Source of the DNA: Alkaliphilus pronyensis | GTDB taxonomy: Bacteria; Bacillota; Clostridia; Peptostreptococcales; Natronincolaceae | Length of the DNA: 64,000 nucleotides | Assembly (NCBI RefSeq): GCF_009017275.1 | Contig: NZ_WBZC01000001.1 | Span: 1-64,000 of the forward strand | Direction: 5' to 3' | In this document: one piece after another, positions 1-64,000 of the stretch | Layout: every line of letters starts with the position of its first letter | How positions within the stretch are numbered: the stretch's first letter is position 1 | Made by a program: the position numbers and the translations under genes | The notes under the pieces: generated by a model | Told to the model about the DNA's origin: nothing | Databases searched by the model: none | Seen by the model: the letters and a program-made list of their open reading frames with translations, nothing else

Positions 1-16
1 TTTGCACAAAATTTCA

Positions 17-164
17 TATAACGTTCCAGTGTTTACGACGTACCTGAGCCGGACCCTCTTGACACTCCCCCCTGGCGGAGCTTCGCTCCCGGTGAAGGGA
101 TGTGGTGCGCTGACCTTTCCCTAGAAACGTGCACTCCAGCACCTCCCGTAAACACATTGTTATA
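17..164 (-). other. attC-like foldable element (candidate recombination site)
   Basis: A GC-richer block in AT-rich DNA whose ends pair in two steps. TATAAC (17-22) pairs with GTTATA (159-164). After an unpaired spacer of 7 nt on one arm and 4 nt on the other, TGTTTACG (30-37) pairs with CGTAAACA (147-154). The interior holds further hairpins, including GGAGC-TTC-GCTCC near 76-88. An outer box, unpaired spacer, inner box and variable terminal structure is the layout of integron attC sites, and the length (148 nt) is near the top of the attC range. It lies just 3' of the GNAT gene, where an attC belongs in a cassette. The integron reading is inference; a MITE or a structured RNA is possible. 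Confidence 0.45.
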
Positions 165-221
165 GGAAGTAGCGACATCTTATAAGAATAAGACTACCAA
201 AACATTCCTACATATACTCTT

Positions 222-712
222 CTAATTAAAGCTTTTTTCAAACTGTGCTATTCTTATACCGTCTGGCATAGTCTTTACTTCTACTAAGTTAAATCCACAA
301 CCTGTATATAGTTGGATCAAATACTCTCTATCTTCATAGCAATCTAGCCTTAATTTTTCTTTCCCAACTGTTCTAGCATATTCTTCTATCCAATTTATCA
401 TTTTTCCGCATTACCTTGTCCTGTGTATTCCTTCTTGACAACAATTTTATTAATATAATAAGCTCCTAAGTGACTATTAGGTCCCCAAAAAAAATCATTA
501 CTTTTTACTAAAATAAATCCACCTATCGGAATGTTATTTATATATCCAATAAAACAATCTGGATCATTATATTTTTTAATAAATTCCTTCTTTTCAAGAA
601 ACTTCGTGTTCCACATAGGCTGCCCAATTTTAATTAACCATTCAGCTTTTTCCCTATACATACTTAAAAGAATTTCCAATTTGTCATAACCAATCTTCTC
701 AATTTGAAACAT
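222..712 (-). pseudogene. GNAT family N-acetyltransferase, frameshifted
   Basis: The first frame (712 to 398) encodes the N-terminal part of a GNAT acetyltransferase, ending in the acetyl-CoA-binding start GQGNAEK and then a TGA. The next frame continues at once from 401 to 222 with MINWIEEYAR, then LRLDCYED and YTGCGF, typical of the GNAT C-terminal half. Joined, they give a normal-length protein of about 163 residues. The break is at a run of five A on the coding strand (401-405); a sixth A would restore one frame. It could be a real mutation, a sequencing error or slippage on the A run. A GGAGG site lies 11 nt before the ATG. GNAT genes are common integron cassette cargo, and the neighbours fit that. 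Confidence 0.8.
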
Positions 713-1063
713 TGTGGTCTTATCCTCCTATTGATATCATTACATTGTAAAATATTACTACCTTGCATATGAATACTTAATTAAAGTTAAAAAAGCTTGC
801 ACAATTATATTTTGTAGTTTCTCTAAGTCTTGGAAATGCTAATTTTTTTTAGTAAATAATTTGAATCTATTAGTTCTTACAAAATTTAAAATCCAAACAT
901 ATACTTTGGTTGTTATTACCTATTTTTCAATAAACCCTAATAAGCATCTCTGATATAGCTATTTCCTATAACTACTTCATCTGCGACTGTCGTATATACC
1001 TCCCTATAGTAGTTATATCTGACGTAGTGTCGTATATATAGCCTATATAGGTAAGCTTAAATT
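713..1063. other. Intergenic stretch between recombinase and GNAT gene
   Basis: No coding potential was seen. The part nearest the recombinase carries the inverted repeat listed at 967-1017 and two direct copies of TGTCGTATATA (989-999 and 1029-1039, 40 bp apart). The rest is AT-rich and presumably holds the promoter of the GNAT gene; no convincing -35/-10 pair could be assigned. Confidence 0.5.
967..1017. repeat. Inverted repeat with TATAAC/GTTATA ends (candidate attI-like site)
   Basis: TATAACTACT (967-976) and AGTAGTTATA (1008-1017) form a perfect 10-bp inverted repeat around 31 nt. The end hexamers are the same as those of the foldable element at 17-164, so the two sites flank the GNAT gene in the same relative order. 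One copy of TGTCGTATATA lies inside the repeat and a second 40 bp further on. Position next to the recombinase suggests an attachment site or recombinase-binding site. This is inference from symmetry and position only. Confidence 0.4.
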
Positions 1064-2095
1064 TTATAGTCTATCTATTGGGCTAATTATTTTCTTCAGC
1101 GATTTTTTAGTAACGTGGGTATATATTTCTGTTGTCTTTGAGCTATTGTGACCCAGTAGCTCTTGGATGTATCTTAGATCTGTACCTCTTTCCAGTAGAT
1201 GAGTTGCAAATGAATGTCTTAGTGAATGGATGCCCACCTCTCGTTTTATACCAGCCTTCTCTAAAGCATTCTTAAAAATTCTTTGGGCACTTCTTTCAGT
1301 TAGGTTAGTGCTATCAGTGCCCTCGAATATATATTGCTGGGGCCTGTATTTTTTATAGTACTCTCTTAACTCCTGTAAAACAACCTCTGATAGTATTGTA
1401 TATCGATCTTTTCTACCTTTACCTTGATGAACTTTTAGAAGCATTCTGTTGCTATCAATGTCACTTAACTTTAGATTAACAGCTTCACTAACCCTTAGTC
1501 CAGCAGAATAGGTTAATCTCAACAAAAGCCTATGCTTGTGATTAGTTACTGCATCAAATATTTTCTTTACTTCTGTTTCACTGAGAACTTGGGGTAATTT
1601 TTTTTGTTTTTTAGGCCTTATAATTCTTTCAACAGTTTCTATATCATTAGCTACATATTCCACATAGAATTTGATTGAGTTTATAGCCTGATTAATATAA
1701 GAGTGGGAAAGGGATTCTTTGTCCAAAAGATATAACAAGTATTGTTTTATTGACTGACTATTTATATTACAGGTGTCATACTCAATATACTCTAGGAATC
1801 TTACAAAGTGACCCTTATAGGCCTTTATTGTATTTTGGCTATAGCCCTTAAGCTTTAAAGAATTAAGGAACTCCGATACAACAACTTGTACTCTTTGATT
1901 ATTATACATTCTTTTTATTTCTTCTAGTTTGCTATAAACCTCATCTGAATACTGAAATTCCCAACGTTTTTCTGTGGAATTCCATCTTCCGCCTCCAATC
2001 TGTCGGAGCTTTTCAACATATTTTTTTGAATAGGGGAATGTCACATATATTTCATTTAATAACACATTTATTTTAAAATCCATGACTTCCACCAT
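1064..2095 (-). CDS. Tyrosine recombinase/integrase with N-terminal extension
   Basis: 343 aa. The first ~65 residues form a small extra domain with a GGGRWN...RWEF motif. A SAM-like core-binding domain follows (about 70-160), then a tyrosine recombinase catalytic domain: Arg in AGLRVSEA, Lys in GKGRKDR, HSLRHS, LLGH and the nucleophile in EIYTHV. The C-terminus (SPIDRL) resembles the SPLD ending of Xer and integron integrases. The stretch between KGRKDR and HSLRHS is only about 58 residues, as in Xer proteins, so the extra helix region of classical IntI is absent. A later ATG at 2083 has a GGTGG site and may be the true start. It points the same way as the GNAT gene, with two symmetric sites downstream, so it could act on them. 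Confidence 0.85.
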   Translation of the reverse strand: MVEVMDFKINVLLNEIYVTFPYSKKYVEKLRQIGGGRWNSTEKRWEFQYSDEVYSKLEEIKRMYNNQRVQVVVSEFLNSLKLKGYSQNTIKAYKGHFVRFLEYIEYDTCNINSQSIKQYLLYLLDKESLSHSYINQAINSIKFYVEYVANDIETVERIIRPKKQKKLPQVLSETEVKKIFDAVTNHKHRLLLRLTYSAGLRVSEAVNLKLSDIDSNRMLLKVHQGKGRKDRYTILSEVVLQELREYYKKYRPQQYIFEGTDSTNLTERSAQRIFKNALEKAGIKREVGIHSLRHSFATHLLERGTDLRYIQELLGHNSSKTTEIYTHVTKKSLKKIISPIDRL

Positions 2096-2290
2096 CCCCT
2101 ATTATTAATATTTTCTATGTTATGTTTTCAACAAAAGCTACTACTTTCCTGTGTAAATTTTTCTAAATTTGTAATAATATATCGTCAAAAATCGACAAAT
2201 TAGTGTTTTAGTATACTTGTTCACTATATCTTTTGGGGGTTGAGAATCTTGAGCATAAGCTATATCTCTAATTAATCTTTTCAACAAAAA

Positions 2291-2315
2291 AAGCATAGCT
2301 ATATAAACCATGCTT
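2291..2315 (-). terminator. Terminator of the kam operon
   Basis: Read on the minus strand, AAGCATGG and CTATGCTT pair around a 9-nt loop and are followed by a run of seven T. It sits just after the kamE stop codon. Confidence 0.75.
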
Positions 2316-2323
2316 CTACTAAC

Positions 2324-3079
2324 CTATTTTAAGTTTCTTTTCACCATTTCATTTACTACGAAGGAAGCAACATCCTCTGCATAGCTACCACTTCCAAAGC
2401 CTGCATCATAGCCCAGCTCCTTTGCTAGCTCATGACTAAGTCTTGGTCCTCCGCAGGCCAATACTATCTTGTCACGTATACCTTCAGCCTCTAGTAGTTC
2501 TACTAATTGGGTTAGGTTAGGTATATGAACATCTTTTTGAGTCACAACTTGAGAAATTAATATTGCATCTGCCTTCAGCTCTATGGCCTTAGCAACAAGC
2601 TCTTCATTTGGCACCTGACTCCCCAGATTATATGCTTCAATGCCCTTGTATCTCTCTAATCCATAGTGGCCATCAAAGCCCTTCATATTCATAATAGCAT
2701 CTATTCCTACCGTATGGGCATCTGTTCCTGTACAGGCTCCTATAACCACTATATCTCTGGTGAAGTTCTTTCCAATAAACTCTTCTACCTCCTCCATAGA
2801 AAGGGTATCTACCTCCATTTTTACCACTTCAATAGAGGAGTAATCAACAGTATGCTGACATTTCCCATACATTATATAATAACTAAAGCCACCACCCATA
2901 TCCTTTGAATAAACAACATTAGGCTCATCTAATCCCATACTATGGGCTAAGCGACGGGCAGCCTCCTTCCCCTCCTCTCCATAGGGCACTGGTAGAGTAA
3001 AGCTTAATTGAACCATTCCATCATTTAATGTATCACCATAGGGTTTCACTCTTCTAAAATCAATGTTTTCTATTGACAT
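2324..3079 (-). CDS. kamE: Beta-lysine 5,6-aminomutase beta subunit
   Basis: 251 aa. This is the cobalamin-binding subunit of the adenosylcobalamin- and PLP-dependent enzyme that moves the terminal amino group of beta-lysine (or D-lysine), giving 3,5-diaminohexanoate in lysine fermentation. The DxHxxG cobalamin motif is D120-A-H122-T-V-G. The lysine 11 residues after that histidine (K133) is at the spacing of the PLP-binding lysine known in the family (His133/Lys144 in the C. sticklandii enzyme). Its start overlaps the end of kamD by 10 bp, so translation is probably coupled. It is the last gene of the operon. Confidence 0.95.
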   Translation of the reverse strand: MSIENIDFRRVKPYGDTLNDGMVQLSFTLPVPYGEEGKEAARRLAHSMGLDEPNVVYSKDMGGGFSYYIMYGKCQHTVDYSSIEVVKMEVDTLSMEEVEEFIGKNFTRDIVVIGACTGTDAHTVGIDAIMNMKGFDGHYGLERYKGIEAYNLGSQVPNEELVAKAIELKADAILISQVVTQKDVHIPNLTQLVELLEAEGIRDKIVLACGGPRLSHELAKELGYDAGFGSGSYAEDVASFVVNEMVKRNLK

Positions 3080-4635
3080 CTTCTCTCCTCCCTTAGCATT
3101 AAATCGATAAATGGGTTGAAGTAACCTTCTTCAATAGGTATTACTCCCTTTAGTCCTTTGCCGCCAGTTCTTGAACGTTTTACTCCACCAAATTTTCCTT
3201 CCTCTATAGTTTTAAATAGACCATCCTCTTTAATTTGATTTAGAAGCTCACTGGCTTCAACTAAAACCTCCTGGGCCCTTTTCTGTATAATACCATTTTC
3301 CTTAAATACTATTTCCTCACCTAAATCCTTACAGTTATTAAAGATGTACTGTGCATTTTCAATTGCTAAGTACCTATCCTGCATATGGGGTGTATGAATA
3401 GCTTCCGTTAACATTCCCAACAGCTGTATTCCTTGCCCTGTCCATATTGATATTAGGTTAAATAGTGCATCTTGAACATGTCCCTTGAATATATTACCCG
3501 TCATAAATTTAGTCGGGGGCATATACTTTAGTGGTGCTTTGGGAAATATTTCTCTAGCCATTTGGGCCTGTGCCAGTTCTAGCAAAAATCCATTTTGTAA
3601 ATCTGGATTCATTTCAAAGGCGTGCCCTAACCCCATTTGTTCTTCTGGAATACCTGCTTGTAGGGCAAATTGTTCATTAATGAATTGTGATGCCAGTACT
3701 GTATGGGCTTCTTCAACAGCATCTGCCGTTGTAAGATAATTATCTTCTCCTGTATTTATTATAATGCCTGCATAGCCATTAATAACCCTAGAGAAATATT
3801 GATCTACGAATGTTCTTTGCATGTTGATATCTCTAAATAGTATTCCATATAGGGCATCATTAAGCATAACATCTAGCCCTTCCATAGCCCCCATAGCTGC
3901 AATCTCTGGCATACATAGACCTGAGCAGTAGTTGCATAATCTAATATATCTTCCAACCTCTTCACCTACTTCATCTAATGCTTTACGCATTATTCTAAAG
4001 TTTTCTTGAGTGGCAAAGGTACCTCCAAACCCCTCCGTTGTAGCTCCGTATGGTACGTAATCCAATAGACTTTGAGCAGTTGAACGGATAACAGCTATAA
4101 TATCAGCCCCTTGTCTGGCTGCAGCCTGTGCTTGAAGTGCATCCTCATATATATTTCCAGTTGCAACAATAACGTAAAGATATGGTTTGTTGCCTTCACC
4201 AATGGTGTTTATACGCTCTTGTCGTTTTTGTCTATTACTCCATATTTTACTTGCTGCCTTCTGGGCAATTTCATGTATTGCATTTTTAACCCTCGTTATA
4301 TCCTGTGGTGGAATCTTCGTTAATTCTAACTGATTACTGGCCACAGCCTCTGCTATTTCCTGCGGATTATTACCTGTATAAACCATTGTATTTCCTAACC
4401 AATATGCAACACCTAGTCCAAGTCCTCCTCCCTTAATGATGTGATCTACTATTGTATTTGGTAGAGGATATTCTCCGTCAACCACACCATCAATTCCCAG
4501 CAAACGAGCAATAGTTCTCTCAACTGCAACTGTTGTATGCTGGTCTATAAAATTTTGAACATCTTCAGCTATACTTCCTGCAGCATTTCTAGCCATTTCA
4601 ATAGCTTTTGCATCAAGCTTTAACTTGCTAATCAT
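3070..4635 (-). CDS. kamD: Beta-lysine 5,6-aminomutase alpha subunit
   Basis: 521 aa from the chosen start. This is the large subunit of beta-lysine 5,6-aminomutase, forming the TIM-barrel that holds the substrate and adenosylcobalamin. It is recognised by overall family similarity and by its pairing with kamE. An in-frame ATG lies 18 nt upstream, but AGGAGGAAAAGG falls between it and 4635, so 4635 (MISKLKLD) is the likely start. It follows kamC after about 158 bp, a gap occupied by a copy of the dispersed repeat, which may partly uncouple kamDE from the upstream genes. Confidence 0.95.
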   Translation of the reverse strand: MISKLKLDAKAIEMARNAAGSIAEDVQNFIDQHTTVAVERTIARLLGIDGVVDGEYPLPNTIVDHIIKGGGLGLGVAYWLGNTMVYTGNNPQEIAEAVASNQLELTKIPPQDITRVKNAIHEIAQKAASKIWSNRQKRQERINTIGEGNKPYLYVIVATGNIYEDALQAQAAARQGADIIAVIRSTAQSLLDYVPYGATTEGFGGTFATQENFRIMRKALDEVGEEVGRYIRLCNYCSGLCMPEIAAMGAMEGLDVMLNDALYGILFRDINMQRTFVDQYFSRVINGYAGIIINTGEDNYLTTADAVEEAHTVLASQFINEQFALQAGIPEEQMGLGHAFEMNPDLQNGFLLELAQAQMAREIFPKAPLKYMPPTKFMTGNIFKGHVQDALFNLISIWTGQGIQLLGMLTEAIHTPHMQDRYLAIENAQYIFNNCKDLGEEIVFKENGIIQKRAQEVLVEASELLNQIKEDGLFKTIEEGKFGGVKRSRTGGKGLKGVIPIEEGYFNPFIDLMLREERRCQ

Positions 4636-4679
4636 CCCTTTTCCTCCTACCAATAAATTATTGTAGCTTAACTTCTAAT

Positions 4680-4808
4680 CAATTTATCTCAGCGGCGTGA
4701 CTAACCCTCACGCTTCTTAAGCGGGTGATAAGTGCCGCCAAGCTTCGAAATAAGTACAACTAGAGTTCAGGTGGAGTAAAAACTTCATCTGAACTAAGTT
4801 TTCTTTAT
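4680..4808 (-). repeat. Dispersed ~125-bp palindromic repeat, copy A
   Basis: Same element as at 12774-12900 and 13080-13204, inverted relative to them, with a partial copy at 31414-31475. It contains two hairpins (the pairs AGTTCAG/CTGAACT and CTCCCGCTT/AAGCGGGAG in the best copies). In this copy the second hairpin carries mismatches. The end reading ATAAAGAAAACTTAG on the minus strand forms the last codons and the stop of kamC. No terminal transposase gene is present; a non-autonomous element (MITE, or a PATE of IS200/IS605 type) is the likeliest explanation. Confidence 0.85.
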
Positions 4809-6434
4809 AGCCTTTTCAGCCTCTAAAATTATATCTTCATTTAGTCCCATTAGCTTAGCGATGAATATTGCATCCTTAGGTACTGTTTGATTTCCTTCAA
4901 CTTCTATTAAACTGTAATCCATGTGGTTTTCTAGTAATCCTTCATCATATTTACCATCCCTAAGCTTTACCATTTCTAAATCTATTTCTTCTCTTTTCAA
5001 GCCCTTTACCTGTAAGTGTTTAACCTCTTTTATTTCTGACAGGCCATCGAAATGGCTAGTTATAACTGATATAGTGGTTTTAGCCTTTAGATATTGAATT
5101 ATTCCCTTGGAGATGGCATAGCCTTCCTTTGGGTTTGTTCCTCTGGCTAGCTCATCCATTAATATTAGACCTGTTTCATTGACCCTTTCAATAGCTTGTT
5201 GCAAGCTTTTTATTTCTGCTCCAAAGGTAGATAAGCCAGCTTCTATCGATTGCTGATCACCTATTGATAGGTGAATAAAGTCTACTGCCCCTAATTCCAC
5301 CTCTTTGGCTGGTACATATAAGCCTAATTGTGCCATAACCATTATTAAGGCTATTAGCTTTAGTGTAACTGTTTTCCCACCCATATTTGCCCCTGTTATT
5401 AGGGTGACCCCAGTATTTAATTGAAGGTCTATAGGTGTATATTTTTTTCCCTTATCAATTAATAGCTTTTCAACAAGGATATGTCTTCCTTCCTTTATTT
5501 TTATGACGGGCTTATTTACTAAGTGGGGCTTTACTCCATTTATCTTTATATTAAGCACATATTTACCTATTAATAGATCTAAATCGCCAATTATTGTTGT
5601 ATTATATATAGCATCCTCCAGCCATTCCTTTATTTTGCGGGACAGTTCCACTCTAACTTGAAGTTCAAGCTCTTCCTCCTTTAGCCTTGTATCCTCAATC
5701 TCTAGTGTTAAATCATTTAGGGCTTTAGGGCTTTTAACCTTATAGCTAAAGCTATTTAGTCCCTCAAAGGCTAAATAGACCTTTGGGCTATTGGCCAAGG
5801 CATGAAGGGTTTTGCTGTCATTTTTAAATACTGTAATTTCACCATTTGGTCTAATTCTAACTCCAAACTCCTTTGTTATATCTTCTCTTGCTTTTTTACT
5901 TTCCTTAAGGATTGTTGACTCTAACATTTTTATGGTCTGTCTTATATTCCTTAACTCTGTATTGTAGCTATCATAAATATAAAAGCTTTTAATTCCTTTA
6001 TTATCTGGGTCTAGTAGTTTAAAAAGCTTTGACATAGGCTTTAGACTAATTATTTTAAGCTTTTTAAGCTGACAATTATTTAAAATCTCCTCCAGCTTTA
6101 TTAAGCTATAGGCAAGTGCCTTAATCTCATATATCTCAACTTCATCTAAGACCTCACCAGCCTTTAATCTTTCAAAGGTTCCCTGTAAATCTTTATATTG
6201 CTGTAAATTATCCTTAAGCTGTGGCAAAAGTCCTTTTTCAGCTTCTAGTGTATTTTTAAAAAACTCAAAGTTATTTAGTATTTCCTTTAGCTCACCTATG
6301 TCCTTAGCAAAATATGGAGCTAAGGCCTCCTTTGCCCTTTTACCATAGGGTGTGATTATAGATAACATATTTAATACCTTGTCTAAGCCTATAGCCTTTA
6401 ATGTCTCTGGAACCATATAACTATTACTTATCAT
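4794..6434 (-). CDS. kamC: MutS-related ATPase of the lysine aminomutase operon
   Basis: 546 aa. The C-terminal half is a MutS-type ATPase: Walker A GANMGGKT near residue 350 and Walker B LILMDELARGTNP near residue 430. The N-terminal half has the helical lever/core type of sequence but no mismatch-recognition domain. MutS-like proteins of this kind occur in kam operons of lysine fermenters and are thought to help maintain or reactivate the B12 enzyme; that role is inferred, not shown. It overlaps kamB by 11 bp. Its final codons (IKKT and the TAG) lie inside the dispersed repeat, so the C-terminus was probably altered by the insertion. The symbol is assigned by operon position. Confidence 0.8.
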   Translation of the reverse strand: MISNSYMVPETLKAIGLDKVLNMLSIITPYGKRAKEALAPYFAKDIGELKEILNNFEFFKNTLEAEKGLLPQLKDNLQQYKDLQGTFERLKAGEVLDEVEIYEIKALAYSLIKLEEILNNCQLKKLKIISLKPMSKLFKLLDPDNKGIKSFYIYDSYNTELRNIRQTIKMLESTILKESKKAREDITKEFGVRIRPNGEITVFKNDSKTLHALANSPKVYLAFEGLNSFSYKVKSPKALNDLTLEIEDTRLKEEELELQVRVELSRKIKEWLEDAIYNTTIIGDLDLLIGKYVLNIKINGVKPHLVNKPVIKIKEGRHILVEKLLIDKGKKYTPIDLQLNTGVTLITGANMGGKTVTLKLIALIMVMAQLGLYVPAKEVELGAVDFIHLSIGDQQSIEAGLSTFGAEIKSLQQAIERVNETGLILMDELARGTNPKEGYAISKGIIQYLKAKTTISVITSHFDGLSEIKEVKHLQVKGLKREEIDLEMVKLRDGKYDEGLLENHMDYSLIEVEGNQTVPKDAIFIAKLMGLNEDIILEAEKAIKKT

Positions 6435-7467
6435 AAATATCCTCCATCATTACATCCATAACTGGCAAGGGAAGGAGTGCCTGCTTCATTTTATTTAAAA
6501 AATCCTCTGGTGGAAACCCATATCCGTAGGGAGATAGTGGGTTTACTGTTACTGCAATAACATTTATTTTATTAACCACGTTAATTTTTACTCCTCTTTT
6601 TGCCAGTAGGTACCAATCCCTTTGTGATATAAAAATCTTAGTTGCATCCTCCACCACAAAAACCACCCTTTTATAATTTGGTGTGGCAGAAATTATATCA
6701 TCTATTGTTTTTGAAACTAATGATCCACTGAGTATAACGTAGTTGGTGTTTTCATTAATATAGCCTGCAATTGTTTTACCATTATTTAAAGAGGTGGATA
6801 TAGCTATAAATGTAATATTAAAGTTCTTATCGATAGTGGCATATTTTTTGTCATTTATAATTTTAGTGGCGATTTCCATTTTGTCTTGAGGAGCTATTGC
6901 CTCTATAGAGTACAAGTGGACTTGATGCTGTGTTTCTGATATAACCTTGTTTATATCTCTACTAACAGCTGCTCCGGTTGCTAATATGGTTGCATCTGTA
7001 ATTGAAGGTGCAGCTGAGGTTTTTCGGTTTATAGCACCATCTACTATAACCAGCTTAGCACCAAAACTCCTCATTTTTTCAGCTACCTTTTTAATCTGGC
7101 TATTTGTATCGGGTCCTGCTATTTCTACTAATCCGTTAGTCAATGCCCTTGCTATAACTACAGTACCCAATGGTGTATTGTAGTCTGTCACCTCAAGAAT
7201 TTCTAGCTTTGCTTCACTTTTAAGTAGTGTAGCTTTTGCGGTTGCAACAATAGTACCCTCATAAATATATATAGTGGGTTTTTCAGTTAAAGTGACAATA
7301 TCTATTCTTTCGCCGTCTCTTCCTGTTGAGGTTAGTCCTATAGGAGTATTAAGCTCTGCTGCTTCTTCAATTAATCTATTTAATACAACTGTTTTTCCAG
7401 CATTTTTTGCCATACCAACCACTGAAATTGTTTGGTAATCCTTCTTTACATTTCTAAGCAGTAGCAA
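6424..7467 (-). CDS. kamB: P-loop helper protein of the lysine aminomutase operon
   Basis: 347 aa. A P-loop (GMAKNAGKT, residues 18-26) opens the protein, and a glycine/alanine-rich nucleotide-fold region (VIVDGAINRKTSAAP) lies near the middle. Proteins like this accompany the MutS-like KamC in kam operons and are proposed to assist 5,6-aminomutase; no biochemistry is implied here. The start is TTG, with AGGAGG 8 nt upstream. It overlaps kamC (ATGATAAGTAA junction), so the two are translationally coupled. The symbol rests on gene order A-B-C-D-E. Confidence 0.7.
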   Translation of the reverse strand: MLLLRNVKKDYQTISVVGMAKNAGKTVVLNRLIEEAAELNTPIGLTSTGRDGERIDIVTLTEKPTIYIYEGTIVATAKATLLKSEAKLEILEVTDYNTPLGTVVIARALTNGLVEIAGPDTNSQIKKVAEKMRSFGAKLVIVDGAINRKTSAAPSITDATILATGAAVSRDINKVISETQHQVHLYSIEAIAPQDKMEIATKIINDKKYATIDKNFNITFIAISTSLNNGKTIAGYINENTNYVILSGSLVSKTIDDIISATPNYKRVVFVVEDATKIFISQRDWYLLAKRGVKINVVNKINVIAVTVNPLSPYGYGFPPEDFLNKMKQALLPLPVMDVMMEDIYDK

Positions 7468-7489
7468 CCTGCACTCCTCCTATTCAAAT

Positions 7490-7518
7490 ACAGGAGGACC
7501 TTTGCTTTGTCCCCCTGT
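7490..7518 (-). promoter_or_regulatory. Hairpin between kamA and kamB
   Basis: On the + strand, ACAGGAGGAC (7490-7499) pairs with GTCCCCCTGT (7509-7518) except for one mismatch, around a 9-nt loop. There is no U tract, so it is more likely an mRNA processing or stability element than a terminator. Confidence 0.45.
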
Positions 7519-7528
7519 GTTCTAACCA

Positions 7529-8785
7529 TTATCCTCTATTTTTACTTCTATTATGTCGTTCTAAATTAGCTGGTTCCATTGCTATTGTATGCCCCTGTAA
7601 AAGCCCAGCAACCCCTTGTAGCTTATGGGGCTTTTTACCTGTACATACGTCACATTGACAGCTTTCTTTATAATATTCTGGTTCTGTGTAGGTGGTTATT
7701 ACACCTTCATAGTTTCTTAGAACAACTCTATTGGCCGATTGAGAAATAAGATAGTTTGGCATTACTGGAATTTTTCCACCGCCACCTGGTGCATCAACAA
7801 CAAAGGTTGGAATTCCATAGCCAGAAGTATGACCTCTTAGTCCTTCAATTATTTCTATTCCCTTTGCTACAGGAGTTCTAAAATGCTCAATACCCATAGA
7901 CAAATCACATTGATATATATAATAGGGCCTTACTCTGTTTTTAACCAGTAGGTGAATCAAATCCCTCATAATATGCACACAATCATTTATTCCCCTTAGA
8001 AGCACCGATTGATTTCCTAAGGGTATACCAGCATCCGCCAATAATTTTAAAGCTCCTATAGCCTCTTCAGTAATTTCCTTTGGATGATTAAAATGAGTAT
8101 TTAACCAAATAGGATGATACTTCTTTAGCATATTTACGAATTTTTCTGTTATACGTTGAGGCATAACCACTGGAGTTCTTGAGCCCAGTCTAATAATATC
8201 CACATGTTGAATAGCCCTTAATTTACTTATGATATATTCTAGCTTTTCATCTGATATTAATAGGCAATCTCCTCCTGAAAGAAGTACATCCCTTACCTGT
8301 GGGGTTTTTGCAATATATTCGATGGCTGCATCTATTCTATCCATAGGCAATCCACTATCCTGTTGCCCTGCAAATCTTCTTCTTGTACAATGTCTACAAT
8401 ACATAGAACACATATCAGTAACCAACAGCAGCACTCTGTCGGGATAACGATGTGTTAGTCCAGGGACAGGAGAATCGGCATCTTCGTGTAGAGGGTCCTC
8501 CATGTCTGCATCACTTTGATTAATTTCATTTGTAAGGGGAATAGCCTGTTTTCTAACGGGACAGGCTGGGTCCTTTTTATCCATAATAGAGATATAATAT
8601 GGAGTTATAGCCATTCTCAATGACTTTAAGCATTCATTTATTCCCTCTTCCTCTTCGGAAGTAAGATGAATAACCTTTTTAAGATCCTCAACATTTGTTA
8701 TACGATTTTTTACCTGCCAATGCCAATCCTTCCATTGTTCCTCTGTTACATCCTTCCATAAGTCTATTTCTTTGTAGCTTACCAT
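7529..8785 (-). CDS. kamA: L-lysine 2,3-aminomutase
   Basis: 418 aa. This radical SAM, PLP-dependent enzyme converts L-lysine to L-beta-lysine, the first step of lysine fermentation. The iron-sulfur cluster motif CSMYCRHC gives C126, C130 and C133, almost the positions in the C. subterminale enzyme. The PLP lysine is K338 in PGGGGKIP. The C-terminal CQCDVC matches the zinc-binding cysteines of the family. Length and motifs are those of a complete enzyme. It starts with an ATG behind GGAGGGAGAG and follows kdd after 20 bp. Confidence 0.97.
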   Translation of the reverse strand: MVSYKEIDLWKDVTEEQWKDWHWQVKNRITNVEDLKKVIHLTSEEEEGINECLKSLRMAITPYYISIMDKKDPACPVRKQAIPLTNEINQSDADMEDPLHEDADSPVPGLTHRYPDRVLLLVTDMCSMYCRHCTRRRFAGQQDSGLPMDRIDAAIEYIAKTPQVRDVLLSGGDCLLISDEKLEYIISKLRAIQHVDIIRLGSRTPVVMPQRITEKFVNMLKKYHPIWLNTHFNHPKEITEEAIGALKLLADAGIPLGNQSVLLRGINDCVHIMRDLIHLLVKNRVRPYYIYQCDLSMGIEHFRTPVAKGIEIIEGLRGHTSGYGIPTFVVDAPGGGGKIPVMPNYLISQSANRVVLRNYEGVITTYTEPEYYKESCQCDVCTGKKPHKLQGVAGLLQGHTIAMEPANLERHNRSKNRG

Positions 8786-8805
8786 TAAATCTCTCCCTCC
8801 TATTT

Positions 8806-9843
8806 TTATGCATATAGCTCTTCATATGCCTTCCTTAATTCTGCACTTTCCCTCATAATTTGAAGTGCTATTTCAGCATGACCCTTCGTATACCCATTTC
8901 CAATAATCATAGTATTATCTCTTCCTACTCCCTCTGCACCTAATGCAGCCTTCGTAAAGCTTGTAGCCATACTAAAGAAGTAAATTAACCCATCATTTTT
9001 AGCCGCCAATATACTGGCCATTTCTGTGTTTTCAACATTTACACAATTTATAACAACATCTGCCATTTCACCATTTGTAGCTTCCTTTACCTTTTCCATT
9101 ACCTCTACAGCATTAGTAGCGTCTGCTACTATATAAGTATCTGCTAGATCGAGTTTTATTGGCAGTTCAATGGATTTTTCCTTTGGCCCAATACAAATCA
9201 CTTGTCCCGTAATACCTGCTCTCTTTTTTGCTTCATAAAGACAGAGCATTCCTGATTTACCACCTCCACCTATAACAACCACCCTGTGTCCAGGTGCAAC
9301 TAGCTTGGCAGTTTGAGCTGGGGCACCTGCCACATCAAGTACAGACAGGGCTAAGTTTTCAGGTAAATCCTGTGGTATAACACTATAGATTCCGCTTTCA
9401 AATAAAATTGCTTTTCCCTTTATATCCACTTGATCAATGTCTTTTCTCATCCTTAAAATTTCATATATCTTAAGGGGTGTTAATGATAAGGATACAAGAG
9501 TAGCTATTTTATCTCCTACCTTTAGTTTGGTTTTCCCTTCAAGGGACGGCCCAATTTTTTCTACCCTTCCAATAAGCATTCCACCTGATCCAGTAACTGG
9601 GTTTTGATGCTTACCCCTTGTTTCAACTATCTTCAGCATTATTTCTTTAATCTTTTCCTCGTCGCCTTCTGCCTCTTGTTTTATCTGTGTAAAGCTGGCG
9701 GAATCAATATTTAATGTGATAACATCAATCAGTATTTCATTGTCATATATTTCCATGTCATTGTCAATTTTTAATGCTGGCTGTGGTAATACTCCCTTTG
9801 GCTCAATAACTCTATGTGTTCCGTATGGACATCCTTTTTTCAC
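8806..9843 (-). CDS. kdd: L-erythro-3,5-diaminohexanoate dehydrogenase
   Basis: 345 aa. It oxidises 3,5-diaminohexanoate to 3-keto-5-aminohexanoate with NAD(P)+, the step after the two aminomutases. The sequence has a medium-chain dehydrogenase-like layout: an N-terminal GroES-like part and a nucleotide fold with VVVIGGGGKSGMLCLYEAK near residues 187-205. It is the first gene of the kam operon and lies directly behind the sigma-54 promoter. The next pathway genes (kce for the cleavage enzyme, kal for the ammonia lyase) are not in this window. Confidence 0.92.
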   Translation of the reverse strand: MKKGCPYGTHRVIEPKGVLPQPALKIDNDMEIYDNEILIDVITLNIDSASFTQIKQEAEGDEEKIKEIMLKIVETRGKHQNPVTGSGGMLIGRVEKIGPSLEGKTKLKVGDKIATLVSLSLTPLKIYEILRMRKDIDQVDIKGKAILFESGIYSVIPQDLPENLALSVLDVAGAPAQTAKLVAPGHRVVVIGGGGKSGMLCLYEAKKRAGITGQVICIGPKEKSIELPIKLDLADTYIVADATNAVEVMEKVKEATNGEMADVVINCVNVENTEMASILAAKNDGLIYFFSMATSFTKAALGAEGVGRDNTMIIGNGYTKGHAEIALQIMRESAELRKAYEELYA

Positions 9844-9912
9844 CTTACTTCCCCCTATTCTTTTTATACTTTATTATTGTTTGTTCTAAACTTAATTTCA
9901 TGAATGAAATTT

Positions 9913-9928
9913 TGCAATAACTGTGCCA
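9913..9928 (-). promoter_or_regulatory. Sigma-54 (-24/-12) promoter of the lysine fermentation operon
   Basis: On the minus strand the sequence TGGCACAGTTATTGCA matches the sigma-54 consensus TGGCAC-N5-TTGCA exactly. Transcription should start about 60 nt before the kdd ATG. A sigma-54 activator gene lies immediately upstream, which strongly supports the call. Confidence 0.9.
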
Positions 9929-9947
9929 CTTTTAAGCTTCCCCACAT

Positions 9948-10029
9948 CTTATAATAATTAAGCTATATTGAAGCCAGTAGTAGGTATTACAAAGCATAAA
10001 AACCCACATAATATCTAAGCTATTATAAG
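9948..10029. promoter_or_regulatory. Candidate upstream activator sites
   Basis: CTTATAATA (9948-9956) and TATTATAAG (10021-10029) are perfect inverted partners. They lie upstream of the -24/-12 promoter, where enhancer-binding activators bind. They are a plausible binding pair for the adjacent regulator, but AT-rich sequence makes chance symmetry possible. Confidence 0.35.
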
Positions 10030-10049
10030 GTAGAGTTCTCTGGATATAA

Positions 10050-10078
10050 AAAAATTGCCGAGTTTTAGGCAATTTATT
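10050..10078 (-). terminator. Terminator of the sigma-54 regulator gene
   Basis: AATTGCC and GGCAATT form a stem, followed on the minus strand by a T-rich run. It lies just after the regulator stop codon and so separates this gene from kdd. Confidence 0.7.
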
Positions 10079-10085
10079 AATATCT

Positions 10086-11483
10086 CTACTGATTTAGCTT
10101 ATATTTTTTAATTTTATATTGCAGAGTTTGTCTAGGTATTTGAAGTATTTTAGCTGCACTAGTTACATTACCCCTAACCTCTGAAAGGGTATTTTTTATG
10201 GAGTTACGTTCTGCTATTTCAAGACTTTTCCTTAGTGAAGGTTGATCCTCTTTTTTGTTTAAGCCAATTAATTGACTTCTTTGTAAATGGTAGGGTAAAT
10301 CCACTTCTTCTATAATATCTCCTTCTAATACATTCATTGCTCCTTCTATCACATGCTTTAGCTCCCTAACATTTCCAGGCCAGCAGTATGAATAAAAGAC
10401 ATCCAAAACCCTACTATTAATACCCTTTACTTTTTTTTCTAACCTTTCATTAAATAGCTTTATGAAAAAGTCAACTAATAAAGGTATATCTCCCTTTCTT
10501 TCTTTTAAATCTGGTACACGTAGGGAAACGACATTTAATCTGTAAAAAAGGTCACTCCTTATATAATTCTTATCTAATGCTTCTAGGGGATTTATGTTCA
10601 TTGCAGCAACAATTCTAACATCTACTTGACGGGTTTTAATATCTCCTACTCTTCTTATATGGCCCTCTTCTAGTACCCTTAATAGCTTTGCCTGTAGATC
10701 TATTGGCATTGAGTTTATTTCATCTAAAAACAAGCTTCCTCCATCTGCCAATTCAAATAAACCCGGTCTGTTATCTGCACCAGTAAAGGTTCCCTTAACA
10801 GTACCAAACAATATGCTTTCCAATAGGGTAGCTGGTATGGCGGCACAATTTTGAGCAATAAAAGGCTTATTTCGTCTGCTGCTGGCATTATGAATTGACT
10901 GAACTACTAATTCTTTTCCTGTACCAGTATTTCCATAAATCATAATGGATGACAAGCTGTCGGCAGCCTTAAGGGCCTTAGCTTTTAGTTTTTGTATCTC
11001 TTGACTCTGACCGATTATGTCCATAAAGTTGTATTTTGCATTACCCTTAGACATTAGTTTTTTTGAGTCTTCATCCTTATAAAGCTGCTTTTGTAAATCT
11101 AAAACCCTCTCTGATAATTCTCTAACAGCAGTAATGTCCTTTGATATTTCTATTGCACCCAATATTTTGCTTCCTTCAATTATTGGAATAGAGGAATTAA
11201 CTGTTGTAATTTTAAAGCCATTGTAATTTACAAAGGTTTGTTGAAGGTCTAAAATCGGTTTGCCAGTTTTAATAACTTGAAGTAAGGTGCTTGTTTCTTC
11301 TGTTAAGGAGGGATATACCTCTAATATATGCCTTCCTGTAGCTATGTTTTTGCTTACATTATCTAATCTTGCTGCTGCAGGATTGCAATATATAATGCTG
11401 CCTTTTCTGTCTATTATTTGTATACCCTCTCCTATGTGGTCCAGCAGCGTTTCTAAATGGTTTTGGGTAAAAATTTTATTCAT
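10086..11483 (-). CDS. Sigma-54-dependent transcriptional activator, PAS-AAA+-Fis (RocR-like)
   Basis: 465 aa. A PAS sensor domain covers about residues 10-125 (GIQIIDRKGSIIYCNPAAARLDN). The AAA+ domain (about 150-390) has Walker A GNTGTGKE, the sigma-54 contact loop as GTFTGA instead of the usual GAFTGA, and Walker B GGSLFLDEI. A Fis-type helix-turn-helix closes the protein (TSAAKILQIPRQTLQYKIKK). It most resembles RocR-type activators of amino acid catabolism. Being adjacent to a consensus sigma-54 promoter, it is the likely activator of the kam operon; lysine or a degradation product as the PAS ligand is inference. Confidence 0.93.
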   Translation of the reverse strand: MNKIFTQNHLETLLDHIGEGIQIIDRKGSIIYCNPAAARLDNVSKNIATGRHILEVYPSLTEETSTLLQVIKTGKPILDLQQTFVNYNGFKITTVNSSIPIIEGSKILGAIEISKDITAVRELSERVLDLQKQLYKDEDSKKLMSKGNAKYNFMDIIGQSQEIQKLKAKALKAADSLSSIMIYGNTGTGKELVVQSIHNASSRRNKPFIAQNCAAIPATLLESILFGTVKGTFTGADNRPGLFELADGGSLFLDEINSMPIDLQAKLLRVLEEGHIRRVGDIKTRQVDVRIVAAMNINPLEALDKNYIRSDLFYRLNVVSLRVPDLKERKGDIPLLVDFFIKLFNERLEKKVKGINSRVLDVFYSYCWPGNVRELKHVIEGAMNVLEGDIIEEVDLPYHLQRSQLIGLNKKEDQPSLRKSLEIAERNSIKNTLSEVRGNVTSAAKILQIPRQTLQYKIKKYKLNQ

Positions 11484-11589
11484 TGACCATCGCCCACTTT
11501 CCAGCTTAAAATAGCCGATTTTTCGGCATCATTAATTATATTTTACCTTATTTATCTAAATTAATCAAATAAGCTGTTGGTCTTCTTTA

Positions 11590-12723
11590 CTATTTTGGAG
11601 GTCTAGGTCCATAATACTGGTAGTAGGTACATTGTATCCTTCCATTGTATAGCTTTCTTTTTCTATCGGCTTTTTTGCCATATAAGCCTTCAAAGCTTGG
11701 GTGTGAGGTGATTATGTAATGGGACCAAGTATCCATTGAGGTGAAAACCTTACCCATGTTTATGTAAAGATTATCTACCTCCTTAGAATCTCCTATTCGT
11801 TCACCATAGGGAGGATTGCAAATAGTACACCCATACTGGAATCTTGATGCTAAGTCCTCTACACCTAGCCTTTGTACATGGATATCGTCTTCTAATCCTG
11901 CCTCACCTATATGATATCTTGCAAGCTTTAAGACTTCACCGTCAATATCCGAGCCATATATCCTTAAGGGTCTATCATATTGGGCAAGATCGTGGGCCTC
12001 TTTTCTTGCCTCCCACCATAAACTTTTAGGTATAACATTCCATTCCTCTGATACAAAGTTTCTATTTATTCCTGGGGCTATATTCTTGCCTATTAAGCCA
12101 GCTTCTATAGGGATGGTTCCTGACCCACAAAGGGGATCAATTAAAACCCTATCAGGATTCCAATAGCTTAACAGCACAAGCCCTGCAGCTAAGGTTTCTT
12201 TAATAGGTGCTTTGTTTGATAGGGTACGGTAGCCTCTTTTATGAAGTCCTGCTCCACTGGTGTCTATTGTCAGTGTAGCTATATCCTTTAATAGGGCTAC
12301 TTCAATTTTATATTTACCAGCCCCTTCACTAAACCAATCTATTTTATATTTTTCCTTCATGCTTTCTACAACAGCCTTTTTTACTATTGCTTGACAATCT
12401 GAAACACTGAAGAGCTTTGAACCAATAGATTTACCCTCTACAGGAAATTGTCCATCCTCTGGTATCCATTGATGCCAGGGCAATGCTTTTGTATTTTCAA
12501 ATAATTCTTCAAAGGTTGTAGCTTTAAACTCTCCAACCTTTAAAAGGACTCTATCTGCAGATCTAAGCCAAAGATTACTTCTGCATATTCCTGATAAATC
12601 TGTAGTAAATGTAACTTTGCCATTCTCCACAGCAACTTCATCATAGCCTAAAGCCTTTACTTCTCTAGCAACCACTGCTTCTAATCCAAAGGCAGCTGTT
12701 GCAATTAGTTGTATTTTTTCCAT
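11590..12723 (-). CDS. THUMP-domain class I RNA methyltransferase (RlmL/YpsC family)
   Basis: 377 aa. An N-terminal THUMP RNA-binding domain (about 1-160) precedes a Rossmann methyltransferase domain, with the SAM site DPLCGSGTIPIEA near residue 193 and the N6/N2-type catalytic motif NPPYGER near residue 306. This family methylates a base in 23S rRNA. An AGAGGT site precedes the ATG. It is followed downstream only by the sigma-54 regulator and appears to be a separate housekeeping gene. The exact rRNA target cannot be fixed from sequence. Confidence 0.9.
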   Translation of the reverse strand: MEKIQLIATAAFGLEAVVAREVKALGYDEVAVENGKVTFTTDLSGICRSNLWLRSADRVLLKVGEFKATTFEELFENTKALPWHQWIPEDGQFPVEGKSIGSKLFSVSDCQAIVKKAVVESMKEKYKIDWFSEGAGKYKIEVALLKDIATLTIDTSGAGLHKRGYRTLSNKAPIKETLAAGLVLLSYWNPDRVLIDPLCGSGTIPIEAGLIGKNIAPGINRNFVSEEWNVIPKSLWWEARKEAHDLAQYDRPLRIYGSDIDGEVLKLARYHIGEAGLEDDIHVQRLGVEDLASRFQYGCTICNPPYGERIGDSKEVDNLYINMGKVFTSMDTWSHYIITSHPSFEGLYGKKADRKRKLYNGRIQCTYYQYYGPRPPK

Positions 12724-12773
12724 TTTAAGATTAACCTCTTTTCTTTTTCTAAAGTATTTAAGTATATATACTA

Positions 12774-12900
12774 ATAAAGAAAACTCAGTTAAGATGGAGT
12801 TTTAACTCCACCTGAACTCTAGTTGCCCTTATTTCGAAGCTTGGCGGCACTTATCTCCCCCTTAAGAAGCGGCAGTATTAGTAATGCCGCTGAGATAAAT
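12774..12900 (+). repeat. Dispersed ~125-bp palindromic repeat, copy B
   Basis: Directly repeats copy C with scattered substitutions. The first hairpin (GATGGAGTT...AACTCCACC) is kept, but the second is damaged at two pairs (CTCCCCCTT against AAGCGGCAG), without compensating changes. Confidence 0.85.
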
Positions 12901-13079
12901 TAGCACCTTGTTATGTTGTTTAAGGATGATTACTTAGCTTTCTTAATATTATTAATAATTATTCTACATAGTATTTATTTGAATATAGGTAATTTTTTTA
13001 ATTGCTAATAACAATATTATTATATTACTGAACTTTATTATATCAGACAATATTAGAATACTAAAATCCCCATTTAATA

Positions 13080-13204
13080 ATAAAGAAAACTTAGTTCAGA
13101 TGGAGTTTTTACTCCACCTGAACTCTAGCTGCACTTATTTCGAAGCTTGGCGGCACTTATCTCCCGCTTAAGAAGCGGGAGTATTAGTAACGCCGCTGAG
13201 ATAT
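13080..13204 (+). repeat. Dispersed ~125-bp palindromic repeat, copy C
   Basis: The best-preserved full copy. Hairpin 1 is AGTTCAG-TGGAGT/ACTCCA-CTGAACT. Hairpin 2 is CTCCCGCTT/AAGCGGGAG, enclosed by GCGGC/GCCGC. There is no open reading frame inside. Confidence 0.88.
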
Positions 13205-13328
13205 GCTATTATATTGTAGGTATTTTTTACTATGTTTTTGAAAAAAACTAGGAGGATTTACCTATTTTTATGGTAATATATAAGTAGGTTTATATTTTAA
13301 TTATAAAAGTATACAGGAGGCTATTAAA

Positions 13329-14129
13329 ATGGCATATGATATTGTTGGTCAACTGAAGGATTCTTCTATTCCATTTCCTTTAAGCTTTAAAGACACAATG
13401 CCAAAGCATAAAAATAGAGTTTTAAAGAAATTGCATCATTACATTATTGATGATGTTGAAGAAAGCCCTATGGATAATATTAAAGCAATAACTCTTAATT
13501 GCAGGAGAGGAAATATACGTGTGGTTACCTCTGAGGAGGATGTTATCAGATTACATTTACATGGTAGAATTACTACATCAAATCCATTCGTTACACCTAG
13601 TTTGCTTGTTAATAGTAATAAATCAGTGTTATCAGGTGAAATTAAGGATTATCATAACTCATATGAGGTTGTTGATTCTAATCTTGCATTAGATATTTCT
13701 ATACCAGCCAATTATCAAGAAGTCTTATCCATAAAAAGCCATTGTGGTAGCTTAACAATAGAAGCACCAAACAATATTAATGAGATAAATTATGAATCTT
13801 TAGGAGGAAGCTTTAAGGCAAAATCTTTATCCTGTAACAAAGCAGTTATAAAAACTATTACGGGAAATATTAGAATAGAGGACTTATCATCAGATGTCTC
13901 TTTGGATACTGTAACTGGAAGTATTGATGTTAATAGATTGGATGCAAAAAAAACATTGGTAATAAAATCTGTTGTTGGTGATATTAATATTGGTGATGCT
14001 AGTTTGCAAGGTCTGCCAGTGCTTACCACTGTAACTGGTAAGCTTATAGATAAAAGAAGCCAATTGACAGACTTAACATATAATAATATAAAGGTTGAAA
14101 CAGTTACATCTACCCTTGAAATTGGTTAA
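13329..14129 (+). CDS. DUF4097 family beta-strand repeat protein
   Basis: 266 aa. The C-terminal two thirds consists of short repeated beta-strand units (SLGGSFKAKSLSC, TITGNIRIEDLSSD, TVTGSIDVNRLDA, SVVGDINIGDA, TVTGKLID), the pattern of DUF4097 putative adhesin-type proteins expected to fold as a beta-helix. No signal peptide or membrane segment is seen, so the protein appears cytoplasmic as predicted. ATG with AGGAGGC upstream. Function unknown. It is one of few plus-strand genes here and is flanked by the repeat copies and a bidirectional terminator. Confidence 0.7.
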   Translation: MAYDIVGQLKDSSIPFPLSFKDTMPKHKNRVLKKLHHYIIDDVEESPMDNIKAITLNCRRGNIRVVTSEEDVIRLHLHGRITTSNPFVTPSLLVNSNKSVLSGEIKDYHNSYEVVDSNLALDISIPANYQEVLSIKSHCGSLTIEAPNNINEINYESLGGSFKAKSLSCNKAVIKTITGNIRIEDLSSDVSLDTVTGSIDVNRLDAKKTLVIKSVVGDINIGDASLQGLPVLTTVTGKLIDKRSQLTDLTYNNIKVETVTSTLEIG

Positions 14130-14198
14130 AGCAAAGCTTATAGCAGCCTGTATATGTGTAATGCTTGAATTATATGAATTATAGTTAAGTAAATACAA

Positions 14199-14238
14199 CA
14201 AACCCCGTCTCTAACAGTAAAACAGAGTCGGGGTTTAT
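14199..14238. terminator. Bidirectional terminator between DUF4097 gene and xdhC
   Basis: AAACCCCGTCTCT pairs with AGAGTCGGGGTTT (one mismatch) around a ~10-nt loop and is flanked by T-rich sequence on one side. The two genes converge on it. Confidence 0.85.
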
Positions 14239-14258
14239 TTATATGCTGATCGATTATT

Positions 14259-15047
14259 TCACTTTAAAAAGCCGCCTTTACCTTTATTTTTTACTGCAAT
14301 TACCTCTGCTATAATTGAAAGAGCTATTTCTTCAGGGGTATCAGCATTTAAATCTAAGCCAATGGGACAGTGGACTCCTTCAAGAATACTATCTGAGTAG
14401 CCCCTACTCTTCATATATTTCATAACCTCTTCTTTTTTTCTTCTGCTTCCCATTAGTCCTACATAGGCAGCTGGCTTATCAATTATCTCCTCTAAAACTA
14501 CTTGGTCAGTTAAATGCCCCTTGGTTACAATTACTACATAGGTATACTCATCTACCTTTACTTCCTTTAAAGCATCCCTATAGTCCTCTTTTACTATCCT
14601 TTTAATATTAGGAAATCTGTCTTCGGTGGCGAAGCTGCTTCTTTCCTCCAGCAATATAGTTTCTAGCTTTAAAATTTCTGCTATTTTTGCAATTTCATAT
14701 CCCACATGACCACCACCACAAAGTAGTAGCCTTGCTTTAGGAAGAAACACTTCTAAAAAAACCTTCATAGTGCCTCCACATTGCATTCCAATACCCTTAT
14801 TCCCTGGTGATAAATCATATTCAAGTGTAGTGCTTTTATTGGTCTCTAAGGCATTTTGAGCCTCTTCTATTATCTTAGCCTCCACCAAGCCTCCACCAAC
14901 AGTGCCATATAATTCTTGGTCCTTTGTATAAATCATTTTAAAGCCTATTTTTCCTGGTGAAGATCCCTTTGCTTCTATTACAGTTGCCAGCACAAAGGGC
15001 TTTCTTATCTTTATTAGCTCCAATAGCTTTTCCATAATCATTAACAT
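14259..15047 (-). CDS. XdhC/CoxI family molybdenum hydroxylase maturation protein
   Basis: 262 aa. The N-terminal XdhC_CoxI part has VIEAKGSSPGKIGFKM and GGGLVEAKI. A central GIGMQCGG cysteine motif and a C-terminal Rossmann-type XdhC_C domain (LLLCGGGHVGYEIAKIAE, GLMGSRRK) follow. XdhC binds and helps insert the sulfurated molybdenum cofactor into xanthine-dehydrogenase-like enzymes. No such hydroxylase is in the window. A MobA-like protein is encoded about 10 kb away. ATG behind GGGAGG. Confidence 0.88.
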   Translation of the reverse strand: MLMIMEKLLELIKIRKPFVLATVIEAKGSSPGKIGFKMIYTKDQELYGTVGGGLVEAKIIEEAQNALETNKSTTLEYDLSPGNKGIGMQCGGTMKVFLEVFLPKARLLLCGGGHVGYEIAKIAEILKLETILLEERSSFATEDRFPNIKRIVKEDYRDALKEVKVDEYTYVVIVTKGHLTDQVVLEEIIDKPAAYVGLMGSRRKKEEVMKYMKSRGYSDSILEGVHCPIGLDLNADTPEEIALSIIAEVIAVKNKGKGGFLK

Positions 15048-15130
15048 TGCTCCCTCCCATTAGTGTACATTCTTTATTGTTAATTCCATATAAGGAGCTT
15101 AAAATCCTTTATAGCAGTGTAGGTGGTATA

Positions 15131-16372
15131 TTATACTGTTTTAGAGGAGGTTGACATTTCGTTGCTTGCCAATTGGTTACTGGTTAATTCCTTATACGAC
15201 CTTATGTTAAAGGTTATTAAGGTCTGAATTATTATTATTGTTCCACAGCCAATCATTAATAAATATGCACCTACTCTGTCGGCCAAGAATCCAGTCAGCA
15301 GCATAGACGCCAGAAGTATAACATTACCTATTGCAATGTCAATACTGAATACTCTTCCTAGCTTAGAAGCCTCTACATTTTTTTGTAGATATACCCCATA
15401 AGCTATATTCACCATAGACATAAATATACCACATATAAACACAAAGATAACCATAAGGAACAGATACTTAAACACAGCAAATAGTATATAGCTTATTCCA
15501 AAGCCACCTATTCCAAAAACAATCATATTTATTTCCTTCATTTTGTTATCTAATGAGCCAATTAACAGGGCTCCTGTCAATAGTCCTGCACTGAAAATTG
15601 CAGTAACTAACCCATAGGCCTCAGCTGAAAAACCTAAGCTATTTATATGGGCAACATTTAAAACAGGTACTGCTCCAAAGGGTAAAGAGGCGATGGCAAA
15701 AAAGACAATTATAAACTTGATAGATTTACTTTTGGATATGTAGCTAAAGCCCTCAATTAAATCTTCTTTAAATGTATTCTCTTTTACACCTTCTACCTTT
15801 TCTGCCTTAGGAATTTTTATAAACATTTCAAATATAGCAGAAATTAGAAATGATACTCCATTTATAATAAATACTATATAGGATCCAAACAGCCCAACTA
15901 ATACCCCACCAATAGCTGGACCTATCAGGGTAGCCAATTGATTTACAGAGGTTGTCATTGAGTTTGCCGTCATAAGCTCTTCTTTATCTACTATTCTAGG
16001 TACTATACTTCTTATTGCAGGAGAGAAGAAGGCATCGAATATCCCTTGTGTTAATACAATTAAAAAAATAAAATTTATGTTGCCTGTAAAAACAAGCAGA
16101 ATAGACAGCACTCCACGTATAATATCAGAAGTTATTATAATAGCTTTTTTATTCCACCTATCTACCCATACCCCTGCCAAAGGTCCAATTATTATTGAAG
16201 GCAGCTTTAAAAATACCATAAGCATACTGAGCTTTAATATTTCACCAGTTGCATTTAGCACTAACCAGGTTAATCCAATATAATTTATATAGGAACCTAT
16301 CTCTGATACTGTTTGTCCCCAAAATAGAAGACTAAAATTTTTGTTCTTTAGCATTTTGATATATTTTTCCAT
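15131..16372 (-). CDS. MFS transporter (drug-exporter type)
   Basis: 413 aa with about twelve hydrophobic segments. The loop VDRWNKKAIIITSDIIRG near residue 70 matches the MFS signature between helices 2 and 3. The protein resembles the DHA3-type exporters (macrolide or siderophore efflux). The substrate cannot be inferred. ATG behind GGGGGAGGG; alone in its transcription unit. Confidence 0.85.
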   Translation of the reverse strand: MEKYIKMLKNKNFSLLFWGQTVSEIGSYINYIGLTWLVLNATGEILKLSMLMVFLKLPSIIIGPLAGVWVDRWNKKAIIITSDIIRGVLSILLVFTGNINFIFLIVLTQGIFDAFFSPAIRSIVPRIVDKEELMTANSMTTSVNQLATLIGPAIGGVLVGLFGSYIVFIINGVSFLISAIFEMFIKIPKAEKVEGVKENTFKEDLIEGFSYISKSKSIKFIIVFFAIASLPFGAVPVLNVAHINSLGFSAEAYGLVTAIFSAGLLTGALLIGSLDNKMKEINMIVFGIGGFGISYILFAVFKYLFLMVIFVFICGIFMSMVNIAYGVYLQKNVEASKLGRVFSIDIAIGNVILLASMLLTGFLADRVGAYLLMIGCGTIIIIQTLITFNIRSYKELTSNQLASNEMSTSSKTV

Positions 16373-16577
16373 TAATCAAAATTACCCTCCCCCATATTTG
16401 TTGTTTGAAAGTTTATGGTAATAATTTCTATATGCATCATAAACATTATATCAAATCTTTTTCTTTTGTATGTCGTTATTTGTCTATAATATAAAATTTT
16501 TTTAAAAAATTTTTAATATAATATTTAAAAAATAGCCCACACCAATGCTAGCTTTTGGTATAGACTAATAATTGCTA

Positions 16578-17006
16578 CTATGCTTTAAAGCTAATATTTA
16601 AGCTGTTGCTTGTTTCAACTAATCCTAAAATCCTTAAATTATAACTAATATCTATATCTCCATGCCTAAAGTCCTCACATATATTGACTTCCAGATTATT
16701 TGTGTAGACCTCCATTTGAAAGTTACCAAATAAAGTATTGTATGGGCTTTTGCATCTCTTGCCCTTTTCGAATACCATAAATGCTTGATTACTACCATAT
16801 CTTTTTAATGAAACCCTATTGTCACCTTCTATTTTTAAGGTGGTGGTAGTTCCCTCCATGCCTGATATCTCTGACTCCCTATATACTATAAAAATACTGT
16901 TACTCTTTTTATATATTACTCCCTCTGTTGTTAGCTGTATTTTGTTTTCTTCACCCTTATCATCTTTTTGTACTCCTGAAACTCTAATCAATAACTCATT
17001 CTTCAT
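16578..17006 (-). CDS. DUF1934 family protein (YwiB-like)
   Basis: 142 aa. It matches the YwiB/DUF1934 calycin-like beta-barrel family: IRVSGVQKD at the start, TEGVIYKKSNSIFIVYRESEISGMEGTTTTLKI in the middle, and a C-terminal ISYNLRILG. No signal peptide. Function is not established for the family. It follows ddl at 20 bp and is probably cotranscribed with it. Confidence 0.8.
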   Translation of the reverse strand: MKNELLIRVSGVQKDDKGEENKIQLTTEGVIYKKSNSIFIVYRESEISGMEGTTTTLKIEGDNRVSLKRYGSNQAFMVFEKGKRCKSPYNTLFGNFQMEVYTNNLEVNICEDFRHGDIDISYNLRILGLVETSNSLNISFKA

Positions 17007-17026
17007 AATATCAACCTTTTCCTATA

Positions 17027-18118
17027 TTAATTTCTTTCGTTAAATCTTTCTATGGCCAAATCAATTAATCTGTTAATTAGCTCTTCATATTTTATGCCAC
17101 TTGCCTCCCACATTTTAGGGTACATGCTTATTTTAGTGAAACCAGGCATTGTGTTTATTTCATTTATTAGTATTCTATTTGTGCTCTTCTCTATAAAAAA
17201 GTCAACCCTAGCTAATCCACTGCAATCTATTAGCCTATATACCTTAATGGCTAAGCTCCTAATTTTTTCTATTGTTTCCTTTGGTAAATCAGCTGGAATA
17301 ATAAACTGGGTCTTACCGTCAAAATACTTGTCTTGATAATCATAAAATTCATGGGAGGGAATTATTTCTGCTGGTAATGAAGCTATTGGTTCATCATTTC
17401 CTAATACTGAGCATTCTATTTCTCTTGCATTTATGTTTTCTTCTATAACAATTTTTCTGTCATACCTTGACGCCTCTTCAATTGCAGCCATTAGTTGCTG
17501 TCTATTTCTAGCTTTGCTTATTCCAACACTAGAACCAAGATTTGCAGGTTTTACAAAGACAGGATACTTTAGCCTTTCTTCTATTGCTTCTAATTCTCTA
17601 ATTGGGCTTTCTTCATACTTTTTTCTGTAAACTACAGTATAGTCTGCTTGAGGTATATCCTCTGCCTTAAACAAAGCTTTTACAACAGCCTTATCCATAG
17701 CAACAGCAGATGCCAATACACCAGCACCCACATAGGGTACATTAATAGTCTCTAGTAAACCTTGTATAGTTCCATCTTCGCCAAAGGGGCCATGTAATAC
17801 TGGAAAAACCACATCAATATCCTCTACAGTGCCACCAAGAGCTATAGAGCCACTGTTTGATTTTTGGGGAATTAAAGATACTGAAGAAGTTTTCTCATCA
17901 TTTAGTAGCATATTCTTAATTCCTTCCCATTCCCCCGATTCTATTTCCTTAACAGTAGAGTTATACCTTTGCCAGTTACCCTCCTTAGTTATAACAACGG
18001 GAATAATATTGTACTTTTCTTTATTAATTGCCCTTAATATTGAAGCTGCTGACATCAAGGAAACCTCATGTTCATGGGATTTACCTCCAAATAATACCAT
18101 TACATTTGTTTTTTTCAT
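17027..18118 (-). CDS. ddl: D-alanine-D-alanine ligase
   Basis: 363 aa from the chosen start. This ATP-grasp enzyme makes D-Ala-D-Ala for peptidoglycan precursors in the cytoplasm. Motifs seen: LFGGKSHEHEVSLMSA at the N-terminus, VLHGPFGEDGTIQG, VKPANLGSSVGISK and the C-terminal metal-binding INEINTMPGFT. An upstream in-frame ATG (18175) exists, but AGGTGAAGG lies just before the ATG at 18118, and the shorter form matches the family. Cotranscribed with the YwiB-like gene. Confidence 0.96.
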   Translation of the reverse strand: MKKTNVMVLFGGKSHEHEVSLMSAASILRAINKEKYNIIPVVITKEGNWQRYNSTVKEIESGEWEGIKNMLLNDEKTSSVSLIPQKSNSGSIALGGTVEDIDVVFPVLHGPFGEDGTIQGLLETINVPYVGAGVLASAVAMDKAVVKALFKAEDIPQADYTVVYRKKYEESPIRELEAIEERLKYPVFVKPANLGSSVGISKARNRQQLMAAIEEASRYDRKIVIEENINAREIECSVLGNDEPIASLPAEIIPSHEFYDYQDKYFDGKTQFIIPADLPKETIEKIRSLAIKVYRLIDCSGLARVDFFIEKSTNRILINEINTMPGFTKISMYPKMWEASGIKYEELINRLIDLAIERFNERN

Positions 18119-18285
18119 TCCTTCACCTACTTTCATTACTATTAATATTCTACCCCTGTTTAAACTATTATTCAACTAATAGATAATTTAAGCCTTCTTC
18201 AATAATAGTTAACAAAAAGATTGATTTATAGTTAAACTTTTAGTATATTAAGGGTAATAATTAAAATTTTGGGAGTGGATGAGTC

Positions 18286-19590
18286 TTGGAATTATTAAGT
18301 GTAGGTGAAAAGATTAAAAAGCTTCGTAGGGACATAGGACTTAAACAGGATGAATTGACGGGAGACCAGATTACCAGAAGTTTAATTAGTATGATAGAAA
18401 GTGGTAAAAGGTCTTTGAGTCCACAAACGGCAACAATAATTGCAAAAAAGCTTAACTATTACTACAAAAACCTAGGAAAAACCATTACACCTGAGTATCT
18501 GCTGGAATCTAAAGAGGAGCAGGTTCAAAAAATAATTCAAGAGCAGTTAGATAGCATTAATCTTCTATTAAAAAGCAAAAAGAATTTAGAGCATAATCAT
18601 ATATACGATATTTTTAATAGGATGACAGAATTAGCTAAAATCTGGTTTTTAAAGAAGGATATATCGAAAATATTATTCCATAAGGGGAATTTTCATTATC
18701 ACATTAAAAAATATAACCTTGCTTTAATGGACTATTTTAGTGCTTTAGAATACATACTTCAGGCAAAGGACTATGAAGATGGGGCTAAAATATATATGGG
18801 TATTGGTAAATGCTATTTGAAAAAAATATTCTTAGAGGAGGCTAAGCTATACTTTAATAAGGCCCAAAGAATTGCTATTGAAAATAACACCAGTAATGCT
18901 GATGAGATTCAGCTGGAGGCTATAATAAATCTTATAATTTGTTATAAAAGCTCCAAGCAATACGATTTAGCCCTTCAACAGCTATATTCCTTTAAGGAGT
19001 TAAAAAATGTTGAGGATGAATATGTAGATGAGGTTTCCTTAATGGAGGCTGATATTTATAGGGATATTGGTAATTTTGAAAAGGCTTTTAAGCTATACGA
19101 CAGGCTTAATAATAAGATTTATGAGCTGTCTCCAGAAAAGAGAGCATATTTATATAGTAGCATGTCAGCTGCATACCGCTTATTAGAAAAAAAAGACCTA
19201 GCCATTGAATATATAAATAAGGCCTATAGTCTTAAGGATGAGATTGAGAATTCACCCCATTTATTCCTATTGGAAATGGCACAGGGCTATAGAAAGCTTA
19301 ATATAACAGAAAAAGCAATTGATATATTAAAGGAGGCCCATTATATAACTAAGCAGCTGTCAGAGGTAGATACAGAGCTTGAGATTTTTCTATGCTATGC
19401 TGATATTTATTATTATCATAAGGAGTATAGGTTAATGGAGGAAAGCTTAGTAAAGGCAGAGGCAATTGTTGATATGGCAGCTGATAAGTCAAGTTATTAT
19501 AGAATATATTCTAGGCTTGCCGCATTATACTGTAGCTTAGATAATAATGATAAAAGCCTATGGTACCTAAATAAGCTATGTAATATGTAA
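18286..19590 (+). CDS. HTH-TPR transcriptional regulator
   Basis: 434 aa. An Xre-type helix-turn-helix (residues 5-65, including LKQDELTGDQITRSLISMIESGKRSLSP) is followed by a long region of tetratricopeptide-like repeats (for example YNLALMDYFSALEYILQ and GAKIYMGIGKCYLKK). This layout is that of RRNPP-type or related TPR regulators that sense peptides or partner proteins. The start is TTG, with GGGAGTGG upstream; a nearby ATG is out of frame. It runs divergently from ddl and converges on spoIIR. Target genes are unknown. Confidence 0.85.
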   Translation: MELLSVGEKIKKLRRDIGLKQDELTGDQITRSLISMIESGKRSLSPQTATIIAKKLNYYYKNLGKTITPEYLLESKEEQVQKIIQEQLDSINLLLKSKKNLEHNHIYDIFNRMTELAKIWFLKKDISKILFHKGNFHYHIKKYNLALMDYFSALEYILQAKDYEDGAKIYMGIGKCYLKKIFLEEAKLYFNKAQRIAIENNTSNADEIQLEAIINLIICYKSSKQYDLALQQLYSFKELKNVEDEYVDEVSLMEADIYRDIGNFEKAFKLYDRLNNKIYELSPEKRAYLYSSMSAAYRLLEKKDLAIEYINKAYSLKDEIENSPHLFLLEMAQGYRKLNITEKAIDILKEAHYITKQLSEVDTELEIFLCYADIYYYHKEYRLMEESLVKAEAIVDMAADKSSYYRIYSRLAALYCSLDNNDKSLWYLNKLCNM

Positions 19591-19616
19591 AAACTCAGGT
19601 TCTTTAGCCTGAGTTT
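19591..19616 (+). terminator. Terminator after the HTH-TPR gene
   Basis: AAACTCAGG pairs with CCTGAGTTT around an 8-nt loop and is followed by CTTT. It lies between the two convergent genes. Confidence 0.75.
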
Positions 19617-19618
19617 CT

Positions 19619-20278
19619 TTACAGCTTTGCCCACTCAAATATCTGGTTTTTAGAGGCCTTAAGCCAATCCCATATCTTAGATCTTAATTGAAGGGGTAAT
19701 TGATTTTCACCCACATCAGACATTACCAACTCATATTCTTCCTCTGTTAAAACCTCTTTAAGCTGACTTTTTGTATCTTCATCAATTAATCCACTTTTAA
19801 CATCTATAAAGCATAGGGGTGGAAACATAACGCACCACCAGTTTTGTCCTTTGCCTTCTCCTATTTCCACCCTTAATGCTTCATAGGTTCCAGCCGCTAA
19901 AACTATATCTCCATACCTTCTTGTTGGAAATTGATGTTTATCAAGACTTACCCTAACCTGGTGCTCTACTTTATTTCTTTTTAGTTCCTTAACTGCTGTT
20001 TCTCTTATGTTTTCAAGATTTTTTGTTATAATACCTCTACTCTCATGAATTGTAGTTGCCCCTTCTAATTCCTCTGCCATTTCCTTAATAATCTGCTCTT
20101 TAACCTTCAGCTTTAATAGTTGATCCTGTGGTGAGTCACTATTGGCAATTACATGGAATCTTATAAGCTTGGTGTTGGCATAATTGGTATTATGGGTTAG
20201 GGTATCTTTTGGGGCGACAAAGTAACCAGTAACCCCTAATACACCAATAATAACCAATATTATTAATTTCTTGAGCAT
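19619..20278 (-). CDS. spoIIR: Stage II sporulation protein R
   Basis: 219 aa. SpoIIR is made in the forespore and secreted towards the mother cell, where it triggers SpoIIGA to process pro-sigma-E. The sequence has an N-terminal membrane/signal segment (LIILVIIGVLGVTGYFV) and the family core RFHVIANSDSPQDQ..LKLKVKEQI, AAGTYEALRVEIGEG and NWWCVMFPPLCF. Length and motifs are complete. ATG with AGGGGGA upstream; a possible sigma-F promoter lies about 40-70 bp upstream. Confidence 0.95.
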   Translation of the reverse strand: MLKKLIILVIIGVLGVTGYFVAPKDTLTHNTNYANTKLIRFHVIANSDSPQDQLLKLKVKEQIIKEMAEELEGATTIHESRGIITKNLENIRETAVKELKRNKVEHQVRVSLDKHQFPTRRYGDIVLAAGTYEALRVEIGEGKGQNWWCVMFPPLCFIDVKSGLIDEDTKSQLKEVLTEEEYELVMSDVGENQLPLQLRSKIWDWLKASKNQIFEWAKL

Positions 20279-20317
20279 TTAAATTCCCCCTGCTTCTCCA
20301 TTAGTTTGTTATATTTT

Positions 20318-20347
20318 CATTATGTACAAGCAGGGGAAAAAATATAC
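20318..20347 (-). promoter_or_regulatory. Candidate sigma-F promoter of spoIIR
   Basis: On the minus strand GTATA and GTACATAATG are separated by 15 nt, a fair fit to the sigma-F pattern (GywTA, 15 nt, GGnnAnAnT). spoIIR is known to be a sigma-F gene in Bacillus, which makes this plausible. Confidence 0.4.
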
Positions 20348-20369
20348 AGTATATTGTGGCTAAGTTTCT

Positions 20370-21536
20370 TTATCTTGATAAGCCTACCCTTCTCATAAAT
20401 ATATCAGTTTCAACCACAACCTCAAGCTCTGTAAATATTTCCTCCCAATCCTTTTCAATATCTCTCCAAACATCAGGCTTATACTTTCTAAAATAATCGC
20501 CAAATTGAAATATATCTATCTGGTAATCCTTCTGAAAAACCTTAATTGCCTCTATAATTAATTTCTGTATATCTTTGCAAATTCCATCTTGAACCTTTTT
20601 TACAAAGCTAGGGTCTAGTACATCCTCCTCTGGATTAAAATATAAGCCGTCTATATCTCCTTCACCTATTACAGATAACACCACCTTAATATTATCCCCC
20701 TCTTTCTCAGCCTCTATATTAGTTTTTATTTCTGTTAAGGTATAGGGAATAATAAGGTCATCCATATTATGATTTAAAGCTGTGGTCATTAGATTATTTG
20801 TAATAATCATATAGGCTAATGACTCCATTTCTCCTATCCAGCCCTCCATCTTATAATCTTTAATAACTGCTGCTCCACCTATTTTAATCTCTTTATCCGA
20901 ATAGACTAATCGAGGAATTAATACATTGCCATTTTTATGGAGTGTAGTAAGTATATCTCCTGCATCTGCTACAGGGGCTCTATTGCTACGTTCCTGTCTT
21001 ATAAACAAGCTACTGATAAATTTTCCAATGTTTTTTTCCAGCTCTGTTTCTATTTCCAGTGCTTCCTTCGCTGTGCCATCTGCAACCGCCATAGAAATTC
21101 TACGGCTTATTAAGGGGTCCTTTTCTATTCTATCCATGGTTTCCCTAAAAAGCATGGGATTTTTTACAAGCTCATCTCCTAAGACCACAGCCTTTAGATG
21201 TCCTAAAAAAAGCTCATTATCTGATCTTGATATCATTTGTCTTTTGGCAGTGAAGCTACTATGGGAAACACTGCTCATGGTGATGTTTGCAATCTCCACC
21301 TCACCACCAGCAGAAATAGGCTTTGATGCCACATAGGTTAGTGAAACAGGTGGTCTAGTGTGTTGTGGCAAATATTTTTTTTCATCCTCAATGTTTTTTT
21401 CCTCCTCCGTTGGCTTGTAAACATCTATGCCTAATGCCATTATAAAGGTTCTATCATCTATTTCTATGCTATCCCAGCACCCAGTTATGGCTATAGAAGT
21501 AATTAATATACATAATAAAAATAGCTTTTTATTCAC
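20370..21536 (-). CDS. Spore germinant receptor subunit C, Ger(x)C lipoprotein
   Basis: 388 aa. The signal peptide ends in a lipobox (ITGC, Cys about residue 20) followed by WDSIEIDDRTFIMALGID, the start typical of GerAC-family proteins. It is anchored in the spore inner membrane and forms a germinant receptor with the two preceding products. It overlaps the gerAB-type gene by 8 bp. Confidence 0.93.
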   Translation of the reverse strand: MNKKLFLLCILITSIAITGCWDSIEIDDRTFIMALGIDVYKPTEEEKNIEDEKKYLPQHTRPPVSLTYVASKPISAGGEVEIANITMSSVSHSSFTAKRQMISRSDNELFLGHLKAVVLGDELVKNPMLFRETMDRIEKDPLISRRISMAVADGTAKEALEIETELEKNIGKFISSLFIRQERSNRAPVADAGDILTTLHKNGNVLIPRLVYSDKEIKIGGAAVIKDYKMEGWIGEMESLAYMIITNNLMTTALNHNMDDLIIPYTLTEIKTNIEAEKEGDNIKVVLSVIGEGDIDGLYFNPEEDVLDPSFVKKVQDGICKDIQKLIIEAIKVFQKDYQIDIFQFGDYFRKYKPDVWRDIEKDWEEIFTELEVVVETDIFMRRVGLSR

Positions 21537-22641
21537 TGGTACTGCCCTCCCTTTTCAATTTCTTTTTTACAAGCATAGCAATTAGAATTAAGGTAGGAAA
21601 TATAAAGGCTACTATGGTTGCAGCATATAATGTAAACATATCCAACAGCATATATGCCTCTGCTAAATTATCTCCAACCAAGGAGACAAAGTAAATTAGT
21701 GGTATTAAAGGGAGTGCCAAGTAGTTAAACTCCTTACCTTTAATTAGATCTGTTAATAATACTACCTTAGCTAATAAAACCGGTGCAATAGACATAAATA
21801 CAATAATTACCCATAATGCCATTACTAGAGCCTCTACATTTTCTATAAATAGCCCAGGAAATTCTATTGTTTTAAATAGGGATAGGGTTGGCCAAATCAA
21901 ATGTGTAATTTGTACTGTGCCAAAGGTTAATATTGTGGCTAAATTTAATATTATGTATAGGAAAAGGATAACTAACACTGCCCCACCTGTATATTTAGTT
22001 AGCTCATTGGTTTTATTTACATAGGTTCCAAATATTAAAACAAACTCGAAGCCTAAGAAGCTAAATAAAACCACAGGTAATGCCTTCACTACATCGGTAA
22101 AGGATATTTGAAAAACTGGTAGTAAATTAGTATAATCACTATTTCCGATTGTTAATGCAACTAAAACTAATGATAAAACTAATATTATAGGTAGTAGCAG
22201 CTCTGCCAGCCTACCTAAGGCTTCTATCCCTTGACGTACAAGATATACAATCACCAGTAATAAGCTTAGTATAATAACCTCCAGTGGGGTTGCAAGTAAG
22301 AGAAACATTTTTACAACCTCTGCTAAAATCCTTACTAAAAAACCATTTAAAATGATAAGAAAAAGCACTAGAAATATAATGTATATATAGGCTACTGGCT
22401 TCGAAAGTGTTGCACTTATTATCTCCATATAGCTTTTACCTGGAAAGGATTTTACTATATAGGCCTGGGCAATTGCAATTAAGGTTATACCTAAACCTCC
22501 AATGATAAGTACAATCCACCAATCGGTGGCAGCCGCTTCAGTTAAGGTTCTAGGTAATGTTAAAATACCCGTCCCAAGCATCATCAAGACTAAAACGTTA
22601 GCAATTTGTGAAGGGGATATTTTGTCGTTGTTGGAAAACAT
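21529..22641 (-). CDS. Spore germinant receptor subunit B (GerAB/endospore permease family)
   Basis: 370 aa, with about ten membrane segments of the APC-transporter-like GerAB family. The start KISPSQIANVLVLMMLGTGILTLPRTLTEAA is characteristic. It is the likely ligand-binding subunit of the receptor. It overlaps the A subunit by one base and the C subunit by 8 bp, so all three are translationally coupled. Confidence 0.93.
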   Translation of the reverse strand: MFSNNDKISPSQIANVLVLMMLGTGILTLPRTLTEAAATDWWIVLIIGGLGITLIAIAQAYIVKSFPGKSYMEIISATLSKPVAYIYIIFLVLFLIILNGFLVRILAEVVKMFLLLATPLEVIILSLLLVIVYLVRQGIEALGRLAELLLPIILVLSLVLVALTIGNSDYTNLLPVFQISFTDVVKALPVVLFSFLGFEFVLIFGTYVNKTNELTKYTGGAVLVILFLYIILNLATILTFGTVQITHLIWPTLSLFKTIEFPGLFIENVEALVMALWVIIVFMSIAPVLLAKVVLLTDLIKGKEFNYLALPLIPLIYFVSLVGDNLAEAYMLLDMFTLYAATIVAFIFPTLILIAMLVKKKLKREGSTSE

Positions 22642-24230
22642 TACTCCTCCTCCTCCTTATATTTTTCTTCTTCCTGTTTATCATCAAGCCGATTTCTTTC
22701 ATTTTTGTTTGCAATCGACTCTCTATTATTCATACTGGGCATTGGGGCTCTAATAACAGTATCCTTAATGTCTCCTATATCCTCAACAAAGGTTACGAAG
22801 GGGTGTAGGTAGGGCATTCCAAAGCTCTTTAAGCCACATAAATGACTTAGTAAAAGTAGCTTAGCTAAAGAAATACCATATAGGCCAAAGGAGCCTGCAG
22901 CAAATATAAAGCCGAACCTTAGCAGCCGAAAACCTATTGCTACATTGTAGCTGGGTATTGCAAAGGATGAAATAGCGGTAACGGCAACAACTATCACCAT
23001 TAGAGGTGAAACTATACCTGCTTCTACAGCCGCCTGACCTATTACCAAGCCTCCAACTATACCTATGGTGGCCCCTATGGGACCAGGTAGTCTTACCCCT
23101 GCTTCCCTTAATAGCTCTATTGTAGTTTCCATAATAAGGGCTTCTACAATAGCTGGAAAGGGTACCCCTTGTCGTGTTGTTGCTATGGATAGGGCAAGCT
23201 TGGTTGGTATCATTTGTGGATGAAAGGAGGTTATTGCCACATATAATGATGGCAATAATAATGAGATTATTGCTGCTAAGTACCTTAGTAATCTTACTGC
23301 AGTAGCTATATTCCAACGCTCATAGTAATCCTCAGCAGACTGTAGCATTGCATTTAGTGTGGTTGGTGCTATTAAGGCAAAGGGACTATTATCTACAAGT
23401 ATAACTATTCTTCCCTCATATAAGGCTGCAACAGCAACATCTGGTCTTTCGGTATTTTGAATTTGAGGAAAGGGTGAAAGCCAATTGTCTTCAATCAATT
23501 GCTCAATATAGCCACTATCTAATATGGCGTCCATATCTATTGTCTTAATTCGCTCTTCTACTTCCTTTAGTATTTTTTTATTGACAATATCCTCTATATA
23601 TATAATGGCCATATCAGTTTTTGATCTGACTCCAACCTGTTGTGCCTTGAGCTTTAGCTTTGGGTCCCGTACTCTTCTTCTTATTAGTGCGGTATTTACC
23701 CTAAAGGTTTCTACAAACCCATCACGAGGTCCACGAATTACTATTTCTGTAACTGGCTCAGAAACACCTCTAGCCTGCCAGCCCTTTGATGCAACTATAA
23801 TAAGCTTGTCATAATTATCTATAAGTAATACTGTATCTCCACTTAAAATACTGGTTACACCTTCATCGATTGTTTCAACTTCCTTCATTTCACTTACTGC
23901 TAGGCTATGATCCTTCAAATGGCTTGCTATCTGCTTTTTAATATCCTCTGGACTAGGTGGTGTCATTCTAACCGTTAGCATTATATTATTGAGTATATAA
24001 TTGTTTAATAGGTTCCTATCTATCATTCCATCGGTGTATATTATGGCGGCCTTTACATTATTCTCTACTCCCACCTCTACCTCTCGATAAACAATATCGT
24101 CACAGTCCTTAAGTATTTCTTTAATGGTTTTTATGTTCATTTCAATGCTCTTATGGGGGGCTTGACCTTCCTCTTGCTTTTTCTCTCCTTTATTGCCTAA
24201 GAGTTTTTTCCATAAACCCATTTTGGTCAC
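22641..24230 (-). CDS. Spore germinant receptor subunit A (GerAA family)
   Basis: 529 aa. A large N-terminal cytoplasmic domain (about 1-290, including TDGMIDRNLLN and IVIRGPRDGFVETFRVNTALIRRR) is followed by about five membrane helices and a short tail. The motifs RRRVRDP and LYEGRIVILVDNSPFALIAPTTL are family hallmarks. It forms the ion-conducting part of the receptor. Preceded by a small membrane protein gene 10 bp upstream. Confidence 0.94.
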   Translation of the reverse strand: MTKMGLWKKLLGNKGEKKQEEGQAPHKSIEMNIKTIKEILKDCDDIVYREVEVGVENNVKAAIIYTDGMIDRNLLNNYILNNIMLTVRMTPPSPEDIKKQIASHLKDHSLAVSEMKEVETIDEGVTSILSGDTVLLIDNYDKLIIVASKGWQARGVSEPVTEIVIRGPRDGFVETFRVNTALIRRRVRDPKLKLKAQQVGVRSKTDMAIIYIEDIVNKKILKEVEERIKTIDMDAILDSGYIEQLIEDNWLSPFPQIQNTERPDVAVAALYEGRIVILVDNSPFALIAPTTLNAMLQSAEDYYERWNIATAVRLLRYLAAIISLLLPSLYVAITSFHPQMIPTKLALSIATTRQGVPFPAIVEALIMETTIELLREAGVRLPGPIGATIGIVGGLVIGQAAVEAGIVSPLMVIVVAVTAISSFAIPSYNVAIGFRLLRFGFIFAAGSFGLYGISLAKLLLLSHLCGLKSFGMPYLHPFVTFVEDIGDIKDTVIRAPMPSMNNRESIANKNERNRLDDKQEEEKYKEEEE

Positions 24231-24239
24231 TCCTTATTA

Positions 24240-24464
24240 TTAAAAAATTGCTAAAACTATATAAACTCCAATACCAACAATAATATAAAAATAACCTAAG
24301 ACATTTGCTATTTTCGCTTCCTTCATAAGCTTTAGCTTTTTTAGCTGCTTGCCATCAAATAGTATTAAAAACAGACCAATTAACACAACAACCCACATCA
24401 TATAGGAGTCATAGGTGCTTTTAAATTCTTCATAAATCATCATTAGGCTTCCATTCAATTTCAT
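24240..24464 (-). CDS. Small membrane protein of the germination operon
   Basis: 74 aa from the ATG at 24464, preceded by AGAGGGTG; an ATG 36 nt further upstream lacks a site. Two hydrophobic helices (MMWVVVLIGLFLILF and VLGYFYIIVGIGVYIVLAIF) are separated by a lysine-rich loop. Small two-helix proteins of this type occur in clostridial ger operons. It resembles an accessory subunit, but no function is known. It lies 10 bp before the A subunit gene and is probably its operon partner. Confidence 0.7.
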   Translation of the reverse strand: MKLNGSLMMIYEEFKSTYDSYMMWVVVLIGLFLILFDGKQLKKLKLMKEAKIANVLGYFYIIVGIGVYIVLAIF

Positions 24465-24548
24465 CACCCTCTTTAATCTAATCCTATATAATTTTCGCAA
24501 ATTCTAGTAATTATATACAAGCAATGAGAAAGATGTAAAAAATAAAAA

Positions 24549-24568
24549 TTCGAGGTAGCACCCTCGAA
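24549..24568 (-). terminator. Terminator downstream of the MobA-like gene
   Basis: TTCGAGG pairs with CCTCGAA around a 6-nt loop and is followed on the minus strand by TTTTTATTTTTT. Confidence 0.75.
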
Positions 24569-24702
24569 TCTATATTCTTTACATCTTTAATTTTTAGTTT
24601 TTAATTCTTCATTTTTAACTTTTAATTTTCTTTTATGGTTTTAATCTTTTCCATTCAACATTCAACATTTACTTTGTTTTTAACTTTTTATTTTCAATTT
24701 GC

Positions 24703-25434
24703 CTATAGATATTCTTCAAATAAAGCTACCTCTTCATAATGGTCTAGGTCACTGCATATTTCTGGATAGGTGCAGATATAAGCAAGTCCATTTATTCTAA
24801 AACGCTTTTTTATTGTTTTTTCTATATCTAAAAGCTTTAGCTGTTTAAATATAAGCTTAATAAGAAAAGCTATGCCTAGTATTCTACACATCTTAAAGGG
24901 ATTCTTACGATTTTTTATTAATGACTCTGTGGTTTTTTCAATGGACTTCATTACAGAGGGCTTAATCATAATGATATTGCCTCCTGTGAAGGCTCCATCC
25001 TTTAAATATACATAGGTTCTTTTCATTTTTGGATAAATTGATTCATATAGACCTTTGTCTACAATGGGATAAAATACATCGATGTTTTTTTCTAAGCCAG
25101 CTTCTATAAATTTGTTTATAATATCAACATTTATTAATGGAAGATCGCAGGTTACGACTAAGACCCTTTCCTCCCCTAAGGAGTTCTTCATTCCATTGTT
25201 AATATTCTTAATTATGGAATCACTGTGGTGAATTATGTTATCCACATCCTTAGCAATTATTGGCTTTAGCTTATCCACCTCTCCCACAACAAATATCTTA
25301 TTAATATGCTCAGATTCCTTTAATGCTTCAATTACAAATTTTATCATCGGTATTCCCTTTAGTGGTAAAAGGGCTTTGTCCTTCATTAAATCATCAGCTT
25401 CAACATCAGTTCCAGCCAATACTATGGCATGCAT
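24703..25434 (-). CDS. MobA-like nucleotidyltransferase
   Basis: 243 aa. An NTP-transferase fold: the N-terminal AIVLAGTDVEADDLMKDKALLPLKGIPMI is a divergent form of the nucleotide-binding LAGG..R..K..L motif, and VTCDLPLI near residue 95 is the metal-binding segment. Proteins of this type join a nucleotide to a cofactor or sugar phosphate. A role in molybdenum cofactor handling is possible given xdhC, but the closest context is ispE and a GntR gene. The C-terminal 80 residues are not recognised. Confidence 0.75.
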   Translation of the reverse strand: MHAIVLAGTDVEADDLMKDKALLPLKGIPMIKFVIEALKESEHINKIFVVGEVDKLKPIIAKDVDNIIHHSDSIIKNINNGMKNSLGEERVLVVTCDLPLINVDIINKFIEAGLEKNIDVFYPIVDKGLYESIYPKMKRTYVYLKDGAFTGGNIIMIKPSVMKSIEKTTESLIKNRKNPFKMCRILGIAFLIKLIFKQLKLLDIEKTIKKRFRINGLAYICTYPEICSDLDHYEEVALFEEYL

Positions 25435-25456
25435 TAACCTTCCTCCCTACCATTTG

Positions 25457-26146
25457 TTAGATGCCTTGATGTCCTTTACCCTTAAGTACAGATTCCATCA
25501 TATGACCACCTGCATTTTCAATGTGCTTAGCAGCTACTTCATATGCCTTTTCTGCATCTCTTTGTGATATTGTCTCTAGTATTGCCTGATGTTCTTCAAC
25601 TAATTCCTTTGCTTTATTATATTCTGAAATGTAGGTAACTCTAAAACGGTAAATCTGCTCCCTTAAGCTTTGGGCTATTTGAACTAGCTTTTCATTTCTG
25701 GCGGAGTTAAAAATTCTATCATGAAACTCTATATCTTTTTCTATCATACCCTCTATATCATCAAGCTGATAGCTTCTTTTAAATTTATATGATATCATTT
25801 CTAGCTGGTCTAACTCTTCGTCTGTCATCCTTTCAGCAGCTAAAGAAGCAGCAAGTCCCTCTAAAACTGCTCTTATCTCAAGTACCTCCATTATATCCTT
25901 TATTGAAACATCAGCAACATATGCACCCTTTCTAGGTACCATAATAACTAATCCTTCTAGCTCTAGCTTTCTTATTGCCTCCCTAACGGGGGTTCTACTT
26001 ACACCTAGCTGTTCTGCCAATTGTATTTCCATCATTCTTTGACCAGGCTCAAGCTTGCCTTCTAGTATTGCTTCCCTTAGATTTTCAAACACAATTTCTC
26101 TTAAGGGCTTAAAACCTTCAATTTTTAAATTTTGTAAATTACTCAT
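25457..26146 (-). CDS. GntR family regulator, FadR subfamily (FCD domain)
   Basis: 229 aa from the third of three consecutive ATG codons, the one 7 nt after GGAGG. A winged helix (residues about 10-75: LEPGQRMMEIQLAEQLGVSRTPVREAIRKLELEGLV) precedes an FCD ligand domain with the metal-site residues E/D..H (DIEFHDRIF) and the terminal HIENAGGHM. The start overlaps the ispE stop (ATGAGTAA), so the two are coupled. The effector is unknown. Confidence 0.88.
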   Translation of the reverse strand: MSNLQNLKIEGFKPLREIVFENLREAILEGKLEPGQRMMEIQLAEQLGVSRTPVREAIRKLELEGLVIMVPRKGAYVADVSIKDIMEVLEIRAVLEGLAASLAAERMTDEELDQLEMISYKFKRSYQLDDIEGMIEKDIEFHDRIFNSARNEKLVQIAQSLREQIYRFRVTYISEYNKAKELVEEHQAILETISQRDAEKAYEVAAKHIENAGGHMMESVLKGKGHQGI

Positions 26147-27017
26147 CATCATTCCTCCTGTGAAAGCTTTGCACAATATAGGTTTGCTTATATAATAATG
26201 AAAGATGCTCATAGGCAGACTTTGCCCTATGGTAGTTCTTAAATATACCAAATACAGTTGGTCCGCTGCCTGTCATTATACTACCTAATGCGTTATACTC
26301 CATCATTTTTCTTTTTATTTTGGTAATTACGGGATATTTTTCTTCTGTTACTGTTTCTAAAACATTTTTCATGTTTGAGGCAAGTAAATTAATATCTCCA
26401 CATTCTACAGCCCTTAATAGCATCTGTGTATCGGGTCTTTTATCCTGTATATTGGGTAAGCTTAGGCTTTTATATACATCGGCGGTAGAAACAGATATAG
26501 ATGGTTTTGATATAACCAGCCAAAGGTTTTTTAAGCCCTTTATTGGAGTAAGCCTCTCGCCTATTCCTTCTGCTAATGCTGCGCCTCCAGCAATACAAAA
26601 GGGTACATCAGCTCCAATTTTTACTCCTAGCTCCATTTGCTCCTTTACGGTTAGCTTTAGGTTCCACAGCCTGTTTAAGCCAATAATTACAGCAGCAGCA
26701 TTAGAGCTCCCCCCTGCTAAGCCTGCAGCGACGGGTATTTTCTTTTCAATATGTATATCTAATCCTTTATTGATATTAAAGGTATTACCGATTAAACTGG
26801 CTGCTTTATAGGCAATGTTATCCGAATCCTTTGGAATATAGCCACAATTTGTGTTTATAACTATTTTGTTATCTTCTCTTTCATTTATTTGTACCCTATC
26901 AAAAAGATCTATTTGATGCATTATCATTTCAACTTCGTGGTATCCATCTGGTCTTCTTCTTAATACATCAAGGGATAGGTTTATTTTAGCTCTAGCTTTA
27001 AGTTGAATCCTTTTCAT
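26139..27017 (-). CDS. ispE: 4-diphosphocytidyl-2-C-methyl-D-erythritol kinase
   Basis: 292 aa from the ATG at 27017, which has AAGGAGAGG upstream; a more distal ATG exists. This GHMP kinase phosphorylates CDP-methylerythritol in the MEP isoprenoid pathway. Motifs: AKINLSLDVLRRRPDGYHEVEM at the start, PVAAGLAGGSSNAAAVI (ATP loop) and the C-terminal MTGSGPTVFGIF. Complete. Followed by the coupled GntR gene. Confidence 0.96.
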   Translation of the reverse strand: MKRIQLKARAKINLSLDVLRRRPDGYHEVEMIMHQIDLFDRVQINEREDNKIVINTNCGYIPKDSDNIAYKAASLIGNTFNINKGLDIHIEKKIPVAAGLAGGSSNAAAVIIGLNRLWNLKLTVKEQMELGVKIGADVPFCIAGGAALAEGIGERLTPIKGLKNLWLVISKPSISVSTADVYKSLSLPNIQDKRPDTQMLLRAVECGDINLLASNMKNVLETVTEEKYPVITKIKRKMMEYNALGSIMTGSGPTVFGIFKNYHRAKSAYEHLSLLYKQTYIVQSFHRRNDDE

Positions 27018-27156
27018 ACCTGCCCTCTCCTTCATTATACCCAAGCTATATATATTATATGTTTATCGGGTATTATCCTTCATTAGGTTAAAAGCTTATT
27101 GTTTTCTAAAACAATACTATCAGAATAACTATTGCTTTGTCTACTATATATATTGC

Positions 27157-27181
27157 AAAAAAAAACCGCCTTTTCCGGCGG
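27157..27181 (-). terminator. Terminator of the SPOCS/LysM gene
   Basis: CCGCC pairs with GGCGG around a 6-nt loop, followed on the minus strand by nine T. Confidence 0.9.
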
Positions 27182-27189
27182 GAAATATG

Positions 27190-28764
27190 CTAAAACTTGA
27201 AGTTATGAAGCTTTTCTATTAATATGTAATCCCCAGGTTTTAATGCTGAAGCATCTTGTATTTCATTTGTTTCCATTATCTGCTTTACAGTTGTATTATA
27301 TTTTTTTGCAACCTCCCAAAGTGTATCCTTTGGCTGCATAAAATATACAGTAACACTAGGTCTATGGGTGGTATCTACATCCTCATTTTCTTCAATAGCC
27401 TCCTTTACAACAGCTACCTTTTTAGTTAGGTATCCCTCACAGGTGGCACCAACATTTACCTTTATATCTACCTGCTGCCCATTTACCTGCTCATAGGTTA
27501 GCTCCTCAATAAATAGCTCAACCTTTGCCTCCATATCTTCCTTTAATCCCTCAATATCTACATAATGCCTAAAGGGGATTTCCTGCATAAAGCTGTAAAT
27601 TGGTTGACTTCCACCATCAGATAAATATATTACTGTAACCTCCATTATACCCTCAATTACAGTTTTATCCTCCGTAAGCTGATAATCTGTTAATACTGGC
27701 TTTGAGACAACCGAGAACAGCTTTGCAATTTCTGGATGACTTCCAGGTAAATCAATGGTTTCCCTTAGCATAAGATGGGATCTATTCATTCCTATGTTTT
27801 CTTTAAACTCAACAGTTTCCTTATTAATCTTTAATTTTTTTGATGGTGAAAAGGCATCAACTACAATATCTATTTTACTAGTATCTATCACCTTAGCACC
27901 TATTCTTGTAATTGCCTCTATCTCTATAATCTTGGCTTCTCCCTGAAGATTTTCTTTAATCTCTGTATAAAGCTCTGGGACATCAAATTTTAATTTATAT
28001 TTCATATCAGGATTTGCATCTGGCATTTCAACAAAGTGTGTAAAGGGAATCTCTTGTCTAAAGATGTTTAAGCTTAAATTGTCGTCATGGGTGGTGTATA
28101 AAAGCTCCACCTTTACTGTTCCTCCAACTATAACCTTCCCTTCTGTAACCTTAGCTTCTCTTTCTATGGCTGCTGCATTCCATTTAATTATTTCCTTGAT
28201 TTCTGGCATATCTTCAGCCATTTCATAGGTGTCCTTAACCAATGCTTCTGAGGAGTAATCCCCTTTAATTTCCGAAAACCTTATTGTATCCCTTAGTACT
28301 TGAATATCATTAATCCCAGATATATCATTAGTTATTTCCCGTTGAATCTTTACTTTAGCTGTAGCCATTAGATTAATAACAACCTTAACTCCTATTTTTC
28401 TTTCGTTATTAACGGAGAAGTCGATATGCTCTATGTCTGCTTCAACATCTGGTATAGCTTTAGCTGTAATTCCTTCCATAGCAATAGTCTGTTTAAAACC
28501 AGTACTACTATCTATACTATATAGCGGTTCTTCTCCCTTTTCTGCAACGTATAATATTTTAAATTTTATATTTCCGTCAACTAGAATTTTTCCATCGGTT
28601 GCTTCAACCTTAGATACTTGAATAACCCCATCTACCGATATAATTCTAGTAATATCTGGCTTTATATCTGGGACCAGTATATCGCCTTCAATTATTGCCT
28701 GAGCAGTGTCGTGACCTATTACCTGGTCAGTAGTCAATGATTCCTTTAACAACTCTACTGGCAT
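27190..28764 (-). CDS. DUF3794 (SPOCS) and LysM domain protein
   Basis: 524 aa from the ATG at 28764, which sits behind GGAGGGAGGAAGG. Several DUF3794/SPOCS units are followed by a C-terminal LysM peptidoglycan-binding domain (PKDTLWEVAKKYNTTVKQIMETN...LKPGDYILI, about 475-518). SPOCS domains occur in SpoIVA and spore coat proteins, so a spore coat or cortex-associated role is likely in this sporulating organism. No signal peptide is visible. It forms its own unit with a strong terminator. Confidence 0.88.
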   Translation of the reverse strand: MPVELLKESLTTDQVIGHDTAQAIIEGDILVPDIKPDITRIISVDGVIQVSKVEATDGKILVDGNIKFKILYVAEKGEEPLYSIDSSTGFKQTIAMEGITAKAIPDVEADIEHIDFSVNNERKIGVKVVINLMATAKVKIQREITNDISGINDIQVLRDTIRFSEIKGDYSSEALVKDTYEMAEDMPEIKEIIKWNAAAIEREAKVTEGKVIVGGTVKVELLYTTHDDNLSLNIFRQEIPFTHFVEMPDANPDMKYKLKFDVPELYTEIKENLQGEAKIIEIEAITRIGAKVIDTSKIDIVVDAFSPSKKLKINKETVEFKENIGMNRSHLMLRETIDLPGSHPEIAKLFSVVSKPVLTDYQLTEDKTVIEGIMEVTVIYLSDGGSQPIYSFMQEIPFRHYVDIEGLKEDMEAKVELFIEELTYEQVNGQQVDIKVNVGATCEGYLTKKVAVVKEAIEENEDVDTTHRPSVTVYFMQPKDTLWEVAKKYNTTVKQIMETNEIQDASALKPGDYILIEKLHNFKF

Positions 28765-28891
28765 TTTCCTTCCTCCCTCCAAATAAGTTTAATTTAATTA
28801 ATATATATTATTAATTTTTTAAAATATGAGCTACTTTCCTTTAGTTCGTCCAGTTTAATTTCTATATATATATATGTACAGTAAATAAAAA

Positions 28892-28926
28892 AAAGAAGTG
28901 AAAATCTAAAAGATTTTCACTTCTTT
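28892..28926 (-). terminator. Terminator of the YcdB/SLH-like gene
   Basis: A 16-bp perfect stem (AAAGAAGTGAAAATCT with AGATTTTCACTTCTTT) around a 3-nt loop, with an A-run on the + strand that gives a U tract on the minus transcript. Confidence 0.92.
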
Positions 28927-28941
28927 ATAAGTTATTAAAGC

Positions 28942-31257
28942 CTAGTAGTAATAATTGTGTACATTAAAATTCTTGTAGGTTCTATATATTCCTATAGCAA
29001 CGTCTATAAGGGTTACTGGGGCATTGGGATTATAGTTGTTTTCCTGTGCCTCTACAATATCTAAGCCATAGACAATGGCAACAAAGCCTTTTTTATCTGG
29101 TTGGATTTCGTCTGCATCCTCCACTGGTACAACAAAAATATCCTTAGCCTTAGCTACATTCTCCATACCTACCATTTTCATAAGCATTTCTGCAAATTCT
29201 TCCCTTGTAACTGTTTCATCTAGCTTTAGGTCTTTTTCTTCGTTTTCTAGTAGATCATACATTACAGCACCCTGTAGGTATTGATAATAATCATCTTCCT
29301 TGTCTATATTGGTGATTTTAAGGTCTTCAGCATCTTCAACCATATATGGACTGAAGCCCATTGCATTTACCAACATCTTAATAATCTCTTTTCTAGGAAC
29401 AGTACTGTCTAATTGGAAGTTCTCTAGGTCTACTATTCCTGTGTCAATAATAATCTTTAATTCTTTTTCCGCCTCGTGACCTTCTAATATACTGCTTATG
29501 TTTTCTTCCTTAGATTTCTTCTCCTTAATAGACTCTCCATTCCAATCTAGGTATTCACCTGTTACGGCATCAATATTTCTGAAATGCCAGTAATTATCTT
29601 TTCCTTTATTCATATAAACTAGCTTTATAGTTGGAGCCTTATATCTTATGTGATGACTATAAATTTGTGTGAACATTAATTCTAGCGTTGAGTCATCCAT
29701 ATACTTGCTTAAAACCTCATCCTTTGATAATAGACCCTCTGCCTTTGGAAACTCAGCATCATGCCAGTTCATATATATACCTTGTAGCTGTCCTGTCATT
29801 TTATTAAAGGATACTGAAATGCTATTATAAGGATACTCGATATCATTAACTACTCTGCTAAAGTTAAAGTGGTATTCAGGAGCATGTTCAAAGTCATACA
29901 GGGTCATTTCAGTTTGTAAATCCTTCAATTTATCAGGATATAACTCCACCATAACATCAATTGCCTTTTTATATGCATCCTCCTGTGATATTACTGGTAT
30001 GATTTCTTCCCCTGATTCACTATCCATTCTATACTTATCGTACATCATATGGTCATAATAGTGGAATCTAAGAATATTTCCAGTTTCTGCATCAACAGAT
30101 ACGTATCCATGCATGTAATCATTATCTTCTAATGTAAAGTCTATGTTCCATAGCTTACGCTGATTTGATGAGGTATAACGGGTGCTTCGAACCTTTCCCT
30201 CTTGTTGGAGTAATTCCTTAACTAAGGACTCCACCAGCTCCGTCACTTGGTTTTTATCCAGTTCCTTAGTAAGTTCTTTCTTTTCTAGGGCTTTAAACTC
30301 TTCCTTTTGCTTAGGTGTAACATCAATTGTGACTTTATTCTTTGCTGCTTCACCTGTATAGGTTATAATTTCACCAGTTAGTGCATCTATCATTTGTCCG
30401 CCTTCTAGGTTTGGAGTATACACTAGTTTTATTTCCTGTGGTTGACTGTCATGGTAATAGTGTTTTAACCTTACTGGTAAATAAGATAACTTAAGGTCTA
30501 GTTCCTTTTTGTATATTTCCTTAGCTTCTTCCACAGAAATTACATCATCTAGCTGAGGAAAATCTACATCAGACCAATTATAGCTATAGTGTGCTATTTT
30601 TCCAGTTCCACTATCTACAGCTATATTTATACCATCATTGGAAACAACTATACCATTTTCTTTTCTTACATAATTATAATGGTAATTTCTCGGCCTTAAG
30701 CCATTTCCATGATAGTAATGTCTAAAAAATGGCTCCTCTTGTAACTCAACCTTATCTAGTAATTCACCATTAACCTTCTTTAAGAACTCATATGCAACCT
30801 CTTGTAATTCTTCCTTTGTATATTGTGTAACACTATTATCACTATCTCTACTATGCTCCCATTTATAAATAGAAGTAAGCTTTCCCGTTTCGTCATCTAT
30901 AGACACTTCAATGCTCATGCTGGAGACTCTGTCATATTTGTGTCCGTGCATACTCCATACATGTTTTTCTGGATTTCTCCAGTCTTGACGGTATTCTACA
31001 TTTACCTGATACCCATCATCAACCACAATATCAAACAGGTTTTTGATGTAAAATTTCATGATACCTTCAGCATTTTCTTGAGTAAGATTTGTGTTGGTAG
31101 GATTTGTCATTTCGGAATCCTTTACATCAACATTCTTTACTTCAACTGCTTCCTCAACAACAATAGTCTCGCCAGCCGATACAAAGCTAAAGCTTGAGAG
31201 TATCAGCCCAAGTGCTAGTAAAAAACTAAGGGTTTTTCTAAATTTCATACATTTCAC
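28942..31257 (-). CDS. Secreted YcdB/YcdC-repeat protein with SLH-like C-terminus
   Basis: 771 aa. A Sec signal peptide (KTLSFLLALGLILSSFSFVSA, cleavage near residue 28) leads into a long region of PepSY/YcdB-type repeats, each ending in a motif such as VDSGTGKIAHY, IDALTGEIITY, VDAETGNILRF and IDAVTGEYLDW. The last ~150 residues resemble S-layer homology domains (VPRKEIIKMLVNAMGF, VTREEFAEMLMKMVGM, VTLIDVAIGIYRTYKN). It is probably held in the cell wall. YcdB-like proteins are thought to modulate extracellular proteases, but no substrate is known. Confidence 0.82.
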   Translation of the reverse strand: MKCMKFRKTLSFLLALGLILSSFSFVSAGETIVVEEAVEVKNVDVKDSEMTNPTNTNLTQENAEGIMKFYIKNLFDIVVDDGYQVNVEYRQDWRNPEKHVWSMHGHKYDRVSSMSIEVSIDDETGKLTSIYKWEHSRDSDNSVTQYTKEELQEVAYEFLKKVNGELLDKVELQEEPFFRHYYHGNGLRPRNYHYNYVRKENGIVVSNDGINIAVDSGTGKIAHYSYNWSDVDFPQLDDVISVEEAKEIYKKELDLKLSYLPVRLKHYYHDSQPQEIKLVYTPNLEGGQMIDALTGEIITYTGEAAKNKVTIDVTPKQKEEFKALEKKELTKELDKNQVTELVESLVKELLQQEGKVRSTRYTSSNQRKLWNIDFTLEDNDYMHGYVSVDAETGNILRFHYYDHMMYDKYRMDSESGEEIIPVISQEDAYKKAIDVMVELYPDKLKDLQTEMTLYDFEHAPEYHFNFSRVVNDIEYPYNSISVSFNKMTGQLQGIYMNWHDAEFPKAEGLLSKDEVLSKYMDDSTLELMFTQIYSHHIRYKAPTIKLVYMNKGKDNYWHFRNIDAVTGEYLDWNGESIKEKKSKEENISSILEGHEAEKELKIIIDTGIVDLENFQLDSTVPRKEIIKMLVNAMGFSPYMVEDAEDLKITNIDKEDDYYQYLQGAVMYDLLENEEKDLKLDETVTREEFAEMLMKMVGMENVAKAKDIFVVPVEDADEIQPDKKGFVAIVYGLDIVEAQENNYNPNAPVTLIDVAIGIYRTYKNFNVHNYYY

Positions 31258-31413
31258 TCCTTATTATAATATAAACAATGTTATATATTCCTTTTTACTA
31301 CCTATAATTACTTATTGGTTGCATTGTAACCATATTGTAAAATAGGAAATATACCCCTTCATAATATAGACGTATTTTTTTCATAAAAGTTTCCTTTGTA
31401 ATGAAACTGTAAT

Positions 31414-31475
31414 ATATCTCAGCGGCGTTACTAATACTCCCGCTTCTTAAGCGGGAGATAAGTGACACCAAGCTA
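31414..31475 (-). repeat. Dispersed palindromic repeat, partial copy D
   Basis: Matches the hairpin-2 half of the element (ATCTCAGCGGCGTTACTAAT and on to GATAAGTGACACCAAGCT) in the orientation of copy A. Hairpin 2 is intact (CTCCCGCTT/AAGCGGGAG). The hairpin-1 half is missing. Confidence 0.8.
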
Positions 31476-31497
31476 GAAAGTAAATTAATCCATCTAA

Positions 31498-32457
31498 TTA
31501 TCCAATTATCATTGTTCCAGTTTTTCCCTGTATGCCGTCCATTGCCTTTTCAAGTGATGTTATTAAAGCAGCCCTACCAGGCTTTGACTCGACAAACTTT
31601 AAGGCTGCATTAACCTTTGGTAGCATTGATCCTGGAGCAAAATGTCCCTCCTCAATATATTGCTTTGCTTCTGCAGCTGTAATTTTATCTAATTCCTTTT
31701 GGTTAGGTTTATTAAAGTTAATAGCCACCTTTTCAACTGCCGTTAGAATTATTAAATAATCTGCATTAAGTATTTCAGCAATTTTTTCCGAAGCAAAGTC
31801 TTTATCAATAACAGCTGGAACCCCTATAAGCTCACCATTACGATTCACAACTGGAACACCACCACCACCTACAGTAATAACAATATGACCTGCATCTACT
31901 ATTGTTTTTATAATTGGCGCTTCAACAACATCAATAGGTATAGGTGAAGCTACAACACGTCTCCAGCCTCTACCTGCATCCTCCTTCATTACATAACCCT
32001 TTTCTTTTATTAGTACCTCAGCTTCTTCTTTAGTAAAAAAGGAACCAACTGGCTTTGTTGGATTTTTAAACCCTTCATCTTTTTCATCTACTACTACCTG
32101 AGTAATTATGGCTGCAACAGACCTATCAACCTTTCTTTTTGCCAGCTCATCTCTAATAGCCTGTTGAAGGTGATAACCGATATAGCCTTGACTCATTGCT
32201 CCACACTCTGGAAAAGGCATTATAGGCAACGAAGGGTTTTCTTGGGCTGCTGCTTCATATGTAGCAACAAGTTGTCCCACCTGTGGACCATTGCCATGGG
32301 CTAAAATAACCTCGTGGCCTGCCTCAATTAAGTCTGCTATTGACTTTGCTGTTTCTTTTGCTGTTTCTATTTGTGCCTCTGCACTAATTTCTTTAGGATT
32401 TGCCTGTAGGGCATTACCACCTAATGCCAGAACAATTCTACTTTTTTCTTTAATCAT
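31498..32457 (-). CDS. arcC: Carbamate kinase
   Basis: 319 aa. It makes ATP and carbamate from carbamoyl phosphate and ADP, the energy-yielding end of the arginine deiminase pathway. Amino acid kinase motifs are clear: ALGGNALQANP at the start, AHGNGPQVGQL, and VVDEKDEGFKNPTKPVG(S/T) typical of carbamate kinase. Complete. It is the last gene of arcA-arcB-arcC, about 137 bp after arcB. Confidence 0.96.
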   Translation of the reverse strand: MIKEKSRIVLALGGNALQANPKEISAEAQIETAKETAKSIADLIEAGHEVILAHGNGPQVGQLVATYEAAAQENPSLPIMPFPECGAMSQGYIGYHLQQAIRDELAKRKVDRSVAAIITQVVVDEKDEGFKNPTKPVGSFFTKEEAEVLIKEKGYVMKEDAGRGWRRVVASPIPIDVVEAPIIKTIVDAGHIVITVGGGGVPVVNRNGELIGVPAVIDKDFASEKIAEILNADYLIILTAVEKVAINFNKPNQKELDKITAAEAKQYIEEGHFAPGSMLPKVNAALKFVESKPGRAALITSLEKAMDGIQGKTGTMIIG

Positions 32458-32594
32458 TAAAAGCTCTCCCTTATATTTATTATTTTATGTTTTTTCTTCA
32501 TACTAAAAAGATATGGAGCATTATATAATTGTAGCTATTTTTCCATATCTTTTACAGTATATCTTATACAGTCTTAGAACTCATATTTAATGGT

Positions 32595-33587
32595 TTAAAT
32601 AGTGGCCACCATTACCGCTTTAATTGTATGCATTCTGTTTTCAGCTTCATCAAATACTACTGAATGCCTACTACGAAATACTTCATCAGTAACCTCCATT
32701 TCTTTTATTCCATATTTATTAAATATTTCTTTTCCTATTTTTGTTTCTAAATCATGGAAAGCAGGTAAGCAATGCATAAATATTACATTTGAATTGCCCG
32801 TTAGCTTTATCATATCCATATTAACCTGGTATGGCATTAGCTGATTAATTCTTGCCTCAAATTGGTCCTCTTCTCCCATTGATACCCATACATCAGTATA
32901 GATTACATCAACGTCCTTTACCCCCTCAGCAACCTTATCTGTTAATGTAATTTTAGCACCTGTTTCATTTGCAACCTCTTGCATTTCTTTAACTAGCTCT
33001 TCAGCTGGGAATAATTCCTTTGGTGCAACAGCTCTAAAGTCCATTCCCATTTTAGCTGCTCCTATTAGAAGAGAATTACCCATATTGTTTCTTGCATCCC
33101 CTATATAAGCAAATTTAACTTTGTTTAGGGGCTTATCAACATGCTCTGTTATAGTAAGTAGATCAGCTAAAATTTGTGTTGGATGATATAAATCAGTTAA
33201 ACCGTTCCAAACTGGCACACCTGAATGCTTGGCCAATATCTCTACAGTTTCTTGCTTAAAACCACGGAATTCAATTCCATCATAATATCTACCTAACACC
33301 TTTGCTGTATCCTCTAAAGATTCTTTTTTACCCATTTGTGAGTCATTGGCTCCTAAAAATGTAACATGTCCACCTTCATCAAGGACAGCAACCTCAAAGG
33401 CACATCTTGTTCTTGTTGATGCTTTCTCGAATAAAAGAACTATATTTTTACCCTCTAATAGACTTCCTTTAACACCCATACGTTTTTTAGCCTTTAGATC
33501 CTTCGATAAATTAAGTAAATAATTAATTTCTTGTGATGTGAAATCCTTTAAAGTTAAGAAGCTCCTACCTTTTAAATTCACTGGCAT
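32595..33587 (-). CDS. arcB: Ornithine carbamoyltransferase
   Basis: 330 aa. It converts citrulline and phosphate to ornithine and carbamoyl phosphate in the catabolic direction. The carbamoyl phosphate site is [13 protein letters not shown] and the ornithine site is [19 protein letters not shown] is also present. The setting between arcA and arcC argues for the catabolic enzyme rather than the biosynthetic argF. AAAGGAGG precedes the ATG. Confidence 0.95.
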
Positions 33588-33640
33588 AGATAAATCCTCC
33601 TTTATTATTAATGGTTTTTAAGTCCTTATAACTTCTTATA

Positions 33641-34861
33641 TTATAATTCTTCCCTAATTAGGGGCATAGACATACACCTTGGGCCTCCTCTGCCTCTTAC
33701 CAGCTCTGATCCTTCAATTTCAATTACCTCTATTCCATGCTTCCGAAGGGTTTCATTTGATGCTTCATTCCTATTATAGGTTATGACACTTCCTGGTGAC
33801 AGGGCTAAGGTGTTGGTACTGTCATTCCATTGTTCTCTTGCAGCTGTAATATCATCCCCACCCCCACTTTGAATTAGCTGTACATTAGGTAGATTTAAAG
33901 CAGCTTTTAATGCTTCCTTTAGGCTAACCATTGGCTTAACCCTCGGGGTGGTTTTTCCCTCTGTTAGCTCATAGGCCTGTAGTAGATCTTCAACCCCTGG
34001 ATATATGGTGAACTTGTCGTGGTCAACCATAGTAAAGACTGTGTCTAAATGCATATATGCCCTTGTAAAAGGTATTTGTACAGCCAATACCTTTTTAATA
34101 CTGGACTCCTTAAACAATCTTTGTGATAAAATTTCTATTCCTCTGGCTGAGGTTCTTTCACTACATCCAATTGCCACTACTGAATCACTTAATACCAGTA
34201 CATCTCCCCCTTCTATACTATAGGTTTCTTTGTAGTCATACCATTGAGGAGTTATTGGCTTTTTAAACAGTGGATGATGTTGATATATGTATTCCAAAAA
34301 CATCGTTTCCCTATTTCTAGCTGGAGTTTTCATTTTATTAATGGCAAGACCATTACCTATAACAACTCCAGGATCCCTTGTGAAATAAAGGTTAGGTAAA
34401 GGATTAATGTAAAAGGGATATTCTTGCCTAATATAATCCACTAAATTATACTCTTCAATTAAATTAGGTGCATCCTTTTTTTCTAAACCAGCTATTGCTA
34501 CTTCTACAATTTCTTTTGGTGTTAAGGTTAACAGGAATTCTTCTATTAAAACCTCCAGCTCAGTGCTATCTATATGGGAGTTTTTTATTAGGTCATTTAT
34601 AAACAGTTTTTTTACATGCTCTACCTTTATTAGCTCCTCCAATAGATCCTCATAGTAGTATACCCTACAGCCTCTGTCCTCCATAACCTTTGCAAATTCG
34701 TCATGCTCCCATTGCATTCTTTTTAGCCATGGAATATCATCAAACAATAATTCATGAAGATAATCGGGTGTTAATCGCTCTAACTCTCGCCCTGGCCTAT
34801 GGAGCAGTACTGCTCTTAAATCACCTATCTCGGATGTAACATTTAAGAATCCGTCTCTCAT
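33641..34861 (-). CDS. arcA: Arginine deiminase
   Basis: 406 aa. It hydrolyses arginine to citrulline and ammonia. The signature regions are present: NLYFTRDPGVVIG, SIEGGDVLVLS, HLDTVFTMVD and the C-terminal catalytic cysteine in RGRGGPRCMSMPL. It is the first gene of the arc operon. No arginine/ornithine antiporter (arcD) lies nearby. ATG with AAGGGGG upstream. Confidence 0.97.
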   Translation of the reverse strand: MRDGFLNVTSEIGDLRAVLLHRPGRELERLTPDYLHELLFDDIPWLKRMQWEHDEFAKVMEDRGCRVYYYEDLLEELIKVEHVKKLFINDLIKNSHIDSTELEVLIEEFLLTLTPKEIVEVAIAGLEKKDAPNLIEEYNLVDYIRQEYPFYINPLPNLYFTRDPGVVIGNGLAINKMKTPARNRETMFLEYIYQHHPLFKKPITPQWYDYKETYSIEGGDVLVLSDSVVAIGCSERTSARGIEILSQRLFKESSIKKVLAVQIPFTRAYMHLDTVFTMVDHDKFTIYPGVEDLLQAYELTEGKTTPRVKPMVSLKEALKAALNLPNVQLIQSGGGDDITAAREQWNDSTNTLALSPGSVITYNRNEASNETLRKHGIEVIEIEGSELVRGRGGPRCMSMPLIREEL

Positions 34862-35173
34862 CTTGCTAGTAACCCCCTTCCTTCTTATAAGCTATCTCAT
34901 TAACAGAATATACATAATAATGTAGCTTTTCTCTATTATTAGTATATAGAGAGAATATACATAAATCAAGTGGCTATATTTCTTGATTTTTTTGGGGTTT
35001 ATACATTGTTTGTATATTTATTAATTAAATTAATTATTGTTTTAATGGCTCCCCTATGGGATTATCCATTTTTCATTACATGGTTAAACTAATGGTTAGC
35101 TTTCTATTGAATAATCATAATCTCCCACTAATAAAAAAAAACCACCTATATGGTGGATTTATTTTTAAGACTA
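34862..35173. other. Intergenic region upstream of arcA with candidate ArgR-type sites
   Basis: AGAATATACATAA occurs twice in direct orientation (34905-34917 and 34952-34964), and TGTATATTTATT, similar to its inverse, occurs at 35011-35022. Repeated AT-rich half-sites before an arginine operon suggest ArgR-type operators, though the match to the published ARG box is loose. The far end holds the veg terminator. Nothing else was seen. Confidence 0.4.
35142..35156 (-). terminator. Terminator of veg
   Basis: CCACC pairs with GGTGG around a 5-nt loop, followed on the minus strand by nine T. Confidence 0.88.
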
Positions 35174-35440
35174 TTAACTTACTTTAATTCGTTGATCATC
35201 TTTACATATTGTTATTTCAACTGTTTCTGTTAGAATATCTGAATAACTATATGAAACTCTTCTAACGGTATCATAACCTCCATCTATTCTTACAACAAAA
35301 ATATTAGGGTAGGTGTTTTCTAGTACGCCTTCTCTTATAGTAGTCTTTTTTCTTCCTTTATTTGCTTTAAGTGTAACCTTTTGCCCTACAAACCCTTCGA
35401 TATTGCTTCTGATTTCATTCAGCGTAGTCCTAGTTGCCAA
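35174..35440 (-). CDS. veg: Veg family protein
   Basis: 88 aa. It matches the Veg family core: LNEIRSNIEGFVGQKVTLKANKGRKKTTIREGVLENTYPNIFVVRID, then RVSYSYSDILTETVEI. In B. subtilis Veg influences biofilm genes and spore outgrowth. The start is taken as TTG at 35440 because GAAGGTGA lies the right distance upstream and the product then aligns with other Veg proteins; an upstream in-frame start would lie on the ribosome binding site. Confidence 0.9.
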   Translation of the reverse strand: MATRTTLNEIRSNIEGFVGQKVTLKANKGRKKTTIREGVLENTYPNIFVVRIDGGYDTVRRVSYSYSDILTETVEITICKDDQRIKVS

Positions 35441-35581
35441 AAAATCACCTTCTTTCACTTATTAACATACTTATAATAACATATACTACAACGTTTGTCA
35501 AATTCATAAATTTTTATTATACAATTAATATACTATTAGTGTCAAATATTTTTTTGCAAAAAATTATTCTACCTGAATTAT

Positions 35582-37012
35582 TTATATAGATATTTCATAA
35601 TAGGATAAAATCCCTTCTGTAATAGCAGCTACAATTTTATCCTTAAAGCCCTCATCTATAAGCTTTTTTTCCTCTATGGGACTAGACAGATATCCTATTT
35701 CAATATGAATTCCACTTACATTTGTATCCCTCAGTAAATAAAAGTCAGCTGTTTTCAGGCCCCTATCTATGGTTTCTAAGGCTTGTGCAACCCTTTTTAA
35801 TATAATGTTACCTAGCCTTTTTGCTTCTGTATCCCCTCTAAAGTAGTAGATCTCTGTACCAGATATAGATGGATTCTTAATATAGTTCTGATGTATAGTT
35901 AAAAAAAGATTAGGTTTTACATTGTTTATAAGTTCCGCCCTTTCACTTAATGGTAGATATATATCCTCTAAACGGGTCATATATACTTCTGCACCTTTAT
36001 TTTTCAACTCTATTTCAAGCTTTTTACTAATTGATAAATTAACATCCTTTTCTCTTACACCATTGAAGCTTACATTATCCTGGCTGTTTTCACCACCATG
36101 AGCCGCATCAATCACTATTACTTTACCCTTTAAAGGAAATTTTATACATGGCATTTCAATTTTTTTAATTTCAACACCAGTATAGTAGTAATTTATAATG
36201 TCATTTGCATTTTTCCCCTCTAGTGCAAGTCTATTTGCCCCCTGCTGACATAAGCCAACTCCATCTCCCTTTCCCATTGTGAAAAAGCGAATAATTTTAG
36301 GCCTCCAGCTAAACCTAGTGGATTCCAAGCCCAGTAGCTTTACAATTTCCTTTCCTTGAAATTCTTTACCTGCCACCCTTAACCTTACTACTCTACCCTC
36401 TTCATCTCTTTCTATTTCATCAAATAGATCTTCTATTGACATATTTTTAGTAGGATTATTTTTATTGAGCTTAATTTTAAGCTTCGATTCTATATCCTCT
36501 ATAGATAAATCCTTATAGCCATAAAGAGAGGAGCTTTCCTTGCAATAACAGCAAAGTACCTTTCTTAAATATTGAACAACATTACCGTCAACATTTTCGC
36601 TATTCTCAGTGGCACCACCACATATTAAATGATACCTTGCATCTATTGGCTTATCATTAAAGGTTATTATAATTCCCCTTGTTTCGCCTACTGCTTCATC
36701 TATTAACTGTATATTTTTTGCATAGTCCTTACCCCAAACTTGCTTATACTCCGTTAATGGAATAACCTCCTTTAAATAGTCTATAGCTATATCTCCTTTT
36801 TTGTTTTTTTCTTGATTACAGCCGTAGCCCTTTAGCTGTCGAAACAGTATGGTTCTCATTATTATGCTTTGACATTTAAGGGCTTCTATATGAAATGGCA
36901 TGGGAATACTCCAAGCCACTAATTCCTTAACAATATCCTCAATATACCTAGTGATAATTTTATCTTCAGTTGGGACATATATTTTAATAGCTAAATCCAT
37001 ATTATATTCCAA
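35582..37012 (-). CDS. SpoIID-domain and N-acetylmuramoyl-L-alanine amidase fusion
   Basis: 476 aa. Residues about 1-285 match SpoIID/LytB: IEALKCQSIIMRTILF carries the glutamate in the position of the SpoIID catalytic residue, and GKGDGVGLCQQGAN is the second conserved motif. Residues about 295-476 are an Amidase_3 zinc amidase with VIDAAHGGE, SERAELIN, IHQN and EIGYLSS. Both halves look catalytically complete, so one chain may cut glycan and peptide links, as SpoIID and SpoIIP do together in engulfment. No signal peptide or anchor is visible. The start is TTG, 8 nt after GGGAGG. Confidence 0.88.
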   Translation of the reverse strand: MEYNMDLAIKIYVPTEDKIITRYIEDIVKELVAWSIPMPFHIEALKCQSIIMRTILFRQLKGYGCNQEKNKKGDIAIDYLKEVIPLTEYKQVWGKDYAKNIQLIDEAVGETRGIIITFNDKPIDARYHLICGGATENSENVDGNVVQYLRKVLCCYCKESSSLYGYKDLSIEDIESKLKIKLNKNNPTKNMSIEDLFDEIERDEEGRVVRLRVAGKEFQGKEIVKLLGLESTRFSWRPKIIRFFTMGKGDGVGLCQQGANRLALEGKNANDIINYYYTGVEIKKIEMPCIKFPLKGKVIVIDAAHGGENSQDNVSFNGVREKDVNLSISKKLEIELKNKGAEVYMTRLEDIYLPLSERAELINNVKPNLFLTIHQNYIKNPSISGTEIYYFRGDTEAKRLGNIILKRVAQALETIDRGLKTADFYLLRDTNVSGIHIEIGYLSSPIEEKKLIDEGFKDKIVAAITEGILSYYEISI

Positions 37013-37152
37013 TTGTTTTACCTCCCTTGTTCTTTTGATAATGGTTTCTAAAATAGTGGTAAGCTATATTTTGGCGTATTATATCATATGAAAATTTTAA
37101 GACTCCTGTGCATAATACCATTCATTGATGCATATAATGAACAATTAAAAAA

Positions 37153-37188
37153 GTAGCCAACAAGAGTTTGCTTTCTCCTATTGACTAC
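37153..37188 (-). terminator. Terminator of the marR gene
   Basis: GTAGCCAACAAGAG and CTCCTATTGACTAC form an imperfect 14-bp stem (11 matching positions, some G-U on the minus transcript), followed by a T run. The right arm overlaps the end of the gene. Confidence 0.65.
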
Positions 37189-37621
37189 CTTTAGACTTAA
37201 ATAAATTATTTAGAGCTATTATTCCTTGTAGTAGCTTTTCCTTTTCTTCCTTACTGGTGCTTTCAATTATTTCAATCATTGAAAGCATAAATTTACTATG
37301 CATCTCTTCAACCTTTTTTTCCCCTTTATCCGTTAGTGAAACATATATACTTCTACGATCCTTAAAAGAGGAGGTTCTTTTTACATACTCCTCTTCAACT
37401 AATTTGTTTAACATAGTTGTCATGGTGCCTTTGCTGACTTCAGCAATATCGCTCAATAAAGACATATTGCTTACCCTTAAGTCTTTAATTATGAATAACA
37501 CCTTATATTGGGCTAGGGTAAAGTCTTGATTACTGCTATGCTTTTTATATTGATGTCGCATCCAGCTATTAAAATATATAAAAAAATCTTGAATCATATG
37601 GGCTATTTCTCGTTCTGCCAA
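37178..37621 (-). CDS. MarR family transcriptional regulator
   Basis: 147 aa from TTG at 37621, which has AGGTAGG 9 nt upstream; another TTG lies 9 nt further out. A winged helix-turn-helix (about residues 40-100: MSLLSDIAEVSKGTMTTMLNKLVEEEYVKRTSSFKDRRSIYVSLTDKG) is typical of MarR. It runs divergently from a small zinc-ribbon gene, with a TTTGAA-type palindrome between them that may be its operator. The ligand is unknown. Confidence 0.9.
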   Translation of the reverse strand: MAEREIAHMIQDFFIYFNSWMRHQYKKHSSNQDFTLAQYKVLFIIKDLRVSNMSLLSDIAEVSKGTMTTMLNKLVEEEYVKRTSSFKDRRSIYVSLTDKGEKKVEEMHSKFMLSMIEIIESTSKEEKEKLLQGIIALNNLFKSKGSQ

Positions 37622-37705
37622 ACATATCAACCTACCTTTCCTAAATATATTATATATATTTTTGTTAAAATTTCAAATAAACAAGTAAAAAACATAATAA
37701 TAATG

Positions 37706-37720
37706 ATTTGAAATTCAAAT
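37706..37720. promoter_or_regulatory. Palindromic operator candidate between marR and zinc-ribbon gene
   Basis: ATTTGAA-A-TTCAAAT is a perfect 7-bp inverted repeat, the size and symmetry of MarR-family sites. It sits in the divergent promoter region. A similar 16-bp palindrome (TTCAAATTAATTTGAA) precedes nhaC. Confidence 0.45.
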
Positions 37721-37850
37721 TACTCTTGATTTTCTATTGTAGCTTGATATATAATATATTTAACATATTCTGTTATTTTTTTAGGTTAGATATTTTGATA
37801 GTCTAAAGGTTTGAAATTGCAATGCATTTATTTACAGGGAGGCGATAACA

Positions 37851-38018
37851 ATGCAATGTCCCATCTGTGGTAATGTAGATATAGGTCGTTTAAGTAAATC
37901 TAGATATTTTTGCAGTGATTGCTTTATAGAAATATTTCTGTCTAGGAAATCTGAAATGCAGATTTTTAAGATTTTAGAAGATGGTACAGCCTGTGCAATT
38001 GCTGTTGAATGCAATTAA
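37851..38018 (+). CDS. Small zinc-ribbon protein
   Basis: 55 aa. The ATG is preceded by GGGAGG at good spacing. The N-terminus carries CPIC and, about 17 residues on, CSDC, a four-cysteine zinc ribbon. The rest is a short mixed stretch ending AIAVECN. No known family was recognised. It is divergent from marR, which may control it. A hairpin follows the stop. A 60-residue minus-strand reading frame over the same bases is not likely to be real. Confidence 0.75.
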   Translation: MQCPICGNVDIGRLSKSRYFCSDCFIEIFLSRKSEMQIFKILEDGTACAIAVECN

Positions 38019-38069
38019 TTAAGTATCCTATTAAGTTTCATGATGCTTTATTTATATTAAGACACAAAA

Positions 38070-38115
38070 AAACTCCACATTTGCAGCCTATAGGCTACCT
38101 AATATTGCAGAGTTT
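38070..38115. terminator. Bidirectional terminator after the zinc-ribbon and Usp genes
   Basis: AAACTC pairs with GAGTTT, with inner complementary TGCA segments and the palindrome AGCCTATAGGCT near the loop. A and T runs lie on the two sides. It lies between convergent genes. Confidence 0.65.
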
Positions 38116-38142
38116 TTAAACTTCAAATGGGGTTTTGTTATG

Positions 38143-38994
38143 CTATTTTTTATTACAGGGTATTAAGATAACAGGTCTAGTTGCTGTTCTTGCTACGGCA
38201 TCTGAAGTGCTACCTAAAAGCAATGATTTTATTAATCCTCTCCCTCTAGTACCCATTATTATTGAGGTTACTAATTCTTTTTCTGCGGTTTTTGTAATGG
38301 CTTTAGAGGGAATGCCATGTAAGACTTCAGTCTTTGCACTTATCCCTTTCTTTTCAAAACCTTCAGCAAACTCTTGAAGCTTTTCCCTATATTGAGCCTT
38401 TTTAATATCTAACTCTTTTTTGCTTTCTCCCTCCTCAACCACTGATAATAAAATTATTTCTTTAATTAATAATGACGACTCTAAAATCTCATTTATAATA
38501 AATGACGAACAATTGGAAAAATCTATTGGTAGTAATATCTTTTCAAATTTATTAATGCAAACATTTATTAGTTGATTCTCTTTATCCTTTTTATACTTTT
38601 CTATTAAAACAGGTACATCCGACAATCTAATTACATCAAAGGTAGTACTACCAATAAATATTTCCTTTATAACGCTTCTACCCCTAGAGCCTATCAAAAT
38701 TATGGATACTTCTTCTATTTTAGCAATTTGAACAATTTCGGTTGCAGCAAATCCCAGAGGTGTATATACTTTGCAGTTAATGCTATGGGCTTCTAACCTA
38801 TCTGTTATATCCTTCAGCTTCTTATCATTACTCATTTGCAAGGAGGGTGATGACTCTTCGCCTAACCTTATGTCAATTACGTGTACAATAACAGCCTCCT
38901 CTAACCCCATTTCTTTAAGCTCATCTATACAATTCAATAATCTATCGGCAGCAGGTGAAAAATCTGTAGCTATAAGTACTTTTTTCATCAACAT
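38143..38994 (-). CDS. Tandem universal stress protein
   Basis: 283 aa with two Usp domains (about 5-140 and 150-283). Each ends in the ATP-binding G-2X-G-9X-G-S/T motif: GSRGRSVIKEIFIGSTTFDVI and GTRGRGLIKSLLLGSTSDAVA. The ATG at 38994 is about 10 nt after GGGAG; a GTG three codons upstream sits too close to the site. A tandem Usp is a cytoplasmic nucleotide-binding stress protein with no defined reaction. Confidence 0.9.
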   Translation of the reverse strand: MLMKKVLIATDFSPAADRLLNCIDELKEMGLEEAVIVHVIDIRLGEESSPSLQMSNDKKLKDITDRLEAHSINCKVYTPLGFAATEIVQIAKIEEVSIILIGSRGRSVIKEIFIGSTTFDVIRLSDVPVLIEKYKKDKENQLINVCINKFEKILLPIDFSNCSSFIINEILESSLLIKEIILLSVVEEGESKKELDIKKAQYREKLQEFAEGFEKKGISAKTEVLHGIPSKAITKTAEKELVTSIIMGTRGRGLIKSLLLGSTSDAVARTATRPVILIPCNKK

Positions 38995-39107
38995 ACATAT
39001 CACTCTCCCATAACACTATTTATAATATATATTTTACTTACTTATTCCCAATTACAATGGAAATTATCAATTTTTTATTGATGGATTAAAAGTTATATTA
39101 TCAAAAC

Positions 39108-39181
39108 AAAGCTCGACACCCCCTGTGTATAATGATTATTTCAACATATCAACCATAGGCTACATTGGGATGCCGAGTTTT
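39108..39181. terminator. Hairpin terminator after the selenoprotein gene
   Basis: CTCG and CCGAG with ACCCC and GGGAT form an interrupted stem, with T-rich flanks. Like the hairpin at 38070-38115 it contains ATAGGCTAC before the right arm, so the two may be related. Confidence 0.45.
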
Positions 39182-39195
39182 TAAGCTCTTAACTT

Positions 39196-39489
39196 TTAGT
39201 TGCCACAACCACCGCTATTACCCTTTAATGTTATTGCAAAGCCTTTGCTAAACATGTTCTTTCTGTAGTCTACTTCAATAGCAGGAAATTGCTCATCTAA
39301 GTCCTTTTCTATAACAAACTCTAATCCATCGACTTTTTTTATAATATCAGTTGTTTTTGCCTCATCCAGAGACAAGCCGAATCTTGGACCACCTCAGCCA
39401 ATACCGCTCACATATACTCTTATAGACTTTTCCTCAGGATTTTCTGCTATAAGTATTTCCTTAGCTGCTTCAGTAACTTGTATATTCAT
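39196..39489 (-). CDS. HesB/IscA-like selenoprotein with in-frame UGA
   Basis: 97 residues counting selenocysteine. The ATG at 39489 is 7 nt after AAGGAGG. Codon 32 (39396-39394) is TGA, within VSGIG-U-GGPRFGLSLDEAK, where cysteine homologues have Cys. The frame then stays open for 65 codons, ending NSGGCGN and TAA. Just after the UGA the mRNA can fold UCCAAGA against UCUCUGGA (one bulge), with loop UUCGGCUUG carrying GG about 16 nt after the UGA, a good bacterial SECIS candidate. HesB-like selenoproteins are known in Clostridia. The role is probably iron-sulfur or thiol related; gene callers would miss it because of the stop. Confidence 0.9.
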
Positions 39490-39923
39490 ATAAACTCCTC
39501 CTTTTATGCCCCCCGTGTAGGGGGTATGTGTATAATATTATACATATTATTGGATTAAAAAACAATTATTATCTACTAAATATTTTTATTTTTAATGATT
39601 GTTTTCTATTTCTATATTTATTGTTTCTTCTAATGTCTTTGAATACCCAAGAATAATTATAAGAAAAAACATGCTATTTTTAGCCATTTATAGAGGTTTT
39701 ACATATATAGTTATTTGTATTTTTATGCAATTTCCTTTATAATATATTTTATTATGTTTTTTATATCTAGCTTTTTATATTAAATACCCCTAATGAGGAA
39801 TATACAAATTATTTATGCATAAATAAAATGTATAATTAATTGCAATTCTTCAAATTAATTTGAATTTTCTGATTGACTATGGTATTATTATCTATATATG
39901 TTAAGAAATAATTAAAAGGGGTG
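39490..39923. other. Long AT-rich region before nhaC
   Basis: Mostly featureless. At its end lie the palindrome TTCAAATTAATTTGAA (39849-39864), a -35-like TTGACT (39873-39878) and a -10-like TATATG (39895-39900, 16-nt spacing), placing the nhaC promoter there. No riboswitch was recognised. Confidence 0.55.
39849..39900 (+). promoter_or_regulatory. nhaC promoter with adjoining palindrome
   Basis: A perfect 16-bp palindrome (39849-39864) lies 8 nt before TTGACT, followed after 16 nt by TATATG. Position and symmetry suggest a regulated promoter; the regulator is unknown. Confidence 0.5.
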
Positions 39924-39992
39924 ATGATTAAGGAAAGGGTTAGTTTTTTGACAAGTAATTTATTAAAGGGGAGGAGAATTTATGAGTATTAA
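39924..39992 (+). CDS. Possible 22-aa leader peptide overlapping the nhaC start
   Basis: An ATG just after AAGGGG opens a 22-codon frame (MIKERVSFLTSNLLKGRRIYEY) that ends at TAA inside the first codons of nhaC, so the nhaC ribosome binding site (GGGGAGGAG) lies within it. This arrangement could couple translation of nhaC to the leader. It may equally be chance. Confidence 0.35.
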   Translation: MIKERVSFLTSNLLKGRRIYEY

Positions 39993-41388
39993 GCCTAAGA
40001 AGGAGGCAAAAGTATTACACGCTTTAATTCCTATTTTATTCTTATTAGTAGTTTTATCAATCTCTATTATTGTTTTTGAAGCTTCACCACACATTCCACT
40101 TATTATGGCAACTGTAGTAGCAGGTATAGTTGCTATAACTATGCTAGGCTTTTCTTGGACAGAGCTTGAAGAAGGAATTATTGACACTATTAAACTGGGG
40201 ATGCAGGCAATACTAATTTTAATGGTTATCGGAACAATTATTGGTACATGGATTTTAAGTGGTACAGTACCAACAATGATTTATTACGGACTACAAATAT
40301 TATCTCCAGGAATTTTCTTAGTTGCAACCACTTTAATCTGTTGTATAGTATCTCTAGCAACAGGTAGCTCATGGACAACTGCTGGTACAGTCGGTATCGC
40401 CTTGCTGGGTATTGGTACAGGTCTTGGAATGCCTATCGGAATGGTTGCAGGTGCAATCGTATCGGGTGCTTATTTCGGAGATAAAATGTCACCATTATCA
40501 GATACTACTAATCTTGCTCCAGCCATGGCGGGTGCCACCTTATTTGAGCATATTAAGCACATGATCTACACAACAGCACCGGCTCTAGTTATATCATTAA
40601 TAATTTATGGAGTTCTTGGCTTAAGATATGCCGATAAAGCCTTAGATACAGCTCAAATTGATTTATTATTAAACACAATGGCTGAAAACTTTACTATATC
40701 ACCATTACTATTAATTCCACCTATAGTAGTAATCTTGATTGTTGTTATGAAGATTCCAGCATTACCAGGACTAATTTCAGGTACTGTTTTAGGTGCTTTA
40801 TTTGCAGTTCTATTCCAGGGCGCAGACTTTGGAGCTATTATAGATGCAGCCCATTATGGAATGTCTATTGAAACTGGTGTGCCTATTATAGATGATTTAT
40901 TAAGCCGTGGTGGCTTAGACGGCATGATGTGGACAGTTTCTCTGATATTAATTGCTTTAGCCTTTGGTGGTGTTATGGAAAGAACAGGTATGCTACACGC
41001 CGTTGCAAGGGGTATATTAGCACTAGCCTCTGGTACAGGTTCATTAATTTTATCTACGGTAGTGACTTGTATATTTGTAAACCTTGTAACAGGTGAGCAG
41101 TACTTGTCTCTTGTTATACCAGGTAGAATGTATAAGGATGCCTATATTGAAAGGGGTATTCATCCTAAGGTGCTTTCTAGAGCTTTAGAAGGCTCTGGTA
41201 CCGTTACTTCGGCACTTATTCCTTGGAACACATGTGGTGCCTTTATGATAGGTACATTAGGTGTATCGCCTATTGTATATGGACCATATGCCTTCTTAAA
41301 TCTATTACTACCATTGATTAATATTCTTTATGGTTTTCTTGGTATTACAATTGCACCTGTTGAAAAGTCTGAAAAAGCAACAGCATAA
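39982..41388 (+). CDS. nhaC: Na+/H+ antiporter, NhaC family
   Basis: 468 aa with about eleven to twelve membrane segments. Features of NhaC proteins include GSSWTTAGTVGIALLGIG, GAIVSGAYFGDKMSPLSDTTNLAPA and the C-terminal GSGTVTSALIPWNTCGA. It exchanges Na+ for H+ in the membrane, important for alkaliphilic or sodium-cycling anaerobes. ATG with GGGGAGGAG upstream. A strong terminator follows. Confidence 0.93.
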   Translation: MSIKPKKEAKVLHALIPILFLLVVLSISIIVFEASPHIPLIMATVVAGIVAITMLGFSWTELEEGIIDTIKLGMQAILILMVIGTIIGTWILSGTVPTMIYYGLQILSPGIFLVATTLICCIVSLATGSSWTTAGTVGIALLGIGTGLGMPIGMVAGAIVSGAYFGDKMSPLSDTTNLAPAMAGATLFEHIKHMIYTTAPALVISLIIYGVLGLRYADKALDTAQIDLLLNTMAENFTISPLLLIPPIVVILIVVMKIPALPGLISGTVLGALFAVLFQGADFGAIIDAAHYGMSIETGVPIIDDLLSRGGLDGMMWTVSLILIALAFGGVMERTGMLHAVARGILALASGTGSLILSTVVTCIFVNLVTGEQYLSLVIPGRMYKDAYIERGIHPKVLSRALEGSGTVTSALIPWNTCGAFMIGTLGVSPIVYGPYAFLNLLLPLINILYGFLGITIAPVEKSEKATA

Positions 41389-41404
41389 CAATAAAAACTA
41401 CAGG

Positions 41405-41425
41405 GCAGCTTCTATAGGAAGCTGC
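41405..41425 (+). terminator. Terminator of nhaC
   Basis: GCAGCTTC pairs with GAAGCTGC around a 5-nt loop, followed by TTTTATTTTT. Confidence 0.9.
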
Positions 41426-41559
41426 TTTTATTTTTAGTAAATCTTTATTATTACTAAGGATAAGTTTTCTTTATATTATGAATATTAATCAATAATGTTT
41501 TAAACTTAGCAACAGTGTGGTATTATATAAATGTTATACTTATTTAGGAGGTGTTTTTA

Positions 41560-42726
41560 TTGGATAAACATCAAAAAATAGCAATTGTTTTATTACCACT
41601 TTTAACCATAGCTATATTAGCAGGTGGAATGCTTTTAATTGAAAGAAGCACAGATGCAGCCGTTTACTCAGATGGCACCTATACAGGTACAGGTGAAGGC
41701 TACAATGATAAAATTACTGTTGAGGTGAAAATTGATGGAGGAAAGATTTCTTCAATTGAACTGCTGGAGATTAACGACACTCCAGGATTAGGTGATACTG
41801 CTGCTATGGAAATTATTGAAAGGATAATAGCTAGTCAATCTACTGATGTTGATGTGGTTTCAGGAGCAACAAAAACCAGTAATGGTACTATACAGGCGGT
41901 TAAGGTTGCTTTAGGGCTTCAGGAAGCTACTGATGAGGAAGCTACTGAAGAGGAAGCTACAGCTCCGCCTGAGCCAATGATATTTGAAGATGGCATTTAC
42001 GAAGGCTCTGCTGCTGGATACAGCGAAGATGGAGACATCAAGGTAAGGGTTGAGGTGGTTGAAGGCAAGATTGTTTCAATAGAAATATTAGAAATAAGCG
42101 ATACTCCTACTATTGGAGACACTGCTGCTGAGGCTACCATAGAAAGCATAATGGAGTATCAATCTACCGATATTGATACCGTTACAGGTGCTACTGTTTC
42201 AAGCCAGGGAACAATTAATGCTGTAATTAACGCCTTTTCTAATGGTGCCATAAGCCTAGAGGAATTAGAAGAAATGGAAGAAGGAACTACAGAAGAGGTT
42301 GAAGAAGAAGTGGAAGTAGTGGAAGAGGAAACTAGTGAGGAACCCAACCAAAGTCAAAGCTCGGAGGAAGAAACCGAAGCTGTAGAAGAGCCTCAAGAGC
42401 AAAAGCCCACTTTAAAGGACGGTACCTATGTTGGTGAGGCTAAGGGCTATTCTGAAGGCTATGAGGGTAGTATTATTAGAGTTGCTGTAACTGTTAAGGA
42501 CGGTAAGGTTTCAAGGGTAGAGCTTGATAGGGAGCTGGCAGAAAAAACCCAGACTAAGGGCTTTGGTGATGTAGCAGCACAAGAGGTTGTAGATGCTGTA
42601 AACAGCTTAAATATTACACTAGAAAACATATCGGCTATTGATGGCATAGATGGTATGACTGGTGCTACAGAATCGACAGATGGAGCCAAAAAAGCTATTA
42701 AAAATGCTTTAGATAAAGCAAAATAA
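41560..42726 (+). CDS. Membrane-anchored protein with three FMN-binding domains
   Basis: 388 aa from TTG at 41560, the codon with AGGAGG at correct spacing. An N-terminal hydrophobic segment (IAIVLLPLLTIAILAGGMLLI) anchors or exports it; no lipobox is seen. Three FMN_bind domains follow (about 35-120, 145-230 and 290-385), each starting DG.Y.G...GY and ending in SGATKTS, TGATVSS and TGATEST, where the motif threonine is the expected covalent FMN site after ApbE modification. Long glutamate-rich linkers join them. It is likely an extracytosolic electron-transfer protein, as in PplA-type systems; its partner enzymes are not in the window. Confidence 0.88.
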   Translation: MDKHQKIAIVLLPLLTIAILAGGMLLIERSTDAAVYSDGTYTGTGEGYNDKITVEVKIDGGKISSIELLEINDTPGLGDTAAMEIIERIIASQSTDVDVVSGATKTSNGTIQAVKVALGLQEATDEEATEEEATAPPEPMIFEDGIYEGSAAGYSEDGDIKVRVEVVEGKIVSIEILEISDTPTIGDTAAEATIESIMEYQSTDIDTVTGATVSSQGTINAVINAFSNGAISLEELEEMEEGTTEEVEEEVEVVEEETSEEPNQSQSSEEETEAVEEPQEQKPTLKDGTYVGEAKGYSEGYEGSIIRVAVTVKDGKVSRVELDRELAEKTQTKGFGDVAAQEVVDAVNSLNITLENISAIDGIDGMTGATESTDGAKKAIKNALDKAK

Positions 42727-42739
42727 AGGTTTTATGTAT

Positions 42740-42775
42740 ATTATAAGGACCCTCCTAATGGATGGTCCTTATAAT
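42740..42775. terminator. Bidirectional terminator between FMN protein gene and phoU
   Basis: ATTATAAGGACC and GGTCCTTATAAT make a perfect 12-bp stem with a 12-nt loop between two convergent genes. Confidence 0.88.
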
Positions 42776-42778
42776 ATT

Positions 42779-43429
42779 TTAGTTAATCTCTACATTTTCC
42801 CCAGTTACTATATATATAGTTCTTTCTCCAATATTAGTTGCATGGTCAGCAATTCTTTCTAGGTAACGGCTTATGAAAATAAGATTAGTTGCTTGCTTTA
42901 CTATTTTTTGGTTTTTAATCATCATATCCATTAGCTCTGTGTAGATATATTCATGAAGCTGATCCACCTCTTCATCATCATGGGCCACCTCTTCTGCAAG
43001 CTTTACGTCTAGCTTCATAAAGGCGTTTAAGCTTTTATTCACCATGTTTTGAGCTAATTTTGCCATCTTAGGTATGTCTATCAAGGGCTTAATTAATGGT
43101 TCATTACCTATCTCTAAGGTCACTCTTGCAATATTAACTGCATGATCCCCCATTCTTTCTAAATCAGTTATCATTTTAAGGATTGTAGCAATAACTCTTA
43201 AATCCTTAGCCATAGGCTGCTGTAAAGCTATTAAATTCATACATTCCAGCTCAATCTCAAGCTCAATTTTGTCTATTTCGTCGTCCATCTCATATATTTT
43301 TTTTGCCAGCGTTAAATCCTGCTTTGCTAAAGCTTCTACAGAAGCTTCAATGATTTCTTGAACCATAGCCCCCATTTTTAAAAGCTTAATGTTCAATTCA
43401 TTTAATTGAGTGTTAAAATTCCTTCTCAT
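42779..43429 (-). CDS. phoU: Phosphate signalling protein PhoU
   Basis: 216 aa. Two three-helix PhoU repeats with the metal-binding E/DxxxD pattern: YEMDDEIDKIELEIE with DLERMGDHAVNIA, and VAHDDEEVDQLHEYI with YLERIADHATNIGE. It regulates Pst activity and the phosphate two-component response. It is the last gene of the pst operon, 12 bp after pstB. Confidence 0.96.
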   Translation of the reverse strand: MRRNFNTQLNELNIKLLKMGAMVQEIIEASVEALAKQDLTLAKKIYEMDDEIDKIELEIELECMNLIALQQPMAKDLRVIATILKMITDLERMGDHAVNIARVTLEIGNEPLIKPLIDIPKMAKLAQNMVNKSLNAFMKLDVKLAEEVAHDDEEVDQLHEYIYTELMDMMIKNQKIVKQATNLIFISRYLERIADHATNIGERTIYIVTGENVEIN

Positions 43430-43441
43430 TACTTTCCCCCC

Positions 43442-44221
43442 TTAACCAAATCTCCCTGTAATATAGTCTTCTGTTCTTTTATCTTTAGGTGTTGTAAATA
43501 TCCCCTTAGTATCACCCTTTTCAATTAACTCACCCATAAGGAAGAAGGCAGTTTCATCTGAGATTCTAGCAGCCTGTTGCATGGAATGGGTAACTATAAC
43601 TATAGTGTATTCCTTCTTTAACTCAATTATTAGTTCTTCAATTTTTGCTGTTGCAATTGGGTCTAGTGCAGAGGTGGGCTCATCCATTAGTAATACCTCT
43701 GGCTGTATTGCTATGGATCTTGCTATACAGAGCCTTTGCTGTTGGCCGCCTGATAAGCCATAGGCATTGTCATTTAACCTATCCTTTACCTCATCCCACA
43801 AAGCAGCGCTCCTTAAGCTGGCTTCTGCTATCTCCATTAAATGAGATTTTCTAGTAATTCCGTGGATTTTTGCACCATATACTACATTTTCAAATATTGA
43901 TTTAGGAAAGGGATTAGGCTTTTGAAATACCATGCCTACCCTAGTACGTAGCTCTTCTACTCTAAATGAGTTATCGAATATGTTTTTACCATTAAAAAGT
44001 ATCTCCCCTGAAGTTCTTACACTTGGAATAAGCTCAACCATTCTATTAAGGGTTTTAATAAAGGTGGACTTACCACAGCCTGAAGGTCCAATTATGGCAC
44101 TGACATTGTTTTCCTTCATTTCAAAATCAAGATCCTTTAGTGCGTGGTCATCACCATACCAAAGATTTAATTTATTAACCTTAAATATGCTCCTCTTATT
44201 AGCTAATTCTTTATTCACCAT
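43442..44221 (-). CDS. pstB: Phosphate ABC transporter ATP-binding protein
   Basis: 259 aa. Walker [10 protein letters not shown], signature [14 protein letters not shown], Walker [14 protein letters not shown], and the PstB hallmarks [17 protein letters not shown] and [10 protein letters not shown]. It drives phosphate import through PstCA. Lies 17 bp after pstA. Confidence 0.98.
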
Positions 44222-44238
44222 AGAAAATCCTCCTATTT

Positions 44239-45156
44239 CTAGTATCTCTTTTGAAATTTATTTCGAATAATAATTGCTATTGAATTCATCATAGCCAGCA
44301 TAACCATTAAAGCCACAATAGTGGCTGCCGCTAGGTTAGCATACTCCCTAGTTAAAACTGCATCTAATGTCCAATAGTATATTTGAATAGGTAGTGCAGT
44401 AAAGTTATCCATAAAGCCTGTTGGTATTCTCAAGATTAGGGCTGGTATACCTAGAACAACTAGGGGAGCTGTTTCTCCTATGGCTCTTGAAAGAGCAAGA
44501 ATAGAACCCGTTAATATTCCTGGTAATGCCACTGGTAAAACAACCTTTCTAATTGTTGTCCACCTCGATGCCCCCATTGCATATGAAGCATCTCGCAAAA
44601 ACCCTGGAACAGCACGAACAGCCTCTTGAGCTGCTACTACAACAATAGGCAGAACTAATAATGACATAGTTAACCCACCAGCTAGTATACTAGAGCCTAG
44701 ATTTAAAAGCCTTCCAAAAACTGTTAATCCTAATAGTCCAAAAATTACAGACGGTACCCCTGCAAGATTAGATATATTCATTTTAACAAAGCTTTGAAAT
44801 TTGCTTTTACTGGCATACTCCTCTAAATAAATGGCTGTAGCTACCCCTAAAACTATAGTTACTGGAGCCACAATAATCATTAATAGAAAGCTTCCTATAA
44901 TGGCTCCCAAAATTCCTGCCTTTTCAGGAAATATAGACAGGGTGCTTGTAAGAAATTGAAGGTCTAACCACCCTATGCTCTGTGTAAATATTCTATATAT
45001 TAGTATTCCTAAAACCAGTAATGCAAATAATGTGGAGCCAAAGAAAATCATTGTAGCAATTTTATCTATCATTATTCTTCTAGTTAGATTTTTTTTGATC
45101 TTGTTTATATTTAAAAGGGTATTGAAGGTCCCTTTATGTTCTATTTCACAACTCAT
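44239..45156 (-). CDS. pstA: Phosphate ABC transporter permease PstA
   Basis: 305 aa with about six membrane segments. The permease cytoplasmic loop is [45 protein letters not shown]. It lies 3 bp after pstC and 17 bp before pstB, and forms the channel with PstC. Confidence 0.95.
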
Positions 45157-45159
45157 TTT

Positions 45160-46086
45160 TTAGTACTCCTCTCTAAATCTTTTTAATATATACTGTGCTA
45201 TTAAATTCATGAAAAGAGTAAAGGAAAATAGCAACAATCCAACTGCATATAAGCTATAGTAGCCAAGTGTACCACTTCCAGCATCTCCACTGGTAAACTC
45301 AACAATATAGGCAGTCATGGTTTGCATCGATTGGGTTATATCAAAGGTGAAGTTTTTAGAGCTTCCACTGGCTATTGCAACAATCATTGTTTCTCCAATA
45401 GCACGTGATATTCCCAGTATAAAGGAAGCTAGTATACCAGAAAAGCCAGCAGGCACAATTACCTTTAAGGCTACTTCTAGCTTTGTAGCACCCAGAGCTA
45501 ATGCTCCCTCCCTCAAGGCGTTTGGTACAGAATTCATGGCGTCCTCCGATAGGGATGCCACAAGGGGAATAATCATAATACCCATCACAATTCCTGGACT
45601 TAATGCATTTTTAGCTTCAAGGTTTGGAATTAATAGTAGCAGTAAAGGAGTAACAAAGGAATAAGCAAAAAAACCATAAACAATTGTTGGTATTCCAGCC
45701 AAAACCTCCATTATAGGCTTGACAATTCTTCTAACTTTATCTGAGGCAAATTCACTTAAATATATGGCTGCTGTTAGTCCAACTGGAATAGCTACACACA
45801 TTGCAATGAAGGAGGTTATTATTGTTCCATTTATTATTGGTAATATTCCAAAGGATGGATTGGCAGACAGTGGTGCTAGCTTTGTACTGAAGATTTCCCT
45901 TAGGGGAACTTGACTAAAGAACTTGTAGGCATCTAATATTAATGTTAGTACAATCCCAATGGTTGTTAAAATTGAAATAGAGGCTGCAACTAGAAAAACT
46001 CTAGGCATTAGGTTTTCTACGAACCTACCTTTATCATTGGCAAGATTCTTTTTTATAATTCCTCTTACATTAGTTTGATTTTCCAT
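45160..46086 (-). CDS. pstC: Phosphate ABC transporter permease PstC
   Basis: 308 aa with about six membrane segments. The EAA loop is LREGALALGATKLEVALKVIVPAGFSGILASFILGISRAIGETMIV, and IPTIVYGFFAYSF is characteristic of PstC. Separated from pstS by 140 bp containing a strong hairpin, so it is probably expressed by read-through at a lower level than pstS. Confidence 0.95.
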   Translation of the reverse strand: MENQTNVRGIIKKNLANDKGRFVENLMPRVFLVAASISILTTIGIVLTLILDAYKFFSQVPLREIFSTKLAPLSANPSFGILPIINGTIITSFIAMCVAIPVGLTAAIYLSEFASDKVRRIVKPIMEVLAGIPTIVYGFFAYSFVTPLLLLLIPNLEAKNALSPGIVMGIMIIPLVASLSEDAMNSVPNALREGALALGATKLEVALKVIVPAGFSGILASFILGISRAIGETMIVAIASGSSKNFTFDITQSMQTMTAYIVEFTSGDAGSGTLGYYSLYAVGLLLFSFTLFMNLIAQYILKRFREEY

Positions 46087-46160
46087 TTTAAATTATCCTT
46101 TCTAGCATGTTGAATTAATTACATTAACTCATGTACAGATTGTTTCAATTATAAACAGCA

Positions 46161-46191
46161 TTAAGATGAGATAGAAATTATCTCATCTTAA
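46161..46191 (-). terminator. Hairpin between pstS and pstC
   Basis: TTAAGATGAGATA and TATCTCATCTTAA make a perfect 13-bp stem with a 5-nt loop. A partial terminator here would raise the ratio of PstS to the membrane parts, as is common in pst operons. Confidence 0.8.
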
Positions 46192-46226
46192 GCTTTACTT
46201 GTCTAATATTAACTAATGATTTAGTT

Positions 46227-47252
46227 TTATTTAATTTGCTCTAGTTGCTTTAGGTATTCGTTATATTGAGCAGCAGGTAGTGGAGCAAATCCATTCTCTC
46301 CAGCTAATCTTGCAGCTCCTTCTGGAGATACAACATACTTTGCAAAATCAAGTACTTGTGGCTTTTCACTTGCATAGTTAGCATTTAAATAAGTAAATAC
46401 TGGTCTTGTAAATCCTGCATATGCTAAGTCTTCACCAATTGTATCTAGGTTTGGTTCAACTGGTCCATTTCCAAAGTCAACCTTTACAGCAACAAGCTTA
46501 TCTGTATTGCTAGCATAGTAGCCATATCCAAAGAAAGCAATAGCATTTTTGTCCTTTGATACTAAATCTACTAGAGTTGAATACTCTTGTTGTAGGTTAG
46601 CTGTTTTAACCATGTCTTGCTCGTCAAGAATTTTTTCATAGAAGAACTCGAATGTTCCGTGGTTTTCGTTTGGTCCATAGAACTTAACTTCTTCTTGTGG
46701 CCATTCTGATCTTACGTCTGACCATAGTACCTTGTCATCTGCTTTGTATGCTCCTGATAAGTACATATTTACAATTTCTTCTCTAGTCATTTCTGTTGCC
46801 CAGTCATTATCTTTATTAATTACAATTGCTAATCCGTCTAGGGCAAGTTTGAACTCTAATACATCTTTACCTAACTCTAGTCCTTTTTCTTCAAGCTGTG
46901 CTAACTCTTCTTGCTTAATAGGTCTTGAAGCATCCGCAAAGTCTAACTCACCTGGTATAAACTTCTTGAATCCTGCACTTGATCCTGCACGTCCTACTTG
47001 TACACTTACATTTGGTTCTTCTTTTGTCATGTATTCTTCAGCTATATGTGCCATTAGGGGATACACTGTTCCTGATCCATCAACTATAACAGCACCCTCA
47101 AGCTTTTCTTCTTGCTCTTCATTTTCGTTTGAACCTTGTTGCTCTTGGTTTTCGCCGCCAGCTGCTGAGTCGTCTTCAGCTCCGCCACCACAAGCTACAG
47201 CAGTTATTGCCAATGTGCAAACTAATAGAATTAGAAATATTTTCTTTAACAT
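46227..47252 (-). CDS. pstS: Phosphate-binding lipoprotein PstS
   Basis: 341 aa from the ATG at 47252, which has AGGAGG upstream. A lipoprotein signal (LLVCTLAITAVAC, Cys at about 21) leads to a Glu-rich linker and a phosphate-binding domain with VDGSGTVYPLMAHIAE, RAGSSAGFKKF, DFADASRPIKQEE and GTFEFFYEKILDE. It is the surface receptor for phosphate uptake. It lies directly after the Pho-box array. Confidence 0.95.
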   Translation of the reverse strand: MLKKIFLILLVCTLAITAVACGGGAEDDSAAGGENQEQQGSNENEEQEEKLEGAVIVDGSGTVYPLMAHIAEEYMTKEEPNVSVQVGRAGSSAGFKKFIPGELDFADASRPIKQEELAQLEEKGLELGKDVLEFKLALDGLAIVINKDNDWATEMTREEIVNMYLSGAYKADDKVLWSDVRSEWPQEEVKFYGPNENHGTFEFFYEKILDEQDMVKTANLQQEYSTLVDLVSKDKNAIAFFGYGYYASNTDKLVAVKVDFGNGPVEPNLDTIGEDLAYAGFTRPVFTYLNANYASEKPQVLDFAKYVVSPEGAARLAGENGFAPLPAAQYNEYLKQLEQIK

Positions 47253-47324
47253 CAAATACAACCTCCTATTGACTTATGTTTTATTTCTTACAGTTAATAA
47301 TATACAGTAATTCATATTCGGTTT

Positions 47325-47363
47325 TGTTATGCGATAGTTAACCGTATGTTAAGAGAATGTTAT
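47325..47363 (-). promoter_or_regulatory. Pho-box array upstream of pstS
   Basis: Four TTAACA-like hexamers on the minus strand (ATAACA, TTAACA, TTAACT, ATAACA) are spaced exactly 11 bp apart. This is the pattern bound by PhoP/PhoB response regulators, and the location before pstS fits. Confidence 0.85.
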
Positions 47364-47375
47364 GTATTATTGCTA

Positions 47376-49670
47376 TCATATCTTAAATTTGCTTACCAGC
47401 TCCTTAAGATTAAAGGCTAAGGTAGCAAGAGATTGGCTGGAGCTATTAATCTCCTCCATAAAGGCAGTTTGCTCCTCCATTGAGGCTGAAACCTCCTCGG
47501 TGCTTGCAGAATTAACCTCTGATACAGCAGCTAATTCTTGAATCTTATCTTCAACCTCTACCCTTAATTCATCAATTTTTTTACTAGAGTCATTTAAGGT
47601 ATTAACCTTCGTTTCAAGCATTGCAACTGCTTCTGCAATTTCGAAGTACTTATCCTTAGTTAAGGTGACACTATCCTCTTGATGCTTTGCTATGCCAACT
47701 AGATTTTTCATTTCTTCTGTTACTTCTTCTGTTTCCTTTCTTAAATCACTTACTATTCTATCTATTACCTTAGCTGATTCCTTAGACTGCTCAGCCAGCT
47801 TTCTAATTTCATCTGCTACAACAGTAAAGCCTCTACCATATTCTCCTGCCCGTGCAGCTTCTATAGCTGCGTTTAGTGCCAGTAGGTTGGTTTTATCGGC
47901 TATATTTTCTATAAGCTTACTTGCCTCTTCTATCTTCTTAGATCCTTCACTTGCCTTAATCATTTTAGTCTGTACTTCTTTATTTACACTATTGGACTCC
48001 TGTGTGTTTTTAGATAAAACCTCTATTACCTGTAGACCTGACTCTGCTAATTTAGCAACCTTATCTGTAGCCTCTGTCATTTGCGATAGGTTTTTAAAAT
48101 CCTCTAATATAATAAAGCTTAATTCTTTACTCTTATCTGAGCTCTCTTTTGCACTTTGGGATTGCTGCCAGGAGCCCTGTGAAATTTCACTTATTTTTAC
48201 TGCAACCTCATTTGAAGACATAGTGGACTGCATTGAGTTGTTTTTCAATTCTTGTGAAGAGTTAGCAACCAATGTTGCTGAATCCTCTACTCTTTTAATA
48301 AGCTCTCTGAAATTATACTTAATCTTGGTAATCGCTGCTTCTAAGCTTCCAATTTCATCTTTTCTGTTGGTTTTTAAAGAATTTCCTCCATCCGACAAAT
48401 TATAATCAGCTATTTCATCTGTAATATTTATTAATCCAGCTATAGGCTTACTTATCGTTTGAGCTAATAAAATGGCTATAATGGTGCTTATTAAAATAAT
48501 TACTATGGAAATAAATAGTATGTTTTCGCTTAAGGAAGCTACCTCCCTGTATGCATCCTCCTCAGCAACTTCTATTATTAGTCCTGCTGGTGTATTACCT
48601 ATTTCTATTACTGATAGTGTTCCTATTACCTTTTTTCCGTCATAGCCAGTATATGTATGGGTTTCATTAAATTCATAGTTACCTGTGGTTAATGGCTCAG
48701 AAAGTAATTTAGACCCATTAGTTTCAATTGTCTCTTTTAGGGCTGCACCGTTGCTATAAATATCCTTCAAGGTATCTGTTAATAATAAGCCCTCTGCATT
48801 TATTAAGTATGAATCGGCATTTGGACCAAGTCTTGTAATTCCACTTTGAACAATATTATTTATTCTCCCTTGATTTAAAACAACATTTAATGTACCAATA
48901 GGAACTTCACTATTTGTATTGGAGTACACAGGTGTTGTTAATACTATTAGATTATCCTTTATAAAGCTATTCCAAAATATGTTAGACCAATTCTGTTGAC
49001 CACTCATTCCCTTGTCTACAAAATCACCTGAGAAGGCCAGTGGGGCAATATCATTCCTTTGATAGGTGTTACTATATACCACCTCATTATACATATTGGT
49101 AATAAATATATCTGTGTATTTATGCTTTTCTATTATTGGACTTGAATACTTACTAAAGCTTTTTAATAGCTCCTCTTCCTCTGCTCTACTTAAGCTATAC
49201 TGATTAAGTGCTTCTAAGCCTTCGCTTATTAGCTTTGACCCTGCTAATACTTTTCCCTCTCCTTCTCTATTGTAGAAGTAATCATTAATACGTTCTGTTG
49301 TTAAGTTTGTATAGAGCTGATTACCCTTTAAAATTTCATTTTCTATACTTGTACTGGAGGATTGTATACTTAAGCTGCTTAATATAATAATTGGAATCAG
49401 ACCTGTAACTACTATCATTAAAAGTAGTTTATATCTAATTTTTAAATTATCTAATAGGGAGGCCCTTTGGTTTATAGTTTTCTTTCTCCCATTAGCAATG
49501 GGCTTCTTTTTCATTTTATTAATTGTATTAATAGGCTTTATTCTTCCCCTATTAAGTTTAAGTTTATTAAATAGTAGCTTCACTGGTGTAAAAATCCTTA
49601 CAGATAAGCCCTTCATTCTATACTTAAGTTGAACGATTCTTTTCTTCATAAGTCCTATCATCTTCTTCAT
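47376..49670 (-). CDS. Methyl-accepting chemotaxis protein with dCache-type sensor
   Basis: 764 aa. A strongly basic N-terminal extension of about 77 residues precedes the first membrane helix ([20 protein letters not shown]). A double-Cache-like extracellular domain (about 100-380), a second helix, a HAMP domain and the signalling domain follow, with the hairpin tip [40 protein letters not shown]. The ligand is unknown. The ATG has GGGGGAACAGAG before it. The long cytoplasmic head is unusual for this family. Confidence 0.93.
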
Positions 49671-49813
49671 CTCTGTTCCCCCTATATAGTCTGTTACTTC
49701 CGAAAGCTACCGACAAATAAATATTAACCGTAGTAATTAATCCCGCTAATAACAAGTATAACCTTGATTCTTTTTACAGGAATTAATTTTATGTTAAATT
49801 TCCGTTAAATTAG

Positions 49814-49850
49814 AAACAAGGGTATATGTCACCATGACATTCCCTTGTTT
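49814..49850 (-). terminator. Terminator of the HD-domain gene
   Basis: AAACAAGGG pairs with CCCTTGTTT, and ATGTCA with TGACAT inside. The downstream U tract is weak. Confidence 0.6.
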
Positions 49851-49872
49851 ACTTAACAGCTATATTTTTTTC

Positions 49873-50439
49873 TTAATCTAACAGACTATAGCCTTGCTCC
49901 TTTAATTGTGCTTCTCTTTTTCTCAAAAAGCCTATCATATTTTCAATGTGAGTAGATAACTCTATACCAAACTCCTCTGCTGCTTTTTTTATAATATCTC
50001 TATTGACTGCCTTTGCAAAGGCTTTATCTTTAATTTTTTTCTTTACAGATTTAACCTCTAAGTCATCAAAGCTTCTTGAGGGTCTTACAAGGGCACATGC
50101 AACTATAAAGCTTCCCAGCTCGTCTACAGCATATAGGGCCTTATCTAAGTTAGAAACCCTTTCTGTTCCAGTAAAATCAGCATGTCCTTTTACTGCATAT
50201 ATTATATCCTCTTGAAAACCTTCATTTCTCAATATTTCTTCTCCTTTAAAGGGATGTTCATTTGGATACATTTCAAAATCTATATCATGAGTTAAGCCTG
50301 TAATCCCCCATTTTTCAACGTCCTCCTTAAGTAGCTCTCCGTAACCAAGCATGCCAGCTTCAACAGCTAATGAATGCTTTATTAAGCTATCGGACTTAAC
50401 ATACTTCTTAAGTATTTCAAAGGCATCTTTTCTATTCAT
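49873..50439 (-). CDS. HD domain hydrolase
   Basis: 188 aa. An HD-type metal phosphohydrolase: KHSLAVEAGM, GLTHDIDFE (HD pair) and VKGHADF, with YAVDELGSFIVACALVRPSRS in the second half. Cytoplasmic; it acts on a nucleotide or phosphate ester that cannot be told from sequence. ATG with GGAGG upstream. It stands alone. Confidence 0.85.
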   Translation of the reverse strand: MNRKDAFEILKKYVKSDSLIKHSLAVEAGMLGYGELLKEDVEKWGITGLTHDIDFEMYPNEHPFKGEEILRNEGFQEDIIYAVKGHADFTGTERVSNLDKALYAVDELGSFIVACALVRPSRSFDDLEVKSVKKKIKDKAFAKAVNRDIIKKAAEEFGIELSTHIENMIGFLRKREAQLKEQGYSLLD

Positions 50440-50623
50440 TGCTTACCTCCAATTAATAATTATTGTATTTTTCATCTATTATAATCCTTATCTAGCTTTT
50501 TTTCAAATAGTTTGAAAATACTTAATATATTTGGTTGCACCTTTGAAAACACAGCTACTGTATGATTGGTAATTACAATTTATCTATAATAAAAGTATCC
50601 TCTGCTTAAGGCTGCTGTCAAGC

Positions 50624-51649
50624 TTAAGTAAAATATTGAATGTGTCCATTTGGAAAATACTGTTTTATTAAGCCGGTTAAATAATCCTTTGCTTCTTGTG
50701 CTTGATTTTTTTCATACACATACTTAACCCTACCATATTTCCCCCACTTTTTTAAACGTTTTTCGGGATCCATCTCCAGCTTTGTGTTTGGAAATCGCTC
50801 TTCTATTATGTTCTTTGCATTCATTGTAAAGCGATGCTGTATTAGCTCAAAGGTAATAAAGCTATTTTGCTGCTGCCCTATATGATTGTGTAGGGCCTCT
50901 AGCATTTCCTTATACTGGCCTTTCCAGTTTTCATGTAATATAATTGGCGCTATTAAAAACCCTAATGGATAGCCAGCTAATGCCATCTTTTCTGCTGCCT
51001 TTAGCCTATCCCAAAGATTATCTACGTTATGCTCAAAGTTCTTAATTACATAATTAGTGTTTATACTGAACCTAAATCGAGTATTCTTATTATGGTTTAT
51101 GTCTAACAACGGATCAACAGCAGCGTATTTTGTTACAACCCTAAGCTTACCCTGCTTAAGTCTTCCAAAATGCTCAATGGTTTCCTTAAGGGCACCAGTT
51201 ATATGCTCAACCCCCAATGGGTCACCTGTACTTGCAGCTTCAAACATAGTTGTATGGGGTAGCTTTTTTTCTATATACTTATCAATTGTATCATACAGTT
51301 CTTCTAGGTTACCATATACTCTAACGTATGGTTTTTTGCCTTGAGTTGTAAATAGATAGCAGTACTCACAGCTTCCTGGACAATTTGTCATTAAAGAAAA
51401 CTGATAGTCTGCCGAAGGCTTACAAACTTCAAGCTTCATGCTACGCTTTATCCCCACTATTAGGGTTTTTTTTGCTGCTGCATATTTGGCCTTTTCATTT
51501 TCCCCTGGTAAGTTTCTCACTTGGTTGTGGGATGTTGTTTCTAGCATTTCTACATTATTTTTTATGCAATAATCCCTAACCCTTCTTCCTATTACTGTAT
51601 TTCTTGCATCAGCCTCAAAATATACACGATCAGGCCTCCATAGCTCCAT
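50624..51649 (-). CDS. splB: Spore photoproduct lyase (SPL family radical SAM)
   Basis: 341 aa from the ATG at 51649, which has AAGGAGG upstream; a more distal ATG gives an 18-residue extension without support. The radical SAM motif is CPGSCEYC, in the C-x3-C-x2-C spacing of this family, in MTNCPGSCEYCYLF. The sequence ELWRPDRVYFEADARN is typical of SplB. It repairs the spore photoproduct (thymine dimer) in DNA during germination, which suits a sporulating cell. Confidence 0.92.
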   Translation of the reverse strand: MELWRPDRVYFEADARNTVIGRRVRDYCIKNNVEMLETTSHNQVRNLPGENEKAKYAAAKKTLIVGIKRSMKLEVCKPSADYQFSLMTNCPGSCEYCYLFTTQGKKPYVRVYGNLEELYDTIDKYIEKKLPHTTMFEAASTGDPLGVEHITGALKETIEHFGRLKQGKLRVVTKYAAVDPLLDINHNKNTRFRFSINTNYVIKNFEHNVDNLWDRLKAAEKMALAGYPLGFLIAPIILHENWKGQYKEMLEALHNHIGQQQNSFITFELIQHRFTMNAKNIIEERFPNTKLEMDPEKRLKKWGKYGRVKYVYEKNQAQEAKDYLTGLIKQYFPNGHIQYFT

Positions 51650-51818
51650 GTAATCAACCTCCTTAATGAGGTTATTTTTCCACATACTATTCATTCCATA
51701 CACAACTTTATTAACTCTTTTATCAATGTAGAATATATATAAATAGTATATAATTAACTATTTTTTATTAAGCTATTGGGGTATAATTATTTTTAGTGCT
51801 TATTACTGGAGGTTTATT

Positions 51819-52673
51819 ATGAAGAGTCAAAATAAAGGTATTACATTAATGATTTTATCTTCACTTTTCTTTGCTTTAATGGCAACTGCCGTTAAATTTT
51901 CTGGAGATTTGCCTACAATGGAGAAGGTTTTCTTTAGAAATGTTGTGGGGTTCATTTATGCTAGCTATGTGCTAAGGAAGTCACAGGTTAGCTTTAAAGG
52001 TAATAATACCAAATACTTAATTTATCGTTCTCTATTGGGATTAACTGGTGTATTTCTTTACTTTTTTGCAATAGACCATTTACCTTTAGCCGACGCGGTA
52101 GTGTTAAATCAAACTAACCCATTTTTTGTTTTGCTTTTAGCTTCCTTTTTTCTTGGTGAAAAAATTAAAAAACAGCAATATGCTGCTTTTTTCCTTGCTA
52201 TAGTTGGAATTTCCCTTATAGTAAAGCCCCAGTTTAACTATAGATTGATTCCTGCCGCTGCTGCACTTGCTTCAGCTGTTTTCGCTGCATCTGCTTATAC
52301 AATTATCCGTTATTTACGTACTACTGATCATCCACATATTATAGTGTTTTACTTTACTGGGTTTTCAACAATTATTTCCATCCCATTTTTACTGTTTGGA
52401 GAATTTGTGATGCCTACATTCCCACAGCTAATTTCTTTATTGGCAGTTGGGGTTTTTGCAACCACAGCTCAGCTATTAATGACCTTTTCCTATAGATATG
52501 CTGAAGCAGGGGCCTTATCAATATATTCCTATGGCAAAACAATTTTTTCTACAATTATTGGTGTTGTTTTTTTCTTAGAGATACCAGATATATATAGCTT
52601 GTTTGGTATATTACTAATAATTGTTAGCGGATTTATAAATTATATGGTTAAAAGAAAGGAAAGCTCAGCATAG
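51819..52673 (+). CDS. DMT superfamily transporter (EamA type)
   Basis: 284 aa with ten membrane segments in two EamA halves, recognisable as GITLMILSSLFFALMATAVKFSG, then LPLADAVVLNQTNPFFVLLLASFFLGEKI, and AGALSIYSYGKTIFSTIIGVVFFLEIPD in the second half. Exporter of metabolites, substrate unknown. Divergent from splB. Confidence 0.88.
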   Translation: MKSQNKGITLMILSSLFFALMATAVKFSGDLPTMEKVFFRNVVGFIYASYVLRKSQVSFKGNNTKYLIYRSLLGLTGVFLYFFAIDHLPLADAVVLNQTNPFFVLLLASFFLGEKIKKQQYAAFFLAIVGISLIVKPQFNYRLIPAAAALASAVFAASAYTIIRYLRTTDHPHIIVFYFTGFSTIISIPFLLFGEFVMPTFPQLISLLAVGVFATTAQLLMTFSYRYAEAGALSIYSYGKTIFSTIIGVVFFLEIPDIYSLFGILLIIVSGFINYMVKRKESSA

Positions 52674-52686
52674 ATATATGCTGAGC
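52663..52686. terminator. Hairpin at the 3' ends of the EamA and AI-2E genes
   Basis: GCTCAGCATA and TATGCTGAGC form a perfect 10-bp stem that includes the EamA stop codon. It lacks a clear T run. Confidence 0.55.
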
Positions 52687-52691
52687 CAGAC

Positions 52692-53885
52692 TTAAACTGT
52701 GGTATTGGAAGCTTTCCTTTTCTCTATCCTTTGATTCCTTTTTTCTAGCTGTCTATCGATTCCTCTATTTACTACTAATCTAATAATTGCTATAACGGGA
52801 ACCCCCAAGAACATTCCTATAACACCAAATAGCTTGCCACCTACTACTATTGAAAAAATAATCCAGAAGGGGCTAACTCCAACACTATCTCCTAATATTT
52901 TTGGCCCTAAAATAAGCCCATCAAACTGCTGTAAAGCAAGAATAAATATTATTATCCATAGTGCATTTAAAGGACTATCAAAGAAGGTAATAATTACAGC
53001 TGGTACTGCACCAATAAAGGGTCCAAAGTATGGAATCATGTTTGTAACACCAATAATCACGCTTAATAACAGGGCGTAACGTATACCTATAATCTTTAGT
53101 CCAATAAAGCATAAGCATGCAATTATAAAGGAGTCTAATGATTTACCTACAATAAATTTTGCAAAGAGGTCGTCTACTTCCCTTGCAAAATCCTTAATTT
53201 TATCTACAGTCACATCACTAAACATTACTCTTAAGATTTTTACAAAGCCCTGTTTAAAGGATTCTCTGTCCATTAGCATATAAAAGGATAGTATTAGGCC
53301 TAAAACAAAGTTTAATAACCCCGAGGTAATAGATATAACACTTAAGGCAACATTATTTAAAATTACTTCTAATGATTGACTTATGTTATCAAAGGCTTCA
53401 TTAATCTTTTGGTTTATATGGGTAGCTATATCTATTTGACTAAATGCCTCTATTTCATAAGACCATTTATTAATTAAGTTATCTGTGGCCGTAATATACT
53501 CTGGAACGCTGGTAATAATATCGCTTATATTATTGCCTATTTGTGGTGCAATAAAAACAGCTAATAGTGTTATAGAGGTAATTAAAACTATATACATTGT
53601 TAATATACTTAGAAGCCTGTGAAGCTTTTTTCGTTTACTAATAAAGTTTATCTTTATAAAGACCTTTTTTTCTAGCCATCGAACTCCTGGACTTAAGAGG
53701 TAGGCTATAGAAGCTCCTATTATGAAGGGACTGAGTATCTTTCTTGTAATGGCAAACCCAACTGAAAAGCTCTTTAAATAAAACCCCACATTATTTAGCA
53801 AAAGGTAAAATATTATTGACATTGCAACCGTCAAAAAACCATAAAAGGAGTATTTAAAATAATTATTATCTAGTTTAATCCTCAT
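52692..53885 (-). CDS. AI-2E/PerM family permease
   Basis: 397 aa with about eight membrane segments. The typical core is RYALLLSVIIGVTNMIPYFGPFIGAVPAVIITFF and LGPKILGDSVGVSPFWIIFSIVVGGKLFGVIGMFLGVPVIA. The family includes proteins of unclear transport substrate, some sodium/proton-linked. Standalone unit. Confidence 0.88.
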   Translation of the reverse strand: MRIKLDNNYFKYSFYGFLTVAMSIIFYLLLNNVGFYLKSFSVGFAITRKILSPFIIGASIAYLLSPGVRWLEKKVFIKINFISKRKKLHRLLSILTMYIVLITSITLLAVFIAPQIGNNISDIITSVPEYITATDNLINKWSYEIEAFSQIDIATHINQKINEAFDNISQSLEVILNNVALSVISITSGLLNFVLGLILSFYMLMDRESFKQGFVKILRVMFSDVTVDKIKDFAREVDDLFAKFIVGKSLDSFIIACLCFIGLKIIGIRYALLLSVIIGVTNMIPYFGPFIGAVPAVIITFFDSPLNALWIIIFILALQQFDGLILGPKILGDSVGVSPFWIIFSIVVGGKLFGVIGMFLGVPVIAIIRLVVNRGIDRQLEKRNQRIEKRKASNTTV

Positions 53886-54085
53886 TAGCTATCATCCTTA
53901 TTATTTTTTCTATCATTATACATCATTTATAGAAAATTAGCTATTATGTAAATGTTAAGATTTAGTATTTAATTAGCTTTTAATTGATGGTTTTACGTTT
54001 TTCTTGTTACAGCTTATTTAGAATATAACCAGCTAGCAACGAAAATAAACCTGTGGAAAGTAGTTAACTCATATGTTATTGCTTA

Positions 54086-55408
54086 TTACTTTTCCTTTAG
54101 CCAATAATTAGGTACTGTATAGCATTCAACTATACTGCCGATAATGCTATGGGTCCCTACCCTAGTATATGGCCCTTGAAATCTTCCGTTATACATAAAT
54201 AATCCTATTATATAATTAAAATCATAAAAATCTACATCATCATCACTAAACTTTGCCATAGGCATGGTGGGTACACTGCAAAACTCTTGTAATAGGTAAT
54301 CCTCTGTTGCCTCTTCCATAATAATTCGTTTCCATTCATCATTATTAAAGTCTCTTCCAATTCTTACCCCTTTAGAGGCATACTTATCCATAGGCTTTAA
54401 TACAAGCTTATCCTTGTTATCTATGGTATAGCTCACCATGTTATTGTCACTACTATTAAAAATAGTAGTATAGGGTATGTGGTTTTTAATAAAGCCTCTC
54501 TCTTCTTCTGTTAAAAAGGAGGTTTTTTCTGTATCATGTAGAATGGCAAATATAATTTTATTATGTATTATTTGTGACCTAATAGGTCCTACCACACAAA
54601 TATCTCCTGCCATGTAGGCATCTAGGAAATCCTGTATCTCGTGGGCCCTTTCGATTATCTCCCAAGTTACCGCTCTCCTATAAATACAGTCGATTTTAAA
54701 ATCCTCGTAATAAAGGGCTCCCTCCTTATATTTTAACCATCTAGGATCTACTATTACTGTAGGACATCCCTTCTCTTCAAAGGATTTTTTAAATTCTATA
54801 AATTCACTAGGTACCTCTGTGGAAATCCAATCCATAATTGCAACATTTGGTTTTCTGTCATCCTTGCTAAATTCCCTATAGTTCTCCAGTAAGGCATCAA
54901 CCCAGGAATCAAATAGCTGAAACCCTTTTAGCTCATACTGTAGGTTTTTAATAGCCCTTGTGTTTAGAAATATCCTTTGAAGCTCCCTTTGTTCTATCAT
55001 TCCAGAGGATCCATCAGCATTAAGCTCACAAAACTGAAAGCCTCCATCATAATGATAAAAAATATCGAATCTTCCCATAGGTATATTGTTCCTATAGCCG
55101 TGATCCTTTAGAATAAGCTTTTCTAATAGGGGAGAAAAATGAAAGCACTTTCGAAAATCAGGATTCATAAGGTAATTGTCTATAACCTTATTTAATATTG
55201 TCATAAGCTGCTGTGTTAGCTTATCAAATTGATTTAGATCTTCATCTGATAAAAGCATTGGTTGATAAAGAAACTCAACCGGCTTACCCTTATATCTTGC
55301 AGGTGATTCCTCAACAGCCTGCTTAACTATTTTGTATTCCTTTATGAAGTCCTCTTTATTCTTTAATAGTTCTTTTTTATAGTCATTAAATAACTCCTTT
55401 ACTTCCAT
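54086..55408 (-). CDS. ATP-grasp ligase of the glutathionylspermidine synthase type
   Basis: 440 aa. It resembles the GSP_synth ATP-grasp fold: GRFDIFYHYDGGFQFCELNADGSSGM near residue 112, and the ATP-binding DKLVLKPMDKYASKGVRIGRD and DYLLQEFCSVPT in the C-terminal half. The family joins a glutathione-like peptide to an amine. It overlaps the upstream glutamate-cysteine ligase gene by 23 bp, so the two probably act in one pathway on gamma-glutamylcysteine. The product is unknown. Confidence 0.8.
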   Translation of the reverse strand: MEVKELFNDYKKELLKNKEDFIKEYKIVKQAVEESPARYKGKPVEFLYQPMLLSDEDLNQFDKLTQQLMTILNKVIDNYLMNPDFRKCFHFSPLLEKLILKDHGYRNNIPMGRFDIFYHYDGGFQFCELNADGSSGMIEQRELQRIFLNTRAIKNLQYELKGFQLFDSWVDALLENYREFSKDDRKPNVAIMDWISTEVPSEFIEFKKSFEEKGCPTVIVDPRWLKYKEGALYYEDFKIDCIYRRAVTWEIIERAHEIQDFLDAYMAGDICVVGPIRSQIIHNKIIFAILHDTEKTSFLTEEERGFIKNHIPYTTIFNSSDNNMVSYTIDNKDKLVLKPMDKYASKGVRIGRDFNNDEWKRIIMEEATEDYLLQEFCSVPTMPMAKFSDDDVDFYDFNYIIGLFMYNGRFQGPYTRVGTHSIIGSIVECYTVPNYWLKEK

Positions 55409-56711
55409 TGCTATTCCTCCCCACCCATTGGTTTAAACCACACCATTCTAAAGCCTGAATTCCATTTTCCTTTATTAGCTCCTTTGATATAATTGCAGGG
55501 TTTTTAAATTGCAGAACCATTTCCTCTATTGCATCTAAATAGGCCTTCTCCTCTTTCCCTAGCCCCTTCTTTGCTAAATCAACTATTAATGGTAATACTT
55601 CATTTATTCTTTTACCTCTAAACATTCCATTAAAGCCTTTATCAATAACGTTTCTTCTATAGGCACCTAGCTGTTGGTCATCAGTTTCTTCAGCAAGGCT
55701 ATACAAATAGTTTAGTGAATCCTCATTATAAAACAGACCCTTTATCAAGGCTACATACCCAAGATTTAAAGGATAGGGTAAGCTGTCACCCATACGTAAT
55801 TCAATGTATTTACGTGGTCTTACATCTGGAAAAACCATAGACATAATATGCTCTATTTCAGCGGTGGTTAAATCATACATATCCATAAGGTCTTCTGTTT
55901 TTAAGTCATTAGTCAATATTAGCTGATTATCCTTAATAATGAAAATTGGAGGTGTATTCAAGATATATTCTGCATACTTTTTGTATCCAAAATCCTTATC
56001 CATAGCTCCAGCCAATAGACCACCACGTTTGGAATCAGTATTATCCCATATAATGCTTCGTATGCTATTTTTGTTAAAGATTTCTCCTTCAAAAACTGGT
56101 GCATTATCTGAGGCTAAGGATAATAATGGAGATAATAGGTTTGCAACCTTATATTTTCTAATAAAATCCTCTTCATTCCTATAGTCTATTACAACCTGTA
56201 ATGAAGCAGTCCCCTTCATCATGTTATGGGGATATTTACCCCTTCCCTCAAAATAATTTGACATGTATTGGTATCTTTTTTTGGGATTAAAGGGAATATC
56301 CTTTATCCTTGTTTTAGGATGATAGCCTATTGCCATCAGTAATTGCTTCTGCTCCTCCAGTATAGGTATTATATCCCCCAAAAACTTCATATAGTATTCT
56401 TCTATTTCTTTTATGTCCATACAAGACTTAACGCTAAGCTCCAGCTGTCCACCTGGCTCTAGGGTTATAGCCCCTATATGGTTTTCTAGCCCCAGTAAAT
56501 TACTGTTTTCATATTTTGGCGTATATCCTTTAGGTAGCATTTTTTTTAGAATTGTCTCAATACCCTCATCTTGGTAATAATTAATAGACTTAAAGCTGTT
56601 TTTCTCCACTATTATATGCTCAAACTCTACACCTATTTTATGGTTTGTCGGTGGTTTTTCTCCCGACTTAAGTATGTCGCATATACTGTTAATTTTATCT
56701 TGATATTCCAA
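55386..56711 (-). CDS. Glutamate-cysteine ligase family protein (GCS2 type)
   Basis: 441 aa. It matches the plant/EgtA-type glutamate-cysteine ligases: KIGVEFEHIIV near residue 25, ITLEPGGQLELSVK near 80, a central GTASLQVVIDY near residue 167, and YIELRMGDSLPYPLN. It would join glutamate to cysteine through the gamma-carboxyl. The overlapping ATP-grasp gene follows. No classical glutathione synthetase lies here. Confidence 0.85.
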   Translation of the reverse strand: MEYQDKINSICDILKSGEKPPTNHKIGVEFEHIIVEKNSFKSINYYQDEGIETILKKMLPKGYTPKYENSNLLGLENHIGAITLEPGGQLELSVKSCMDIKEIEEYYMKFLGDIIPILEEQKQLLMAIGYHPKTRIKDIPFNPKKRYQYMSNYFEGRGKYPHNMMKGTASLQVVIDYRNEEDFIRKYKVANLLSPLLSLASDNAPVFEGEIFNKNSIRSIIWDNTDSKRGGLLAGAMDKDFGYKKYAEYILNTPPIFIIKDNQLILTNDLKTEDLMDMYDLTTAEIEHIMSMVFPDVRPRKYIELRMGDSLPYPLNLGYVALIKGLFYNEDSLNYLYSLAEETDDQQLGAYRRNVIDKGFNGMFRGKRINEVLPLIVDLAKKGLGKEEKAYLDAIEEMVLQFKNPAIISKELIKENGIQALEWCGLNQWVGRNSNGSKGVI

Positions 56712-56912
56712 GCTTCTCCCACCTTTTTTTTAGCAAGTGTTATAATAAAAACTATAACCTTACCCAATTAATATTTTAATTATATATTAGATTAGCCATA
56801 GCAAAAAGAAATTAAATCAATTTTTACCCTTGACATCAATTCTACTTAGTAGTAATAAATATCTAATTAAATATACCCTCCTTGATATTACTTTAAACCT
56901 ATAGATATTAAA

Positions 56913-58217
56913 CTATATTTTTAACCAATATATTTTTTCATTATTATTGATTATAATAAGGCTGTTGTGCTTAGGGTCATAATAGACTTCTTTAACCTCC
57001 CAGGGGAAGGTGTATATCATCTTTTCTTTGCCTTTGCTATCTATTTCCATAAGATTATTATTATTGACTAAATAGCCCTTATTTTTTTGCGATATAACAA
57101 ACATATCTCTACTATTTAACATTAAGGGGCCATTGAAGAGCTTGGTTTTAGATGTAGCTATGTTCATTACCAATAGTGGTTCTCTTTTGCCTAAACTATA
57201 GGCAGTAATATAATCATCAAAAATGAATTTGTAGAAGTTATAGTCCATATTATCTAATATTTTGGTTTTGTCCTGCTCTAAATCAAAAACTAGTATTTTT
57301 TTATAGTCGATACCCTCAAAGTGATTATCTATTTTTTTAATATTTCCTACAGCTATTGCTACCCTGTTACTACTATCATTCCATTGGATAACATCGTTGA
57401 CATTCAAAAGACCCTCCCTTGTGGAAAACAAAGCTTTACTATTTAAATCCTTTAGGGAAAAGATACAAAAGTCTGATCCTATATTGGTTTTTGTTTCGGA
57501 TACTATTATGCTGTTTTCCTCATTAGTTGCAGGTGTTTTTATGTAGGCAATTAATTCATCATTTGGTGCCCATTTCAATGAAAGTGCATCTATTTCTGCT
57601 ATATAGCCTCCCTCTTTATTATATATTTCTTTATTATTAAGAACAAAATAGCCTCCATTTTCACTCCAATGGGTGGTTCTTACGAAGTCCTCTAATTGGT
57701 CCTCAGACAACTCATCTTTAATAACCTTTAAATTGTAATTATCTAAGCTTAACAGTATTAGCTTGTCCTTTTCTTCTGTTGTCTTTGTATATAGAACAGC
57801 TTTTCTATCGGGTGATACTATTACGTTGGTAGCTTTGACTCCAGAGACTCCTTCATCAATTTTAATCCTTTTTTCTTGGGCTAGATGATATAATTGGCTT
57901 TTATAATCAACATATAAAGCATCCCTTTCCTTTAAGGGGGTAAACCACTCATAATTCTCAAGTCCTTCAAAAATTACCTCCTCTTGGCTTCCATTGTTGA
58001 TTAAGTAATAGTTAAAGCCTTCTTCTGTCCTTCCTGTAAAATAAAGGCTTCCATCCTTAACCTCTACACCATTGATATTATAAATATCCTGTTTTAAATC
58101 TGCCTCCTTTATTGATAAATCATTTTGTGGCAGTGGCCTTTCCCTTCCAATTTCACTACAGGATGCCAGCATAACTACACAGCTTACTATAAATAATAGA
58201 TTAATAGCTTTTTTCAT
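56913..58217 (-). CDS. Lipoprotein, probable beta-propeller
   Basis: 434 aa. A lipoprotein signal (FIVSCVVMLASC) with Cys about residue 20 is followed by repeated short motifs in the manner of TolB/WD-type blades (IVSPDRKAVLYTKTT, LKWAPNDELIAYIKT, IQWNDSSNRVAIAVGN). No catalytic motif was seen; it probably sits on the outer face of the membrane. Function unknown. Confidence 0.65.
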   Translation of the reverse strand: MKKAINLLFIVSCVVMLASCSEIGRERPLPQNDLSIKEADLKQDIYNINGVEVKDGSLYFTGRTEEGFNYYLINNGSQEEVIFEGLENYEWFTPLKERDALYVDYKSQLYHLAQEKRIKIDEGVSGVKATNVIVSPDRKAVLYTKTTEEKDKLILLSLDNYNLKVIKDELSEDQLEDFVRTTHWSENGGYFVLNNKEIYNKEGGYIAEIDALSLKWAPNDELIAYIKTPATNEENSIIVSETKTNIGSDFCIFSLKDLNSKALFSTREGLLNVNDVIQWNDSSNRVAIAVGNIKKIDNHFEGIDYKKILVFDLEQDKTKILDNMDYNFYKFIFDDYITAYSLGKREPLLVMNIATSKTKLFNGPLMLNSRDMFVISQKNKGYLVNNNNLMEIDSKGKEKMIYTFPWEVKEVYYDPKHNSLIIINNNEKIYWLKI

Positions 58218-58383
58218 ACCTCCACCTCCATATGATATATATTATTTACATACTTACCAATAAATATCAGTCAATAGCATAGGAGCAGATTTTTTTGAAA
58301 ATTCTGGTTATTGTATTGAAGGAGCTTGTAGGTTTTTGTCGAATATATGCTATATAGTTTTTTATTATAAAAGGAGGGATTTT

Positions 58384-60351
58384 ATGTCTATTAAAGCCAA
58401 AATGCTTTGTATTCTTGTTATACTAATTGTTTTACCAACCTTTTTCCTTGGCTTTATGAATTACAGAAGTGCCAATGAGGTTCTTCTAAAGGAGCTTCAG
58501 CTAACATCCGAGCAGGCTATTTATGAGTCAAATAATGCTTTAAGCTTATTTCAGGAGGCATTAGAGATTAACACCCACATGCTCAGTGATTCCCAAGCCG
58601 TAAAGGGTATTTTAGAGGACCCAGAGCTGGAGGATGACATGCTAAGTCTGTTTAGTGCCTTCACCGAAGCTAATCCCCATGTTTTATATGCCTACATAGG
58701 TACAAAAGATAAAGTAATGCATATGCATCCATACGTACCTTTATCGGATGACTTTGACCCCACCACTAGACCCTGGTATATAGATGCAGTTACAGCCAAT
58801 GATCTAATTTGGACAAAGCCTTATGTAGATACTGGCTCTGGTAGCTTAATTGTTTCAGTTGCAAAGCCAGTTTACAATGGCAGTAGCTTTGTTGGGGTTT
58901 TAGCCGTAGATGTACAGCTAGATGTTTTATCCAGCTTAATTAGTAATATTAAAATAGGGGAGGATGGTTATGCAACCCTTATTTCACCCAATGGAGAAGT
59001 TTATGTTCACCCTACAATTGAGTATGGGGAAAAGCTACCAGTACCTGAGTTAACCACTGCACTAGCAGAAAATGAAACAGGTATAGTAGATTATACATTA
59101 GATGGCGATAAGAGATTTGCTGTATTTAACACATTGGCAAACACTGGCTGGAAGGTAGTCGGTATAATGAGATATGAAGAAATAGATAGAAATACCCAGG
59201 TTATTTTAAATGATACCATGATTAACGGTGCTATTGCGTTAATAGTAGCTATTGTTATTGGCTTCATCTTCTCTAACATGACTACAAAGCCCCTTAAAAA
59301 GTTAGTTGAGGAAATGAAGCTTATAGGCTCAGGTGACTTTACAATACGTAGTAAGATTAAAACAAAGGATGAGGTGGGAACAGTTGCCACTAGCTTAAAC
59401 TCTATGATTGAAGACTTAAGTTCCTTAATGAAGAATATACAGGGTATGACCAGTGACCTAAACCAGGCGGCAGATACCTTAGCTGCAACCTCTGAAGAGA
59501 CAAATGCATCAACAGAAGAGGTAAGTCGTACAGTAGAGGAAATTGCAAAGGGAGCTTCTGAGCAAGCAGGAGAAGCTGAAAAAGGTGCTGTAATGACAAA
59601 TCGTTTATCTGGAAAGTTTGATGAGTTAAGCAGCAATTCACAGCAAATGCTGGAATTATCTCAAGATGTTATTGATGCAAACGATAAGGGTATAGAGGTT
59701 GTTACTGGCTTAACAAATAAAAGTGTTGCTAATAGAGAATCAATACTTAAAATAGAAACAGCTATATCGGAGCTAGATAAAAAAGCACAATCTATTGGCT
59801 CTATTCTTAAAACAATTAGTGATATTGCTGAGCAAACCAACCTATTAGCCTTAAATGCTGCTATTGAAGCTGCTAGAGCTGGCGAAGCCGGTAGAGGCTT
59901 TGCTGTTGTAGCCGATGAAATTAGAAAGCTAGCTGAGGAATCTAGTAATTCCACCGATAAAATTAGAAGTATAATTGAAAACATTCAATCTGAGAGTAAC
60001 AATACTGTTAATATAATGAAGGAAGTTAAATCACATAATCAGGAGCAAACAGTTGCAGTACAGGATGTTTCTTCCTCCTTCAATGCAATTTCTAGCTCTA
60101 TTGGGCAAATAACAGAAAAAATACATGACATAAGTGAGTATGTTAAGGAAATGAACCTAGACGGTGAGCAAATAGTAGCAGTTATTGAAAACATATCTGC
60201 CGTTTCAGAAGAAACAGCTGCTTCATCACAGCAGGTAACCGCATCGATGCAGCAGACAGCAAGTGCAGTAGAAGACGTTGCAAATGCTGCTAATGAACTA
60301 AATCTACTGGCAGACAGATTATCTGAACAGATAAAACAATTTAAGCTTTAA
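58384..60351 (+). CDS. Methyl-accepting chemotaxis protein with dCache_1 sensor
   Basis: 655 aa from the ATG at 58384, which has AAAGGAGGG; an upstream in-frame start lacks support. Membrane helix ([18 protein letters not shown]), dCache_1 sensor (about 30-280, with TRPWYIDAV and SVAKPVYN typical of amino acid-sensing Cache), second helix, HAMP and signalling domain with the tip [38 protein letters not shown]. It may sense amino acids, which would suit an amino acid fermenter; that is inference. Confidence 0.95.
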
Positions 60352-60360
60352 ACAGTATTT

Positions 60361-60392
60361 AAAAGCCTTAGTCAATTATGACTAAGGCTTTT
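60361..60392 (+). terminator. Terminator of the second chemoreceptor gene
   Basis: AAAAGCCTTAGTC and GACTAAGGCTTTT make a perfect 13-bp stem with a 6-nt loop between convergent genes. Confidence 0.92.
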
Positions 60393-60407
60393 ATATATAA
60401 TAGAGCT

Positions 60408-60854
60408 TTATTCCTTACCAACCACATTGATTTCATGAACACCCTCCAGACCTTCAAGTGTCTGAATTAGTTCCTCCATATCCACCAGCATGTTTTTAGT
60501 TTCAAAGGATATTGTTACATTGGCTGTACCATGTAGAGGTATGTTTTGATTCATAGTCAATATGCTACCCTTTACCTTTGCTATTTCATTAAGTATTGTG
60601 GAAAGTACACCAGGTGTATGCTCCAGCAGTAGGGCTATTGTTATAATTTTACCCTTACTTATCTCATTAAATGGTAAAATAGCATCCTTATATTTGTAAT
60701 AAGCACTCCTACTGATACCTACTATATCAACAGCCTGTTGAATTGTTGTGGCCTCTCCTTTTCTTAATAGCTCCTTTACCTGTAGTGCCTTAATAAAAAC
60801 CTCAGGCAGTACCTTGGCCAAAACTAAATAATAGGTATTTTTGTCGATTTCCAT
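60408..60854 (-). CDS. ACT domain protein (UPF0735/PheB family)
   Basis: 148 aa. An N-terminal helix-turn-helix-like segment (RKGEATTIQQAVDIVGISRSAYYKYKDAILPF) precedes an ACT domain (about 70-148: ITIALLLEHTPGVLSTILNEIAKVKGSILTMNQN). This is the PheB/YszB family, linked with aromatic amino acid genes. The start is uncertain: the ATG at 60854 is 12 nt from AGAAGGG, while one at 60866 abuts it, and a TTG at 60935 has no site. Confidence 0.85.
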   Translation of the reverse strand: MEIDKNTYYLVLAKVLPEVFIKALQVKELLRKGEATTIQQAVDIVGISRSAYYKYKDAILPFNEISKGKIITIALLLEHTPGVLSTILNEIAKVKGSILTMNQNIPLHGTANVTISFETKNMLVDMEELIQTLEGLEGVHEINVVGKE

Positions 60855-61029
60855 AGATATATTCATCCCTTCTAATGGCATATACATTTGCTGCTGCATA
60901 GTGTACATACTATCATAGTTGCCTATCGGTATCAACGAAAAATCAATGTTTTTAATATATTGTAAACTTTTGTCCTAAATATATATGGGTTATATTGTAT
61001 CTATAATTCCTAGAGATTAATATAGTGAT

Positions 61030-62043
61030 TTAAACTAGAGATTTTAGTAGCTCCTCCTCCATATTAGTTAATTGCTTGGTGTCCTCTTTAGAAAGTCTTT
61101 CCAATAACTGCCTTCTATATTTTTGGCTTTCTTCTACCTTATTTCTTTTTCCCTTAACCTTTTCAATATCTACCCATGATACCTTTTTATTCCTATAGTA
61201 CAGGTCATAATCAACTAGTCTTTTACCATCTAAGGTGTATTCCAGTGCCATTAATACTTTTTTAATCTCTACTGGGGTATAAAATGTAAATAATCTTACT
61301 TGAAAGGCTAAAACCGAATATAATAGTAGTGCGTGATCCCTAGTCCATGACTCCCCCAATATCATTCCAATTTCTAATTTCGTTAGAATAAACACTAATC
61401 TTTTATAATTTTCTTTATACTTTCCATATGAGTCATATATGTTAATTCTAAACTCATACCATTCTCCACTTTCAAGACTTTGGGTAATAAACCTTAAGCC
61501 TTCTATCCTTAGTCTTTTTTGTATATAGCCTGCATTATATGGTAGCAGTAAATTCGGTTGTAAAAAATCCGTTTCATTTAATGGTCCATTTATTGGCTTG
61601 TTGGTTAGGGCTAAAAGTGTATCACCCTTTTCTCCTAATCTTATGCCTTCAATCCAATCCACCAGTTGCCCCTGATATTCCTCCTTAAGTATATCTACAA
61701 TTTTGCCTTCATCACCAGCTATTCTCATAACCATTGAGGCTGGCCCCATATCTATTCTATGCACTAGCTCATTAATATGACTATTAACAATTTCTACTAG
61801 GCATATTGATGCAACCTCATTAATTAGAATTATTTCCTTTACATCCTCTAAAGAGGTTTTAACTGGCTGTGTATCTGTTAAAAAACAGAAGGTGCTACTC
61901 TCTGTAGCTAGGTTCATACCATCATGAAAGGATGTTATCTTTCCCCCTAGTCTACTAATAAGGAAGCTCTTCATTTCATCAATTGCTTTAGTTCGAATAA
62001 ATAAAAACCTCGGACCCATTCTTAAATAAAACAATCTCCTCAT
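61030..62043 (-). CDS. Uncharacterised protein
   Basis: 337 aa; not recognised. It is globular, without a signal peptide or membrane segment, and has a basic, helical C-terminus (WVDIEKVKGKRNKVEESQKYRRQLLERLSKEDTKQLTN). No catalytic motif was found. It lies 9 bp after the metallophosphoesterase gene and the two are probably cotranscribed. Confidence 0.6.
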   Translation of the reverse strand: MRRLFYLRMGPRFLFIRTKAIDEMKSFLISRLGGKITSFHDGMNLATESSTFCFLTDTQPVKTSLEDVKEIILINEVASICLVEIVNSHINELVHRIDMGPASMVMRIAGDEGKIVDILKEEYQGQLVDWIEGIRLGEKGDTLLALTNKPINGPLNETDFLQPNLLLPYNAGYIQKRLRIEGLRFITQSLESGEWYEFRINIYDSYGKYKENYKRLVFILTKLEIGMILGESWTRDHALLLYSVLAFQVRLFTFYTPVEIKKVLMALEYTLDGKRLVDYDLYYRNKKVSWVDIEKVKGKRNKVEESQKYRRQLLERLSKEDTKQLTNMEEELLKSLV

Positions 62044-62052
62044 CTCCCATAA

Positions 62053-62676
62053 TTAAATTCCAATTCTCCCCAACTCCATTCTTCTTAGTCTGTTGGTTCC
62101 TATTGGATATTTCAATTGATACACCTTTTTAGTAGATAAATCAATTATGTTTATGTTTAGTAAGCCATTTAGACCAATAAAATCTGTACCATTATAATGG
62201 GCCGGATAAAACCCATGACCAAATAAATAAAAATCCTTATCCTCATTATTATCTTCATGGTAATGATTTAGGTGAAATATTAAGCTTTCTATTTCCACTG
62301 TAGCCTTTTCTATTACAATACCCCTATCGGTTAGCCCTGTTACTATATTATGATCATCATGATTACCTAGAGCATAATAGGTTATTGCATCACTTGCATC
62401 AAGTCTCTTTATTAGCTTTTTTGCATTTTTATAGTATTCATCCTTAAAGCCCTTAAGGATTTCTAGCTTTATATCATCCACTAAATCCCCTGTATGAATA
62501 ATATATTTAGGTTTAACCTTTTCTATTACTCTATAAATATAGGTATAAATATCCGAGGGAGTATCGCTTATATGAATAAGCATTGGCCCCACTGCTTCCT
62601 TTATAAATTCTTCTGGAATATATGGATAATTAGTTAAAGAGTAAGCAACCTCCTTTATCCTATTAATAATGTTCAT
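62053..62676 (-). CDS. Metallophosphoesterase
   Basis: 207 aa. Calcineurin-type motifs: ISDTPSD (in place of the usual DxH), HTGDLVDD, YALGNHDD and the C-terminal FGHGFYPAHYN. A histidine of the first DxH is replaced by Pro in this sequence, so metal binding may differ from the classic enzymes. Cytoplasmic; substrate unknown. It follows moaD after 17 bp. Confidence 0.82.
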   Translation of the reverse strand: MNIINRIKEVAYSLTNYPYIPEEFIKEAVGPMLIHISDTPSDIYTYIYRVIEKVKPKYIIHTGDLVDDIKLEILKGFKDEYYKNAKKLIKRLDASDAITYYALGNHDDHNIVTGLTDRGIVIEKATVEIESLIFHLNHYHEDNNEDKDFYLFGHGFYPAHYNGTDFIGLNGLLNINIIDLSTKKVYQLKYPIGTNRLRRMELGRIGI

Positions 62677-62693
62677 TTTTTAGCCTCCTCCTT

Positions 62694-62918
62694 TTAGCCG
62701 CCCCCCACTGGTGGAAAAATAGATAAAACATCATTATCCTCCAAAGCTGTGTCAATTAACCCATCCCTACCATTTACTAATAATATGGCCACCTCTTCTG
62801 GAGAGATATTTAATTGATTAAGGACTTCTCTGACAGTTTCACCATCATTTAAACTGATATGAAGGACCTTACCTCTATTTTCCCTTAAGGTTGCAAATAG
62901 TCTTACCTCGATTTTCAC
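62694..62918 (-). CDS. moaD: MoaD/ThiS family sulfur carrier
   Basis: 74 aa from GTG at 62918, 8 nt after GGAGG. A ubiquitin-like fold with EVRLFATLRENRG near the start and the C-terminal IFPPVGGG. Thiocarboxylation of the final glycine makes it the sulfur donor for molybdopterin. The neighbouring aldehyde oxidoreductase uses a tungsten or molybdenum pterin, so this is a likely dedicated partner. The tail has three glycines instead of the usual two. Confidence 0.88.
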   Translation of the reverse strand: MKIEVRLFATLRENRGKVLHISLNDGETVREVLNQLNISPEEVAILLVNGRDGLIDTALEDNDVLSIFPPVGGG

Positions 62919-63096
62919 ATGCATCACCTCCTATAAATCCCTTTTTTGATTAGTTATTTATTCGGCAGCTTTAGAATAATTCCTTTTATTAATTATTATT
63001 GGCTATTGATATTCAACTAAAATTATCCATTTAACAGGCTATACACTCTGTAAAATCTATTACCTGGGAAATATAATGAAATGTATTATATAGAAA

Positions 63097-63124
63097 GTAA
63101 AGAGCTTCAATAGAAGCTCTTTAC
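63097..63124 (-). terminator. Terminator between the aldehyde oxidoreductase gene and moaD
   Basis: GTAAAGAGCTTC and GAAGCTCTTTAC make a perfect 12-bp stem with a 4-nt loop, just after the oxidoreductase stop codon. moaD must be reached by read-through or from its own promoter. Confidence 0.8.
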
Positions 63125-63135
63125 AATAGTTATAA

Positions 63136-64000
63136 CTATTTTATACCCAATGCTTTAAGTTTTTCTTCTGAAGGAATACCCCTATTATCCCAACCTCTAA
63201 CCTCATAGTATTCTGGAAGTATTTCATTTAGTTTAGCTGAGCTTCCCTTAGATGGTCCATCGGCAATAGCTTCTTTAAGAACTCTTGTTGGTAGTGTATC
63301 CTCTTCAGGTTTAATGCCTGCCTCCAGATTAAACACTTTTTCTATGTTCCATATTCTTTCTCCAGCTTCAATAAAGGTATCACCTGTAAGGTCAGTACCA
63401 CAAACTGCGTTATACATATCTGCATAATCCTGGGCACCCATTGCAAAGGAAGTAAACAGACATAGACCTGATGAATCAATTGCAGCTGTAAAATCTTGAA
63501 ATATTTTTACCCATGTAGCTTTACCCTCTAAAGAAAATCTATCTAGTTTCTCAGGTAGCCCCAAGATTTCGGGGGATATTAAGTAAGCTCTAACGTGACA
63601 ACCACCTCTATTGGATGTTGCGTATGCCAAGCCTTGACCTTGAATTCCTCTTGGATCGTAGGCTGGAAGCTCTTGCTTCTTGACTGAAATTGAAAATTCT
63701 GGTACTCCATAGCCTTCACATAATCTGTAGGAGCCTTCTGCCAGCTTATCTCCAAGTCCTTCTCTTTCTCCCATTCTCTTAGTCCACTCAATAACTGCAT
63801 CTGCATTACCAAATTCTAAAGGTACTCCATCTACATCCTCTGGTTTTATATAGCCTTTTTCATAAAGCTCCATTGCCGAAGCTATGGTGGTAGCAGCAGA
63901 AATAGTATCAAGACCCATTTCATTACACCAATAATTGGCTTTTATTACTGCACCCAAATCAGAAACACCACAGTCGGCGCCAAAGCCCCATATTGTTTCA
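63136..64000 (-). CDS. Aldehyde ferredoxin oxidoreductase, C-terminal part
   Basis: Partial: the frame is open to the right edge, so the 5' part lies outside. About 288 residues are visible, starting ETIWGFGADCGVSDLGAV, then ANYWCNEMGLDTISAATTIASAMELYEKG, and later GLCLFTSFA, the pattern of AOR family enzymes. These carry a tungsten or molybdenum bis-pterin and one [4Fe-4S] cluster and oxidise aldehydes to acids with ferredoxin. In amino acid fermenters they handle aldehydes from keto acids. The substrate cannot be told from this part. Confidence 0.93.
   Translation of the reverse strand, partial: ETIWGFGADCGVSDLGAVIKANYWCNEMGLDTISAATTIASAMELYEKGYIKPEDVDGVPLEFGNADAVIEWTKRMGEREGLGDKLAEGSYRLCEGYGVPEFSISVKKQELPAYDPRGIQGQGLAYATSNRGGCHVRAYLISPEILGLPEKLDRFSLEGKATWVKIFQDFTAAIDSSGLCLFTSFAMGAQDYADMYNAVCGTDLTGDTFIEAGERIWNIEKVFNLEAGIKPEEDTLPTRVLKEAIADGPSKGSSAKLNEILPEYYEVRGWDNRGIPSEEKLKALGIK

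Follow-up and report, generated by a model that had tools for sequence, protein, structure and literature searches.

A probable integron-like cassette-capture platform in Alkaliphilus pronyensis headed by a tyrosine recombinase without the IntI-specific segment

The window analysed here is the first 64 kb of contig C1 (90,597 bases) of a draft genome of 3.06 Mb in 94 contigs, with 99.5% completeness. Read on the minus strand, its beginning carries a recombinase gene (2095-1064), an attI-like site (~1045-960), a split GNAT gene (712-222) and a folded element (164-17) at the contig edge. A preliminary description had proposed this order of a recombinase, a GTTATA repeat, a GNAT gene and an attC-like element, and every one of these parts was found in its place. 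The gene at 1064-2095 (minus strand) encodes a tyrosine recombinase of 343 amino acids with a HARP-like N-terminal domain (approximately residues 8-60), a SAM-like core-binding domain and a catalytic domain. Adjoining it is the attI-like primary insertion site (960-1045, minus strand), in which direct repeats of TATATACGACA are found at 1028-1038 and 988-998, 40 bp apart, together with the core GTCGCAGATGAAGTA G|TTATAGG. The minus-strand GTTATA occupies 967-972, and the cassette boundaries would place the G|TT insertion point, the putative crossover, between 972 and 971. The first gene cassette (22-971, minus strand) extends from the attI G|TTATAGG up to the G of its own attC, and its own ends are complementary (GTTATAGGAAATAGC / GCTACTTCCTATAAC). 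The GNAT acetyltransferase cargo (222-712, minus strand) is divided between two overlapping ORFs (398-712 and 222-401) that separately cover positions 6-75 and 81-116 of PF00583, and the gene is therefore probably frameshifted. The attC-like site itself is 148 bp long (17-164, minus strand; CM R1, 169.5 bits, E 8.9e-32). Its outer R boxes are TATAAC (17-22) and GTTATA (159-164, on the plus strand), its inner L boxes are GTGTTTACG (29-37) and CGTAAACAC (147-155), and its centre is conserved. Positions 1-21 (minus strand) hold the start of the next cassette (TTATATGAAATTTTGTGCAAA).

An inverted match (159-179 with 952-972, 86% over 21 nt) links both ends of the GNAT cassette, and BLAST matches the attC-like element to 32 places in this genome, which argues that it is not a chance fold. 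Nearly all of these matches are on contigs C58, C59 and C84, mostly 0.7-1.5 kb apart. The window starts at the first base of its contig, so the further cassettes that the preliminary description had suggested looking for beyond the edge, separated by the same folded site, are present on these other contigs. Searches with nhmmer found 41 full or partial sites in the genome and a covariance model built from 24 sites found 36, giving a total of ~36-40 diverged attC-like sites, most of them in tandem arrays with one orientation and one gene per unit. Palindromic outer (R) and inner (L) boxes are present across the array. The attC core is AAC...GTTA with a variable NN, and is not strictly RYYYAAC/GTTRRRY. 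Contigs C58 and C84 both stop in the middle of a site, because repeats break assemblies. The same arrays are found in the single-contig genomes of two relatives (G019 and G003), and are thus not an assembly artefact. A few decayed, isolated attC-like sites also lie apart from the main arrays (L035 1765-5562).

The longest cassette ORF is on the array strand in 89 of 99 cassettes. Cargo on C58 comprises a glyoxalase, an Rce1-like protease, two GNATs, an APH-type phosphotransferase and a two-gene HerA-DUF4297 defence cassette. Both genes of this anti-phage defence system are contained in a single cassette of 3.1 kb (L031 11573-14630), the ends of which match at 16/18 positions. From a reading of the translations, other arrays seem to carry opposite-strand RelE/ParE-like toxins, HEPN and MNT proteins, Fic proteins and transposases.

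The limits of the cassettes were examined by comparing the bases that follow the previous G|TTA with the attC end of the same cassette in reverse complement. For 27 cassettes in this genome, own ends agreed at 12.6 of 18 positions, whereas other combinations reached 8.8 (p=1e-10). The result was the same for 99 cassettes from several genomes (means 12.25 vs 8.82, p=3e-28), whereas the opposite ends of a single attC scored 8.83 in this set, which is chance level. A cassette start is therefore complementary to its own end and not to the ends of its neighbours. Agreement is increased at positions 5-9 and 12-14. At position 11 the start almost always has A and the reversed end has G, a combination that gives A-C (a mismatch) on the top strand and G-T (a wobble) on the bottom one. 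Cassettes of Flavobacterium enshiense obey the same rule (own ends 12.6/16 vs 8.1, p=1e-4); for Rufibacter the comparison covered few parsed cassettes. Complementary ends were also seen in one stretch of a class 1 integron cassette, and long own-end complementarity may not set the present cassettes apart from canonical ones.

Comparison between genomes identifies the cassettes as mobile units of gene plus attC. Genomes G000 and G008, which belong to different genera, share a cassette whose 568-bp body is 98% identical throughout; the similarity stops abruptly at CG|TTA, and the flanks are unrelated. Another pair from these genomes is 94% identical, and a pair from G007 and G016 is 90% identical. 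In their recombinase genes, G000 and G008 show differences at 38% of synonymous sites, so exchange of at least the first of their cassettes was recent. Three cross-genome pairs were inspected closely, and in two of them attC differs in its 3′ part despite a near-identical body, which points to additional homologous exchange between attCs. Two cassette copies in the single chromosome of G019 begin at G|TTA with ~922 bp of 99.7% identity and diverge beyond it (L121 9485, L120 9949), a recent duplication or partial replacement.

Folded alone, one attC element was not significantly more stable than its shuffles (z -1.45 and -0.82); the evidence for folding therefore comes from comparison and not from one fold. 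RNAalifold recovered only the inner hairpins of the clostridial attC, and the R and L boxes were therefore counted directly. The clostridial stem by itself displays modest covariation only. When the cassette's own start was added to attC, as in an excised circle, the bottom strand became 4.3 kcal/mol more stable than the array form (p=5e-13). The bottom strand also folds slightly better than the top, although the bias is small (0.86 kcal/mol, p=0.004). Covariation is strong in the attC of F. enshiense DK69, where 9 pairs of an 18-pair stem are compensated. The covariation and the bottom-strand bias support recombination through a folded bottom strand of attC, as far as alignments and predicted folds can indicate. 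None of the clostridial or Bacteroidota arrays tested matched an Rfam family.

The attI site is conserved among relatives. In most readable clostridial relatives it lies directly 3′ of the recombinase stop codon and consists of two direct repeats ~41 bp apart followed by G|TTA, the repeats being imperfect palindromes of the CGAAC..GTTCG or CGACA..TGTCG type. The genome studied here has two such sites, on C1 and at the end of contig C30 (L036 11190-11305), with a repeat spacing of exactly 40 bp in both; no family recombinase is near the second. The first cassette at the C30 site begins with 22 bp identical to the cassette start at window positions 1-22, and so one cassette seems to follow both attI sites or to be polymorphic.

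In several genomes the attI palindromes downstream of the recombinase are perfect copies of CGAACNNNNGTTCG, a Gram-positive LexA box (L110, L046, L048, L112), and in G347 one CGAACNNNNGTTCG box is also found upstream of the recombinase. A link between SOS and the platform is possible in some lineages. LexA binding was considered as the main role of the palindromes, given that they match CGAACNNNNGTTCG in many genomes, but was rejected because close relatives, this genome included, have CGACA...-type palindromes at the same spacing and because the repeats sit 3′ of the recombinase gene. A LexA box upstream of the recombinase (up to 2 mismatches) was found in only 2 of 18 relatives (G347 and G174) and not in this genome. 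For a Pc promoter directed into the array, no sigma-70-like sequence was matched at attI, and matches in the region were fewer than in shuffles.

The recombinase contains Phage_integrase and SAM-like domains, and Arg201, Lys226, His290, Arg293, His316 and Tyr325 are conserved in 20/20 aligned family members; by analogy these would be the catalytic residues. The gene is intact and under purifying selection, with dN/dS of 0.17 against the G008 orthologue and 0.14 in a second comparison. In G007, a member of the same genus and the genome with the most attC sites (77), the recombinase has one in-frame TAA (L039 1498-2562). The preliminary description had stated that the enzyme lacks the IntI-specific segment, and this was borne out. 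Alignment with IntI4 (2A3V) extends on both sides of a gap that sets query residues 246-265 against IntI4 180-242, and positions ~182-233 of TIGR02249 are unmatched in this genome and in eight other array-bearing genomes. The segment is absent from every family member examined. Moreover, no true IntI was found in the nine array-bearing genomes, in that none has a TIGR02249 match above cut-off. The NCBIfam model NF040815 (XerA_Arch, 'site-specific tyrosine recombinase/integron integrase') does score above its cut-off.

In a tree of 72 proteins, five IntI sequences form one clade with 100/100 support, apart from the clade of the window recombinase, which is also separate from the Xer reference rows. 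An AU test rejected the grouping of IntI with the clostridial clade (p=0.01) but not a grouping that unites IntI with all of the wider family and leaves Xer outside (p=0.10). IntI is therefore not nested among the clostridial enzymes, and the two may share an ancestor. An AlphaFold2 model (pLDDT 87.5) has a beta-beta-alpha-beta-beta domain at residues 8-60. The best match of this domain is HARP (PF07443), below the Pfam gathering score (E 0.0013 for the window protein and 1.3e-4 for that of G017). The best PDB match by Foldseek is IntI4, followed by XerA.

The preliminary description had envisaged a single module of a kind very rarely reported. A closer inspection of related genomes reveals instead a large platform that is common in one family, scattered in the class and has relatives in Bacteroidota. 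Sites matching attC were found in 15 of the 20 genomes examined in the host family (as many as 77 sites) and in 27 of 391 sampled genomes of the class. The recombinase was matched in 11 of the 20 and, at E<=1e-55, in 21 of the 391; related genomes have such sites adjoining it, the outcome expected under the preliminary description. Both occur together in 15 of the 391 class genomes, compared with 1.5 expected (Fisher p=2e-15), counts that ignore shared ancestry. A further 12 class genomes have attC but no recombinase match and 6 have the recombinase but no attC match. The searches of the sampled class scored few candidates per genome, and these one-sided genomes may thus be misses, losses or diverged sites.

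Bacteroidota also contain the wider recombinase family, both among the matches listed and in the tree; few clostridial names are among the matches listed in the search of genome contigs for related loci. Members of the clade lie beside at least 8 attC-like sites in F. enshiense DK69 and beside ~10 short attC-like repeats in Rufibacter. Repeats were also found next to family members in Seonamhaeicola and in a Bacteroidales MAG, downstream repeats being detected in some Bacteroidota loci only. On a predicted viral contig (IMGVR_UViG_2829729602_000005; L214 5001-9095), a recombinase with 53% identity precedes attC-like matches, of which two have E below 1e-4 and one is weak, and this is possibly a mobile version of the platform. 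A Chryseobacterium plasmid (NZ_CP041688.1; L315 8962-18948) has a family recombinase followed by many small genes on the same strand, a possible array. In Oceanirhabdus sp. W0125-5 (L153 4000-16834), several copies of a 185-300-bp repeat surround a related recombinase, without a match to the attC model.

Taken together, these data make it very probable that a chromosomal cassette-capture platform operating in the manner of an integron has its head in this window. Comparative sequence evidence establishes its units and their boundaries, attI, the arrays, the link to one recombinase clade, the absence of IntI and the transfer of whole cassettes between genera. The integron-like module and Xer-like route put forward in the preliminary description are supported by the further cassettes, the conserved attI, the complementarity of cassette ends, the inter-genus transfer and the lack of IntI. 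Most likely, the recombinase at 1064-2095 would insert circular cassettes, each of one gene and one attC, at the adjoining attI, with a crossover at G|TTA (972/971). On the evidence of comparative genomics, the same enzyme would most likely also excise or shuffle cassettes at attC sites. Excision would join the start of a cassette to its attC end and restore a long imperfect stem, folding best on the bottom strand, made up of an R box of ~9 bp and, beyond a constant mismatch or wobble at position 11, 3-5 further pairs. The substrate at attC would be folded single-stranded DNA, and the HARP-like N-terminal domain may replace the IntI-specific helix in recognising it. We lean slightly towards regarding this as a second kind of integron, in which a Clostridia-Bacteroidota clade, separate from IntI or a Xer-IntI intermediate, recombines folded single-stranded attC without the I2 helix by means of the HARP-like N-terminal domain.

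Recombination could alternatively act on double-stranded, dif-like sites with 11-6-11 arms at each attC end, as an ordinary Xer-type reaction in which no folded strand takes part. The recombinase indeed lacks the I2 adaptation, single-site folds are unremarkable, and attC ends read TTTCATATAAC-GTTCCA-GTGTTTACGAC, which resembles dif arms. We consider this unlikely, as it takes the circular form to restore the extended palindrome and the Flavobacterium hairpin contains compensatory changes. Moreover, there is a single crossover end, sharp at CG|TTA, and attC travels wholly or partly with the upstream gene.

Less probable still is a reading in which a different enzyme recombines the arrays, either a true IntI or the Xer of the host, and the adjoining recombinase is a bystander. 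The genome does have other tyrosine recombinases, and some attC-positive genomes have no match to the window recombinase. However, nine genomes are without a TIGR02249 match that passes the cut-off or spans positions ~182-233, attC and the recombinase co-occur strongly, attI adjoins the gene in most readable genomes and the same clade stands beside arrays in Bacteroidota. It is highly improbable that no cassette system exists and that the arrays are a dispersed repeat or MITE family which spreads by homologous recombination or transposition. Such a family would fit the conserved centres of attC and the independent exchange of 3′ halves, but not the cassette-specific pairing of ends, the fixed orientation, the single gene per unit, the exact boundaries or an attI beside the recombinase, and it has no Rfam entry.

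Chromosomal (sedentary) integrons resemble this platform in having attI beside the recombinase gene with two direct repeats ahead of the core, tandem attC sites with AAC...GTT ends, one-gene cassettes with whole-cassette mobility, and mixed cargo that includes defence and toxin-antitoxin genes. In contrast to them, the recombinase here is outside the IntI clade, is without the IntI-specific segment and has a HARP-like N-terminal domain; its gene is upstream of the cassettes and on their strand, there is no consistent upstream LexA box and the R stem is longer than the 7-bp core. XerA, XerC and XerD acting on dif share the fold, catalytic residues and core length, but here there is an extra N-terminal domain and a multi-site cassette array in place of a single dif. 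The patchy occurrence and many sites per genome are also unlike chromosome-dimer resolution by Xer/dif, and this is not a near-universal housekeeping recombinase. As with CALINs, an IntI-based tool would at most register clusters of attC without IntI, whereas these arrays have their own recombinase and attI, of another clade.

Integrons are described as almost missing from Firmicutes, where IntegronFinder 2.0 recovered one complete case (Limnochorda pilosa) and a few CALINs (PMC9024848). IntI is recognised, and defined, by its specific domain (PMC9668308), and it has been argued that a 20-residue I2-like domain was the innovation behind single-strand recombination (PMC4792948). The OTH-22-1 motif, compared here by description only, is likewise attC-like: the portion of its report available presents it as a probable novel attC-like structured DNA from several phyla and Archaea and, unlike the present case, attaches no recombinase or cassette system to it (PMC8632094). 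Searches of open PubMed Central text yielded no account of these arrays and none that names this recombinase as the enzyme acting on them. The platform is apparently new to the literature, provisionally so because preprints and subscription journals were outside this search. It functions like an integron but falls outside the IntI-defined family, because its recombinase has neither the defining domain nor a position in the IntI clade.

Dozens of cassettes accompanied by a recombinase without the IntI-specific domain make the requirement for that domain directly testable. The arrays also reveal recent cassette exchange between genera of anaerobes, and suggest that a class of gene-capture systems is being overlooked by current tools.

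Follow-up and report, generated by a model that had tools for sequence, protein, structure and literature searches.

A HesB-like family has figured in catalogues of selenoproteins since the 2000s (PMC1794560, PMC13188914). Eleven members were present in the catalogue of 2006 (PMC1794560), and the motif UxGP is given for them in Table 1 of PMC13188914. Mutagenesis together with 75Se labelling identified the HesB-like selenoprotein of Methanococcus maripaludis; a Methanococcus mutant in this protein displayed no defect in nitrogen fixation, and its role was described as unclear (PMC11097638).

The gene described here is a further member of this already listed family. It occurs in Alkaliphilus pronyensis, within a stretch of 64,000 nucleotides that was analyzed as a whole and that we refer to as ‘the window’. 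An initial annotation of the window reported a complete gene with TGA at codon 32; it gave the coordinates, the frame and the number of the codon correctly, and left the strand, which is minus, unstated. The gene comprises 98 codons, the TAA included, and with selenocysteine (Sec) at position 32 its product reads MNIQVTEAAKEILIAENPEEKSIRVYVSGIGUGGPRFGLSLDEAKTTDIIKKVDGLEFVIEKDLDEQFPAIEVDYRKNMFSKGFAITLKGNSGGCGN. The features of the locus, together with one from elsewhere in the genome that is discussed later, are these:

39489..39196, minus strand: HesB-like selenoprotein gene, 97 amino acids, Sec32, ending in TAA; the frame is open through the TGA.
39396..39394, minus strand: UGA for Sec, codon 32; TGA in the close loci, TGT in more distant homologues.
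39374..39358, minus strand: bacterial SECIS hairpin; 6 bp stem, loop UGGAU at 39368..39364, 25 nt past the UGA.
39501..39495, minus strand: ribosome-binding site GGAGGAG, read directly, 5 bases 5' of the ATG.
39527..39506, minus strand: palindrome ATACCCCC-TACAC-GGGGGGCAT, a candidate CsoR-family operator, between the -10 box and the ribosome-binding site.
39542..39537, minus strand: putative -10 box TATAAT, read directly, with TTGTTT at 39565..39560, spacing 17.
L070, about 2130-2152, minus strand: C-run/G-run palindrome before a Fer4_5/CsoR-family operon, shared with the leader of the HesB-like gene.

The initial annotation had likewise mentioned a strong ribosome-binding site. The TATAAT/TTGTTT pair went unreported in a consensus promoter scan because its -35 element is weak. 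Between 39003 and 39982, no minus-strand open reading frame of at least 60 amino acids is listed under the standard code, and ordinary gene calling therefore probably misses the gene, much as the initial annotation had anticipated in saying that gene callers split or drop it. On the 3' side of the gene, at 39100-39200 (minus strand), there is a long imperfect inverted repeat, CTCGGCATCC ... GGTGTCGAG, possibly a terminator; within it is ATTATACACA, which recurs in the promoter region. Elsewhere in the neighborhood, 41551-42726 (plus strand) encodes a protein with three FMN-binding domains (PF04205) that adjoins an Na+/H+ antiporter family protein.

With C written for U, the protein scores 29.7 bits against the Pfam family PF01521, for which the gathering threshold is 26.3, and when the whole genome is searched with PF01521, this gene is the sole match. 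The solved structures related to it (2apn, 1nwb, 1r94 and 1x0g) are all of A-type proteins. Among NCBIfam models its best match is IscA_HesB_Se, followed by TIGR01911 (HesB_rel_seleno). Again with C for U, it falls below the naming cut-offs of both (68.3 bits against 85 for NF038090, and 51.0 against 66.35 for TIGR01911), which are annotation thresholds rather than biological features; each of the 24 aligned proteins matches the two models. The equivalog cut-offs are likewise beyond its reach: 33.6 against 117 for ErpA, 27.5 against 136 for SufA, and 23.4 against 150.6 for IscA. Codon 32 is the site of the first Fe–S ligand cysteine in A-type proteins. With the IscA, SufA and ErpA Fe–S carriers (PF01521), then, the protein shares its domain family and the position of the first ligand, but Sec replaces the first cysteine, and there is one cysteine near the C-terminus rather than the usual CGC, the C-terminal motif of IscA. 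With the HesB-like selenoproteins (TIGR01911/NF038090) it shares more: an A-type sequence, Sec in UGGP at the same position, a bacterial SECIS (bSECIS) directly 3', and a host equipped with the full Sec machinery. It differs from them in scoring under the curated naming cut-offs, in its single C-terminal cysteine (GGCGN), and in the C/G palindrome of its leader.

Proteins of this kind were found in 45 of 60 genomes—that of the window and related ones—mostly with exactly one in-frame TGA, and 30 of these loci, the window's own counted, were read from end to end. Every one of them, at identities down to about 36%, has the TGA at the same codon of the UxGP motif. The initial annotation had held that relatives have cysteine at codon 32. 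This is true of distant homologues, in which the C of a TGT codon aligns with the U of GIGUGGP, but not of the closest relatives, which have TGA. A scan of genome contigs with the protein as query gave no match; a DNA pattern specific for Sec, taken in its place, picked out at least 115 stretches in named genomes. Among the matches listed, these belong mainly to Clostridia (Tissierella, Romboutsia, Desulfosporosinus and Alkaliphilus), with a few to Bacillus and Desulfobacterota. On inspection, all 116 listed matches read as HesB-like, including one that the automatic filter had missed.

The hairpin downstream of the UGA conforms to the published constraints for bSECIS elements. These call for a loop of 3-9 nt, a stem of 4-16 bp, a G at loop position 1 or 2, a distance of 16-37 nt from the UGA, and a minimum free energy of -7.5 or lower; the hairpin has a 5-nt loop, a 6-bp stem, a G at loop position 2 and a distance of 25 nt, and the UGA plus 39 nt folds at -9.9 kcal/mol. 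The folding energy of a longer stretch would not, by itself, have proved a SECIS: over 42-54 nt it is ordinary (z -0.4 to -1.0), whereas that of the 17-nt hairpin taken alone is exceptional (z -3.6). Rfam was searched with the window at gathering thresholds and with the locus at permissive ones, and no family matched, so the case for the SECIS rests on comparative evidence. When 29 distinct sequences are aligned without gaps, 96% of the cells are paired, double-sided changes occur in five of the six pairs, and the covariation score was reached by none of 500 shuffles; shifting the pairing partner by 1-3 columns destroys the signal. RNAalifold independently predicts five of the six pairs, and the UGGA of the loop is invariant in the alignment. 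Trained on 28 relatives, with the window's sequence excluded, a covariance model has a single strong match in the window, at 39396..39349 (60.5 bits, E about 4e-17), the next best scoring 9.0 bits. In Cys homologues the element is gone: the loop CTGGA is absent from all six that were read, CTA, TTA, CTC or CAA taking the place of CTG, and the model scores Cys homologues at no more than 13 bits. The SECIS-like hairpin with GG in its loop that was proposed from the letters is thus borne out, loop UGGAU included, with conservation and covariation far beyond chance, and the bacterial SECIS model that had been suggested as a check singles it out. In one relative (G027), a divergent TGA-containing HesB-like paralogue (MTUAGITY; L066, 391-438) scores only 14.8 bits with the SECIS model, and may use another SECIS type.

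The genome is equipped to decode the codon. SelA, SelB and SelD pass their NCBIfam cut-offs at 618, 385 and 407 bits; selA adjoins selB (L001), selD is nearby, and all are on contig C2, as is a gene for tRNA-Sec (anticodon TCA), some 5 kb away from selB. A second Rfam tRNA-Sec match, on C20, was rejected as tRNA-Ser. SelD carries an in-frame TGA of its own (SAGUAAK). So do GrdA (CFVU) and two GrdB-type proteins (UGTC), of which one has its best match in glycine reductase GrdB and the other in betaine reductase GrdH. Judged from its genes, the Sec-decoding trait is complete. The initial annotation had taken the gene to imply that the organism makes selenocysteine and had proposed a search for selA, selB, selC and selD, the lack of such machinery being what would speak against the idea; the three protein genes, the tRNA and the grdA- and grdB-type TGA genes all support this implication. 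A sense codon at 39394-39396, the other thing that it said would refute the idea, is countered by the recurrence of TGA at this codon in the 30 loci, many of them in other genomes, and all of its proposed checks that are computational gave a positive result.

We conclude, with very high confidence, that the gene encodes a HesB-like A-type selenoprotein in which Sec would be inserted at UGA32 by way of the bSECIS, SelB and Sec-tRNA(Sec), and that this recoding almost certainly takes place in the cell. When a ribosome arrives at UGA32, the hairpin downstream would recruit SelB with Sec-tRNA(Sec), selenocysteine would be inserted, and termination would be avoided. Three other readings of the TGA come to mind. 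That UGA is recoded as another residue—Trp or Cys, through a change of code or a suppressor tRNA—is very improbable: the frame would be open under any such code, but the genome has tRNA-Sec (TCA) and SelB, the hairpin fits the bSECIS model, and the remaining TGA genes encode the known selenoproteins SelD, GrdA and GrdB. That translation really ends at the TGA, in what would be a HesB-like pseudogene, truncated or in decay, might be suggested by the standard-code listing and its lack of a frame of 60 amino acids or more. TGA and hairpin are conserved, however, in 30 loci from many genera, the protein past the TGA is conserved too, and compensatory changes maintain the hairpin, leaving this reading an extremely small probability. 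Smaller still, and to our minds negligible, is the chance of a sequencing or assembly error for TGT or TGC, given that the identical TGA recurs in independent genomes and assemblies, and that the SECIS is present here and absent from the Cys homologues. As to function, the selenoprotein is, by homology, probably an A-type Fe–S carrier, or a related or derived redox factor, since no other A-type protein was found in the genome. Sec32 and the C-terminal Cys95 could form a ligand pair for a metal or cluster, or a redox pair.

How the gene is controlled is a less certain matter. CsoR-family proteins bind mostly pseudo-palindromes with runs of four or more G/C (PMC10318464), and the palindrome of the leader resembles their sites. 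In the 75 nt immediately 5' of the start codon, the motif C4-N3..9-G4 occurs in 21 of the 30 loci, compared with a mean of 1.26 in shuffled sequences. The same motif precedes, on contig C89 of the same genome, an operon that encodes a CsoR-family repressor (PF02583) together with a Fer4_5 membrane protein, where it has a promoter-like stretch on one side and the ribosome-binding site on the other; a like motif is found upstream in 11 of 24 loci with orthologous CsoR-family repressors. In common with the operators of CsoR/RcnR proteins (DUF156, PF02583; PMC10318464), then, the motif is a pseudo-palindrome at a promoter with C and G runs of at least four, and it is common to the repressor's own operon; known from sequence, it is a candidate operator. 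In one genus (g7, three genomes) the HesB gene is present without the motif and without a close repressor orthologue. Motif and repressor co-occur with p 0.012 when genomes are counted and 0.12 when genera are counted, and by the latter figure the association is only suggestive. Beyond this clade the motif is mostly absent, occurring at 15 of the 116 HesB-like Sec genes among the listed pattern matches.

These findings point to a mechanism in which a CsoR-family (DUF156) protein would bind the GC palindrome at the transcription start and repress the HesB-like gene in this clade. We put the chances of such control at about even, and consider it less certain than the recoding. The palindrome might instead act in the leader RNA, as a hairpin controlling translation or stability. 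Its position is 3' of the putative -10 box, as RNA it folds at -11.1 kcal/mol (z -2.7), and its arm-to-arm distance varies among relatives, all of which would suit an RNA element. The same motif nonetheless stands in the same place before the operon that encodes a CsoR-family repressor, such repressors bind just this class of pseudo-palindrome (PMC10318464), and the three g7 genomes, in which the repressor has no close orthologue, lack the motif; we regard the RNA hairpin as possible, if rather unlikely. Returning to the repressor, its identity as CstR, a persulfide sensor, was considered since the copper-site His is Asn in this genome, and was rejected because most of its orthologues keep His-x3-Cys. 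C5/G5 runs are found at a third site (C3:791), which falls at the junction of two genes and was discounted as probably unrelated. Two further arrangements were seen among relatives. In G037 (L223, 3554-5952, minus strand), the TGA-containing HesB-like gene, a CsoR-family repressor gene and a selA-like gene are adjacent on one strand. In two species of genus g7 (L034 and L035), a different palindrome, AAGGCTATAG...CTATAGCCTT, occupies the same place upstream of the HesB gene, and is perhaps a replaced operator.

In the open-access text that we searched, no link between a HesB selenoprotein and CsoR was found. In Natronincolaceae and some neighboring families the HesB-like selenoprotein may—it could as easily be so as not—belong to a CsoR-family regulon whose repressor also controls its own Fer4_5 operon. 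Easily missed by standard gene calling, the gene encodes the only A-type Fe–S protein detectable in the genome, and the Fe–S metabolism of the organism may consequently depend on selenium. The regulon, if real, would tie the HesB-like selenoprotein to a response to metal, persulfide or electrophile stress, and the shared palindrome offers a concrete lead on the function of the family: which signal would release a CsoR-family repressor from this promoter.
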